Assembly: GCA_947624385.1 (NCBI GenBank)
Contig: CANQJZ010000017.1
Span: forward strand, 1 to 42,520
Length of the DNA stretch: 42,520 nucleotides
From: an uncultured Oscillospiraceae bacterium
GTDB lineage: Bacteria > Bacillota > Clostridia > Oscillospirales > Oscillospiraceae
Direction: 5' to 3'
The position numbers were made by a program, and so were the translations under genes. The notes below the pieces were generated by a model. The model made no database searches. It saw only the letters and a program-made list of their open reading frames with translations, and was not told the origin of the DNA. Below are positions 1 to 42,520 of this stretch, one piece after another. Position 1 is the stretch's first letter, and each line of letters begins with the position of its first letter.

Positions 1-27
1 GAAAAACAAAAAACAGGACGGACAGTA

Positions 28-530
28 ATGGAACACAATATGCTGACGCTGGACTTCTGGCAGGATGCCGTGACATACGAGGGGCATACCGTACCCACCG
101 GCACCCTGGGATGCAACGCGCTGAACATCTCAGATGAAGTGTTAAACGCGCTGGATGAACTGTGTGCCCAACTGAACAGATTCATGGAGACCCTCCAGGT
201 AGGGATGCGCGGCACACGAAATACTGCGGCGGCCTTGCGCCGGGGGACAAGCTGAGCCGGACCTGCCGCCAGATAGGGAACCTGCGCGGCCGGGAGCAGC
301 GTGAACTGGCAGATGACCATCCGCTGAAGCTGATCTATGAGCGGCGGCTGAATACCATAAACCGCAGCGTGAACCGAGGGTCCCTGAACAGGGAGACCGC
401 CGCAGCCATGAAGAAGCTGGCAAAGGACAAGCTGCTTCGAGCCATAAGCAACAGCGAGTACGCCAAGGGCAGCTATGCCCAGGAAATGGAGCAGGACGCT
501 TTACTCAAAGAGGCAACAGCTAAAATGTGA
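28..530 (+). pseudogene. DUF6076-like protein, internally deleted and frameshifted remnant
   Basis: Two pieces lie in different frames. From 28 a 75-codon frame (LDFWQDAVTYEG near the start, preceded by AGGACGG) looks like the amino end of a DUF6076-type protein from clostridial integrative elements. From about 200 to 530 another frame carries what looks like the carboxyl end: a HTKYC...RTCRQIG cysteine segment, then INRSVNRGSLNRE, KKLAKDKL and YAKGSYAQEMEQ. The family is usually several hundred residues long, so the middle seems deleted with loss of frame near 185-220. The family name rests on memory of its typical ends, not on a search. The function is unknown; the cysteines suggest a zinc-ribbon-like element. 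Confidence 0.5.
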
Positions 531-543
531 CAGGAGAAAAACA

Positions 544-1041
544 ATGAGCATCTCAAAAGAATGGCTTGGTGAAATAAACCGTGTTTACTATGAGCTTGAT
601 ATGAGGCGCGCTCAGCTCTGCAGTGCGCTGTATCACCGCATCTTTGATGTCGAATCCGGGTGGTACAACGGACACTATCGCAAAGACGATGACGGGAACT
701 GGCGCAGAGAATCATATCCCATCCCGGTAATCAGCGTGAAGGGATTTTGTGACATTGAGATCCAATTTGATGAAATCACAGTCACGGCCAAGCGAAAACG
801 CACCGCCGCGCTCGACTATTCGTATGAAAGAATCCGCACATATCCCTTTGAGGCATATGGCGTGAAGGATGATCTGAGCAACCTCTATCATGAAGGCCAG
901 ACGATACAGGACTTGAAGAAAAACATCACAGAGAGTGATGAGGAAGAGATATTCTTTAGTTTCTCATTCCCGCTTGATGTGGACGGGAAAGTGATTTTTG
1001 AATTTGTAAAGCTGCTCCGTCGGGAAAACTTTTATTACTGA
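544..1041 (+). CDS. hypothetical protein, probable mobile-element cargo
   Basis: A 165-residue soluble protein that I do not recognise. The ATG at 544 is preceded by AGGAG at 532-536 and is preferred over an upstream in-frame start that would run into the preceding remnant. There is no signal peptide or membrane segment. The chain is rich in charged and aromatic residues (YELDMRRAQL, FDEITVTAKRKR) and ends FVKLLRRENFYY. Base composition is more AT-rich than the chromosome to the right, matching its neighbours at 28-530 and 1075-2304, so it was probably acquired with them. It could be an accessory or immunity-type protein of the element, but nothing in the sequence settles that. Confidence 0.6.
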   Translation: MSISKEWLGEINRVYYELDMRRAQLCSALYHRIFDVESGWYNGHYRKDDDGNWRRESYPIPVISVKGFCDIEIQFDEITVTAKRKRTAALDYSYERIRTYPFEAYGVKDDLSNLYHEGQTIQDLKKNITESDEEEIFFSFSFPLDVDGKVIFEFVKLLRRENFYY

Positions 1042-1074
1042 AAATACAAATCATGGGAAGGGAGGTGCGCCGCC

Positions 1075-2304
1075 GTGCTGGACGGATACACATGGGATAT
1101 GACCGGCTACATACGAAAGCACGGCTACCAAGTGCAAGAAAAAGGAATAACCACATGGGAGGCGGACCGTATCTTCCAGCTGGACCCAGCCCCACCGGAG
1201 ATGGAGCTGAACGATTACATATTGGCAGCAATAGAAAAGAAGAATCTGCTCTACTTTTCGTTCTTCCTCCACCACTACGAATGGATACTGAACGAGCGGG
1301 TCTATGAGTTTCGCTGCCGGGACGGATATGACCGCTATGACCCGGAGCGGATCGTGGATATGAAGATGGCCTGTATGGAGGCTGTTCTCAAACGATTGCC
1401 GCAATACGATCCAAATAAGGGCGCGGCGTTCACCACATACATTTACCATTTTGTCGAGGACGCCCTGCTCAGTTTTCGTCTGCGGGAAGAGGCGTGGTCG
1501 CTGTCATCTCTGGCCGTATACAAGAAAGTCCGTTTTGCCGCGTGGATGCAGGACACCGACAAGAAAGAGGATCACGCCGAGGTGTTCGCGGGGGAAAACA
1601 ACTGAACGACGGAGTTGGCTGCGGACTACCTGAAAACGGCGTGGGAGTTTCGCAGGAAGAAGCCGTTTTACGTCTCACACCAGGACGAGGACGACGAAAA
1701 GACCAGTGCGGATGCCAGCTATGACAGGATCAGTTTTACCGCATCCATCTGGCGCGGTATGCAAGCTGAGGCTGTGCGACGGGCGTTTGATAAGCTGAAC
1801 TTTCGGGAGCAGATGCTTTTGGAAAAACGCAACGCCGTCTGCATGACCTGCGGCCATGTTGGGACGCATAGCGAGCGGTTGACCTTTGAGGACATGGCTG
1901 TGATGTTTGAGGGCAGCGCGGCCAGCGGCGCGGAGCGGGCATACCGGCGGGCCGTGGAGCATTTGACCATGCTGCTTTTTGAGGACGGCGCGATCCGGGC
2001 GATGCGGCTGCGGCAAAAAACAAAAACCGTTCATAAGAAAAAGATCACCGCCGTGGCCTATGAGTATCAGGCAGACTGCGACGGCGAATGGGGCGAGATA
2101 TGTTTTGATTTTGAAACTGGCACAGCAAGAATCGTCCGGCTGGCCGATTGGGACACGATGCGTTCCAAAATTTTCGCAAAGCGGGCGATACGGTTTCTTG
2201 TGAATGTGAACAGGGAGAGACTTCCAAAACAGGCGATACTAGCGTTTCCCCTGACAGATGGGTCCGAGGAAAGCGATTTACCCTACCCTCTTGATTTTTA
2301 TTAG
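1075..2304 (+). pseudogene. sigma-70-like factor interrupted by an in-frame TGA
   Basis: The gene starts at GTG 1075 behind a strong GGGAGGT site and reads 176 codons to TGA at 1603-1605; the same frame then stays open to 2304. The first part holds a region-2-like segment (YDPERIVDMKMACMEAVLKRLPQYD, shortened here to YDPERIVDMKMACMEAVL, then FTTYIYHFVEDALLSF). The second part holds a region-4-like segment (AFDKLNFREQMLLEKRNAV, then LTFEDMAVMFEGSAASGAER). The last 85 or so residues (CDGEWGEICFDFETGTA) look like a small separate domain also seen in element-borne proteins. Because both halves are needed for a sigma factor, a recent nonsense mutation is the simplest reading. A TTG at 1615 could restart translation, but it lacks a good ribosome site. 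Confidence 0.6.
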
Positions 2305-2318
2305 CTGGACTAGGATAA

Positions 2319-4106
2319 TCACACTACAGGGAAATCAAACTCTACATCACAGATCCTTATGCCCCGTGTAAATACCGGGATCTTTCCGTTTGGCTCAGAT
2401 ACGACCGATACCGGCCCCTCGCAGACCGCCCCAGTGAAGAAGTCCTGCCACCGACCTGCCGGAAGGTAAACTGCGCGTGACTGCGCATTTTCATCCAAAA
2501 GCGGTGCTGCCAGCAGGTCATCGCCCAGCATATATTCGTCATTACAGAGAGCAGCCTGTTTATCCTCCGGCCATCCGTATGCCAGAGGCCGGAGCATGGG
2601 ACGGCTCTCGGCGACGCACTTTTGTGCCTGCTCCCACAGATAGGGTCTCAGCGCCTGGCGCAGCTTGTGCCAAGCGCGCATCTCGTCCAAAAATTCCGGC
2701 GCGGCATAGGCCTCCGCCATATTCCACGGACTGCGCTCGTTGTTTCCCTCGCCGCCGGGCATCAGCTCCCGGAACTGGCCGCCGTCCGGCTCGGAGTGCC
2801 ACTGCATGATGGGGCAGAAGCAGGCCATCTGGGTCGCCCGACGATACAGATCCAGTGACGGCAGCGGCCCGGCAAAGCCGGCCAGGTCAAAGCCCCAGAA
2901 GAGGATGCCCGTTGCGGCTGCGGACAGCCCCGCCCGCAGCACGCTGCGCAGCTCGCCGTTTTGAGACTGCTGATCTCCCGCCCAGTGGATGGGTACGGTG
3001 TGCTGGCCCGCGTATCCGGCACGGCTGAAGATCGCCCGCTCCGGGCCCACGAAGTCCCGGTATCGTTCCGTGTAGTCCCTGGCGCAGCGGTTGACGCCCG
3101 TCCGCCCATCGGTCCCGTCATGAAAGCGGGCCTGCGGAGAGTAAATGAACTCTCCGCCGTCCGTCTTGAAACCGTCCACGCCCATATCCAGCAGGTACCG
3201 GCGCTTGGCAAACCAGCTGTCTACGGTGGCGGGGTTCGTGAAGTCCGGCACCATGGACCCGGCAAACCAGTGCCCCTCCGAAATGGTATAGGGACTCCCG
3301 TCCGGCATGGCCACGCACAGTCGCCGGCGCACGGCGTCCTCCCGGTCCAGGTCGTTTTGCAGGTTCGGGACCTCTTCCGGCCCCTGTTTTTTGTAGACCG
3401 GCACCTGCCACAAAAGCAGCTTCAGGCCCTTTTCGTGCAGGGAACGGATCATGCCTGCCGGGTCGGGCCAGGGGCTGCCGGAGAAGTCGAAGTCCGCCAT
3501 GGACAGGGCCCCTCCATTCGGGGCCGGCGTATACTTCGCCCCGTTCCAGATGTAGAAGGTGGCCTCGTCGCTCCATGCCTCCAGCACCACAACGGAGGCC
3601 GGAAAGTCATATCGCTCCAGCCTTTCTGTCAGGGCCTCCACGTCCCGCTGACACCGCCAGCGGTTGGCGGACACCCACACGCCGAAGGTCCATTCCGGCG
3701 GCAGTACGGCCGGGCCGAACAGCCCCATGTACTGCCGGACTATTTCCGCCGGTGTGCCGCTAAAGGCCACAATGTCCGCATGCTCCGGCAGCGTGACAGT
3801 GACCGTCTTCTCTCCAAAGGTGAACTGTGTCACCTCGCAGGTGTCGATATAGAGGCCGAAGCCGGTATCCGTCCAGAAAAACGGCGCGGGGCAGTAGGAC
3901 TTATCGCCCTGGAAGCAGAATTTTTCCTCCACCCGGCATATGACAGTCCTGCCTTTCAGGTTCAGTGTGTCATACCGCTCTCCCATGCCGAATGCAGCCA
4001 GATAAGAAAGACTGACCGTCAGCGTTTTGCCGCTGCGGGCTATGACGACCTCCCCGCCGGGACAGGGCAGGGAGATCGTTTTTGTGTCATGGGGTATCCT
4101 TGTCAT
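2319..4106 (-). CDS. GH31 family alpha-glycosidase
   Basis: A 595-residue cytoplasmic glycosidase of family 31 (alpha-glucosidase/alpha-xylosidase group), acting by retention on alpha-linked non-reducing sugars. The catalytic nucleophile region is visible as DGFKTDGGE, with the nucleophile Asp at about residue 316, and the acid/base as HWAGDQQS with Asp at about 378. An amino-terminal beta-domain (about 1-150) precedes the TIM barrel, followed by the usual beta-sheet end. There is no signal peptide, so the substrate is imported. The start ATG lies 7 bp after the upstream permease stop with AAAGGA as ribosome site, making this the last gene of the lacI-transporter string. Its exact specificity cannot be read from the sequence; the adjoining GH65 and beta-phosphoglucomutase argue for an alpha-glucoside. 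Confidence 0.9.
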   Translation of the reverse strand: MTRIPHDTKTISLPCPGGEVVIARSGKTLTVSLSYLAAFGMGERYDTLNLKGRTVICRVEEKFCFQGDKSYCPAPFFWTDTGFGLYIDTCEVTQFTFGEKTVTVTLPEHADIVAFSGTPAEIVRQYMGLFGPAVLPPEWTFGVWVSANRWRCQRDVEALTERLERYDFPASVVVLEAWSDEATFYIWNGAKYTPAPNGGALSMADFDFSGSPWPDPAGMIRSLHEKGLKLLLWQVPVYKKQGPEEVPNLQNDLDREDAVRRRLCVAMPDGSPYTISEGHWFAGSMVPDFTNPATVDSWFAKRRYLLDMGVDGFKTDGGEFIYSPQARFHDGTDGRTGVNRCARDYTERYRDFVGPERAIFSRAGYAGQHTVPIHWAGDQQSQNGELRSVLRAGLSAAATGILFWGFDLAGFAGPLPSLDLYRRATQMACFCPIMQWHSEPDGGQFRELMPGGEGNNERSPWNMAEAYAAPEFLDEMRAWHKLRQALRPYLWEQAQKCVAESRPMLRPLAYGWPEDKQAALCNDEYMLGDDLLAAPLLDENAQSRAVYLPAGRWQDFFTGAVCEGPVSVVSEPNGKIPVFTRGIRICDVEFDFPVV

Positions 4107-4113
4107 GGCAGTT

Positions 4114-4941
4114 TCATCCTTTGATGCCGCCAGCCATCATGCCGTACTGGAAGCTGCGCTGGGCCATGATGTAAATAATGATGATTGGAATCATGGAAAT
4201 CAAGCTACCGGCCATCAGTAGCGCGTACTGGGGGTTATATTGGCCCGTCAGCGTTGCCAGGGCTATGGGAAGGGTCATCTTGCTCCGGTCCGTCAGCATC
4301 AGCAGCGGCCAGAGATAGTCATTCCAGGATTCCATGAAGGTGGTCACCATCAGCGTGGCCAGAGTAGGCTTGCACATGGGAAGGGCCACCTTTCGGAACA
4401 CCTGAAAGGTATTTGCCCCATCGATACGGGCCGCGTCCAGAAAATCCTGGGGGATGGTGCGCATCTGCTGGACCAGCATGAACACAGCAAAGGGCCGGAA
4501 CAGGGAGGGCATGATGACGCTGGAATAGCTGTTGATGAGGCCCAGCCGGTTCATCACCACGAACAGCGGGATCATGGTCACCTGGGTGGGGATCATCATC
4601 GTGGCCAGATACACCTTCAGCAGCAGGTCGTTGCCACGAAAGTGTATTTTGGTGAAGGCAAAGGCCGCCATAGAGGAGGAAAGCAGCGTGACGCCGGTAT
4701 AGGTCACCGCGATGAACAGGCTGTTTGCCACCGTGCGGGCGAAGGAAAAGGTGGTGAACACATCCACATACGCCTGCAGCGTGGGTTCTTCTGGTATCCA
4801 CTGGATGGGGACGGTCATCACCGCGCCCTGGGTCTTGAGCGAGGTGGAGATCATCCACAGAAAGGGAATCATGGATACCACGGCGATGGCCGCGGAGACC
4901 ACGTAATACCCCGTTGTGCTCAGTCTTTTCTTAAGAATCAT
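4114..4941 (-). CDS. carbohydrate ABC transporter permease (MalG type)
   Basis: A 275-residue inner-membrane permease with about six hydrophobic segments, forming half of the translocation pore of a CUT1-type sugar importer. The cytoplasmic EAA loop that docks the ATPase is visible as DAARIDGANTFQVFRKVALP. The amino end (ILKKRLSTTGYYVV, then MIPFLWMISTSLK) is typical of the MalG side. It overlaps the upstream permease by 11 bp and is followed 7 bp later by the GH31 gene, so all three should be co-translated. No ATPase gene is present in the locus. Confidence 0.92.
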   Translation of the reverse strand: MILKKRLSTTGYYVVSAAIAVVSMIPFLWMISTSLKTQGAVMTVPIQWIPEEPTLQAYVDVFTTFSFARTVANSLFIAVTYTGVTLLSSSMAAFAFTKIHFRGNDLLLKVYLATMMIPTQVTMIPLFVVMNRLGLINSYSSVIMPSLFRPFAVFMLVQQMRTIPQDFLDAARIDGANTFQVFRKVALPMCKPTLATLMVTTFMESWNDYLWPLLMLTDRSKMTLPIALATLTGQYNPQYALLMAGSLISMIPIIIIYIMAQRSFQYGMMAGGIKG

Positions 4942-5854
4942 AATGCACCCACCTCTTCTGTGCCTTCATTTGGATGGCCGTACAGGTCATGATGATCACG
5001 AACAGTATCCAGGAAAAGGCTGCGGCATAGCCCATGCGGAAGTAGCGGAAGCCGTACTTGTAGATACGCTCCACCATGACCTGGGTCGCCCCGTAGGGTC
5101 CGCCGTCCGTCATGATCATGATCTGCGGGAACAGCTGGAAGGCGTTGATAAGGCTGACAATCAGCACATAGAAAATGGCCGGGGTCATCAGCGGCAGGGT
5201 TATCCGCAAAAATTTTGTCCAGGCTCCCGCGCCGTCCAGAGACGCGGCCTCGTAATAGCTCTTGTTGATGTCCACCATGCCGGACAGGAGGATGAGGCCA
5301 AAGAAGCCCATGTCCTTCCATATCGACACCAGCACGATGGCGGGCATGGCCCACTTGGGGTCCAGCAGCCATCCGGGACCCTTGATGCCAAAGAGCGAGA
5401 GGATGTTGTTCACCGCGCCGTACTGAGGGGAGAGCATGGTGGTCCATATAAGGGAGGCAGCCACCCAGGAGGTGAGCACCGGGAGATAATAGATCACCCG
5501 AAAGACCATCACACCCCGCCTCTCCCGGCTGAGCAGAAAGGCCACCGTGAGGCTCATCACCAGCATTCCCGGGATATACAGCACGATATATGTGCCCGTA
5601 TTTTTCAGCACCTGCCAGAACTCCCGGCCGGTCAGGATGGACTTATAGTTATCCAGCCCTACGAAGTGTTCCTGGAAAAAACCCGCTGCGCCGATGCTGT
5701 CCAGCCCGTTCCAGTCCGTCAGGCTGATGCCTACGGAGATCAGCAGCGGCAGGAGCGAGAATATCATAAGCCCTATCAGGCTGGGCAGGAGAAAGGGCGA
5801 TGCCCGCAGCAGTCCGTCGCCCCCAGGCCCTCCATGTCGCTTTCCGCGTCTCAT
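4931..5854 (-). CDS. carbohydrate ABC transporter permease (MalF type)
   Basis: A 307-residue permease, the partner of the MalG-type protein, with about six membrane segments after a short basic cytoplasmic tail (MRRGKRHGG). Its EAA loop reads YEAASLDGAGAWTKFLRITLP. The gene starts behind an AGGAGGT site and a hairpin that separates it from the binding-protein gene (5876-5902). The hairpin would favour more binding protein than permease, a common arrangement in such importers. The first-membrane motif PSLIGLMIFSLLPLL is typical of CUT1 permeases. Confidence 0.92.
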   Translation of the reverse strand: MRRGKRHGGPGGDGLLRASPFLLPSLIGLMIFSLLPLLISVGISLTDWNGLDSIGAAGFFQEHFVGLDNYKSILTGREFWQVLKNTGTYIVLYIPGMLVMSLTVAFLLSRERRGVMVFRVIYYLPVLTSWVAASLIWTTMLSPQYGAVNNILSLFGIKGPGWLLDPKWAMPAIVLVSIWKDMGFFGLILLSGMVDINKSYYEAASLDGAGAWTKFLRITLPLMTPAIFYVLIVSLINAFQLFPQIMIMTDGGPYGATQVMVERIYKYGFRYFRMGYAAAFSWILFVIIMTCTAIQMKAQKRWVHYDS

Positions 5855-5875
5855 TTATCGTCACACCTCCTATGG

Positions 5876-5902
5876 AAAAGGGGAGGAGCGGCGCTCCTCC
5901 CC
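5876..5902 (-). terminator. attenuating hairpin between binding protein and permeases
   Basis: On the minus strand GGGGAGGAGC and GCTCCTCCCC form a perfect 10-bp stem with a 3-base GCC loop, followed by TTTT. It lies 16 bp after the binding-protein stop and before the permease ribosome site. This is a partial terminator or 3' mRNA stabiliser, which would raise the binding protein relative to the permeases. Confidence 0.65.
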
Positions 5903-5917
5903 CTCAGTGTCTGTGTA

Positions 5918-7168
5918 TCAGCCCAGCGTAATGGTGCTCTCGCACTGACTCTGCGCCTGATCCAGCGCCTCCTGTACCGTCATGACGCCGGATGCGGCGG
6001 CGGACAGGCTCTCGCCGATGAGATCGCTCATCATACTGTAGTCCTCGATGACGGGAGGAACGACCAGATAATTGAGGGAATCAAACACGGCCTCGCGGTT
6101 TTCAGGAGGCGTGATGTCCAGATACCCGGCAAGAGTGTCCTGATCCTTGATGGCGGGCAGATCCCAGCCGGCCTCGATGCGAATCTGGGCGGACTTGGGG
6201 CTGGAGGTCAGCCAGGTGATCCAGGTGGCTGCAGCGTCCTTATGCTCGCTCTTGGCGTTGATGACGCAGGCATTGGAGAAGAAGTGGGTAGCCTTCTGGA
6301 CTTGGCCGGGCTCCACTGCCACATCCCAATCAAAGTCGCAGCCCTCGGTGAAGGTGTTGAAGGCCCAGATACCGGTGGGGATCATACCCAGCCGGCCGCT
6401 CATGAACAGATCCCAGTCGCCGATGCCGCCCATCTGCACGTCGGTGGGCTGCACGTTGCTCACCAGCACCCGGTCGGCCATCATCTGCGCCGCGGCCACG
6501 TTCTCGGGAGCGTTGATGGTGAATTCGGTCTTGTCCTCGTTGAGAAGGCTGCCGCCGAACTGGGCGGCTACCTTGTAGAATTCGTTATAGGTCAGGGGCT
6601 GATAATAGCCAAAGATGTCGTCGCCCAGGGCGCGAATGGCTTCTGCGGCGGCCTGCAGATCGTCTTGGGTCCAGTCGGCGGTGGGATAGTCCACGCCGGC
6701 CTGGTCAAAGAGGTCCTTGTTGTAGAACAGAAGCACGTTGGAGAAGTTGCCGGGCAGGCCGTACTGCTTGCCATCCACGGTGAAGGCACTCAGAGCCGTC
6801 TCATCCAGACCGCTCAGGTCCACACCCGTGATTTCCTCCAGAACGCCGTTGTTGGCGTAGGCGGCGAAGTTTTCGATGTTCAGCTCATAGCAGTCAGGAG
6901 CGGTGCCGCCGGCGACGCGGGTCTGCATGGTAGTGAAGTAGTCGGCGGATGCGATGGTCTCGATCTCGACCGTGATGTTGGGGTACTCCTCGTGGAACGC
7001 CTCATACATCTTCTGAAGCGTCTCCTCGTTTCCGCCGGAGGCGTTGAAGTTGGCATAGGTGATGGTCACGTCCTCCGCGTCTTCACCCGCGGCAAAGGCG
7101 CATACGGAGCCGAGCATCGCCACCGCCAGCACCACAGCGAGCAGCGAAAAAAGCCTTGTTTTTCTCAT
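5918..7168 (-). CDS. extracellular sugar-binding protein (solute-binding family 1)
   Basis: A 416-residue binding protein for the adjacent sugar importer. Residues 1-26 are a signal peptide (MRKTRLFSLLAVVLAVAM start), with a likely signal peptidase I site after AFA. The only cysteine near the end of the leader is followed by AFA and lacks a proper lipobox, so the mature protein may not be lipid-anchored, which is unusual for a Gram-positive binding protein but recurs at 39392 in this window. The mature part begins with DVTITYANFNASGG and contains the family-type segment PDCYELNIENFAAYANN. The start follows AAGGAGG. It is the first gene of the transporter set, 130 bp downstream of lacI. Confidence 0.92.
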   Translation of the reverse strand: MRKTRLFSLLAVVLAVAMLGSVCAFAAGEDAEDVTITYANFNASGGNEETLQKMYEAFHEEYPNITVEIETIASADYFTTMQTRVAGGTAPDCYELNIENFAAYANNGVLEEITGVDLSGLDETALSAFTVDGKQYGLPGNFSNVLLFYNKDLFDQAGVDYPTADWTQDDLQAAAEAIRALGDDIFGYYQPLTYNEFYKVAAQFGGSLLNEDKTEFTINAPENVAAAQMMADRVLVSNVQPTDVQMGGIGDWDLFMSGRLGMIPTGIWAFNTFTEGCDFDWDVAVEPGQVQKATHFFSNACVINAKSEHKDAAATWITWLTSSPKSAQIRIEAGWDLPAIKDQDTLAGYLDITPPENREAVFDSLNYLVVPPVIEDYSMMSDLIGESLSAAASGVMTVQEALDQAQSQCESTITLG

Positions 7169-7203
7169 TCGTTTTTCCTCCTTATCGAATGTTGATTTTA
7201 TTG

Positions 7204-7237
7204 CTCTTTTCGCCTATAATGAATTTGGCAAAAAGAG
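7204..7237. promoter_or_regulatory. inverted repeat in the binding-protein leader
   Basis: CTCTTTTCGCC and GGCAAAAAGAG are complementary with one mismatch, separated by 12 bases that contain TATAAT on the plus strand. The repeat lies 36 bp before the binding-protein start. It may be an operator or an mRNA hairpin; it does not match the LacI-type operators at 8338 and 8471. Confidence 0.4.
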
Positions 7238-7256
7238 TGGGCTTACTTCTTTTGCC

Positions 7257-7300
7257 GCGGTCTGCACAGGCTTTGACGAAGTGTGCGGACCGCCTTTTTT
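7257..7300 (+). terminator. hairpin between lacI and the binding-protein gene
   Basis: GCGGTCTGCACA (7257-7268) pairs with TGTGCGGACCGC (7282-7293) with one mismatch and is followed on the plus strand by CTTTTTT. The T-run faces the plus direction, although the flanking genes are read leftward. In the leftward mRNA the same stem directly follows the lacI stop and could still protect or attenuate. Confidence 0.5.
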
Positions 7301-8318
7301 ATTTCAGTTTCTTTACGGAACCCCGTTCCACCAGACTCAGCTGCAGTATCTCCTCCTGCTTGGGCAGCGTTGGGTCCTCGATGTGGCCCAGCAGCAGTTC
7401 CACCGCTTTTTGCCCCTTCCGGGAGATCTCCTGGTGGATGGTGGTGAGGCCTGGGGTCAGGTACTGGGCGATCTCCAGATCGTCGAAGCCGATGACGGAG
7501 TAGTCCGACGGCACATATTTCCCCACCTCAAAAAGCCCCTTAATCACGCCGATGGCCAGAATGTCCGCCGCCGCCACGATCCCCGTAACGGGAAGGTGCG
7601 CGTCCAGCAGCTCTCCCGCCAGGCGGATACCGGCGGCATAGTCGATCTGCCCCTCGAAAACATATTCTTCCCGGAAGGGGAGCGCGTGTTCCTCCAGCGC
7701 TTGCCGGTAGCCCAGCAGGCGTTTTTTCATAACGCCGTTCTCCTTTAACTGCCCTGAGAAAAATGCCACGTGCTCATGGCCGCAGTCCAGCATGTACCTT
7801 GTGGCCAGGTAGCTGCCGTAGGCGTCGTCTATGCGGATGTTATGATAGTAGTGGTCGTTGCAGTAGCTGTCGATCAGCACGATGGGTATCTGGGTCTTTT
7901 TCATCTGCTGATAGAACTCGTCCGGGTACATCCCGATCACGATGATGCCGTCCAGATTCCGCTGCCGGGCCAGGGTCATATAGCTCTCGTTGGCGTCGGT
8001 GGCGGAGATAAGGATATGGTATCCCCGCTGCCGGGCGTAATACTCGATGCTGCCCAGTATCTCGCTGTAAAAGCTGTTCTGGAACATGAGCCGGTCTCCC
8101 GGTTCCGTCTGGGGCACCACCACGCCGATGAGCTTGGAGTCCCGCATGCTCAGTCCCCTGGCGTTCAGGTCGGGCACATAGTCCAGCGCCTCCACCGCGT
8201 CCATGATCCGCGCCTTCGTCTCCTCGGAGATAGGGCGTTTCCCGCTCAGCGCGTAGGAAACGGTGGCCGGCGTGACCCCGGCGAACTGCGCCACGTCTTT
8301 TAAAGTCGCCCGCGCCAT
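7299..8318 (-). CDS. LacI family transcriptional regulator
   Basis: A 339-residue repressor. Residues 1-55 form the LacI helix-turn-helix and hinge (TLKDVAQFAGVTPATVSYAL, then RIMDAVEALDYVPDLNARGL); the rest is a periplasmic-binding-protein-like sugar-sensing domain (IGVVVPQ, DGIIVIGM, VIGFDDLEIAQYLTPGLTTI). It should bind the paired operators at 8338-8355 and 8471-8488 and so control itself, the downstream transporter and GH31 genes, and the divergent glycosidase-phosphorylase genes. The inducer is not evident; an alpha-glucoside or a sugar phosphate is likely. Confidence 0.95.
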   Translation of the reverse strand: MARATLKDVAQFAGVTPATVSYALSGKRPISEETKARIMDAVEALDYVPDLNARGLSMRDSKLIGVVVPQTEPGDRLMFQNSFYSEILGSIEYYARQRGYHILISATDANESYMTLARQRNLDGIIVIGMYPDEFYQQMKKTQIPIVLIDSYCNDHYYHNIRIDDAYGSYLATRYMLDCGHEHVAFFSGQLKENGVMKKRLLGYRQALEEHALPFREEYVFEGQIDYAAGIRLAGELLDAHLPVTGIVAAADILAIGVIKGLFEVGKYVPSDYSVIGFDDLEIAQYLTPGLTTIHQEISRKGQKAVELLLGHIEDPTLPKQEEILQLSLVERGSVKKLK

Positions 8319-8337
8319 CAGATCGCCCCTTTCTTGA

Positions 8338-8355
8338 AGTTTAATCGCTTAAACT
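8338..8355. promoter_or_regulatory. LacI-type operator O1 (before lacI)
   Basis: AGTTTAATCGCTTAAACT is an 18-bp palindrome with a central CG and arms AGTTTAA/TTAAACT, the classic LacI/GalR-family layout. It lies 20 bp upstream of the lacI start, immediately downstream of its predicted -10, so binding would block transcription. Confidence 0.85.
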
Positions 8356-8367
8356 ACTTTCAACCCA

Positions 8368-8396
8368 ATCATAAAGGCTGTTTGCACATTTGTCAA
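8368..8396 (-). promoter_or_regulatory. lacI promoter
   Basis: On the minus strand TTGACA (8396-8391), a 17-bp spacer and TATGAT (8373-8368) form a near-consensus SigA promoter reading into operator O1 and lacI. Confidence 0.75.
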
Positions 8397-8427
8397 CACC
8401 TAATTTGACATTTTCCATAAATTTTTA

Positions 8428-8455
8428 TTGACAAGAGCCGATTTTATATTATACT
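8428..8455 (+). promoter_or_regulatory. promoter of the glycosidase-phosphorylase operon
   Basis: TTGACA at 8428-8433, a 16-bp spacer and TATACT at 8450-8455 form a SigA-type promoter. The expected start near 8462 is just before operator O2. Confidence 0.75.
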
Positions 8456-8470
8456 TGAACTACTTGATGT

Positions 8471-8488
8471 AGTTTAATCGATTAACTT
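8471..8488. promoter_or_regulatory. LacI-type operator O2 (before the glycosidase)
   Basis: AGTTTAATCGATTAACTT contains the perfect 12-bp palindrome TTAATCGATTAA and shares AGTTTAATCG with O1. It is placed between the predicted transcription start and the ribosome site of the 8508 gene. Repression by the same LacI protein is inferred. Confidence 0.85.
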
Positions 8489-8507
8489 CCAAATGAGAGG
8501 TGTCACG

Positions 8508-10301
8508 ATGAAAAAGTTCATCCCCACCGGAAACGAGATGATCTCGCTTCCTGATTTTGACGCCCAGACCGCCGGGGTCGGGAGCGTTACCTTTTTATCC
8601 ATGGGGCACAAGGGCATGCTCCGGATCGCGGGCAGAGAGGATATGCCGCTCATCGCGCCCTATATTGAGATGAATGGCAGCCAGCTGGCCCTGGAGGAGC
8701 TTATATGGACGCGGGAGCACAGCTGGATACCGGCGCTGCGGGCCAGGGCCGGCGCGCTGGACCTTGCCATGACGGTGCTGGCTCCCATCGGCGAGCGGGG
8801 CTTTGCCCTGCGCCTTTCGGTGACCGCATCGGAGGACTGTTCCGTCTCCTGGGGGCTGCGGGGCTGCTGGGGCGGCAGCTGGCACTGCGTGAACGAGGAT
8901 AAGCCCCTGGACGGGCTCGCCCGCTGTTACGACAGCGGCTGGAACGACAGCCTCATTTTCGACTTCCGCTGCGGCACGCCGCTGTTTGCCTTTGCCCCCA
9001 TGGCGGACTTGCCCTGTGAAGCGACGCACGAGGAACGGGACGGGCAGGTCTTTTACGCTCTCACCCGCAGCGAGACGATGGACGCCGGCCAGACGCGGCA
9101 GCTGACCTTCTATTGGGGCTTCGGCTTCGAGGAGGTGGCCGCCGCCACCAGCGCCAAGGAAATGCTCCGCCGGGGCTGGGAGTGGGAATACACCAAAACC
9201 GCCGCATGGCTGGACGCACGGCGCGCCCGTCTGTCCACGCCCAGCCTCACGGAACTATATAATGTCAATCTCTTTTTCTGCATCTTCTTTTCCACCGGCG
9301 TCACCATGGATACGGAGGAGCTGGTCTGCGTCACCAGCCGCAGCACACGGTACTATGTGAGCGCCGCCTATTGGGACCGGGACACGCTGCTATGGGCCTT
9401 CCCCGCCATCCTGGAGGCGGACGCGGCGCTGGCGCGGGAGATACTGCGCTATGTCTTTGGCCGCCAGCGCAGAAACATCGGCGTACACTCCCGGTTTATC
9501 GACGGCACCGTACTGGAGCCGGGCTTCGAGCTGGATGAGCTGGTCGCGCCCATCATCGCCCTGGAGGCCTATGTAAAGGCAGCCGGCGACCATTCCATCC
9601 TTGATGAGCCGGATACGCAAAACGCCATATCGCGCATCCTGCGCAGGCTGGAGGATGCGCACCACCCCACCGTCCCGCTGTATGAGACCTTTCTCCAGCC
9701 CACCGACGACGTGATCGTCCATCCCTATCTCACCTACGACAACGTACTGGTCTGGAGGGCGCTCACGGCGTTGGCCGACATGCGCCCGGAGCGATACGGA
9801 CACTTGTCCGCGCTGGCGGAAGATGTGAAAGCCGCCATATACGAGCACTGCATCTTTGCTGACGCCAGCGGGAAACCCTGTTTTGCCTGGTCCGTCGACC
9901 TGAACGGCGCGCACAACGTCTACGACGAGCCCCCCGGCAGCCTACAACTGCTGCCCTATTACGGCTTCTGCACCCCGGACGACCCGGTGTGGGTCAACAC
10001 GGTGGGCATGATACGCTCCCCGGACTATGCGTACAGCTTTGCGGGCAGACCCATCGCTGAGATCGGCTGCGCCCACGCCCCTTACCCCTGGATACTCAGT
10101 CTGTGCAACAGCATGCTCTCCGGCCATGATAGGCAGGCGCTGAAGGAACTGGAAAGCATAGAGATGGACAACGGCATCGCCTGCGAGAGCGTGGACGCGG
10201 ACACGGGCAAATGCACCACAGGGGCCGCGTTCGCCACCTGCGCCGGTTTTTTGTGCCACAGTCTGAGGACCATCCACCGGGAGGACAAATATGAGAGATG
10301 A
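8508..10301 (+). CDS. putative (alpha/alpha)6-barrel glycoside hydrolase
   Basis: A 597-residue cytoplasmic protein with no signal peptide. An amino-terminal beta-sandwich-like part (about 1-235) is followed by a helical part resembling (alpha/alpha)6 glycosidases: YWDRDTLLWAFPAIL, GRQRRNIGVHSRFIDGTV, EPGFELDELVAPIIALEAY and NAYDEPPGS-like HNVYDEPPGSLQLLPYYG. These suggest the GH125/GH15/GH37-like fold group, but I cannot assign a family. The likely catalytic acids are within WDRD and ELDE or YDEP. The ATG at 8508 is chosen because GAGAGG lies 7 bp before it; an ATG at 8493 has no ribosome site. It overlaps the GH65 gene by 11 bp, so its product probably feeds the phosphorylase. Confidence 0.75.
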   Translation: MKKFIPTGNEMISLPDFDAQTAGVGSVTFLSMGHKGMLRIAGREDMPLIAPYIEMNGSQLALEELIWTREHSWIPALRARAGALDLAMTVLAPIGERGFALRLSVTASEDCSVSWGLRGCWGGSWHCVNEDKPLDGLARCYDSGWNDSLIFDFRCGTPLFAFAPMADLPCEATHEERDGQVFYALTRSETMDAGQTRQLTFYWGFGFEEVAAATSAKEMLRRGWEWEYTKTAAWLDARRARLSTPSLTELYNVNLFFCIFFSTGVTMDTEELVCVTSRSTRYYVSAAYWDRDTLLWAFPAILEADAALAREILRYVFGRQRRNIGVHSRFIDGTVLEPGFELDELVAPIIALEAYVKAAGDHSILDEPDTQNAISRILRRLEDAHHPTVPLYETFLQPTDDVIVHPYLTYDNVLVWRALTALADMRPERYGHLSALAEDVKAAIYEHCIFADASGKPCFAWSVDLNGAHNVYDEPPGSLQLLPYYGFCTPDDPVWVNTVGMIRSPDYAYSFAGRPIAEIGCAHAPYPWILSLCNSMLSGHDRQALKELESIEMDNGIACESVDADTGKCTTGAAFATCAGFLCHSLRTIHREDKYER

Positions 10302-12282
10302 TCTGAACCTTTCCTTCTGGAGCATCACCAGCAGCAGTCCCGTTTGGCATGACGACTTTCTGGAGAGCGTTTTCTTTCTCGGCAATGGGCGCATGGGAGT
10401 GCGCGGCTACCTGCCGGAGGAGCCGGACAGACGCCCGGTGCAGCGGGGCCTCTATCTGGCGGGGATATTCGGCGAGATCAAGCCCGGCATCACGGACTTT
10501 GTCAACCTCCCCACCCCCGTTTTTCAGGAGGTGTTCGTCGACGGCCAGCTGGCGCGGCTGTCCTCGGCTATAGAGAGAACGCTGGATATGCGCGCCGCTG
10601 TTTTCACCGCCCGCTATACGCTCTGCGCTGCCGGCAAGCAGGTCCAGGTAGCCTATTCCCGCTTCTTCCCAAAGGAGCAGCCCACGCTGCTCCTACAGCG
10701 CACCGTTCTCACGCCCCTGCAGGACGCGGAGATCAGGCTTCGGTGCGCCATCATGACCGACAGCTGCAACTGCCCCGTGCCGGACGACCAGACCAAGACG
10801 AACACCGAGACGGTGCAGCTGGCCGCACTGGAGTCCGCCGGGGAAGAGGACGGCGGCATCCGCTGCACGTTCCGCATCCGGGGGAACGGCCTCACAGTAC
10901 GGGAATCCCTCGGCGTGAGGACCTCCGGACCCGCAAGGACAAGTACCAGCGGTACCTCGATCTCATGCACCCCGGCAGTTTGCGGGGCTGCCCTCACCGT
11001 CGATACGGCTGCCTGCATCCTGACCAGCCGGGACGTGGACCCGCGGCTGGCGTCTCTGCCGGAGGATTGGGACTACGATGAGCTGTTCCGTGCGCATAAA
11101 GCCGCATGGGCAGAGACTTGGAAACACTGCGATGTGACGATCCCCTCTTTGAACGCCGATCTGCAGACCGGGCTTCGGTACAGTATGTTCCAGCTCATGG
11201 CCAGCTGCAGCAGCCACGACCCCACCGTCAGCATCGGGGCCCGGGGCCTGACCCACGGGCGCTACAAGGGCTGCTATTTCTGGGATACGGATATGTTCAT
11301 GTTCCCGTTCTTCCTGAAAAACGACCCGGCGGCAGCCCGAAGTCTCTGCCTGTACCGTGTCCGCTCCCTTCCCGCCGCCAGGGCCCACGCCGCGAAGATG
11401 AACGCCAGCGGGGCGCGCTATCCCTGGATGGCCTCCCTGGATGGGAGCGAGCAGTGCGAGAGCTGGGACATCGGCTGCAGCGAGGTACATATCACCGCCG
11501 ACGTGGCCTATATGCTGGGCCAGTACTGCGCCGCTGTCAGGGACGAGGCGTTCTGGCTGGAGCAGGCCGCGCCGGTGTTCATCGAAACCGCTCGTTTCTG
11601 GCGCAGCCGCTACATTTTCCGCCCGGAGGCGGCCCGAGCCGACCTCATGTTCTGCAAGGGGCCGGATGAGTACTGCGGCATCACCAGCAATAACCTCTAT
11701 ACCAACGTTCTCGTCCAGCACAACCTGGACCTTGCCCTTCGCGCCGCGGCGGACTTGAAAGAAAAAAGACCGGCGCTGTACGCCGAGCTGCATATCACCC
11801 CGGAGGAGCTGGATGGACTGCGCGCGCTGCGAGACGCCATCCCTTGGCCACGCGACCCCCACACGGGCCGGCTGACACAGGACGAGACGTTCCACCTACT
11901 GGAGCCGACAGATATAAGCGCTCTGAAAAAGGACGCCGGCGCCTGCTACCACAGCGTCTGCTTTGACCGGCTGCAGCGGTATAAGGTCATCAAGCAGGCG
12001 GATGTGCTCCTGCTGATGACCCGGCTGCCGGCGCTGTTCACGGCGGAGGAAAAGCGGGCCGCCTGGGAGGATTTTGAGCCATTGTGTCTGCATGACTCCA
12101 CCCTGAGCTTCGCTACCCACGCGCTGTTCGCCCTGCAAAACGGCATCGCGGACAAGGGCATGGTCTATCTGGAAAAGGCGCTGCTGCTGGACCTGCGGGA
12201 TGTTATGGGCAACACCGGCGAGGAGGGTCTGCATCTGGCCTGTATGGGGGAGGCGTGGCAGGCAGCCATGGAGCTTGCGTGA
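10291..12282 (+). CDS. GH65 family alpha-glucoside phosphorylase
   Basis: A 663-residue enzyme of family 65, which splits alpha-glucosides such as maltose, trehalose, kojibiose or nigerose with phosphate, giving beta-glucose-1-phosphate. The general acid is seen in KGPDEYCG (Glu about residue 460). The KQADVLLLM and LHDSTLSFATHALF segments match the phosphate and active-site region. The amino end has the beta-sandwich start FLGNGRMGVRGYLPEE. The chain stops directly after EGLHLACMGEAWQAAMELA, where most members continue for about 100 residues or more of beta-sheet. The stop overlaps the beta-phosphoglucomutase start as GTGA. The ribosome site is GGGAGGAC. Which disaccharide is used is not readable. 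Confidence 0.9.
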   Translation: MRDDLNLSFWSITSSSPVWHDDFLESVFFLGNGRMGVRGYLPEEPDRRPVQRGLYLAGIFGEIKPGITDFVNLPTPVFQEVFVDGQLARLSSAIERTLDMRAAVFTARYTLCAAGKQVQVAYSRFFPKEQPTLLLQRTVLTPLQDAEIRLRCAIMTDSCNCPVPDDQTKTNTETVQLAALESAGEEDGGIRCTFRIRGNGLTVRESLGVRTSGPARTSTSGTSISCTPAVCGAALTVDTAACILTSRDVDPRLASLPEDWDYDELFRAHKAAWAETWKHCDVTIPSLNADLQTGLRYSMFQLMASCSSHDPTVSIGARGLTHGRYKGCYFWDTDMFMFPFFLKNDPAAARSLCLYRVRSLPAARAHAAKMNASGARYPWMASLDGSEQCESWDIGCSEVHITADVAYMLGQYCAAVRDEAFWLEQAAPVFIETARFWRSRYIFRPEAARADLMFCKGPDEYCGITSNNLYTNVLVQHNLDLALRAAADLKEKRPALYAELHITPEELDGLRALRDAIPWPRDPHTGRLTQDETFHLLEPTDISALKKDAGACYHSVCFDRLQRYKVIKQADVLLLMTRLPALFTAEEKRAAWEDFEPLCLHDSTLSFATHALFALQNGIADKGMVYLEKALLLDLRDVMGNTGEEGLHLACMGEAWQAAMELA

Positions 12283-12950
12283 GATACAGGGCAGTCATAT
12301 TCGACCTGGACGGCGTGGTCTGTTATACGGACGAGTACCACTATCTGGCCTGGAAGGCGCTGGCCGATAAGCTGGGCGTGCCCTTCGACCGGGCGTTCAA
12401 CGACCGGCTCCGGGGCGTTTCCCGCAGGGAGAGTCTGCGCCTGATATTGGAGCGATACGCCGGACCGGCGCTGTACGAGGCGCAGCAGGCCGCCCTGGCG
12501 GAGGAAAAGAACGCGCTCTATCGCCGGTATCTGCATCAAATGACCCCCGCCGATCTTCCGGCGGAGGTAAAGAGCACCCTGGACGCGCTGCGGGCCCGGG
12601 GGCTGAAGCTGGCCATCGGCTCGTCCAGCAAAAACGCGCCGCTCATATTGGAGCGCATCGGCCTGGCGGATTTTTTCGACGCGGTCGCCGATGGCAACTG
12701 CATTGCCCGTTCCAAGCCGGACCCCGAGGTGTTCCTGAAGGCTGCCGCCATGCTCGGCGAGGCCCCCGAAAGCTGCCTTGTGGTGGAGGATGCGGTGTCC
12801 GGTGCGCACGCGGGACATGACGGAGGCTTTCAAGTGGCCTGCGTTGGCTCCGCCGCCCGTGCGGGAGCAGGCGATTATAATCTGGAAAGCGTTATGGACA
12901 TTTGCAACGTTATTTCCGTCCAGGCGGTGACATTGCAACCCAAGTTTTGA
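12279..12950 (+). CDS. pgmB: beta-phosphoglucomutase (HAD family)
   Basis: A 223-residue HAD phosphatase-fold mutase that turns beta-glucose-1-phosphate into glucose-6-phosphate, the step expected after a GH65 phosphorylase. Motif I is FDLDGVVCYTDEYHY with Asp9 and Asp11; motif II is IGSSSKNA; motif III Lys is in SKPDPEVF; motif IV is VVEDAVSGAHAG. The start is taken as GTG 12279, overlapping the GH65 stop by 4 bases (GTGA), because the protein then begins RYRAVIFDLDG as usual. The coupling implies equal output with the phosphorylase. Confidence 0.92.
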   Translation: MRYRAVIFDLDGVVCYTDEYHYLAWKALADKLGVPFDRAFNDRLRGVSRRESLRLILERYAGPALYEAQQAALAEEKNALYRRYLHQMTPADLPAEVKSTLDALRARGLKLAIGSSSKNAPLILERIGLADFFDAVADGNCIARSKPDPEVFLKAAAMLGEAPESCLVVEDAVSGAHAGHDGGFQVACVGSAARAGAGDYNLESVMDICNVISVQAVTLQPKF

Positions 12951-13230
12951 AGTCCGCTATCCCGTCACTGTCCTATAGTATCGTGCAGGATGAGATGGGG
13001 AAGAGCAATGTATATCCGGATATGCATAGCCATTGCGAACGATCAGGAGCATCTCGCTGTGGATCTCCAAGTCAGCTTCTTTTGTAAGTAACTTGCTATC
13101 ACAAATTGCACGATGAATCCCCGCTGCTTTTCACTATGCAGCGGGGATTCGTCGCACCCTGAAACCGTCAGTTGACGATGATTTGTCGTTTTGTTCCTTA
13201 TCACTATCAAGTCAAGGCCGGGGGTGTTTT
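12951..13230. other. intergenic region with long hairpin and a possible gene fragment
   Basis: These 280 bases lie between convergent genes. A hairpin at 13111-13154 has a perfect 13-bp stem (GAATCCCCGCTGC/GCAGCGGGGATTC) extended by four pairs including one wobble, with a 10-base loop. It has no adjoining T-run on either strand, yet may end both transcripts. At 13008-13091 a 27-codon frame begins MYIRICIAIANDQEHL behind GGGGAAGAG. It resembles the first strand and loop of a response regulator receiver domain, and could be the fossil end of a lost gene. Confidence 0.5.
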
Positions 13231-13977
13231 TTATAGATAGATCTCCGTCTCCAAAAACGTCCGGTCCTTGCGGGACTGACCGCCCAGGGCCGTCACCGCG
13301 CCCTTGCCCCGGCCGTGGATGGAGATCACGTCGCCCTGGGATATGGGCGCGTCCACGTGCAGACACTGGACGTAGTTCAATTGCACGGCCCCGGCCCGAA
13401 TGAGCTCCGCCGCCTGGGTCCGGGACAGGCCGAACATGTTCCCCGCCACCGCGTCCAGCCGCAGGCTCTTTACCGTGAACGCGCGTTTTTTGGTTTTTCG
13501 CTCCGGGGCCTGGACCTCCGCCAGGGCGATGGGGACGGTCCTCACCGTGCAGCGGCCGACCTGCGTCAGCTCGTCGGTGAGAAGCTTTTCCACCGTGGGC
13601 AGACAGAAGATGGTGGCCGCGCTGCCGTTGACCCAGAAGTCCCCGATCCACTCCCGGCGGATGCCAAGGCCCAGGGCCGCGCCCATATAGTCCCGGTGGG
13701 TGGGTTCGCCGAAAAAGGCGGTGACGCGCAGGGCGCGGATGTGTTCGGACGGGTCGAAGTCAGCGTCGGTCATGTAGTAGGGCAGGAAGAAGGCGCACTT
13801 GCGCTCGCAGGCGGCGCTGCCGCCGTTTAAGTGCAGCGTCACGTCCCCGAGACGTTTCGCCCAGGCGGCGACCTCCGCCTGTTCCGGCATGGTGAGAAAG
13901 CCGGTGGCGGTCACAAGGCTGCTGCGCTCACACCGGGCGGAGAGCTCTTCTATGCGCTTTTCCAGGGCTTTGTCCAT
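13231..13977 (-). CDS. ylmH: YlmH-type S4-domain RNA-binding protein
   Basis: A 248-residue protein with the YlmH layout: an amino-terminal RNA-binding fold (about 1-170) and a carboxyl S4 domain (about 175-235: SLRLDAVAGNMFGLSRTQAA, ELIRAGAVQLNY, ISQGDVISIHGRGKG). In Bacillus this protein binds stalled 50S-peptidyl-tRNA complexes and can support ribosome-associated quality control in place of RqcP. In most Firmicutes it sits in the division/DivIVA cluster; here it follows the HExxH protein by 6 bp, at the end of the string that contains the GTPase-nuclease fusion. The ribosome site is weak, so coupling to the gene before it is likely. Confidence 0.85.
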   Translation of the reverse strand: MDKALEKRIEELSARCERSSLVTATGFLTMPEQAEVAAWAKRLGDVTLHLNGGSAACERKCAFFLPYYMTDADFDPSEHIRALRVTAFFGEPTHRDYMGAALGLGIRREWIGDFWVNGSAATIFCLPTVEKLLTDELTQVGRCTVRTVPIALAEVQAPERKTKKRAFTVKSLRLDAVAGNMFGLSRTQAAELIRAGAVQLNYVQCLHVDAPISQGDVISIHGRGKGAVTALGGQSRKDRTFLETEIYL

Positions 13978-13983
13978 GATGTT

Positions 13984-14841
13984 TCACAGTTGGGTCATAA
14001 ATTGATCGTATAGCCGTCGCACGTCCCCGATGTCGAAGCGCAGGATGTCGTCGAACGGGTATAAGGTCAGGATATACCGCACGAACCGGCAGCCCAGATA
14101 ATAGCCCACATCGGCGTGGTCCCGGTAGTACACCCAATCGCCGAACCAGCGCTGACCGGCGCAGGTCACGGTGTCCAGGTCCCGGCGGAAATCCGCCTTC
14201 ATATCGGCAAAATGCCCGTCGCACCAGGCTTTCCAGCCGTTTTTGTCCTGGTGGTAGTATCCGGCGTCGTCCGCCAGCCGCTGCTCAAAAACCATGGCGA
14301 CGCCCTCGGTGAAAAGCTGCCACAGGAGCCGGTCGGCGGCGCGGTCAAAAGCGCGCTTCAATACGCCGTGCTGCGCCTGATAGACGTGGCCCAGCTCATG
14401 CCAGATGAGGCCGCGCATATCGTCAGGGCCGCACCAGTTCAGTTCCACGATCTTCTCCAGCCCCAGCAGTACGACCGTTCGCCCGTGCAGGGACGTGACC
14501 CAGCCCGCGCCGTTGCACAGGCCAAGGTAGAAATAGACGTCCACATCCACGCTCCTGCCGAATTTATCCCGGATGGTCCGGTCCAGTCCGTCCGTGACGC
14601 CGAGAAAGCTGTCGTGGGCGGCACGGCAGGAGTCCGCTTTTTCCGGCAGGGCGTTCAAAACGGGAAGAAAATCCCTCTCCCAGGCGACGCCGCCGGTGGC
14701 CTGTATTTCCTGCGCGTCCGCTTCCAGCAGCGGCCGCAGACCGGGGATGGCGGCGTCGATATAGGCCCGCCAGCGGTCAGGGGAGAACGCGCCGTTTGCA
14801 AAGGCGGTCGGTATATTCGGATATGTGTCGATGATGCGCAT
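13984..14841 (-). CDS. putative zinc metallopeptidase-like protein (HExxH)
   Basis: A 285-residue protein with a gluzincin-like site: WHELGHVYQ (His148, Glu149, His152) and a downstream TEG (Glu179) as possible third ligand. It has no signal peptide. The family is not recognised with certainty; DUF2268-like predicted proteases are the nearest idea. The ATG at 14841 (MRIIDTYPNI) has no ribosome site. A strong GGAGG at 14926-14930 instead serves ATG 14917, which is one base out of frame, or TTG 14913, which is in frame at 12-base spacing. The true start, or a small frameshift, is therefore unresolved. The gene lies between a palindromic repeat element and ylmH. Confidence 0.6.
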   Translation of the reverse strand: MRIIDTYPNIPTAFANGAFSPDRWRAYIDAAIPGLRPLLEADAQEIQATGGVAWERDFLPVLNALPEKADSCRAAHDSFLGVTDGLDRTIRDKFGRSVDVDVYFYLGLCNGAGWVTSLHGRTVVLLGLEKIVELNWCGPDDMRGLIWHELGHVYQAQHGVLKRAFDRAADRLLWQLFTEGVAMVFEQRLADDAGYYHQDKNGWKAWCDGHFADMKADFRRDLDTVTCAGQRWFGDWVYYRDHADVGYYLGCRFVRYILTLYPFDDILRFDIGDVRRLYDQFMTQL

Positions 14842-14954
14842 ATCGGTAAGGTCGGTCACAGCTTTTTGATCGGGTGGCGGATGACAGTTTTCCGCATTCT
14901 TTTTTGAAATCAAACATGGAAGGAACCTCCAAAAAACTAAAAGGTTTAGAATAT

Positions 14955-15065
14955 GGCCCCCTCTGACGAGGGGGCTGTCAGCGCCTTTGGCGCTGACTGG
15001 GGGAGAGATATCTCTCCCTCCGTCTCGCCCTGACGGGCGAGCCACCTCCCTCGTCAGAGGGAGGC
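14955..15065. repeat. MITE-like palindromic repeat element
   Basis: About 110 bases made of five adjoining hairpins: CCCCCTC/GAGGGGG, GTCAGCGCC/GGCGCTGAC, GGGAGAGATATCTCTCCC, CTCGCCC/GGGCGAG (3-base loop) and CCTCCCTC/GAGGGAGG. The two ends are also inverted copies of each other (CCCTCTGACGAGGG and CCCTCGTCAGAGGG). It is non-coding and sits in the leftward gene string between the 119-residue membrane protein and the HExxH gene. Similar repeats with a TCAGCG...CGCTGA core are common between genes in Oscillospiraceae; this is recalled, not searched. Confidence 0.8.
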
Positions 15066-15082
15066 ATTTATAGCGGATCAGT

Positions 15083-15430
15083 CTATCCTTTTTTCTTGAC
15101 AAGGACCGCGGATATGGCCGCGGAGGAATAGGCAAGAAGCAGATAGACGGCGGCATAGAGAAGAAAGGCCCGCTCGCCCATGTCAAAGAAAAGCCACGTG
15201 CCAAGCAGGAACAGGGCGGACAGGAACAGGGGCTGGAACCAGGCCGCTTTTAACTGCCTGCCCGCGAACACGCCCACGCATATGGCTGCCACCGGATCGA
15301 CGGCAAAGAACAGAAGCAAACAGGCCGCCATGCCGCTGGTCCCGTTCGCAAAAGTGACGGTACACCAGGGCAGCAGGAGCATGACCGCCGCGGAACACAG
15401 CGCGCATAGGCTGTTCTTTTTCACCATCAT
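15083..15430 (-). CDS. small four-helix membrane protein
   Basis: A 115-residue protein I do not recognise, with about four hydrophobic segments (LCALCSAAVMLLLPW, GMAACLLLFFAVDPVAAI, PLFLSALFLLGTWLFF, FLLYAAVYLLLAY) and a basic tail VLVKKKG. The ATG at 15430 is preferred over 15442 because GAGGA lies 5 bp before it; 15427 is also possible. It follows the 64-residue membrane protein closely and may work with it. No catalytic motif is visible. Confidence 0.7.
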   Translation of the reverse strand: MMVKKNSLCALCSAAVMLLLPWCTVTFANGTSGMAACLLLFFAVDPVAAICVGVFAGRQLKAAWFQPLFLSALFLLGTWLFFDMGERAFLLYAAVYLLLAYSSAAISAVLVKKKG

Positions 15431-15450
15431 ATCATTCCTCATATTTCGAT

Positions 15451-15645
15451 TTATTTCTTTTTCGGGCCTTGAACGGCGCGGAGGATCGTGCAGACGGCGT
15501 TTCCCAGCAGGCCCACGCCGATAGCGATCGCGGAGGCGGACATGACGGCGGGGTCCATATCGCCGAACACCGCCGCCGTCAACAGGACAGCCGCGAGGAC
15601 CTGCACGGCCAAAAAGACGATCTGCAGCACACGAATTTTATGCAT
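15451..15645 (-). CDS. small two-helix membrane protein
   Basis: A 64-residue protein with two hydrophobic segments (VLQIVFLAVQVLAAVLLTAA, and ASAIAIGVGLLGNAVCTIL) and a KKK tail. The AGGAGG site and ATG at 15645 lie in the short gap after the GTPase-nuclease stop. The function is unknown. Its small size and position suggest an accessory membrane peptide of the string. Confidence 0.7.
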   Translation of the reverse strand: MHKIRVLQIVFLAVQVLAAVLLTAAVFGDMDPAVMSASAIAIGVGLLGNAVCTILRAVQGPKKK

Positions 15646-15663
15646 ACGCTATTGCCTCCTCTC

Positions 15664-18219
15664 TCAAAACTGCGAGCGCTTCACGGCCTGGGCGATCTGG
15701 TCCAGGACCCAATCGACCTCGGACTTGAACTCGCCGGAGGACGTGCGCAGCACCCCGGAGCGGAAGGCTCCAAGCTGGACAAGCCGGTCGGAGGTGACGA
15801 CCCGGACCGTCTCGTTCTTGCCTATCTCGTCCACCAGGCGCTCGATGTACATGTCCGCCGTCTCGCCCTCTTTTGTGTACGCCACGCGGACGTTGGCCCG
15901 GCTGTCCCGGCTGCCGGCGCCGCCGGGGACCTTGTAGGCGTCAAAGACGACAGCCAGGTCGCACTTGGTGTAGCCCTGGTAGTTGGCCAGGATGTCTAAA
16001 AGCTTGTCCCGGGCCATATCCAGCCCCTGGGCGGCCAGGGCTTTCAACTCGTCCCAGGCGAAGATCACATTGTACCCGTCCACGATGATGTGCTCTTTCG
16101 TTTTGCGGGCTTGCATTTGGATTCCCACGGCGCTGTTGATCTGGGGGGCGGCGTACTGTTTGCGGCGGATGGGGCCGAACTCCCGGACCATGATGGCCTC
16201 CAGCTCTTTTTCGTCGATGTCCAGATTTTGCCGCCGGAGCTTTGGTTCGGGGCTGTCCATGGGCGCGTCCGATTTTTTGAGGGCGCTTTCCAGGTGCATG
16301 TACTCGGGGACCTTGTTCCACTTCACGGTGAAGCCGCCGCCGTGGGCGCAAAAGACGCTGTCCGGGGTGTTTTCCAGGTCCGCCTCCGGGTCGTAGTCCA
16401 GCGCGGCGATGACGGCCTCGGCGTCGTGACAGGGCCGACAGCCGTCCACCCGACAGGAAAACCGGCCGCGGCCGCCGGTGTACGCCGCCACCTGCGCGGC
16501 GTAATCGCCCATGGCGGAAACGGGGGCGTGGCCCTCCAGAACGGTAAATTCCCCCTGGGTAACGGGACTTTCATGTACGCCGCCCATGGCCCGCACGTCC
16601 GTGATGGCCCGGCCGATCTGGGCGGTGGGGACCTCCAAATGGAAGGCGTAGTAGGGCTCTAAAAGCACGCTTTTGGCCTGCATGAGCCCTTGGCGCACGG
16701 CGCGATACGTCGCCTGGCGGAAGTCCCCGCCCTCGGTGTGCTTCAGGTGGGCCCGGCCGGTGAGCAGCGTGATCTTCACGTCCGTCAGGGGCGAGCCGGT
16801 GAGCACGCCAAGGTGCTGTTTTTCCTCCAAATGGGTCAGGATAAGCCGCTGCCAGTTCCGGTCCAGCACGTCCTCGGAACAGACCGTGTCCACCTGGATA
16901 CCGCTGCCGGGTTCGCCGGGTTCTAAGAGCAGGTGTACCTCCGCGTAATGGCGCAGGGGCTCAAAGTGGCCCACGCCCTCCACCGCGTTTTCAATGGTCT
17001 CCCGGTACAGGACCCGGCCCGCGTCGATGTCCACGTCCACGTCGAACCGGTCCTTGACGAGGCTTTTCAAAATTTCGATCTGCACCGCGCCCATGAGCTG
17101 CACGTGTATCTCCCCCAGACCCTCCTGCCAGAGGATGTGCAGCTGGGGCTCTTCCTTCTCCAGCATTTTCAGCTTGGGCAGCATGGTCTGGGGGTCCGTG
17201 CCTTTTGGCAGGACGATGCGGTAGCCCATGGCGGGAATTAAATACGGCGCGCCGCCGTCCGGCTCCGCTCCAAGGCCCTGGCCGGGCCAGGTGGCGGAAA
17301 GGCCCGTCACGGCGCAGACAGTGCCCGCCGGGACAGTGTCGGCGGCGTCGAACTTGACACCGGAGTAGAGCCGTATCTGGCCGATCTTTTCCTCCAGGGG
17401 TTCAGAGCCGTTCAGAGGCAGATAACGCACCGGCATGCGCACGGATAATGCGCCGCCGGTGATCTTCATATAGGTGAGGCGCTCGCCCCGGCTGTCCCGG
17501 CCGATCTTATAGACCCGTGCGGCAAAGGGCGCGGCGGGCCAGGCGGGGGAGAGGGTATATTTGTCCAAGGCGGCGAGAAAGGCCTCCACGCCGTCCAGCT
17601 TTAAGCCAGAGCCGAAAAAGCAGGGGAAAAGCTTCCTCTGTCGGATGAGCCGGGCCGCGTCCGCGTCAGATACAGCGCCGGTCTCCATATAGGCGTCCAG
17701 GGCCGCCTCGTCCAGCAGGGCCACCTGCTCGTCCCGGTCGTCAGCCGGGGCGGAAAAGTCCACGCAGGCGTCCCCCAGACGGGCCCGGATATCGGCCAGC
17801 AGAGCGGCCTTGTCCGTGCCGGAGACGTCCATCTTGGTGACGAACAGGAACGTGGGGATGTTGTACCGGGCCAGAAGGCCCCAGAGGGTCCGGGTGTGGG
17901 CCTGAACGCCGTCCGTGCCGCTTATGACCAGAATGGCGTAGTCCAGCACCTGCAGCACCCGCTCCGCCTCCGGGGAGAAGTCCACGTGGCCGGGGGTGTC
18001 CAGCAGCGTAAGCTCTGTATCGCCCAGGGACAATATGGCCTGTTTGGAGAAGATGGTGATGCCACGGGCCCGCTCCAGGTCGTGGGTGTCCAGAAAGGTG
18101 TCCCGGTGGTCCACACGGCCCAGCTTGCGGATACGGCCCGTCAGGTACAGCATGCCCTCGGAGAGGGTGGTCTTGCCCGCGTCCACATGGGCCAATATGC
18201 CGACGGTCAGCTTCTTCAT
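15664..18219 (-). CDS. TetM/EF-G-like ribosomal GTPase fused to NYN (YacP/Rae1-like) nuclease
   Basis: An 851-residue cytoplasmic fusion. Residues 1-640 follow the TetM/EF-G plan: G1 AHVDAGKTT (10-18), switch I with DLERARGITI (47-56), G3 DTPGH (74-78), G4 TKMD (128-131), then domains II-V. The domain IV tip reads HLKHTEGGDFR (491-501), lacking the YSPV loop by which TetM dislodges tetracycline. Cysteines 589, 594, 597 and 624 could bind metal. A linker (about 650-705) leads to an NYN domain (709-845) with IIVDGYNVIF, VVFDAYKVPGG, GETADMYIERLV and VVTSD; Asp714, Asp760, Asp789 and Asp811 are the likely catalytic acids. This domain matches YacP, known in Bacillus as Rae1, an A-site mRNA endonuclease. 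ATG 18219 is chosen because the protein then begins MKKLTVGILAHVDAGKT, and it overlaps the GNAT stop as TGATG. Confidence 0.88.
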   Translation of the reverse strand: MKKLTVGILAHVDAGKTTLSEGMLYLTGRIRKLGRVDHRDTFLDTHDLERARGITIFSKQAILSLGDTELTLLDTPGHVDFSPEAERVLQVLDYAILVISGTDGVQAHTRTLWGLLARYNIPTFLFVTKMDVSGTDKAALLADIRARLGDACVDFSAPADDRDEQVALLDEAALDAYMETGAVSDADAARLIRQRKLFPCFFGSGLKLDGVEAFLAALDKYTLSPAWPAAPFAARVYKIGRDSRGERLTYMKITGGALSVRMPVRYLPLNGSEPLEEKIGQIRLYSGVKFDAADTVPAGTVCAVTGLSATWPGQGLGAEPDGGAPYLIPAMGYRIVLPKGTDPQTMLPKLKMLEKEEPQLHILWQEGLGEIHVQLMGAVQIEILKSLVKDRFDVDVDIDAGRVLYRETIENAVEGVGHFEPLRHYAEVHLLLEPGEPGSGIQVDTVCSEDVLDRNWQRLILTHLEEKQHLGVLTGSPLTDVKITLLTGRAHLKHTEGGDFRQATYRAVRQGLMQAKSVLLEPYYAFHLEVPTAQIGRAITDVRAMGGVHESPVTQGEFTVLEGHAPVSAMGDYAAQVAAYTGGRGRFSCRVDGCRPCHDAEAVIAALDYDPEADLENTPDSVFCAHGGGFTVKWNKVPEYMHLESALKKSDAPMDSPEPKLRRQNLDIDEKELEAIMVREFGPIRRKQYAAPQINSAVGIQMQARKTKEHIIVDGYNVIFAWDELKALAAQGLDMARDKLLDILANYQGYTKCDLAVVFDAYKVPGGAGSRDSRANVRVAYTKEGETADMYIERLVDEIGKNETVRVVTSDRLVQLGAFRSGVLRTSSGEFKSEVDWVLDQIAQAVKRSQF

Positions 18220-19073
18220 CAGTCGAAGGCAAAGCCCCACCACAGCTCGTCAGGCAGAGGCTCGCGCACGTCGGGACCAAGTGTGCCCAGCACGAATGGC
18301 CGCGCCTGGCCGGGGCCGGGGTAGAAAAGGGGCGTGCGGACCTCATAGCGCTCCGCCGGGAAACGGGCCGCCACCGAGGCCAGAACGTCGGCCCAGTCGC
18401 CCTCCGGGGCCAGAAGCTCCAGGACACGGCACGTGTCCCCGTCCAGCTCCACGGCGGCGATGTCCCCGTTCAGGTCCAGCATGCTGCCGCCAAAGCGGCG
18501 CATGTGCTGCCTTTCCAGGCTGAGAAGCTCCGGGCCCATGACGGCGTAGGGACGGCCGCGGAGCAGTGCCTTACGGCGCAGATAATATTCCCCGGCGGAG
18601 ATGGGCGCGGCCGCCTCACGGGGCACGCCGGTGATCTCGGCGGGACCCAGAAACGCCTCCCGGATATAGCTGACAGGCACGCAGCCGGCGGCCTTTTCAT
18701 AAAAGGCGTACATGGCCTGCTCCCCCGGCATGACGCACACCGCGTGGGACCACTTGCCGGCCTCGGCCACGCAGGCTTTGTACACCGCCGTGCCGATGCC
18801 CCGGCCCCGGTATGCGCTGTCCGTGGACAGGGCGTAGGTGTACGCCGTGGTCAGGGACTGGCCGGAGGGCGGGAACATCAGCGGCCCGTTCATGATGTAC
18901 ATGGCCGAGACGACCTGGCCGTCCGCCTCCGCCACCATGCACCGGTCGGGCTTTAAGAACATGGCGTGGTAGGCGCGTATGTAGTCGTCGCTGTCGGAAA
19001 AACCCTCCCGCCACAGCTCGATCAAACGGGGGCGGTCGGTCTCCCGCCAGGGGCGTATCGTCACGTTATCCAT
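18219..19073 (-). CDS. GNAT family N-acetyltransferase
   Basis: A 284-residue acetyltransferase. The amino half is a GNAT domain beginning VTIRPWRETDRPRLIELW, with acetyl-CoA loop YRGRGIGTAVYKAC (88-101). The carboxyl half (about 145-284) is less conserved and may be a second degenerate domain, as in Eis-like proteins. The substrate is unknown; antibiotics, a ribosomal protein or a small molecule are all possible. It overlaps the DUF2156 gene by 8 bp and the GTPase-nuclease by one base, so the three are translationally coupled. Confidence 0.85.
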   Translation of the reverse strand: MDNVTIRPWRETDRPRLIELWREGFSDSDDYIRAYHAMFLKPDRCMVAEADGQVVSAMYIMNGPLMFPPSGQSLTTAYTYALSTDSAYRGRGIGTAVYKACVAEAGKWSHAVCVMPGEQAMYAFYEKAAGCVPVSYIREAFLGPAEITGVPREAAAPISAGEYYLRRKALLRGRPYAVMGPELLSLERQHMRRFGGSMLDLNGDIAAVELDGDTCRVLELLAPEGDWADVLASVAARFPAERYEVRTPLFYPGPGQARPFVLGTLGPDVREPLPDELWWGFAFD

Positions 19074-19968
19074 TTGGCAGCACCACCTTGTATTTTTCCA
19101 CCATCCGGTCCGGATGGTAGCTGAGTTTGGACTGTCGGAGAGAGGGACGGCCCATGTCGTCCTCCCGGTTTATCCACCGCACCCGGGGATGGGTGGCGCG
19201 GATGGCGCGGACGAACTGGCGGTTGACCATGGCATAGGCCCCGTTGATGTCCGCGAAGGCTTTTTCAAAATGGATGTCGAAGGTGTCAAGGCTTGTCATT
19301 TCCCCCATGGAGAAGGCCACAAGCGTTGACCCGGACCAGAGAAGTCCCCCGTCCAGACCCAGCGCGTCAAAGTTCGCAAAGGCCCGGTCGATGGCCCGGT
19401 ATTCCGCGTCGATGCCGTCCTGCTCGTCCTCGCCGCAGGCGGCCATCCACTTATCCAGCATGTCCCGGCACGCGGGGATGTCCCCGGCGGTCATGGGGGA
19501 GAAGGTCCAGTCGTTTTCCTGCTCGAAGCGGTGGATATGGTTGCGCTTGCCGTGCAGGTGTTTGCCGGTGAGGGCGTCCAGCTTTTCGGCGGCGTAGAGA
19601 TAGTCCCACAGGTCCCGCTCCGGCTCCGCGGTCAGGTCATCGCCAAAAAGGGCCTGTATCAAGGGCAGGTGGTCCGCCGTCACGCCCCGCAGGACGAAGG
19701 GAAAGCCCTTCCCCCTGGCGTACGCGCCCATCTCGGCCAGTACCGGGGCAAGGTCCCCGCTGCCGATGGGCCAGGCGAAAAAGGGCTCCGGGCCGTAACA
19801 GGGCATGCAGATCATGCGCTCGCCCAGCTTGCCCACCTGCTGGCGGTAGGTCCCGTCCCAGAGGAAGATGTTGCCGAAGTTATAGTCCGCGCTGGGGGAG
19901 TTCTCCGCCAGGACCAGCGGGTCTATCCAGGCCTTGTCGGCCAATGTGACAGGGTGCAGTTCAATCAT
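19066..19968 (-). CDS. DUF2156 (LysX/MprF C-terminal-like) protein
   Basis: A 300-residue soluble protein of the DUF2156 family, a double GNAT-like fold related to the aminoacyl-transferring domain of MprF/LPG synthase. The start [22 protein letters not shown] and the HGKRNHIHRFEQEN and WINREDDMGRPSLRQSKLSY segments are characteristic. There is no membrane part, so it is not a complete MprF. Related proteins use aminoacyl-tRNA as donor; whether this one does is inference. It is flanked by 8-bp overlaps with the uracil-DNA glycosylase and GNAT genes. Confidence 0.85.
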   Translation of the reverse strand: MIELHPVTLADKAWIDPLVLAENSPSADYNFGNIFLWDGTYRQQVGKLGERMICMPCYGPEPFFAWPIGSGDLAPVLAEMGAYARGKGFPFVLRGVTADHLPLIQALFGDDLTAEPERDLWDYLYAAEKLDALTGKHLHGKRNHIHRFEQENDWTFSPMTAGDIPACRDMLDKWMAACGEDEQDGIDAEYRAIDRAFANFDALGLDGGLLWSGSTLVAFSMGEMTSLDTFDIHFEKAFADINGAYAMVNRQFVRAIRATHPRVRWINREDDMGRPSLRQSKLSYHPDRMVEKYKVVLPNG

Positions 19969-20545
19969 GGAGGCTCTCGATCTGGCGCTGCAAGGCTTTC
20001 AGGTCCACGAAGGTCTCCGGACGCTTGGAGGGGTCCCGCAGCAGGGCGGAGGGGTGGTAGATGGCCATGGCGCGGCGGCCCTCCACGTCGAACCACTGGC
20101 CGTGCTCCCGGGAGATGCGAAAGTCCGGGCGGATGAAGACTTGCGCGGCGATACGGCCCAGAAAGACAAGTATTTTCGGGTCCACCAGGTCCATCTGCCG
20201 GCGCAGCCAGCCAATGCAGGCGCTCTGCTCGTCGGGCAGAGGGTCCCGGTTCCGGGGCGGGCGGCACTTGACGATGTTGGCGATGTACACCTTTGTCCGG
20301 TCCAGGTCGATGATCTCCAGCATGGTGTCCAGCAGCTTGCCCGCCGGGCCCACGAAGGGCTCGCCCTGCAGGTCCTCCTGCTCGCCGGGACCCTCGCCGA
20401 TGAACATCACGTCCGCCGTCTCCAGCCCCACGCCGAACACCAGATTTTTCCGCGTCCGGCCCAGCTCGCAGTTCATGCACCCGGCGCAGTCTGAACGCAG
20501 CTTTTCCCAGCTGTCGTCCGGTGTGTTGTCCCTGAAAAAATCCAT
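19961..20545 (-). CDS. family 4 uracil-DNA glycosylase
   Basis: A 194-residue iron-sulfur uracil-DNA glycosylase, which removes uracil from deaminated DNA. The catalytic motif is [17 protein letters not shown] (50-66). The uracil-binding His is in [15 protein letters not shown]. Cysteines 23, 26, 94 and 110 ([16 protein letters not shown]) are placed as the cluster ligands of family 4. It starts 3 bp after the stop of the second exporter gene and overlaps DUF2156 by 8 bp, so it belongs to the same transcript. Confidence 0.93.
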
Positions 20546-20548
20546 GGC

Positions 20549-22519
20549 TTAATCCAGCTCGCTCTGGCCGGTGTAGAGCATATAGTACCGGCCTTTTTGC
20601 CGCAAAAGGTCCTCGTGGCTGCCCCGCTCCACGATCTTGCCGTGCTCGATGACCACGATGGCCTGGGCGTTGCGGACCGTGCTGAGCCGGTGGGCGATGA
20701 CGAACACGCTCCGGCCCTCCATCAGCGCGTCCATGCCCTTGTCGATGAGCTTTTCCGTGCGGGTGTCGATGGAGCTGGTGGCCTCGTCCAAAATCATCAC
20801 CGGGTGCTTGGCCACGGCGGTGCGGGCGATGGCCAAAAGCTGCCGCTGGCCCTGGGAGAGGTTCTGGCCGTTGCCGGTGATCATGGTGTTGTACCCGTCC
20901 GGCAGACGGGTAATGAAGCCGTGGGCGTTGGCGGCTTTGGCCGCGGCGACGCATTCCTCGTCCGTGGCGTCCAGCTTGCCGTAGCGGATGTTGTCCATGA
21001 CCGTGCCGGTGAACAGGTTCGTGTCCTGCAGCACGATGCCGAGACTGCGGCGCAGGGCCGCTTTTTTGATGTCCTTCACGTCGATGCCGTCAAATAAAAT
21101 GCGGCCGCTGTCGATCTCGTAAAAGCGGTTGATCAGGTTGGTGACCGTGGTCTTGCCCGCGCCGGTGGAGCCCACGAAGGCGATTTTCTGGCCCGGGTCC
21201 GCCCAGACGGTGAAGTCGTGCAGCACGGGCTTTCCGGGCACATAGGAGAAGTCCACGTTTTCCAGGCGGACGCCGCCCCGGACCTCCCGGAACTCAAATG
21301 TCCCGTCGCTCTGGGGTATCTTCCAGGCCCAGAAGCCGGTGCGCTCCCCGTGGCCCGTCTCGGTCAGTGTCCCGTCCGGGGCGTGGTCCACCGTGACCAG
21401 CGTCACGGCGCCGTCGTCCGGCTCCGGCTCATGGTCGATGATGGCGAAGATGCGCTCCGCGCCGGCGATGGCGGAGAAGAGGTTGATGGCCTGGTTCGAC
21501 ATCATGTTTATGGGCATGGTCACCTGGCGGATGTAGTTGAGGTACACCCCCAGCGAGCCGATGGTGAAGGAGCCCGCTACGGTCATGAACCCGCCCAGCA
21601 CGGCCGTGACCGCGTAGCAGATGTTCATGACGGCGTTCATGGTGGGGAAGATGATGCTGCCCAGGAAGTTGGCGAAGATGGCGTTGTCCCGGTACTCGTC
21701 GTTGCGATCGGTGAAACCGGCCTTGGCCCGGTCCTCGTAGTTGAAGGCCTTGACCACTTTCAGCCCGTCCAGCATCTCCTCGATGTAGCCGTTTAACTCG
21801 CCAAGAGAGGATTGCTGCTTTTTAAAGAGGATACGGGAGTACCGGCCCACGCCCTTCACCAGCGTGAAGGAAAGGCCGATGGTCACAAGGGTGATGAGAA
21901 ACAGCTTCCAGCTCAGGGCGATCATCAGCCCCACGGTGCCGACAAAGGTAATGATGCCGGACAAAAACTGCACGATGCCCTGTTCCAGACACATCTGCAC
22001 GTTGTCCGCGTCGTTGGAAAAGCGGCTCATCAGCTCCCCGTGGGTGTGCTCGTCGAAAAACGTGATGGGCAGGTCCTGCAGCGCGGAGAACAGGTCCCGG
22101 CGCAGGGCGTTGGTGGCCCACTGGGCCAGGGTCATGCAGGTGCGGGAGGTGCAGTAGGTGGCCACGGCGCTGGCAAGATAGATGCCCGCCAGGATGGCGA
22201 GCTGCCGGGCCAGGGCGGAGAAGTCCTTTTCAGGGCTTTTGATGAGCGGGACGATGTAGTCGTCTATCAAAGGCCGCAGATAGTAGCTGGCCGCCAGGGT
22301 ACACACCGTGGAGATCAGCATGGTCACCAGCACCAGGGCAAAAAGGCCCTTGCGCTTGCCGGCGTAGCCTAAAATGCGCAGGAGCGTGCCCTTGGCGTCC
22401 TTGGGCTTGCGGTAGTCCCGGCCGCCGCTTTTGTATATCTTCTCGTCGTTTTCGTCCACGCTGTCCACGGCGATGCGCGCTTTCAGCTGGGACAGGATGC
22501 TCTGCTTTTTCTCAGCCAT
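20549..22519 (-). CDS. ABC exporter half-transporter, catalytically complete subunit
   Basis: A 656-residue fused membrane and ATPase protein of the multidrug/lipid exporter type. A six-helix membrane domain (about 45-345) is followed by an insertion with an acidic and glycine-rich stretch (about 350-395) and the ATPase: Walker [10 protein letters not shown], signature NLSQGQRQL, Walker [13 protein letters not shown] with the catalytic Glu. It pairs with the next gene, which has Asp at that place, giving the asymmetric heterodimer seen in BmrCD, LmrCD and TM287/288. The gene overlaps its partner by 8 bp. The cargo is unknown. Confidence 0.92.
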
Positions 22520-24257
22520 CGCTCAACGCCTCCTCCACCTGGGATGTGTAGATGTCCCGGTAGATGGGACTTTTTTCCAAAAGCTCCTGGTGGGTGCCAA
22601 CGGATTCCACGCGGCCCTCGTCCAGGACCACGATCTTGTCCGCGCCCACCACGGAGGATACCCGCTGGGCGATGATGAACACGGTGGTGCCCTTTAATTC
22701 CCGGGAGAAGCTCTCCCGGATACGGCCCTCCGTGTCGGAGTCCACGGCGCTGGTGCTGTCGTCCAGCAGGAGGATGGCCGGTTTTTTGAGCATGGCCCGG
22801 GCGATGCAAAGCCGCTGCTTCTGCCCGCCGGAGACGTTGGTGCCGCCCTGCAAAATGCGGGTGTCCAGCCCGTCGGGCATCTGGGAGACGAAGTCCCATG
22901 CCTGGGCGCTTTGCAGCGCGGCGACGATCTCCTCGTCCGTGGCGTCGGCCTTGCCCCACTGCATGTTTTCCCGGATGGTGCCGGAGAAGAGCACGTTCTT
23001 TTGCAGGACCATGCCAACGCCGTCGCGCAGGTCCTCGATGGGGTAGTCCCGCACGTCCACGCCGTCCACCAGCACCCGGCCCTCCGACACGTCGTAAAAC
23101 CGGGGGATGAGGTTCACAAGGCTGGACTTGCCGGAGCCGGTGCCGCCCACGATGGCCACCGTCTGGCCGGGCTGGACGGAGAAGGTGATGTTTTTCAGCA
23201 CGTCCTCGCCGTTGCCTGTGCGGGAGTAGCGGAAGGACACGTCCTGAAATTCCACGGAGCCGTGGTCGGGAGCGATGGGGTGGGGTTTGGCGCCGGGTTT
23301 GTTCTGGATGTCCGGCACCGCGTCCAGCACCTCGGCGATGCGCTTGCCGCAGGCACGGGAGCGGGTGTACTGCATGAGGACCATGGAGAACATCATCACG
23401 CTCATCATGATCTGATTGAGGTAGCTGACAACGGCCAAAAGCTGGCCGCTTTCGATGGTCCCGCGGGCCACCATGCGGCCGCCGAACCAGTACACGCACA
23501 GCGTCACCGCGTTCAGGACGATGGTGGCCAGGGGGCTCATGGCGATGATCACGCCCACGGCCTTCAGGTTGGCGCGTGTCAGCTCGTCGTTGGCTTTTTT
23601 GAACTTCTGCCGCTCGTAGTGCTGGCGGACGAATGCCTTGACGACCCGGATGGCGATCAGGTTCTCCTGAATGTCCGCGTTCATGGCGTCCAGCTTTTGC
23701 TGCACCAGCAGGAAGAGCTTATCCACCAGCGTCATCACCGTGATGACGCCCACGAACAGCACAGGCACCGCCACCATAAAGATCAGGGCCAGCCGCCAGG
23801 AGTAGGTTATCACGATGGTCATGGCCACCAGAAGCTGGAAGGGGGCCTGGATGAAGGTGCGCAGCATCATCTGCACGGCCATTTGCAGCTGGCGCACGTC
23901 GCTGGTGGTGCGGGTGATCAGGCTGGCCGTGGAGAAACGGTCGATGTCCGCAAAGGAAAACTCCTGGATGTGCCGGTACATGGCCTGGCGCAGGTTGGAG
24001 CCAAAGCCGTTGGCGGCTCGGGAGGCGTTCCAGGTGCTTATGTACCCGGAGACGACGCTCATGATGGCCAGGGCCGTCATCAGAAGGCCGCACACGACGA
24101 TGTACTGCCGGTCGCCGGTGGCGACGCCCTGGTCCACGATGCTGCTCATCAGCGTGGGCAGCGCCAGGGTCACCACCGTCTCCAGCAGCACGAAAATGGG
24201 GGTCAGGATCAGGGAGTTTTTGTACTTGCCCCAATATCCTGTCAGGATCTCACGCAT
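22512..24257 (-). CDS. ABC exporter half-transporter, degenerate-site subunit
   Basis: A 581-residue partner of the 656-residue exporter. The start ATG 24257 gives REILTGYWGKYKNSLILTPI, the usual first helix region; upstream codons are not supported. The ATPase has Walker A GGTGSGKSS, signature NVSGGQKQR and Walker B LLLDDSTSAVDSDTE, where Asp replaces the catalytic Glu, the mark of the degenerate site in heterodimeric exporters. The ribosome site AAAGGAG is 13 bp away, longer than ideal. It is the first gene of the leftward string and has its own promoter at 24307-24335. Confidence 0.92.
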   Translation of the reverse strand: MREILTGYWGKYKNSLILTPIFVLLETVVTLALPTLMSSIVDQGVATGDRQYIVVCGLLMTALAIMSVVSGYISTWNASRAANGFGSNLRQAMYRHIQEFSFADIDRFSTASLITRTTSDVRQLQMAVQMMLRTFIQAPFQLLVAMTIVITYSWRLALIFMVAVPVLFVGVITVMTLVDKLFLLVQQKLDAMNADIQENLIAIRVVKAFVRQHYERQKFKKANDELTRANLKAVGVIIAMSPLATIVLNAVTLCVYWFGGRMVARGTIESGQLLAVVSYLNQIMMSVMMFSMVLMQYTRSRACGKRIAEVLDAVPDIQNKPGAKPHPIAPDHGSVEFQDVSFRYSRTGNGEDVLKNITFSVQPGQTVAIVGGTGSGKSSLVNLIPRFYDVSEGRVLVDGVDVRDYPIEDLRDGVGMVLQKNVLFSGTIRENMQWGKADATDEEIVAALQSAQAWDFVSQMPDGLDTRILQGGTNVSGGQKQRLCIARAMLKKPAILLLDDSTSAVDSDTEGRIRESFSRELKGTTVFIIAQRVSSVVGADKIVVLDEGRVESVGTHQELLEKSPIYRDIYTSQVEEALSDG

Positions 24258-24306
24258 GGGTGGGGGACCGCTCCTTTCATGTGGAAAAATACAATATAAC
24301 TTAAAT

Positions 24307-24335
24307 ATGCTACCAAATTTAATTGGCGGTGTCAA
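24307..24335 (-). promoter_or_regulatory. promoter of the exporter/GTPase string
   Basis: On the minus strand TTGACA (24335-24330), a 17-bp spacer and TAGCAT (24312-24307) make a SigA promoter. The spacer holds an imperfect palindrome (CCAAATTTAATTGG, 24313-24326) that a MarR/TetR-type regulator might use. The next upstream gene is spoIIIAA, read away from it. Confidence 0.7.
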
Positions 24336-24343
24336 CATATGGT

Positions 24344-24365
24344 GTGTGAACAGTGTGTGAATAGT
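24344..24365. repeat. tandem 11-bp direct repeat between divergent promoters
   Basis: TGTGTGAACAG and TGTGTGAATAG stand head to tail with one difference. They lie upstream of the exporter -35 and before the SigE-type promoter of spoIIIAA, one helical turn apart, as in binding sites for response regulators. Confidence 0.55.
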
Positions 24366-24370
24366 GGCAG

Positions 24371-24400
24371 GCATACATGGGCAGACAGGCCGCATAGACT
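24371..24400 (+). promoter_or_regulatory. SigE-type promoter of the spoIIIA operon
   Basis: GCATACAT (24371-24378), a 14-bp spacer and CATAGACT (24393-24400) fit the mother-cell SigE consensus, with one mismatch in the -10. It is 18 bp before spoIIIAA, whose homologues are SigE-controlled. Confidence 0.65.
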
Positions 24401-24418
24401 TGTCCGGGAAGTGAGAGC

Positions 24419-25291
24419 ATGGACGGATTCGCATCGGCGGCGGCGCTGCTGCCGGGGCCGCTTCGCCAGGCGGCGGAGGCGTTGGACCGGTCGGAGCGGG
24501 CGGTGTGCGAGGAGCTGCGGCTGCGCCGGGGCCGGGAGATGACCGCATTGCTGGCCGGTCGGGAGTACGGCCTGGGGACCGGGCCGGTGAGGTCGCAGGA
24601 CCTGCGGGCCGTTGTGGAGGCGGCCACGGGCGCGTCTTTTCACGCCTCGGCCCAGCAGCTCCGGCGGGGATTCCTGTCCGCCCCCGGCGGGGTGCGGGTA
24701 GGGGTGTGCGGCACGGCGGTTTGGGCCGAAGGCGGCATGGAGAGCCTGCGGGAGATATCGTCCCTGGCGCTGCGGGTACCCCGGGCCGTACCCGGCTGCG
24801 CCGACGGGATATGGACGGCGCTGACCGCCGGGGGCTTTGCCTCCGCGCTCATCGTATCCCCGCCGGGCGGGGGCAAGACAACGCTGCTGCGGGAGATCGT
24901 GCGGCGGCTGTCCCGCCAGGGCGTGCGGGTGGCGGTGGCGGACGAGCGGGGCGAGATCGCGGACGCATGGTCCGGCGAGCCGGCCTTTGACGTGGGGCCA
25001 TGTACGGACGTGCTCACCGGCGCGCCCAAGGCCCAGGCCGCGGAATATTTGCTGCGGGCCATGAACCCCCAGGTGCTGGCGGCGGATGAGCTGGGCGGTC
25101 AGGGGGACATGGAGGCGGCGCTGTGGGCGGCAAGGAGCGGCGTGCATGTGTTGGCCACGGCCCACGGCCAGCGGGGTTTGGCCATGAGCGGACCATGCCG
25201 GGCGCTTTTGCAGGCCGGGGTGTTCCGGCGGCGGGTGTGGATAGAGGCGCGCCAGGGCGTGCGGCGGTATAGCGTGGAGGACATGGCGTGA
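24419..25291 (+). CDS. spoIIIAA: stage III sporulation protein AA
   Basis: A 290-residue mother-cell ATPase related to type II/IV secretion ATPases, thought to energise the SpoIIIA-SpoIIQ channel between mother cell and forespore. Walker A is SPPGGGKTTLL near residue 147, followed by VAVADERGEIADAW and VLAADELGGQGDMEA. The segment GVRVGVCG is typical of the family. The SigE-type promoter lies just upstream. The next gene starts in its stop codon (GTGA), as expected for a tightly coupled operon. Confidence 0.95.
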   Translation: MDGFASAAALLPGPLRQAAEALDRSERAVCEELRLRRGREMTALLAGREYGLGTGPVRSQDLRAVVEAATGASFHASAQQLRRGFLSAPGGVRVGVCGTAVWAEGGMESLREISSLALRVPRAVPGCADGIWTALTAGGFASALIVSPPGGGKTTLLREIVRRLSRQGVRVAVADERGEIADAWSGEPAFDVGPCTDVLTGAPKAQAAEYLLRAMNPQVLAADELGGQGDMEAALWAARSGVHVLATAHGQRGLAMSGPCRALLQAGVFRRRVWIEARQGVRRYSVEDMA

Positions 25292-25785
25292 AGCTCCTGG
25301 GGGCGATGCTGCTGACGGCGGCGGGACTGCTGGCGGGTCTGGCCGCGGCGGGCGAGCTGCGCAGTCGGGCGGTTCGGCGGGATGAGCTGGCCCGCATGCT
25401 GGAGCGGATGGAGTTTGAGCTGGGCCGGTTCGCCACGCCTTTGCCGGCGCTGTTTGAGCGGCTGAGCGGGCAGCTCAGCGGAGATGCCCGGCTGCTGTGC
25501 GGGCATATGAGCGCGGCCCTGGCGGACCTGGGGGGACGGACGGCGGAGGAGCTTTGGACCGAGGCGGTGGCGTTTTTGCCGGGGCCGGAGCGGGAGGCGC
25601 TGCTGCCGTTGGGACAGGTGCTGGGCCGGTACGGGGCGGAGGAACAGCTGGCGGCGCTGGCCGCGTGCCGCGCCCGCATGCTTGAAGCGGCGAAGGACGC
25701 CCGGCGGGACCTGCGGGAGCGGGGCCGGATGGCGGTGGGCATCGGCGCCGCCGGGGCGGCGGCGCTGGCGGTGCTGCTGCTGTAG
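25288..25785 (+). CDS. spoIIIAB: stage III sporulation protein AB
   Basis: A 165-residue protein with one amino-terminal membrane helix (LLGAMLLTAAGLLAGLAAAG) and a carboxyl hydrophobic tail (GAAGAAALAVLLL), resembling the type II secretion GspF-like fold of this family. It begins with GTG overlapping the spoIIIAA stop by 4 bases. Typical segments are ELARMLERMEFELGRFATPL and LPLGQVLGRYGAEEQL. Confidence 0.92.
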   Translation: MKLLGAMLLTAAGLLAGLAAAGELRSRAVRRDELARMLERMEFELGRFATPLPALFERLSGQLSGDARLLCGHMSAALADLGGRTAEELWTEAVAFLPGPEREALLPLGQVLGRYGAEEQLAALAACRARMLEAAKDARRDLRERGRMAVGIGAAGAAALAVLLL

Positions 25786-25805
25786 GATGAAATAGGACGC
25801 TTACC

Positions 25806-26003
25806 ATGGATGTTGATCTGATCTTCAAAATCGCGGCGGTGGGGATATTGGTGGCGGTGCTGAACCTGCTGCTGAGCCGCTCCGGCCGGGACGAACAGGC
25901 GCTGATGACCACCATCGCGGGACTGGTGGTGGTGCTGGTCATTCTGGTGCAGCGCATCGCGGAGCTTTTTGATCTGATCCGCGACCTGTTCGGACTGGGA
26001 TGA
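25806..26003 (+). CDS. spoIIIAC: stage III sporulation protein AC
   Basis: A 65-residue membrane protein with two hydrophobic segments (IFKIAAVGILVAVLNLLL and ALMTTIAGLVVVLVILV), of standard length for AC. It overlaps spoIIIAD by 4 bases (ATGA). Confidence 0.93.
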   Translation: MDVDLIFKIAAVGILVAVLNLLLSRSGRDEQALMTTIAGLVVVLVILVQRIAELFDLIRDLFGLG

Positions 26004-26386
26004 CGGCGCTGGTCCAGGCGGCGGCGCTGGGGCTGGCCGGGGCCGTTATCGCGCTGCTGCTGAAGAAAAATGCCCCGGAGCTGGGGCTTGCCCTGAGTCT
26101 GGCGGTGTGCCTCATGGGCGGGTATCTGGCGCTGGAGCTGTTCGGCCAGCTCCGGGAGGTATTGGAGCTTGCCCAGGCGCAGACGGGTCTCAGCCCCGCC
26201 ATCGTGAGCCCGGTGCTCAAATGCGTGGGGCTGGGGGTGGTGACGCGGCTGGCGGCGGACCTGTGCAAGGACGCGGGCCAGGGGGCCGTGGCGTCCACGG
26301 TGGAGCTGTGCGGCGCGGCGTGCGCGGTGGTCACGGCCCTGCCGCTCATTCGCTCGCTGCTGCAGATGATAGGAGAGTTGGCATGA
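26000..26386 (+). CDS. spoIIIAD: stage III sporulation protein AD
   Basis: A 128-residue membrane protein with about four helices, typical of AD (ALGLAGAVIALLLKKNAPEL, then SPVLKCVGLGVVTRLAADLC and DAGQGAVASTVEL). It has overlapping ATGA junctions on both sides. Confidence 0.93.
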   Translation: MTALVQAAALGLAGAVIALLLKKNAPELGLALSLAVCLMGGYLALELFGQLREVLELAQAQTGLSPAIVSPVLKCVGLGVVTRLAADLCKDAGQGAVASTVELCGAACAVVTALPLIRSLLQMIGELA

Positions 26387-27447
26387 AAACGCTGGCCGTG
26401 CTTCTTATATTCTGTCTGGTGCTGCCGGTGCCCGCCCTGGCAGCGGACACGGAGGGGGTGGAACAGGCGCTGCCCCCGTCGGCCCGGGATATTTTGGGGG
26501 ACGCGTCCGTCTCCGACGGGGCCGGGAGCGGCCTGTGGCAGCGGATATGGGACTGGGTGAAGGAGAGCCTGTCCGGCCAGGTGGCCGCCGCGGCAAGAAG
26601 CGCCTGCGTGGCGCTGGCGGTGACGGTGCTGTGCTCGTTGGCGGGGGCGCTGAGCGAGGACGGAAAGGCGGCGGACTACGTGATACTGGGCGGGGCGCTG
26701 GCGGTGATGGCCGCCTGCGCGGGGGATATGCGGTCCTTTCTGGGTCAGGCCCGCACGGCGCTGGTGGAGCTTTCGGACTTTTCCAGGGCGCTGCTGCCCT
26801 CCATAGCGGCCAGCGCGGCCGCCGGGGGCCACGCGGCCGCGGCCACAGCAAGGTACGCGGCGTCGGCGCTTTTCATGGACGTGCTCATAAACGCGGGGTT
26901 ACAGGTGGTGCTGCCGGTGATATACGCCTACGCGGCGGCCGCCACGGCCAGGGCGGCGCTGCCATCCGGGGCGCTGAACGGGCCGGTGAAGCTCATCGGC
27001 TGGGTGGGCAGCACGCTTCTGGCGGGGCTCACCAGCGTGTTCACATTGGCCCTGACCGTGACGGGGGCGGTGGCGGGCAGCGCGGATAAGGTCGCGGGCG
27101 GCATCGCCAAGTCGGCCATCGCCGCGGCGCTTCCCGTGGTGGGGTCCATATTGGCGGACGCGGCGGACACATACGTGGCGGGGGCGGCGCTGGTCCGGGG
27201 GGCGCTGGGAGCCTTCGGGCTGGCGGCGGTGCTGTGCGTGTGTCTGGGGCCGCTGCTGGCGCTGGGGCTGCACTATCTCATGTTCAAGGCCGCGGCGTGC
27301 ATCGCCGAGCCCTTCGCCGAGGACCGGCTGGCGGGACTCATGGGCAGCATCGGCACGGCATACGGCATGGCGCTGGGACTGGTGGGCAGCGCGGGGCTGA
27401 TGCTGTTCGTGAGCGTGGTGCTGTCGGCGGAGATGATGGGCGCATGA
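26383..27447 (+). CDS. spoIIIAE: stage III sporulation protein AE
   Basis: A 354-residue polytopic membrane protein. A signal-like leader (MKTLAVLLIFCLVLPVPALA) precedes a soluble stretch and about seven hydrophobic segments, the usual AE layout. The start at 26383 overlaps the AD stop (ATGA) and follows AGGAGAG. Characteristic pieces are KVAGGIAKSAIAAALPVVGS and YMLFKA-like HYLMFKAAACIAEPFAEDR. Confidence 0.94.
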   Translation: MKTLAVLLIFCLVLPVPALAADTEGVEQALPPSARDILGDASVSDGAGSGLWQRIWDWVKESLSGQVAAAARSACVALAVTVLCSLAGALSEDGKAADYVILGGALAVMAACAGDMRSFLGQARTALVELSDFSRALLPSIAASAAAGGHAAAATARYAASALFMDVLINAGLQVVLPVIYAYAAAATARAALPSGALNGPVKLIGWVGSTLLAGLTSVFTLALTVTGAVAGSADKVAGGIAKSAIAAALPVVGSILADAADTYVAGAALVRGALGAFGLAAVLCVCLGPLLALGLHYLMFKAAACIAEPFAEDRLAGLMGSIGTAYGMALGLVGSAGLMLFVSVVLSAEMMGA

Positions 27448-27914
27448 GACAGTGGATCATTTCGATCACGGCCGCGTCGCTGCTCTCTGCCGTGGCGCTG
27501 ACGCTCACGCCGCCGGGGCGGGTGCGGCGGGTGACGCGGCTGGTGTGCGGCCTCATGTGCGCGCTGGCGGTGGCGGGACCGCTGGTGAAGCTGGATATAA
27601 ACGGGCTGGCCGCGTCCATCGCCAAATACGAGCAGCAGGCGCAGGTGATAACGGGTCAGGCGGAGGAGGAAGCGAAAATGATGGATAGGACATACATAGA
27701 GGACAGGTGCGAGGCATATATATTAGGCAAAGCGGCCGGGGCGAACCTTGCCGTGGACGGCGTAAACCTGTCGGCCCGGTGGGACGACGGGGACCTGGTA
27801 TGGTACCCATGGTCCGTGGCGGTGGACGGGGCGTTCGACCCGTGGCTGTCCGGCGTCATCGAGGCGGAGCTGGGCGTGCCGGCGGCACGGCAGAGCTGGC
27901 GGGACGATGGCTGA
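27444..27914 (+). CDS. spoIIIAF: stage III sporulation protein AF
   Basis: A 156-residue protein with two amino-terminal membrane helices (WIISITAASLLSAVALTL and VCGLMCALAVAGPLV) and a soluble ring-building-type domain (about 80-150). The ATG 27444 overlaps the AE stop (ATGA). It overlaps spoIIIAG by 8 bases. Confidence 0.92.
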   Translation: MRQWIISITAASLLSAVALTLTPPGRVRRVTRLVCGLMCALAVAGPLVKLDINGLAASIAKYEQQAQVITGQAEEEAKMMDRTYIEDRCEAYILGKAAGANLAVDGVNLSARWDDGDLVWYPWSVAVDGAFDPWLSGVIEAELGVPAARQSWRDDG

Positions 27915-28260
27915 CACGGGCGGGGCGCTTTTGGAGCGCTTGCGCCGCTGGAAGTATGTGCTTGTGGTGGCGGCGGCGGGGTTTATCCTGCTGCTGTGGC
28001 CATCCGGCGGCGACCGGACGGCAGAGCCGGCGGCGGACATCACGGAGGAGGCGAGGCTGGAGGAACTGCTCTCGGCGATGGAAGGGGTGGGGCACGCGGA
28101 GGTACTGCTATCAGAAAACGGCGCGGCGGTGGTGTGCCAGGGCGCGGACAGCGCCTCCGTGCGCCTGGACATAACCCGGGCGCTCATGTCCTATACCGGG
28201 CTGAGCGCGGATAAGATCGCGATCTTTAAAATGCATGAAAGCTGGAGGGAAGAATCTTGA
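27907..28260 (+). CDS. spoIIIAG: stage III sporulation protein AG, short form
   Basis: A 117-residue protein; the Bacillus form has about 229 residues. One membrane helix (YVLVVAAAGFILLLW) is followed by a ring-building motif split as EGVGHAEVLLSENGAAVVCQGADS and VRLDITRALMSYTGLSADKIAIFKM (given here in parts: EGVGHAEVLLS, AAVVCQGADS, DITRALMSYTGLSADKI). The long insertion that forms the beta-triangle and outer barrel in Bacillus SpoIIIAG is absent, the two halves being joined by about three residues. The rest of the fold seems intact, so it is likely functional but makes a different ring. Confidence 0.9.
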   Translation: MADTGGALLERLRRWKYVLVVAAAGFILLLWPSGGDRTAEPAADITEEARLEELLSAMEGVGHAEVLLSENGAAVVCQGADSASVRLDITRALMSYTGLSADKIAIFKMHESWREES

Positions 28261-28817
28261 AGAAGAACTTGAAGCGCAATATCGTCGTCATCGCCGTGCT
28301 GGTGTTCGTGGGCGCGGCGGTGTATCTCAACTGGTCGTACAACAGCCGCTGGGGCACGGCGGACTCGGCCATGGTGGCGGCGGAGGACGCGGCTACCCAG
28401 GCGGCGGAGGACGCGTACACGGCCGCGGCGGCGGAAAACAGCGGGCCCAGTCTGGCCGTGTCCGCTTATTTTGACGAGGCACGGCTCACCCGCCAGACCT
28501 CAAGGGACCAGGCGCTGGCCCTGCTGGAGCAGGCCTGCGCCGGAGAACAGACCAGCCAGGACGTCATCGACGAGTCCATGCGGCAGATAAACGCCATGGC
28601 AAGCTGGAATCTGCAGGAGAGCATGCTGGAAAACGAGCTTCTCGCCAAGCAGTTCACCGACTGCGTGGTCACCGTGTCCGGCGAGGGGGTGACCGTGGCG
28701 GTGCCCGCGCCGGTGGAGGGCCTGACCGATACCCAGGTGGCCCAGATCACCGAGGCGGTGGTGTCCAACACGGATCATACGGCACAGCAGCTCAATATCA
28801 TCGAGGTCACGGAATAA
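28257..28817 (+). CDS. spoIIIAH: stage III sporulation protein AH
   Basis: A 186-residue protein with one membrane helix (NIVVIAVLVFVGAAVYLNW) and a ring-building domain (about 85-180: RDQALALLEQACAGEQTSQD, VVTVSGEGVTVAVPAP, VAQITEAVVSNTDHTAQQLN). It is the ring partner of forespore SpoIIQ. It starts with TTG overlapping the AG stop as TTGA, behind GGAGGGAAG, so the rare start is supported by spacing and coupling. Confidence 0.93.
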   Translation: MKKNLKRNIVVIAVLVFVGAAVYLNWSYNSRWGTADSAMVAAEDAATQAAEDAYTAAAAENSGPSLAVSAYFDEARLTRQTSRDQALALLEQACAGEQTSQDVIDESMRQINAMASWNLQESMLENELLAKQFTDCVVTVSGEGVTVAVPAPVEGLTDTQVAQITEAVVSNTDHTAQQLNIIEVTE

Positions 28818-28842
28818 ATTGCTTTTCTTTTTGCTGCTCCTG

Positions 28843-28851
28843 TGATATAAT
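28843..28851 (+). promoter_or_regulatory. extended -10 promoter before yqhY
   Basis: TGATATAAT is a consensus extended -10 element 33 bp before the yqhY start. No good -35 is seen, which extended -10 promoters can tolerate. It separates housekeeping genes from the spoIIIA operon. Confidence 0.65.
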
Positions 28852-28883
28852 ACTTCCAATCGTTTAATGGGAGGTCATGGGCG

Positions 28884-29246
28884 ATGGCGGAGAACTACAT
28901 CACCAAGCAGGAGGAAAAGGGCACGGTCAACATCTCGGAGGACGTGGTCGCCGTCATGGTGGGCGCTACCGTGGCCGAGGTGGAGGGCGTCGCCGGGCTT
29001 GGCAGCCCCAATACGCCGGAGCTGGTGGACCTGTTCGGCCGGAAAAATCCCGTGAAGGGCCTGAAGATCCGGTTCGTTGACGAGCGTATCACCATCGACG
29101 TGCTCATCGTTGTCCGCGCCTCCGGCAGCATCACCGACACCGCCGTGCGGGTCCAGGACGCGGTGTGCGGCGAGGTGGAGTCCGTCACCGGGATGAACAC
29201 CGTGGTGAACGTACACGTGACGGGTATCTCCTTCGACCAGAAATAA
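28884..29246 (+). CDS. yqhY: Asp23/Gls24 family protein (YqhY type)
   Basis: A 120-residue Asp23/Gls24 protein (YITKQEEKGTVNISEDVVA, GVAGLGSP, DVLIVVRASGSITDTAVRVQ). In Bacillus yqhY sits beside the acetyl-CoA carboxylase genes accBC and its loss disturbs fatty acid synthesis; here accBC are missing and yqhY directly follows spoIIIAH. It is read from its own extended -10 promoter, behind GGGAGGTC, and is followed by a hairpin. Confidence 0.9.
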   Translation: MAENYITKQEEKGTVNISEDVVAVMVGATVAEVEGVAGLGSPNTPELVDLFGRKNPVKGLKIRFVDERITIDVLIVVRASGSITDTAVRVQDAVCGEVESVTGMNTVVNVHVTGISFDQK

Positions 29247-29271
29247 ACCCGCAGATTCTTTGAAAATTGTC

Positions 29272-29294
29272 GGAGCCCCTTCATAAGGGGCTCC
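29272..29294 (+). terminator. hairpin between yqhY and nusB
   Basis: GGAGCCCCTT and AAGGGGCTCC form a perfect 10-bp stem with a CAT loop. The following TGTGTTTG is a weak T-run, so it is a partial terminator or attenuator before nusB, whose ribosome site begins only about 9 bases later. Confidence 0.6.
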
Positions 29295-29313
29295 TGTGTT
29301 TGTGGAGGCCGGT

Positions 29314-29781
29314 ATGACCAGAACAGCAGCCAGAGAGATCGCCATCCAGCTGGGCTTTGCCGTGGCCGGCGCGGGCCAGGACCCGTCGGCGGCGGTGGAG
29401 AGTTTTTTTGACCCGGAGCACTACGCCACCCTGGCCGCCGAGGGGGAGCTCTACGCCGATGCGCCCTCGGAGCGGGAGCTGGATTTCATCACCCGCAGCG
29501 TGCAGGGCGTGGCCGAGCACCGGGAAGAGCTGGACGGGCTCATCGGCAAATACGCCAGGGGCTGGCGCACCGAGCGCATCAGCCGCACCGCCGCCGCCAT
29601 ATTGCGCCAGGCCATGTTTGAGGTGCTGTATATGCCCGACGTGCCGGACAAGGCGTCCATGGACGAGGCGGTGGAGCTGGCCAAGGGCTATGAGGACCGG
29701 GACGTGGTCAGCTTCATAAACGGCGTGCTGGGCGGCTTTTACCGGGGCGAGATCGAAAAAGAGGACAAGCCCGATGACTGA
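29314..29781 (+). CDS. nusB: transcription antitermination factor NusB
   Basis: A 155-residue all-helical RNA-binding protein that joins NusE in the rRNA antitermination complex. The amino Arg-rich start (TRTAAREIAIQLGFA) and the carboxyl ISRTAAAILRQAMFEVLY, ASMDEAVELAKGYED and SFINGVLGGF are diagnostic. ATG 29314 is chosen over an upstream in-frame start because GGAGG lies just before it. It overlaps xseA by 8 bp. Confidence 0.95.
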   Translation: MTRTAAREIAIQLGFAVAGAGQDPSAAVESFFDPEHYATLAAEGELYADAPSERELDFITRSVQGVAEHREELDGLIGKYARGWRTERISRTAAAILRQAMFEVLYMPDVPDKASMDEAVELAKGYEDRDVVSFINGVLGGFYRGEIEKEDKPDD

Positions 29782-30994
29782 GACGGCGTTCACGGTCTCG
29801 GCCCTGAACGAGTATATCAAGGGGCTTTTTGACCTGGACCCGCTGCTGGGCCGGGTGGCGGTGAAGGGGGAGTTGTCGAATTATAAGATATACCCCTCCG
29901 GGCACCACTATTTCACGTTGAAGGACGCGGAGAGCAGCATCCGCTGCGTCATGTTCCGGTCCAGCGCGGGAAAGCTCCGGTTCCGGCCGGAGAGCGGCAT
30001 GTCCGTCACGGCCACGGGGCGGGTCAGCGTCTATCCCCGCGACGGGGCCTATCAGCTCTATGTCTCCGACCTGATGCCGGAGGGCGCCGGGGACCTGCAG
30101 GTGGCCTTTGAGCAGCTCAAAGCCAAGCTGGCCGCCGAGGGCCTTTTCGACCCGGCGCACAAAAAGCCCCTGCCGGCCTTTCCCAGGCGGGTGGCGGTCA
30201 TCACCAGCGGCGCGGGCGCGGCGGTACACGATATCATAAGGGTGCTGGGCCGGCGCTGGCCGCTGGCAAAGATACTGGTCCTGCCCGTGCGGGTCCAGGG
30301 CGCGGAGGCACCGCCGGAGATCGTGGGGGCCATACGCTACGCCAACCGATGGCAGGTGGCGGACGTGATCATAACCGGCCGGGGCGGCGGGTCCATGGAG
30401 GATCTGTGGGCATTTAATGATGAACGGGTGGCGCGGGCCATTTATGAGTCGGAGATACCGGTGGTGTCCGCCGTGGGGCATGAGCCGGACGTGACCATAT
30501 CGGACTATGTGGCGGATAGGCGGGCGGCTACGCCGTCCAACGCGGCGGAGATCGTGGGGCCGGACATGGAGGAAGTGGCGGCATGGGCCGCGCAGACCAA
30601 CATCCGGCTGGGTCAGGCGATGGCGAAGAAGCTGGATACGCTGTCCCGGCGGCTGCAGGAGCTGGCGGCGCGGCCGGCGCTGACGGACCCGGAGGTATAT
30701 CTGGGGACAAAACGGATGGCGCTGGATTACGCCAGGGCAAATCTCGCGGCGGCGGGGGAGAAGCGCACCGGCGAAAAGCGCCGGGCCTACGTGGCCCTGG
30801 CGGCCAAGCTGGACGCGCTGAGCCCCTTGAAGGTGCTCAGCCGTGGGTACGCCATCGCGGAGAAGGACGGCGCGGCGCTGCGCACAGCGGGTCAGGCCCA
30901 CAAAGGCGATAAGATCAACGTGCGGCTGTCCGGCGGGAGCCTGGACTGCCTGGTGGAGGAAGTACATGATGGCGAAAAAAGAGATGACGTTTGA
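29774..30994 (+). CDS. xseA: exodeoxyribonuclease VII large subunit
   Basis: A 406-residue subunit of exonuclease VII, which degrades single-stranded DNA. The OB-fold is at the amino end (VKGELSNYKIYPSGHHYFTL). The catalytic domain shows RVAVITSGAGAAVHDII, DVIITGRGGGSMEDLWAFND, PVVSAVGHEPDVTISDYVAD and RAATPSNAAE. A helical part and the carboxyl LKVLSRGYAIAEKDG complete it. It overlaps nusB by 8 bp and xseB by about 29 bp. Confidence 0.96.
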   Translation: MTETAFTVSALNEYIKGLFDLDPLLGRVAVKGELSNYKIYPSGHHYFTLKDAESSIRCVMFRSSAGKLRFRPESGMSVTATGRVSVYPRDGAYQLYVSDLMPEGAGDLQVAFEQLKAKLAAEGLFDPAHKKPLPAFPRRVAVITSGAGAAVHDIIRVLGRRWPLAKILVLPVRVQGAEAPPEIVGAIRYANRWQVADVIITGRGGGSMEDLWAFNDERVARAIYESEIPVVSAVGHEPDVTISDYVADRRAATPSNAAEIVGPDMEEVAAWAAQTNIRLGQAMAKKLDTLSRRLQELAARPALTDPEVYLGTKRMALDYARANLAAAGEKRTGEKRRAYVALAAKLDALSPLKVLSRGYAIAEKDGAALRTAGQAHKGDKINVRLSGGSLDCLVEEVHDGEKRDDV

Positions 30995-31193
30995 GCAGTC
31001 TTTGACCAGGCTGGAGGAGATCGTGAAGAGCCTGGAAAAGGGCGACGCGCCGCTGGCGGAGAGCCTGGGCCTTTTCGAGGAGGGCGCGGGGCTGCTGCGC
31101 GCATGCGGCAAGATGCTGGACGAGGCGGAGCAAAAGGTGGTCCAGCTGCGCAAGGGGCCGGACGGCGCGCCGGAAGAGCTGCCGTTCGAGTGA
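30966..31193 (+). CDS. xseB: exodeoxyribonuclease VII small subunit
   Basis: A 75-residue helical subunit of exonuclease VII (TFEQSLTRLEEIVKSLEKGD, PLAESLGLFEEGAGLLRACG). Either ATG 30966 or ATG 30969 can be used; GGAGGA precedes by 5 or 8 bp. It overlaps the end of xseA. Confidence 0.94.
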   Translation: MMAKKEMTFEQSLTRLEEIVKSLEKGDAPLAESLGLFEEGAGLLRACGKMLDEAEQKVVQLRKGPDGAPEELPFE

Positions 31194-31202
31194 GGAGCCG
31201 TC

Positions 31203-32015
31203 ATGGACCCGATGGAGAGATACGAAAAATACCGGGCGATGGCGGAATACTGGCTGGGAGGCCGGTTCGCGCCTGTGGGCGACGGTTTTGACGGGCTGCG
31301 CCAGGCGATGGCGTACACGCTCACGGCCGGGGGCAAGCGGGTGCGGCCGGTGCTGTGCCTGGAATTTGCCCGGTTATGCGGCGCGGACCCGGAGGACGCG
31401 CTGCCGGTGGCGTGCGCGGTGGAGTTGCTGCATACCTACAGCCTTATCCACGACGACCTGCCATGCATGGACGACGCCGACGAGCGCCGGGGACAGCCGG
31501 CCAATCACATCAAATTCGGCGAGGCCAGCGCCGTGCTGGCCGGGGACTGCTTGCAGGCGGAGGCGTTCGCCGCCGTGTGCGAGGCGGAGATACCGGCGGA
31601 GGATAAATTTCGCTGCTGCCATATTTTGAGCCAGGCCGCCGGGATAGGCGGCATATGCGGCGGGCAGTTTATGGACATGGGCGGGGCAGAGCCCACGGCG
31701 GACATGCTCACCGCCACGGACGAGGCCAAGACAGCCGCATTGATCGCCGCCGCCTGCGCTATGGGCGCGGCCGCCGCCGGGGCGGATAAGGAAACCGTGA
31801 ACGCGGCCAGGGATTTCGGCGCGGCGCTGGGGATGGCCTTTCAGTGCCGGGACGACCTGCTGGACGGCGACGGCTTTTGCGCCCTGCTGGGGCCGGAGAA
31901 GTGCCAGGAGATGACCGAGGCGTACACCAGGGACGCTTACAGGCTGCTGGACGGGTTCGACGACACGGATTTTCTGCGGGCGCTGACGGAAAAGCTGGCC
32001 GGTCGGGAGAGTTGA
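31203..32015 (+). CDS. ispA: farnesyl/geranyl diphosphate synthase-like prenyl synthase
   Basis: A 270-residue short-chain isoprenyl diphosphate synthase, joining IPP to allylic diphosphates. The first Asp-rich motif is DDLPCMDD (84-91) after GGKRVRP; the second is FQCRDDLLDGDG (214-225). Family members continue after the second motif with a GKxxGxDxxxxKxTY stretch before the LLGLE-type helix; here LLDGDGF runs straight into CALLGPEKCQEM, so about 17-20 residues, including the conserved Lys, are missing. The rest is intact, and this could be a natural variant or a damaged gene. It lies between xseB and dxs, the usual place. Confidence 0.88.
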   Translation: MDPMERYEKYRAMAEYWLGGRFAPVGDGFDGLRQAMAYTLTAGGKRVRPVLCLEFARLCGADPEDALPVACAVELLHTYSLIHDDLPCMDDADERRGQPANHIKFGEASAVLAGDCLQAEAFAAVCEAEIPAEDKFRCCHILSQAAGIGGICGGQFMDMGGAEPTADMLTATDEAKTAALIAAACAMGAAAAGADKETVNAARDFGAALGMAFQCRDDLLDGDGFCALLGPEKCQEMTEAYTRDAYRLLDGFDDTDFLRALTEKLAGRES

Positions 32016-32025
32016 AAACGCAAAA

Positions 32026-32227
32026 GTATTCGAGTTTGTCAAAAATGCGGCAACAAAGTCACGCAAGGGGGAGCTCGAGGGGGACGGGAGTCCCGCCTCG
32101 AATGGGATAAATAGCCGCCATGCGCCTGCATCGCAGGCGTGTGGGGAGCGGAGCGACGTTTTTTGCGGCGGCTTGCTGCCGGGAAAAACACGGCGTTTTC
32201 AGGCTGTCAAAAATCCTTTTTGACAGC
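32026..32227. repeat. multi-hairpin intergenic element
   Basis: Most of the 339-base gap between ispA and dxs. It contains TCGAGG/CCTCGA enclosing CGGGAGTCCCG (32074-32100), CGCCTGC/GCAGCGG-type CGCCTGC/GCAGGCG (32122-32138), a GCCGCC/GGCGGC pairing (32113-32118 with 32166-32171), and a perfect 12-bp stem GGCTGTCAAAAA/TTTTTGACAGCC with a TCC loop (32201-32227). No gene is seen. It looks like a composite of palindromic repeats common between genes in this group; a structured RNA is the alternative. Confidence 0.6.
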
Positions 32228-32254
32228 CCGAATATTCATTTTGTAATGAAAATA

Positions 32255-32289
32255 TGCAAAAACCGCCTTGCATTTCAGGGCGGTTTTTG
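32255..32289. terminator. bidirectional terminator before dxs
   Basis: GCAAAAACCGCC and GGCGGTTTTTGC form a perfect 12-bp stem with an 11-base loop, A-rich on one arm and T-rich on the other, as in a two-way intrinsic terminator. The dxs promoter overlaps it. Confidence 0.75.
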
Positions 32290-32295
32290 CTATGA
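32267..32295 (+). promoter_or_regulatory. dxs promoter
   Basis: TTGCAT (32267-32272), a 17-bp spacer and TATGAT (32290-32295) form a SigA-type promoter inside the terminator, so dxs and the genes after it get their own start. Confidence 0.65.
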
Positions 32296-32354
32296 TGAGG
32301 GAACTGTGCGACGAGTAACGCGGTTTTACGGATAAACATTTGGTGTGGTTTGCT

Positions 32355-34208
32355 ATGAGCCTTTTGGAGAATATACACGGCCCGGAGGACGTGCGGGCCC
32401 TGCCGCCGGAGGCGCTGGACCAGCTTTGCGCGGAGATACGGGCGTTTCTGGTGGAAGCTCTGGCCGAGCATGGGGGGCATCTGGCGTCCAATCTGGGCAG
32501 CGTGGAGCTGACGGTGGCCCTGCACCGGGTGTACGACACCGGCCGGGACCGGCTGGTGTTCGACGTGGGACACCAGTGCTACACCCACAAGCTGCTCACG
32601 GGCCGAAAGGACTTCACGGATTTCCGGGACCTGGGGGGCCTGTCGGGCTTTCCCAAGCCCTATGAGAGCGTCCACGACGCCTTTATCGCGGGGCACGCGT
32701 CCAACTCCGTGTCCGTGGCCCTGGGAATGGCCCGGGCCCGGACGGCCCGGGGGGCGGACTATCATGTGGCGGCCCTCATCGGCGACGGGGCCCTGAACGG
32801 GGGCATGGCCTACGAGGCCCTGTCCGACGCCGGGCACAGCGGCGAGCCGCTGGTCATCGTGCTCAACGACAACGGCATGAGCATCAACGAGAGCGTGGGC
32901 GGTCTGGCGGCGATGCTGGGCCGGATGCGCACCCGGGTGGAATATATACGGTTCAAAAAGTGGTACCGGAGCAATGTGCTGCCCCGGCTGCCCGGCGTGT
33001 CCGCCCTGCTGGGTCGGACGAAAAACTGGCTCAAGGAGCGGATCATCCCGGAGAATATCTTCGACGACTTCGGCTTTGAGTACATCGGGCCCATCGACGG
33101 CCACGACGTGCGCAAGGTGGAAAACGCCGTGCGCTGGGCGCGGGATTACGGCGCGCCGGTGCTGGTACACGTGATCACCCAAAAGGGCCGGGGATACGCC
33201 CCGGCGGAGAAGGCCCCGGAGGCCTTTCACGGCGTGGGCGCTTTTGACGCGGCCACTGGCGTGCCCAAATACACCGGGGAGGACTTTTCCTCCGTGTTCG
33301 GCAGGACGTTGACGGAGCTGGCCGGGGAGGACGACGCTGTGGTGGCCATCACGGCCGCGATGAAGGAGGGCACCGGTCTCATCGGCTTTCAGGAGGCCTA
33401 TCCGGACCGGTTTTTCGACGTGGGCATCGCCGAAGAACACGCCTGCGCCATGGCGGCGGGCATGGCCGCGCAGGGGTTGAAGCCCGTGTTCGCGGTGTAC
33501 TCCACGTTTTTGCAGAGAAGCTACGATATGCTCATCCACGACGTGGCCCTCATGGGGCTGCACGTGGTGCTGGGCGTGGACCGGGCCGGCATCGTGGGCC
33601 GGGATGGGGAGACACACCAGGGGGCCTTCGACGTGGCCTATCTGGCCAGCGTGCCGGGGATGAAAATTTACGCCCCGGCCAACTTTGCCGAGCTCAAAAG
33701 CATGCTGCGAAAAGCGGTGCTGGTCGATACCGGTCCCGTGGCGGTGCGGTATCCCAGAGGCGGCGAGGGGCTTTTTCTGGGCGATACTTCGGCGGAGCCA
33801 TGCGCGGTGGTCCGGCAGGGAACGGACGTGACCATCGCCTCCTACGGAACGGAGATCAACGAGGCGATCATGGCGGCCCGGATGCTGCATGACGGGGGCG
33901 TGAGCGCCCAGGTCATAAAGATCAACGCGCTCTCGCCGCTGGACACGGCGCCGGTGCTGGCGTCGCTTCAAAAGACAGGGGCGCTGCTGGTGGCGGAGGA
34001 CGTTTGCGCCGCCGGGTGCGTGGGCGAAAAGCTGCTGGCGGCCGCGGCGGAAAATGGCATCGGGCTGAAAGCAACGCGGCTGGTGAATCTGGGCGACGGC
34101 ATATTGGAGCACGGCGAGCCGATGAAGCTGCGGAAGAAGATGGGATTGGACAACGGCTCTCTTGCCCAGGCCGTTTGGGAGATGCTGCATGGGAAAGACA
34201 AGACTTGA
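32355..34208 (+). CDS. dxs: 1-deoxy-D-xylulose-5-phosphate synthase
   Basis: A 617-residue thiamine diphosphate enzyme that joins pyruvate and glyceraldehyde-3-phosphate, the first step of the MEP isoprenoid pathway. Seen are [15 protein letters not shown], the thiamine site [18 protein letters not shown] and [26 protein letters not shown], and [18 protein letters not shown]. The ATG 32355 ([15 protein letters not shown]) is chosen on homology; the ribosome site is poor (GGTGTGG). It lies in the classical ispA-dxs-tlyA order and overlaps tlyA by 20 bp. Confidence 0.96.
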
Positions 34209-35004
34209 CCAGCGCGTGCATGAGCTGGGTCTGGCCGAGAGCCGGGAACGGGCCAAGGCGCTCATACTGGCCGGCGAGGTATACGTGAACGGGGAGAAGC
34301 AGACCCGGCCCGCCGTGATAGTGCCGGATGACGCGCAGGTGGAGGTCCGGGGCGGGAAGCTGCCATACGTGAGCCGGGGCGGGCTGAAGCTGGAAAAGGC
34401 CCTGGACACCTTTGCCGTGGACCCGGCGGGCTTTATATGCGTGGACTGCGGCGCGTCCACAGGGGGCTTCACCGACTGCCTTTTGCAGCGGGGGGCAAAG
34501 CGCGTGTACGCCGTGGACGTGGGGTACGGGCAGCTGGCCTGGAGCCTGCGGACCGACGGGCGGGTCACGGTCATGGAGCGGACAAACGCCCGGAACCTGA
34601 CGCCGGAGATGTTTCCGGAGAAGATGGATATGGCGGTCATGGACATGTCGTTCATATCCCTGCGTCTGGTGCTGCCGGCGGTGAAGAGCCTGTTGGGACC
34701 GGACGGTCAGGCGATCTGTCTCGTCAAGCCCCAGTTCGAGGCGGGGCGCGAGAAGGTGGGCAAAAAGGGCGTGGTCCGGGACCCGGCGGTGCATAGGGAA
34801 GTGCTGGAACGGTTTTTGGATAGCGCGAATGAGCTGGGCTTCGTGGTCCGGGGGATGACGTTCTCCCCGGTGCGGGGCCCGGAGGGCAATATCGAGTATC
34901 TGGCGTGGCTGGGCCTGACGGGCCAGCCGGCGGATGTGGACTGCGCCGGACTGGTGGGGCGGTCCCATGAGGCGCTGGATACGGGAAAGGAGAGCGGATC
35001 GTGA
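34189..35004 (+). CDS. tlyA: TlyA family rRNA 2'-O-methyltransferase
   Basis: A 271-residue protein of the TlyA/YqxC family. Residues 1-60 are an S4 domain ([33 protein letters not shown]), followed by an FtsJ-like methyltransferase with [19 protein letters not shown] as the SAM site and [13 protein letters not shown] and [19 protein letters not shown]. Homologues methylate 16S and 23S rRNA and affect capreomycin sensitivity. It overlaps dxs by 20 bp and nadK by 4 bp. Confidence 0.94.
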
Positions 35005-35843
35005 GCGCGGTGGTGCTGTGTCCCAACGTCCGGCGGGACGAGGACCTCTCGTATACCGCCCGGATCGGGGCGATGCTGGAAGCGGACGGCCACGCTGTGC
35101 GGGTGTGCCCCGTGTGCGGCGAGGCAGAACAGGACGCCGGGGCGCTGGAAAGGGCGCTGGATGGGGCGGACCTGCTGGTGACGCTGGGCGGCGACGGGAC
35201 CATACTGCGTATCGCGCCCCAGATCATGCGCCACGACGTACCGCTGGTGGGGCTGAATCTGGGACACGTGGGGTTTCTCACGGAGCTGGATAGGGACAGC
35301 GCGGGCCTGCTGCGTCAGGCGGCGGCGGGGAAATTCACGCCGGTGCCGCGGATGATGCTGGACGTGGAGATACGGCGAAACGGCCGGCGGGTGTTTTTCG
35401 ACACGGCCCTCAATGACGCGGTGATATCCGGCCTGGTGCAGAACATACACCTGACGGCCCTGGGGGATGGGAAGAAGATACTGTCTTTTTCCGGCGACGG
35501 GGTCATCGTGTCATCGCCCACCGGGTCCACGGCCTATTCCATGGCGGCGGGCGGGCCGCTGGTGGAGCCGGGAGCGGAGGCCATCGTGCTCACGCCCATA
35601 TGCGCCCACATGCTGGCGGCGCGGTCCTTCGTGCTCAGTCCCCGGCGGACCATCACCGTGCTGCCGGAAGATGTGAGCGAGGGCCGTCGGTGCGTGCTCA
35701 CGGCGGACGGCCGGGGGCTTATCGACCTGGCGGACGGGGATGAAGTGGTCGTGAAAAAGTCCAGATACAGGCTGCTCATGGCGGATCTTGGCACCAAGAG
35801 TTTTTATGAGACGGCCTTTGAGAAATTGGGGGGTAGAGCATGA
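35001..35843 (+). CDS. nadK: NAD kinase
   Basis: A 280-residue ATP-NAD kinase. The GGDGT motif ([14 protein letters not shown]), [19 protein letters not shown] and [19 protein letters not shown] are all present. It starts with GTG overlapping the tlyA stop by 4 bases and overlaps argR by 4 bases (ATGA). Confidence 0.95.
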
Positions 35844-36295
35844 AGACATCCAGACAGACCGTGATATTGGACATCATCGCCCAGGAGGACATCGAGACCC
35901 AGGGCCAGATGCTCCAGGCGCTGCAGGCCCGGGGCGTGAACAGCACCCAGGCCACTGTGTCCCGGGACATCAAGGAGCTGCGGCTGGTGAAGGAGATCGG
36001 CCCCAGCGGGCGCTATCGCTACGTCCAGGCCGACCAGGACGAGGCCAACGAGGCGGCCAGACGGCTGGAAGAAATATTCCGGGAGAGCTGCCTGAGCTTC
36101 GACCACGCCCTGCATACGGTGGTGGTCAAGACGCTGCCGGGTCTGGCCAGCGCGGTGTGCGCGTCCATCGACGCCATGGGGGACGACACCATTCTGGGCT
36201 CCGTGGCCGGGGACGACACCGCCATCATCGTGCTGCGAAACGCCGCCGCCGCCGAGCGGCTGTGTACCCAGCTCCGGCGGGCCTATAAGAGGTAA
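35840..36295 (+). CDS. argR: arginine repressor
   Basis: A 151-residue ArgR/AhrC regulator. The winged helix domain ([35 protein letters not shown]) is followed by the hexamerising arginine-binding domain (VKTLPGLASAVCASIDAM, DDTIMVI-like DDTAIIVLRN). The ATG overlaps the nadK stop and lies 6 bp before recN, the standard Firmicutes arrangement. Confidence 0.95.
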   Translation: MKTSRQTVILDIIAQEDIETQGQMLQALQARGVNSTQATVSRDIKELRLVKEIGPSGRYRYVQADQDEANEAARRLEEIFRESCLSFDHALHTVVVKTLPGLASAVCASIDAMGDDTILGSVAGDDTAIIVLRNAAAAERLCTQLRRAYKR

Positions 36296-36301
36296 GAGAA
36301 A

Positions 36302-37990
36302 ATGCTGAGAAGTCTCCACATCGAGAATATCGCGGTGGTGGAGCGGGCCGACGTGCAGTTCCGGGAGGGGCTGAACGTGCTGACCGGCGAGACCGGCGCG
36401 GGCAAGAGCATCGTGATAGACGCGCTGTACGCCGTCACCGGCGGGCGGACCAGCCGGGAGCTGGTGCGCGCCGGGGCGGACCGGTGCCTGGCGGCGGCGG
36501 TGTTCGACGCGGACAGCGCCATTGGCTGGTGCGAGGAAAACGGCGTGGAGCCCGAGGACGGGACGCTCATCGTGCAGCGCAGCGTGAGCGCCGACGGCCG
36601 GGGCGCGTGCCGGGTCAACGGCGTGCCCGTCACGGTGGGACAGCTTCGCGCCCTGGGCGCGCTGCTGGCGGATATTCACGGCCAGAACGACGGCCGCCAG
36701 CTTTTGGACGAGAGCCGCCACATCGACTATCTGGACGCCTTCGCCGGGGCGGAAAAGGAGCGCGGCGATCATCGGGCCGCCTATGAGCGCTGGCAGGAAA
36801 ACGAGCGGGAGATAGAGCGCCTTTCCATGGACGACGAGACACGCCGCCGTCTGGCGGAGAGTCTGGCCTACCGGGTGCAGGAGCTGGAAAAGGCGGAATT
36901 AAAAGCCGGGGAAGAGGCCGAACTGGAGGAGCGCTCGGCGCTTCTCCGCAACGGCGAAAAGCTCCGGGAGGCCGCCGACGGCGCGTTCGCGGCGCTTAGC
37001 GGCGACGACGGGGCGTCCGCTGTGGACCTGGCGGGACAGGCCAGGGGCTTTTTGAGCCGGGCCCGGGGTTGGAGCGGGTCGCTGGCCCAGGCGGACGATA
37101 CCCTGGCCGAGGCCATAAGCCTCTTGCAGGACGCGGCCGAGCTGGTCCGGGACATGCAGGACAGCCTGGACTTCTCCCCGGAGGAGTTCGACCGGGTGGA
37201 AGGGCGGCTGGCCCAGCTGCGGCGGCTGGAAAAGAAGTTCAACGTTCTTGACGAGGCGGCGCTCATTGCGCTTTATGAGCAGTCGTCGGCAAGGCTGGCC
37301 GAAATAGAGGACGGCGACGCGGCGCTGGAGGCCCTGCGGCAAAAGCGGGAAGCGCTGGAAAAGGACTGCGTGAATACGGCGGCGGCGCTGACGAATGCCC
37401 GGAAAAAGGCCGCGGACGCGCTGGCAAAGCGGGTGGAGCGGGAGCTGAAGGAGCTCTCCATGCCGTCGGCGCGGTTTTCCACGGAGATAGCTCCCCTGGA
37501 CGGCGCGCCCGGGTTCGGGCCAAAGGGCGCGGATAAAGTGCGGTTTCTCATGAGCGCCAACGCGGGGGAGAGCATGGGCAGCATTTCCCGTATCGCCTCC
37601 GGCGGCGAGCTGAGCCGTATCATGCTGGCGCTCAAGACTGTGTTCGGCCAGAACGACCCGGTGCCCACGGCGGTGTTCGACGAGATAGACACCGGCGTGT
37701 CCGGCGTGGCGGCCAGCCGGGTGGGGGAAAAGCTGGCGCTGACGGGCCGGTTCCGCCAGGTGCTGTGCGTCAGCCACCTGCCCCAGATCGCGGCCATGGC
37801 CGACAGTCAGTATCTCATCGAAAAGCGGGAGAAGGGCGGCCGGACCTATACCACCGTGGAGGAACTGGACCGGGCCGGCCGGCGGCGGGAGATCGCCCGT
37901 TTGATCGGCGGCGACAATATCACCGAGACGACTACCGCCTCCGCCGAGGAACAGCTTGCCGCGGCGGACGCGTGGAAACAAAAACTTTGA
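36302..37990 (+). CDS. recN: DNA repair protein RecN
   Basis: A 562-residue SMC-like ATPase for double-strand break repair. Walker A is LTGETGAGKSIVIDAL near residue 30; a central coiled coil (about 150-400) leads to the signature SRIASGGELSRIMLALK and Walker B TAVFDEIDTGVSGVAA, then QVLCVSHLPQIAAMAD. The length is normal. The usual next gene spoIVB is replaced by tyrS, 12 bp downstream. Confidence 0.96.
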   Translation: MLRSLHIENIAVVERADVQFREGLNVLTGETGAGKSIVIDALYAVTGGRTSRELVRAGADRCLAAAVFDADSAIGWCEENGVEPEDGTLIVQRSVSADGRGACRVNGVPVTVGQLRALGALLADIHGQNDGRQLLDESRHIDYLDAFAGAEKERGDHRAAYERWQENEREIERLSMDDETRRRLAESLAYRVQELEKAELKAGEEAELEERSALLRNGEKLREAADGAFAALSGDDGASAVDLAGQARGFLSRARGWSGSLAQADDTLAEAISLLQDAAELVRDMQDSLDFSPEEFDRVEGRLAQLRRLEKKFNVLDEAALIALYEQSSARLAEIEDGDAALEALRQKREALEKDCVNTAAALTNARKKAADALAKRVERELKELSMPSARFSTEIAPLDGAPGFGPKGADKVRFLMSANAGESMGSISRIASGGELSRIMLALKTVFGQNDPVPTAVFDEIDTGVSGVAASRVGEKLALTGRFRQVLCVSHLPQIAAMADSQYLIEKREKGGRTYTTVEELDRAGRRREIARLIGGDNITETTTASAEEQLAAADAWKQKL

Positions 37991-38002
37991 GGAGAATGAA
38001 AA

Positions 38003-39229
38003 ATGACCCTGTATGACGAACTGAAGGCCCGGGGCCTGCTGGCCCAGGTGACCGACGAGGACGAGGTCAAGGACCTGATCAACAACGGCAAGGCCACGTT
38101 TTACATCGGCTTTGACTGCACGGCCGACAGCCTGACCGCCGGGCATTTCGTGACGCTGACGCTGATGAAGCGGATGCAGCAGGCCGGCAATAAACCCATC
38201 GCGCTCATCGGCGGCGGGACCACCATGATCGGCGACCCCTCCGGCCGGACCGATATGCGCAAGATGCTCACCAAGGAGACCATCGAGTACAACGCCGAGT
38301 GCTTCAAGCGGCAGATGGAGCGGTTCATCGACTTCGGCGAGGGGCCCGGCCAGGCCATGATGCTCAATAACGCCCAGTGGCTGCTGAATTTGAACTACGT
38401 GGACCTGCTGCGGGAGGTGGGCGCCTGCTTTTCCGTGAACAACATGCTCCGGGCCGAGTGCTATAAGCAGCGGATGGAAAAGGGCCTGAGCTTTTTGGAG
38501 TTCAACTACATGATCATGCAGTCCTACGACTTTTACCACATGTTCCAGACCGTGGGCTGCAACATGCAGCTGGGCGGCAACGACCAGTGGAGCAATATGC
38601 TGGGCGGCACGGAGCTCATTCGCCGGAAGCTGGGCAAGGACGCGTACGCCATGACCGTGACGCTGCTGACCGACTCCCAGGGCAAGAAAATGGGCAAGAC
38701 GGCCGGAAACGCCGTGTGGTTGGACCCCAACAAGACGAGCCCCTACGATTTTTACCAGTACTGGCGCAACGTGGGGGACGAGGACGTGATGAAGTGCGTG
38801 CGGATGCTCACGTTCCTGCCCCTGGAGCAGATCGAGGAAATGGATGGCTGGAAGGACCAGAAGATCAACCAGGCCAAGGAAATTCTGGCTTACGAGCTTA
38901 CCAAAATGGTCCACGGGGAGGAAGAGGCCGACAAGGCCCAGACTGCCGCCAGGGCCCTGTTCGGGGCCGGAGCCGCCGAGGAAATGCCCGTGACGGAGAT
39001 CACGGAAGCGGATTTAACCGACGGCGCGGCGGACATCAAGAGCCTGCTGGTGAAGGCGGGGCTGGTGAAGTCCAACTCCGAGGCAAGGCAGAATATCGCC
39101 CAGGGGGGCGTGAGCCTGGACGGGGAAAAGGTCGCGGATATGTTTTTGGCCGTCCCGGCGGAAAAACTGCGGGAAGGTGTGCTGCTCCGGCGGGGCAAGA
39201 AGAGCTACCGGAAGGTCGTGCTCCTGTAA
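38003..39229 (+). CDS. tyrS: tyrosyl-tRNA synthetase
   Basis: A 408-residue class I synthetase that charges tRNA-Tyr. The HIGH-like region is DCTADSLTAGHFVTL, the KMSKS-like loop is KMGKT (229-233), and tyrosine contacts lie in NYMIMQSYDFYHMF and LGGNDQWSNMLGGTEL. The carboxyl S4 domain (about 345-408: SLLVKAGLVKSNSEARQNI, GGVSLDGEKVAD) binds the tRNA. It follows recN by 12 bp with GGAGAATG as ribosome site. There is no room for a T-box leader. Confidence 0.96.
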   Translation: MTLYDELKARGLLAQVTDEDEVKDLINNGKATFYIGFDCTADSLTAGHFVTLTLMKRMQQAGNKPIALIGGGTTMIGDPSGRTDMRKMLTKETIEYNAECFKRQMERFIDFGEGPGQAMMLNNAQWLLNLNYVDLLREVGACFSVNNMLRAECYKQRMEKGLSFLEFNYMIMQSYDFYHMFQTVGCNMQLGGNDQWSNMLGGTELIRRKLGKDAYAMTVTLLTDSQGKKMGKTAGNAVWLDPNKTSPYDFYQYWRNVGDEDVMKCVRMLTFLPLEQIEEMDGWKDQKINQAKEILAYELTKMVHGEEEADKAQTAARALFGAGAAEEMPVTEITEADLTDGAADIKSLLVKAGLVKSNSEARQNIAQGGVSLDGEKVADMFLAVPAEKLREGVLLRRGKKSYRKVVLL

Positions 39230-39231
39230 TT

Positions 39232-39316
39232 GCTTTAAAGTAATATTGTAGCAAAGTGTATGATGTCGGTGCGCGGTTTTTGGCGGAACTGCGCATTGAC
39301 ATCATCCATTTAAAGC
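39232..39316. promoter_or_regulatory. nested inverted repeat after tyrS, overlapping the next promoter
   Basis: Outer arms GCTTTAAA (39232-39239) and TTTAAAGC (39309-39316); inner arms ATGATGTC (39260-39267) and GACATCAT (39298-39305), with a further TGCGC/GCGCA pairing inside. The right-hand arms lie on the -35 and spacer of the promoter at 39296. It has no T-run, so an operator or looping site is more likely than a terminator. Confidence 0.5.
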
Positions 39317-39324
39317 GATAGAAT
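39296..39324 (+). promoter_or_regulatory. promoter of the TrpX-type importer
   Basis: TTGACA (39296-39301), a 17-bp spacer and TAGAAT (39319-39324) form a near-consensus SigA promoter 68 bp before the binding-protein start. A small GGCGCG/CGCGCC hairpin lies in the leader at about 39344-39361. Confidence 0.8.
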
Positions 39325-39391
39325 CATGGGTGCGTGTAACGGGGCGCGTTATAGGCGCGCCATCATCAAAAATCGAAAGGAAAACAACAAG

Positions 39392-40360
39392 ATGAAGAAA
39401 GTACTTGCGATCGCCCTGGCGCTGGTCATGGTCCTGACCCTGTGCGTCGCGGCCTTTGCCGACGGCGAGACCTATAAGGTCGGCATCTGCCAGCTTGTCC
39501 CCCACGAGGCGCTGGACGCCGCCACCCAGGGCTTTAAAGACGCTCTGGTGGAGATCCTCGGCGAGGACGCTGTGGAGTTCGACGAGCAGAACGCCGCCAA
39601 CGATCCGGCCACCTGCTCCACCATCGCCAACGCGTTCGTGTCCGAGGGCGTGGACCTGATCATGGCCAACGCCACCCCGGCCCTGCAGGCCGCCGCCACC
39701 GCCACCGCTGATATCCCCGTGCTGGGCACCTCCGTCACCGAGTACGGCGTGGCCCTGGGCATCGAGGACTTCACCGGCACCGTGGGCACCAACGTGTCCG
39801 GTACCTCCGACCTGGCGCCGCTGGACGAGCAGGCCGAGATGATCAAGGAGTGGTGTCCCGACGCCGAGACCGTGGGTCTGCTGTACTGCTCCAACGAGGC
39901 CAACAGCCAGTACCAGGTGGACACCGTGCAGGGATACCTGGAGGAGATGGGCTATGAGTGTACTCAGTACGCTTTCTCCGACTCCAACGATATGGCCGCC
40001 GTGTGCCAGACCGCCGCGGAGGAATCCGACGTGCTGTATGTCCCCACGGACAACACCGTGGCCTCCAACACCGGCATCGTGGACAATATCTGCAACGGCA
40101 AGGTCCCCGTATTCTGCGGCGAAGAGGGCATCTGCAAGGGCTGCGGCGTCGCCACGCTGTCCATCAGCTACTATGACCTGGGCTACGCCACCGGCGAGAT
40201 GGCCGCCAAGATCCTGACCGGCGAGAAGAAGATCGAGGAGACGCCTATCGGCTATGCCGCCACCTTCACCCCCAAGTATAACCCCGTCATCTGCGAAGCG
40301 CTTGGTCTGGAGGCTCCCGATGGCTATGAGGCCGTGGAACTTGAGGACGCGGCCGAGTAA
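39392..40360 (+). CDS. ABC substrate-binding protein, TrpX/ABC_sub_bind type
   Basis: A 322-residue binding protein. Residues 1-23 are a signal peptide (MKKVLAIALALVMVLTL start) with cleavage after AFA; a cysteine lies in the leader, but there is no lipobox. The mature protein begins ETYKVGICQLVPHEALDAATQGF and shows DLIMANATPALQAAATATAD, VGLLYCSNEANSQYQVD and PTDNTVASNTGIVDN. In streptococci relatives (TrpX) serve tryptophan uptake; other members may bind other ligands, so the substrate is not fixed here. ATG 39392 follows AAAGG. A terminator-like hairpin separates it from the permease, which would raise the binding-protein level. Confidence 0.9.
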   Translation: MKKVLAIALALVMVLTLCVAAFADGETYKVGICQLVPHEALDAATQGFKDALVEILGEDAVEFDEQNAANDPATCSTIANAFVSEGVDLIMANATPALQAAATATADIPVLGTSVTEYGVALGIEDFTGTVGTNVSGTSDLAPLDEQAEMIKEWCPDAETVGLLYCSNEANSQYQVDTVQGYLEEMGYECTQYAFSDSNDMAAVCQTAAEESDVLYVPTDNTVASNTGIVDNICNGKVPVFCGEEGICKGCGVATLSISYYDLGYATGEMAAKILTGEKKIEETPIGYAATFTPKYNPVICEALGLEAPDGYEAVELEDAAE

Positions 40361-40367
40361 AAGGCAC

Positions 40368-40436
40368 ACCGTCCGAAACTGAGACGGTCATCCAAAAAAC
40401 AGTGGAGAGGGATAAACTCTTTCCGCTGTTTTTTGG
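40368..40436 (+). terminator. two hairpins between binding protein and permease
   Basis: ACCGTC (40368-40373) pairs with GACGGT (40383-40388). Then CCAAAAAACAG (40392-40402) pairs with CTGTTTTTTGG (40426-40436), an 11-bp stem with a T-rich arm. The second resembles an intrinsic terminator; the permease lies 57 bp on without another clear promoter, so partial read-through is expected. Confidence 0.65.
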
Positions 40437-40493
40437 CGTACTATCGAACCGTTGCCAAAGTATACCTGCAACGCGTGATTAGGGGGAAACTGC

Positions 40494-41444
40494 ATGAGCG
40501 GATTCATCAGCGCCCTGCCGGGCGCAGCTTCCCAGGGGCTGATCTGGGGCATTATGGCCATCGGCGTATACATCACTTTCAAGATCCTGGATCTGGCCGA
40601 TCTGACGGTAGACGGGTCCTTCTGCACCGGCGGCGCCACGTTCGTGGTGCTGTTCGGCTCCGGCGTTCCCGTGCCTGTGGCGCTGCTGGCGGCCTTCGGC
40701 GTGGGGCTGCTGGCGGGACTGGCCACGGGGCTGCTGCATACGTTCTGCGGCATCCCGGCCATCTTGTCCGGCATACTGACCCAGCTGGGGCTGTGGTCCA
40801 TCAACCTGGCCATCATGGGCATGAAGGCCAACGTGGCCATCAACGTCATCGACCAGAATAATCTCAACAAGCTCTGGGTCTCCCTGCGGTTCGTGCAGGA
40901 CGTGGCCAGCGGACGGCGGCCGTTCACCAGACACCCCATCTTCATCGTGGGGCTGTTCACGGTGGGCGTGATTTTGCTGCTGTACTGGTTTTTCGGCACG
41001 GAGCTGGGCAGCTCCCTGCGGGCTACCGGCGCAAACAGCCATATGGCCCGGGCCCAGGGCATCAACACCAGCGTGACGACCGTGCTGGGCCTGATGCTCT
41101 CCAACGGGCTGGTGGCCCTGTCCGGCGCGCTGCTGGCCCAGTTCCAGAGCTTCGCCGACTCCAGCATGGGCAAGGGCGCTATCGTTATCGGCCTGGCGGC
41201 CGTGATCATCGGCGAGGCGCTGTTCTCCCGCATATTCCGGAATTTCGCGTTGAAGCTGCTGGCGGTGAGTTTGGGCGCGGTGATCTATTACGTGGTCATC
41301 CAGGCGGTCATCAGCCTGAGCAATATCAACGCCAACTACCTCAAGCTCATATCCGCGCTGATCGTGGCGGTGTTCCTGGCGGTGCCCTATTGGAAGACGA
41401 AGTACTTCACCAAGGCGAAAAAGGAGGTCAGGACCGGTGCTTGA
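40494..41444 (+). CDS. ABC transporter permease (BPD_transp_2 type)
   Basis: A 316-residue permease with about eight or nine hydrophobic segments (QGLIWGIMAIGVYITFKILD, LTVDGSFCTGGATFVVLFGS, GLLAGLATGLLHTFCGIPAI). It resembles the branched-chain/ribose importer permease group and is the partner of the TrpX-type protein. The conserved loop TGANSHMARAQGINTS is seen as ATGANSHMARAQGI. It starts at ATG 40494 after AGGGGG and overlaps the ATPase gene by 8 bp. Confidence 0.92.
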   Translation: MSGFISALPGAASQGLIWGIMAIGVYITFKILDLADLTVDGSFCTGGATFVVLFGSGVPVPVALLAAFGVGLLAGLATGLLHTFCGIPAILSGILTQLGLWSINLAIMGMKANVAINVIDQNNLNKLWVSLRFVQDVASGRRPFTRHPIFIVGLFTVGVILLLYWFFGTELGSSLRATGANSHMARAQGINTSVTTVLGLMLSNGLVALSGALLAQFQSFADSSMGKGAIVIGLAAVIIGEALFSRIFRNFALKLLAVSLGAVIYYVVIQAVISLSNINANYLKLISALIVAVFLAVPYWKTKYFTKAKKEVRTGA

Positions 41445-42231
41445 TATCAACAACATCTACAAGACCTTCAATCCGGGCACCGTCAACGAAAAGCACGCGC
41501 TGAACGGCCTGAGCCTGCACCTGGACGAGGGCGATTTCGTCACCGTCATCGGCTCCAACGGCGCGGGCAAGTCCACGGCCCTCAACGCCATCGCCGGCGT
41601 GTGGCCGGTTGACTCAGGCTCCATCGTCATCGACGGGCAGGACGTGACGAACCTGGCCGAGCACAAGCGGGCCAAGTATCTGGGCCGGGTGTTCCAGGAC
41701 CCCATGACCGGTACCGCCGCCACCATGCAGATACAGGAAAACCTGGCCCTGGCAAAGCGCCGGGGCGAGAGCCGTACCCTGCGCCGGGGCATCACAAAAA
41801 AGGAGCAGGAGGAATACCGGGAGCTTTTGAAGACGCTGGACCTGGGGCTGGAGGACCGTATGACCACCAAGGTGGGGCTGCTCTCCGGCGGGCAGCGGCA
41901 GGCGCTGACGCTGCTGATGGCGACGCTGCAAAAGCCCAAGCTGCTGCTGCTGGACGAGCACACGGCAGCCCTGGACCCCAAGACGGCGGAGAAGGTGCTG
42001 AACACCACCGACGCCATCATAAACGAGCATCACCTGACCGCGTTCATGGTCACCCACAACATGAAGGACGCCATCGCCCACGGCAACCGGCTCATCATGA
42101 TGAACGAGGGCCGTATCATCTTCGACGTGGCCGGGGAGGAAAAGAAGCGACTGACCATGAAGGACCTGCTGGATAAGTTCGCGGAGATATCCGGCAGCAG
42201 CATCCAGAGCGACAAGGTGCTGTTGGCCTGA
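41437..42231 (+). CDS. ABC transporter ATP-binding protein
   Basis: A 264-residue ATPase for the importer. Walker A is GSNGAGKST, the Q-loop is in RVFQDPMTG, the signature is LLSGGQRQAL, Walker B and D-loop are LLLLDEHTAALDPKT, and the switch His is in MVTHNM. GTG 41437 is chosen because AAGGAGGT lies 11 bp upstream and it overlaps the permease by 8 bp. A strong terminator follows. Confidence 0.93.
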   Translation: MLDINNIYKTFNPGTVNEKHALNGLSLHLDEGDFVTVIGSNGAGKSTALNAIAGVWPVDSGSIVIDGQDVTNLAEHKRAKYLGRVFQDPMTGTAATMQIQENLALAKRRGESRTLRRGITKKEQEEYRELLKTLDLGLEDRMTTKVGLLSGGQRQALTLLMATLQKPKLLLLDEHTAALDPKTAEKVLNTTDAIINEHHLTAFMVTHNMKDAIAHGNRLIMMNEGRIIFDVAGEEKKRLTMKDLLDKFAEISGSSIQSDKVLLA

Positions 42232-42246
42232 ATAGGACGAAATAAG

Positions 42247-42279
42247 AGCGCACATGGAATTTTCCATGCGCGCTTTTTT
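42247..42279 (+). terminator. terminator of the TrpX-type importer operon
   Basis: AGCGC-A-CATGGAA pairs with TTCCATG-C-GCGCT, a stem with one A/C mismatch, followed by six T. It lies 16 bases after the ATPase stop. Confidence 0.85.
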
Positions 42280-42293
42280 GTGCAAAAACGCCT

Positions 42294-42323
42294 TTGACGG
42301 CCGGCCCGTCCGGCGGGTATAAT
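42294..42323 (+). promoter_or_regulatory. promoter of the MATE transporter
   Basis: TTGACG (42294-42299), an 18-bp spacer and TATAAT (42318-42323). Transcription should start near 42330, right at the structured leader. Confidence 0.8.
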
Positions 42324-42329
42324 AACATC

Positions 42330-42383
42330 ACAACGTGTAGCACGACCTGCGTAAACCCGGTTGCGTGCCCACGTTGTTTTTTT
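42330..42383 (+). promoter_or_regulatory. candidate guanidine-IV (mepA-motif) riboswitch with terminator
   Basis: The leader can form a small hairpin CGTG-TAG-CACG (42334-42344), or a terminator in which ACAACGTG (42330-42337) pairs with CACGTTGT (42370-42377) and, inside it, GCACG with CGTGC, followed by seven T. The two are exclusive because both use 42334-42337. A conserved-looking CTGCGTAAACCCGGTTG lies between. Guanidine-IV riboswitches are known ON switches before mepA/MATE exporter genes in Clostridia, and the next gene is a MATE exporter. The class assignment rests on context and partial recall of the motif, not on a model search. Confidence 0.6.
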
Positions 42384-42403
42384 ATGTATGAAAGGAAGAC
42401 AAA

Positions 42404-42520
42404 ATGGAAAAAGAAGCAAACCGTTTCCTGGGCGACGCACCCGTTGAAAAGCTCATGGGCAAGTATGCCATACCCTGCGTCATCTCGCTGCTGGTGGGGG
42501 CGCTTTACAACATCGTGGAC
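42404..42520 (+). CDS. MATE family efflux transporter (partial, amino end)
   Basis: The first 39 codons of a MATE exporter run off the window end. The sequence NRFLGDAPVEKLMGKYAIPC, then VISLLVGALYNIVD, is the typical first helix of MepA-like proteins. ATG 42404 follows AAAGGAAG. If the leader is a guanidine riboswitch, the cargo could be guanidine or a guanidinium-bearing compound; otherwise a cationic drug. Confidence 0.88.
   Translation, partial: MEKEANRFLGDAPVEKLMGKYAIPCVISLLVGALYNIVD

Follow-up and report, generated by a model that had tools for sequence, protein, structure and literature searches.

A conserved clostridial fusion of an EF-G/TetM-type GTPase with a Rae1-type nuclease, a candidate ribosome-dependent mRNA endonuclease

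How bacteria choose stalled ribosomes for cutting is an open question, and a single gene from an uncultured Oscillospiraceae bacterium makes that question directly testable. The gene lies in a stretch of 42,520 nucleotides (contig CANQJZ010000017.1 of assembly GCA_947624385.1; hereafter the window) and encodes an 851-residue protein in which a translational GTPase is joined to an NYN_YacP nuclease. What might such a protein do, and is the join real? If the reading developed here is true, the fusion would be a single-chain link from stall recognition to mRNA cleavage, one that displaced free Rae1 over much of Clostridia.

The fused gene occupies positions 15664..18219 of the minus strand, running from an ATG at 18217-18219 to a stop at 15664-15666. 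Its frame is uninterrupted, and the plus strand over the same interval contains several stops. An in-frame GTG lies at 18243; we prefer the ATG at 18219 because, in the sequence TGATG, it overlaps the upstream gene's stop. That gene (18219..19073, minus strand) encodes a GNAT acetyltransferase, which adjoins the fusion in the closest 22 of 80 relatives. An earlier note, made from the sequence alone, had proposed a single-chain fusion over this interval. The proposal holds: there is one frame on one strand, both the GTPase and the NYN_YacP half have Pfam matches, and a search for a frameshift or assembly error in the window found neither.

By sequence comparison, residues 1-600 are an EF-G/TetM-type GTPase and residues 711-849 a Rae1/YacP-type NYN nuclease. 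The GTP-binding domain (residues 4-222; 17554..18210, on the minus strand like all features below; Pfam GTP_EFTU, E 4e-45) carries the motifs A10-H-V-D-A-G-K-T-T18, D74-T-P-G77 and K129-x-D131, whose residues are at least 97% conserved. EF-G domain IV (residues 401-516; 16672..17019; EFG_IV, E 7e-18) and domain V (residues 518-599; 16423..16668; EFG_C, E 1e-14) follow. All three exceed their gathering scores, as expected of an EF-G/EF2 superfamily member, and the EF-G_D2 and EFG_III matches for domains II and III stay under theirs. Solved-structure matches over the first 600 residues are to EF-G, TetO and TetM. Beyond them lies a family-specific C-terminal extension (residues 600-645; 16285..16422) with conserved S621, F623, C624, W634 and H642. 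Unfused relatives of the GTPase carry this extension as well and end there, at about residue 643-645 (...YMHCLK or ...YMHTLR), and the NYN domain was added after it.

A linker (residues 646-709; 16093..16284) with a conserved stretch at 668-683 leads to the nuclease. Across 140 rows the distance from H642 to D714 has a median of 71 residues (range 66-122, quartiles 70 and 80); this narrow length, together with the conserved stretch, suggests coupling of GTPase and NYN. The nuclease domain (residues 711-849; 15673..16089; Pfam E 5e-44) scores 150.6 bits against NYN_YacP (PF05991; gathering score 24.6), with the match ending at position 148 in a profile of 166. Among solved structures, the last 152 residues match B. 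subtilis YacP alone (5mq8/5mq9, E 3e-23), with whose aspartates D714 (16078-16080), D760 (15940-15942), D789 (15853-15855) and D811 (15787-15789) align. The G-motifs and the complete NYN domain with four acidic residues, both described by the earlier note, are thus as it said, and the YacP structure match bears out its Rae1-like assignment.

The fusion is true and conserved. A collection of relatives from named genomes gave 442 encoding stretches, from which 80 loci were kept, all matching over nearly full length. Both halves lie in one frame in 140 of 194 loci, a set that includes the window (L001) and counts some genomes twice. Conservation was read from the 118 of these 140 rows that reach 90% coverage, the 22 partial ones being set aside. 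D714, D760, D789 and D811 are the same in every one of the 118, and E793 is kept in 115. A loss of the acidic residues was looked for and not found. When fused and free nucleases are aligned together, D714 is present in 60 of 61 fused rows (one gap) and the other three aspartates in all 61, and all four are kept in 49 of 49 free forms. R825 is found in 49 of 49 free forms against 36 of 61 fused ones, the window's among them. Among 12 close relatives purifying selection acts on both halves, most strongly on the NYN domain (dN 0.003-0.106 against dS 0.187-0.729), with dN of 0.015-0.133 in the GTPase and 0.065-0.37 in the linker.

A single fusion event is the simplest reading of the sampled trees, because the fused GTPases form one clade and the NYN tree agrees. 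In the GTPase tree that clade holds 37 fused GTPases with support 100, and outside it fall 8 unfused relatives, 4 Tet-like proteins and Tet(M), Tet(O) and Tet(W). A topology of the NYN tree that holds 55 fused rows together is not rejected (p-AU 0.65), and its likelihood is better than that of the unconstrained search. The NYN tree requires two switches from one state to the other: 48 free forms make up one side of a branch with support 96, and the remaining free form, L025 of G381, is placed among the fused rows. An earlier NYN tree had set three fused rows (L168, L177 and L185) beside free forms with weak support; the later tree leaves out eight rows, namely two truncated ones, duplicates, a long branch and a near-copy of the window. 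Both the GTPase and NYN trees are quick trees with SH-aLRT support only.

Does the likeness to TetM make this a drug-protection protein? Judged by its domain-IV loops and its score, the GTPase of the fusion is not a Tet-type protection protein. The NCBIfam model tet_protect gives it 386 bits, under a curated cut-off of 775 that the positive controls Tet(M) (879) and Tet(O) (851) exceed, and the EF-G model TIGR00484 gives it 260.5 bits, under a cut-off of 659.4. The two domain-IV loops read PNPFWAS and YYSPVSTPADFR in Tet(M), Tet(O) and Tet(W), and PKPCWA and HxxHTHPxDF in other Tet-like proteins of the window's order. Nearly all aligned members of the family, fused and unfused, instead have PL(R/K/G)HYxE and HxKHTxGGDFR, the exceptions being L209 and L211, L223 and L224 (Ser for the first His), the deviant L176, and L181 (Gln for Lys). 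Loop III of the window (residues 488-501, GRAHLKHTEGGDFR; 16717..16758, placed by alignment) has AHLKHTEGGD where Tet loop III has YSPVST with the drug-site proline. None of its fixed positions is retained by fewer than 116 of the 118 rows, and the Pro-509 region of Tet proteins is absent from the fusion family. H491, present in 117 of 118 rows, corresponds in the alignment to the histidine at the tip of EF-G, H572 in the S. aureus protein and the translocation residue H583 in that of E. coli; Tet proteins have Tyr at this position. Excerpts of PMC8161019 and PMC4750697 give the location of Pro-509 in TetM and describe loop III and the C-terminal extension as important. The TetM-like, drug-protecting role first suggested for this gene is not supported by these loops and this score.

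The distribution of the nuclease points to another relationship. The fusion probably replaces free Rae1, because no genome among the 188 of the window's class with an above-cut-off NYN_YacP match has both fused and free forms; 149 of these have size-classed frames (88 fused, 56 free and 5 unclear: G321, G196, G354, G282 and G363) and the other 39 are unclassed. About 17 double carriers would be expected under independence among the 149 classed genomes, counts that are not independent trials, the genomes being related. The class sample comprises 291 genomes, 189 of them with some match. Only G276 has two above the cut-off, both fused-size, and the second matches of G279, G341 and G380 reach 21 bits. 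The size rule was checked by sequence in 40 stretches, 39 of which have both halves in one frame; the remaining one is G107.

Within the window's order, 43 of 147 genomes carry NYN_YacP, exactly one copy each. Their frames are fused-size (at least 833 aa) in 42 cases, and that of G107 (160 aa) ends at a contig edge. The other 104 genomes have neither form, and the function is therefore dispensable. Fused and free states occur together in families f46, f47, f51 and f52, and genera g106 and g111 each hold one fused and one free species. In a phylum-wide sample 155 of 299 genomes have a match; 18 of the frames listed are fused-size, and G642, the sole genome with two matches, has two free ones. 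The source genome, 93% complete, has a single NYN_YacP match.

Genomic position separates the two forms as well. Free forms adjoin rlmB in 44 of 50 loci (the others are L013, L021, L022, L025, L027 and L033, the last ending at a contig edge), and an excerpt of PMC6613710 reports that B. subtilis rae1 is co-transcribed with yacO, an rlmB homologue. RlmB was found in 0 of 10 fused loci, a weak negative, since these span 1.5 kb around the NYN part. In the source genome rlmB sits on another contig without yacP, so the adjacency that is usual, if not essential, for Rae1 is absent. The GTPase also occurs by itself: at E<=1e-60, 5 of 30 free-Rae1 genomes contain an unfused copy, and two genomes of the order (G062 and G020) have an unfused GTPase and no NYN match of any kind. 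GTPase and nuclease are therefore not mutually required in general.

A putative partner in ribosome quality control lies nearby. A YlmH-like gene (13231..13977, minus strand) stands 1.7 kb downstream of the fusion; it matches YlmH_RBD with 37.7 bits (cut-off 23), and its S4 match of 21.8 bits is just under the cut-off of 22.8. The interval holds a 64-codon frame, a DUF2651-like gene and a gene without a Pfam match. Of 80 relatives, which represent the window's clade, 55 carry YlmH downstream in the same orientation. Judged by start codons, none of the 55 copies begins more than 88 nt ahead of the point where the fusion frame ends; the start falls within 60 nt of that point in 38 (overlaps included) and within 300 nt in 43. 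The 25 relatives without YlmH comprise 19 with more than 1.8 kb of downstream sequence and 6 with less than 0.6 kb. In a wider set of 80 fusion genomes, from which 8 further ones were left out, YlmH is encoded in 75 and stands beside the fusion in one, the window's own, and we therefore claim the link for one clade. The source genome also encodes tmRNA, an RqcH-kind NFACT protein and MutS2.

Ten neighbour proteins from L250-L254 and L103, in which a general operon partner was sought, share no common theme. One of the ten is a class-II aminoacyl-tRNA synthetase. A defence system was considered as well and rejected, PADLOC giving no match.

Taken together, these observations lead us to propose that the fusion does the work of Rae1 as a ribosome-dependent mRNA endonuclease equipped with a translational GTPase of its own, a reading we hold to be evenly poised between right and wrong. 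Weighing against it are the many genomes of the order that lack NYN_YacP, the unfused GTPases, the incomplete retention of R825 among fused forms, the early end of the window's NYN match and the confinement of YlmH adjacency to one clade. The mechanism that we infer as the best explanation combines A-site cleavage with GTP gating. EF-G-type factors place domain IV in the decoding A site. Rae1 cuts mRNA in that same site, according to an excerpt of PMC12320835. Domain IV and the Rae1 domain would compete for the A site, which speaks against the scheme; since each would need that site, they would have to alternate, and it is here that GTP hydrolysis could gate cutting. The GTP form would dock on a stalled ribosome at its factor site, and the tip of domain IV would probe or clear the decoding A site. 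Domain IV would then retreat, probably on GTP hydrolysis, and the tethered NYN domain would enter and cut the A-site mRNA in the manner of Bacillus Rae1. Left on a truncated message, the ribosome would pass to tmRNA, to splitting and RQC, where YlmH acts, or to both. This full sequence, in which retreat of the GTPase admits the Rae1 domain and the ribosome goes on to quality control with co-expressed YlmH, is a tentative proposal, plausible rather than probable. The earlier note had placed the protein at stalled or drug-bound ribosomes: stalled ribosomes remain the best reading, given the exclusion of fused and free forms and the YlmH adjacency in one clade, and a drug-protecting role is not supported.

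Other readings must be weighed against GTP-gated cleavage. The NYN domain might cut in the A site by itself, with the GTPase serving as a passive anchor that raises its concentration at the ribosome or keeping a separate job, the one that its unfused relatives do. Rae1 in its free form does without a fused GTPase, unfused GTPases occur in five free-Rae1 genomes and in two without NYN, and fused and free forms swap within families, all of which would suit so loose an association; a single fusion kept across many families with its GTPase motifs intact, and a linker of narrow length with a conserved stretch, suggest coupling instead, and we find the passive arrangement possible, if somewhat unlikely. 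Nor need the substrate be mRNA. NYN/PIN nucleases cut varied RNAs, and a maturation role was once proposed for this domain, as quoted in an excerpt of Atkinson 2015, so the nuclease could conceivably cut rRNA or tRNA at the ribosome, as a stress or self-limiting factor or in rRNA or tRNA maturation. Its closest relative among solved structures is Rae1, however, the fusion appears to have been exchanged for Rae1, and the lack of a PADLOC match tells against a role of this kind, which we judge improbable.

The published suggestion (Atkinson 2015) is protection from tetracycline or another A-site drug with added RNase activity. It draws on real likenesses (the TetM domain order, 28% identity to Tet(M) and 386 bits with tet_protect), yet that score is the one that genuine Tet(M) and Tet(O) leave far behind, loops I and III are unlike those of Tet(M), Tet(O) and Tet(W), the Pro-509 region is missing, and the fusions form a clade separate from Tet proteins. 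On the loops and the score, with Tet(M) and Tet(O) as positive controls, we reject tetracycline protection as the main reading, and we consider drug protection of any such kind very unlikely. An artefact, two genes joined through a frameshift or an assembly error, deserves hardly any credence. L080 and L185 (G360) do have the GTPase part split over two frames, and nothing of the sort affects the window; relatives with the identical join in independent assemblies, and purifying selection that runs through both domains, contradict an artefact, and we reject it.

What is new here is the non-Tet character of the GTPase, the exclusion between fused and free forms and the YlmH link in the window's clade; the fusion itself is already in print. 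According to an excerpt of Atkinson 2015 (PMC4342817), a YacP-like NYN RNase domain was gained by Tet proteins in ten clostridial species, and the authors suggest that resistance there could involve RNase activity. This is the earliest description found, and among the matches listed we recognised no other in the open-access literature. The guess that similar fusions already sat in databases was right, and the published record goes back to 2015. NCBI names a Monoglobus relative, 52% identical, a 'translation factor GTPase family protein'. A phage origin was among the readings set aside. Two 'Bacteriophage sp.' records carry fusion relatives over 98-99% of the query; both are without annotation, one is marked UNVERIFIED, and they are possibly bacterial scaffolds. 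Many gut Clostridia carry the fusion. Its genes resemble tetracycline-resistance genes and have been called Tet, and they should not be counted as resistance on that ground, a mislabelling that matters for surveys of gut bacteria.

Several known systems come close to the fusion. Tet(M), Tet(O) and Tet(W) share its order of domains I-V, at about 28-29% identity, but they have other domain-IV loops and no nuclease, and the fusion reaches 386 bits where their model asks for 775. EF-G shares the domain order and the tip histidine, whereas the fusion adds a nuclease and an extension and scores 260 bits against a cut-off of 659. Closer are the unfused GTPases (L199-L204, L225 and L226), which at 42-49% identity have the same loops and the same extension but end at the equivalent of about residue 643-645, without the nuclease. 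The 'Tet' proteins with NYN domains in the excerpt of Atkinson 2015, compared by description only, have the same architecture; that paper named them Tet, tied them to resistance and predates the naming of Rae1. Rae1/YacP of B. subtilis has a like NYN domain (E 3e-23, four aspartates aligned), with a longer C-terminal end than that of the fusion; it is free, about 170-180 aa long and usually encoded beside rlmB, whereas the fusion is joined to a GTPase and located elsewhere. The evidence marks the fusion as a Rae1 variant with a built-in translational GTPase.

Downstream of the fusion gene, the window encodes a YlmH-like protein on the minus strand (13231-13977), and 55 of the 80 relatives compared for neighbours likewise have a same-strand gene of this kind on the downstream side; YlmH itself is a ribosome quality control protein. 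Immediately upstream of YlmH is a minus-strand gene without a Pfam match (13984-14853), whose product contains the sequence HELGH, which resembles a metalloprotease motif; a frame like it occurs in just 5 of the 80 relatives. A putative inverted repeat of the CCTCCCTCTGACGAGGGAGG / CCCCCTCGTCAGAGGGGG type, spotted by eye, occupies 14953-15066, between the inserted genes and YlmH. In genome G301, the neighbour of the fusion (L252:993-3992) is a protein of 1000 aa that carries WD40-type repeats as well as a TIR domain.

The gene of free Rae1, yacP, usually sits beside rlmB, and it is absent after rlmB in the window's own genome (locus L244, contig C52). There, rlmB is followed by a 769-aa frame for a putative membrane protein, and then by an EF-G-like frame (MKNIRNIALLGHGGNGKTS...).

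The GTPase part of the fusion is split over two frames in the relatives L080 and L185 (G360), which may reflect sequence error or decay. One genome, G276, with a completeness of only 61%, carries two fusion copies (L034 and L191), the sole such case in the class sample. Near full-length relatives also occur in a phage collection: MT835563.1 (54% identity) and MT835514.1 (49%), both unannotated faecal "Bacteriophage sp." records, at least one of them marked UNVERIFIED.

The order further contains an additional group of Tet-like GTPases (L228-L234) in which loop III, a domain-IV loop, reads HxxHTHPxDF. This loop differs both from that of Tet(M/O/W) and from the HxKHTxGGDFR typical of the fusion family.
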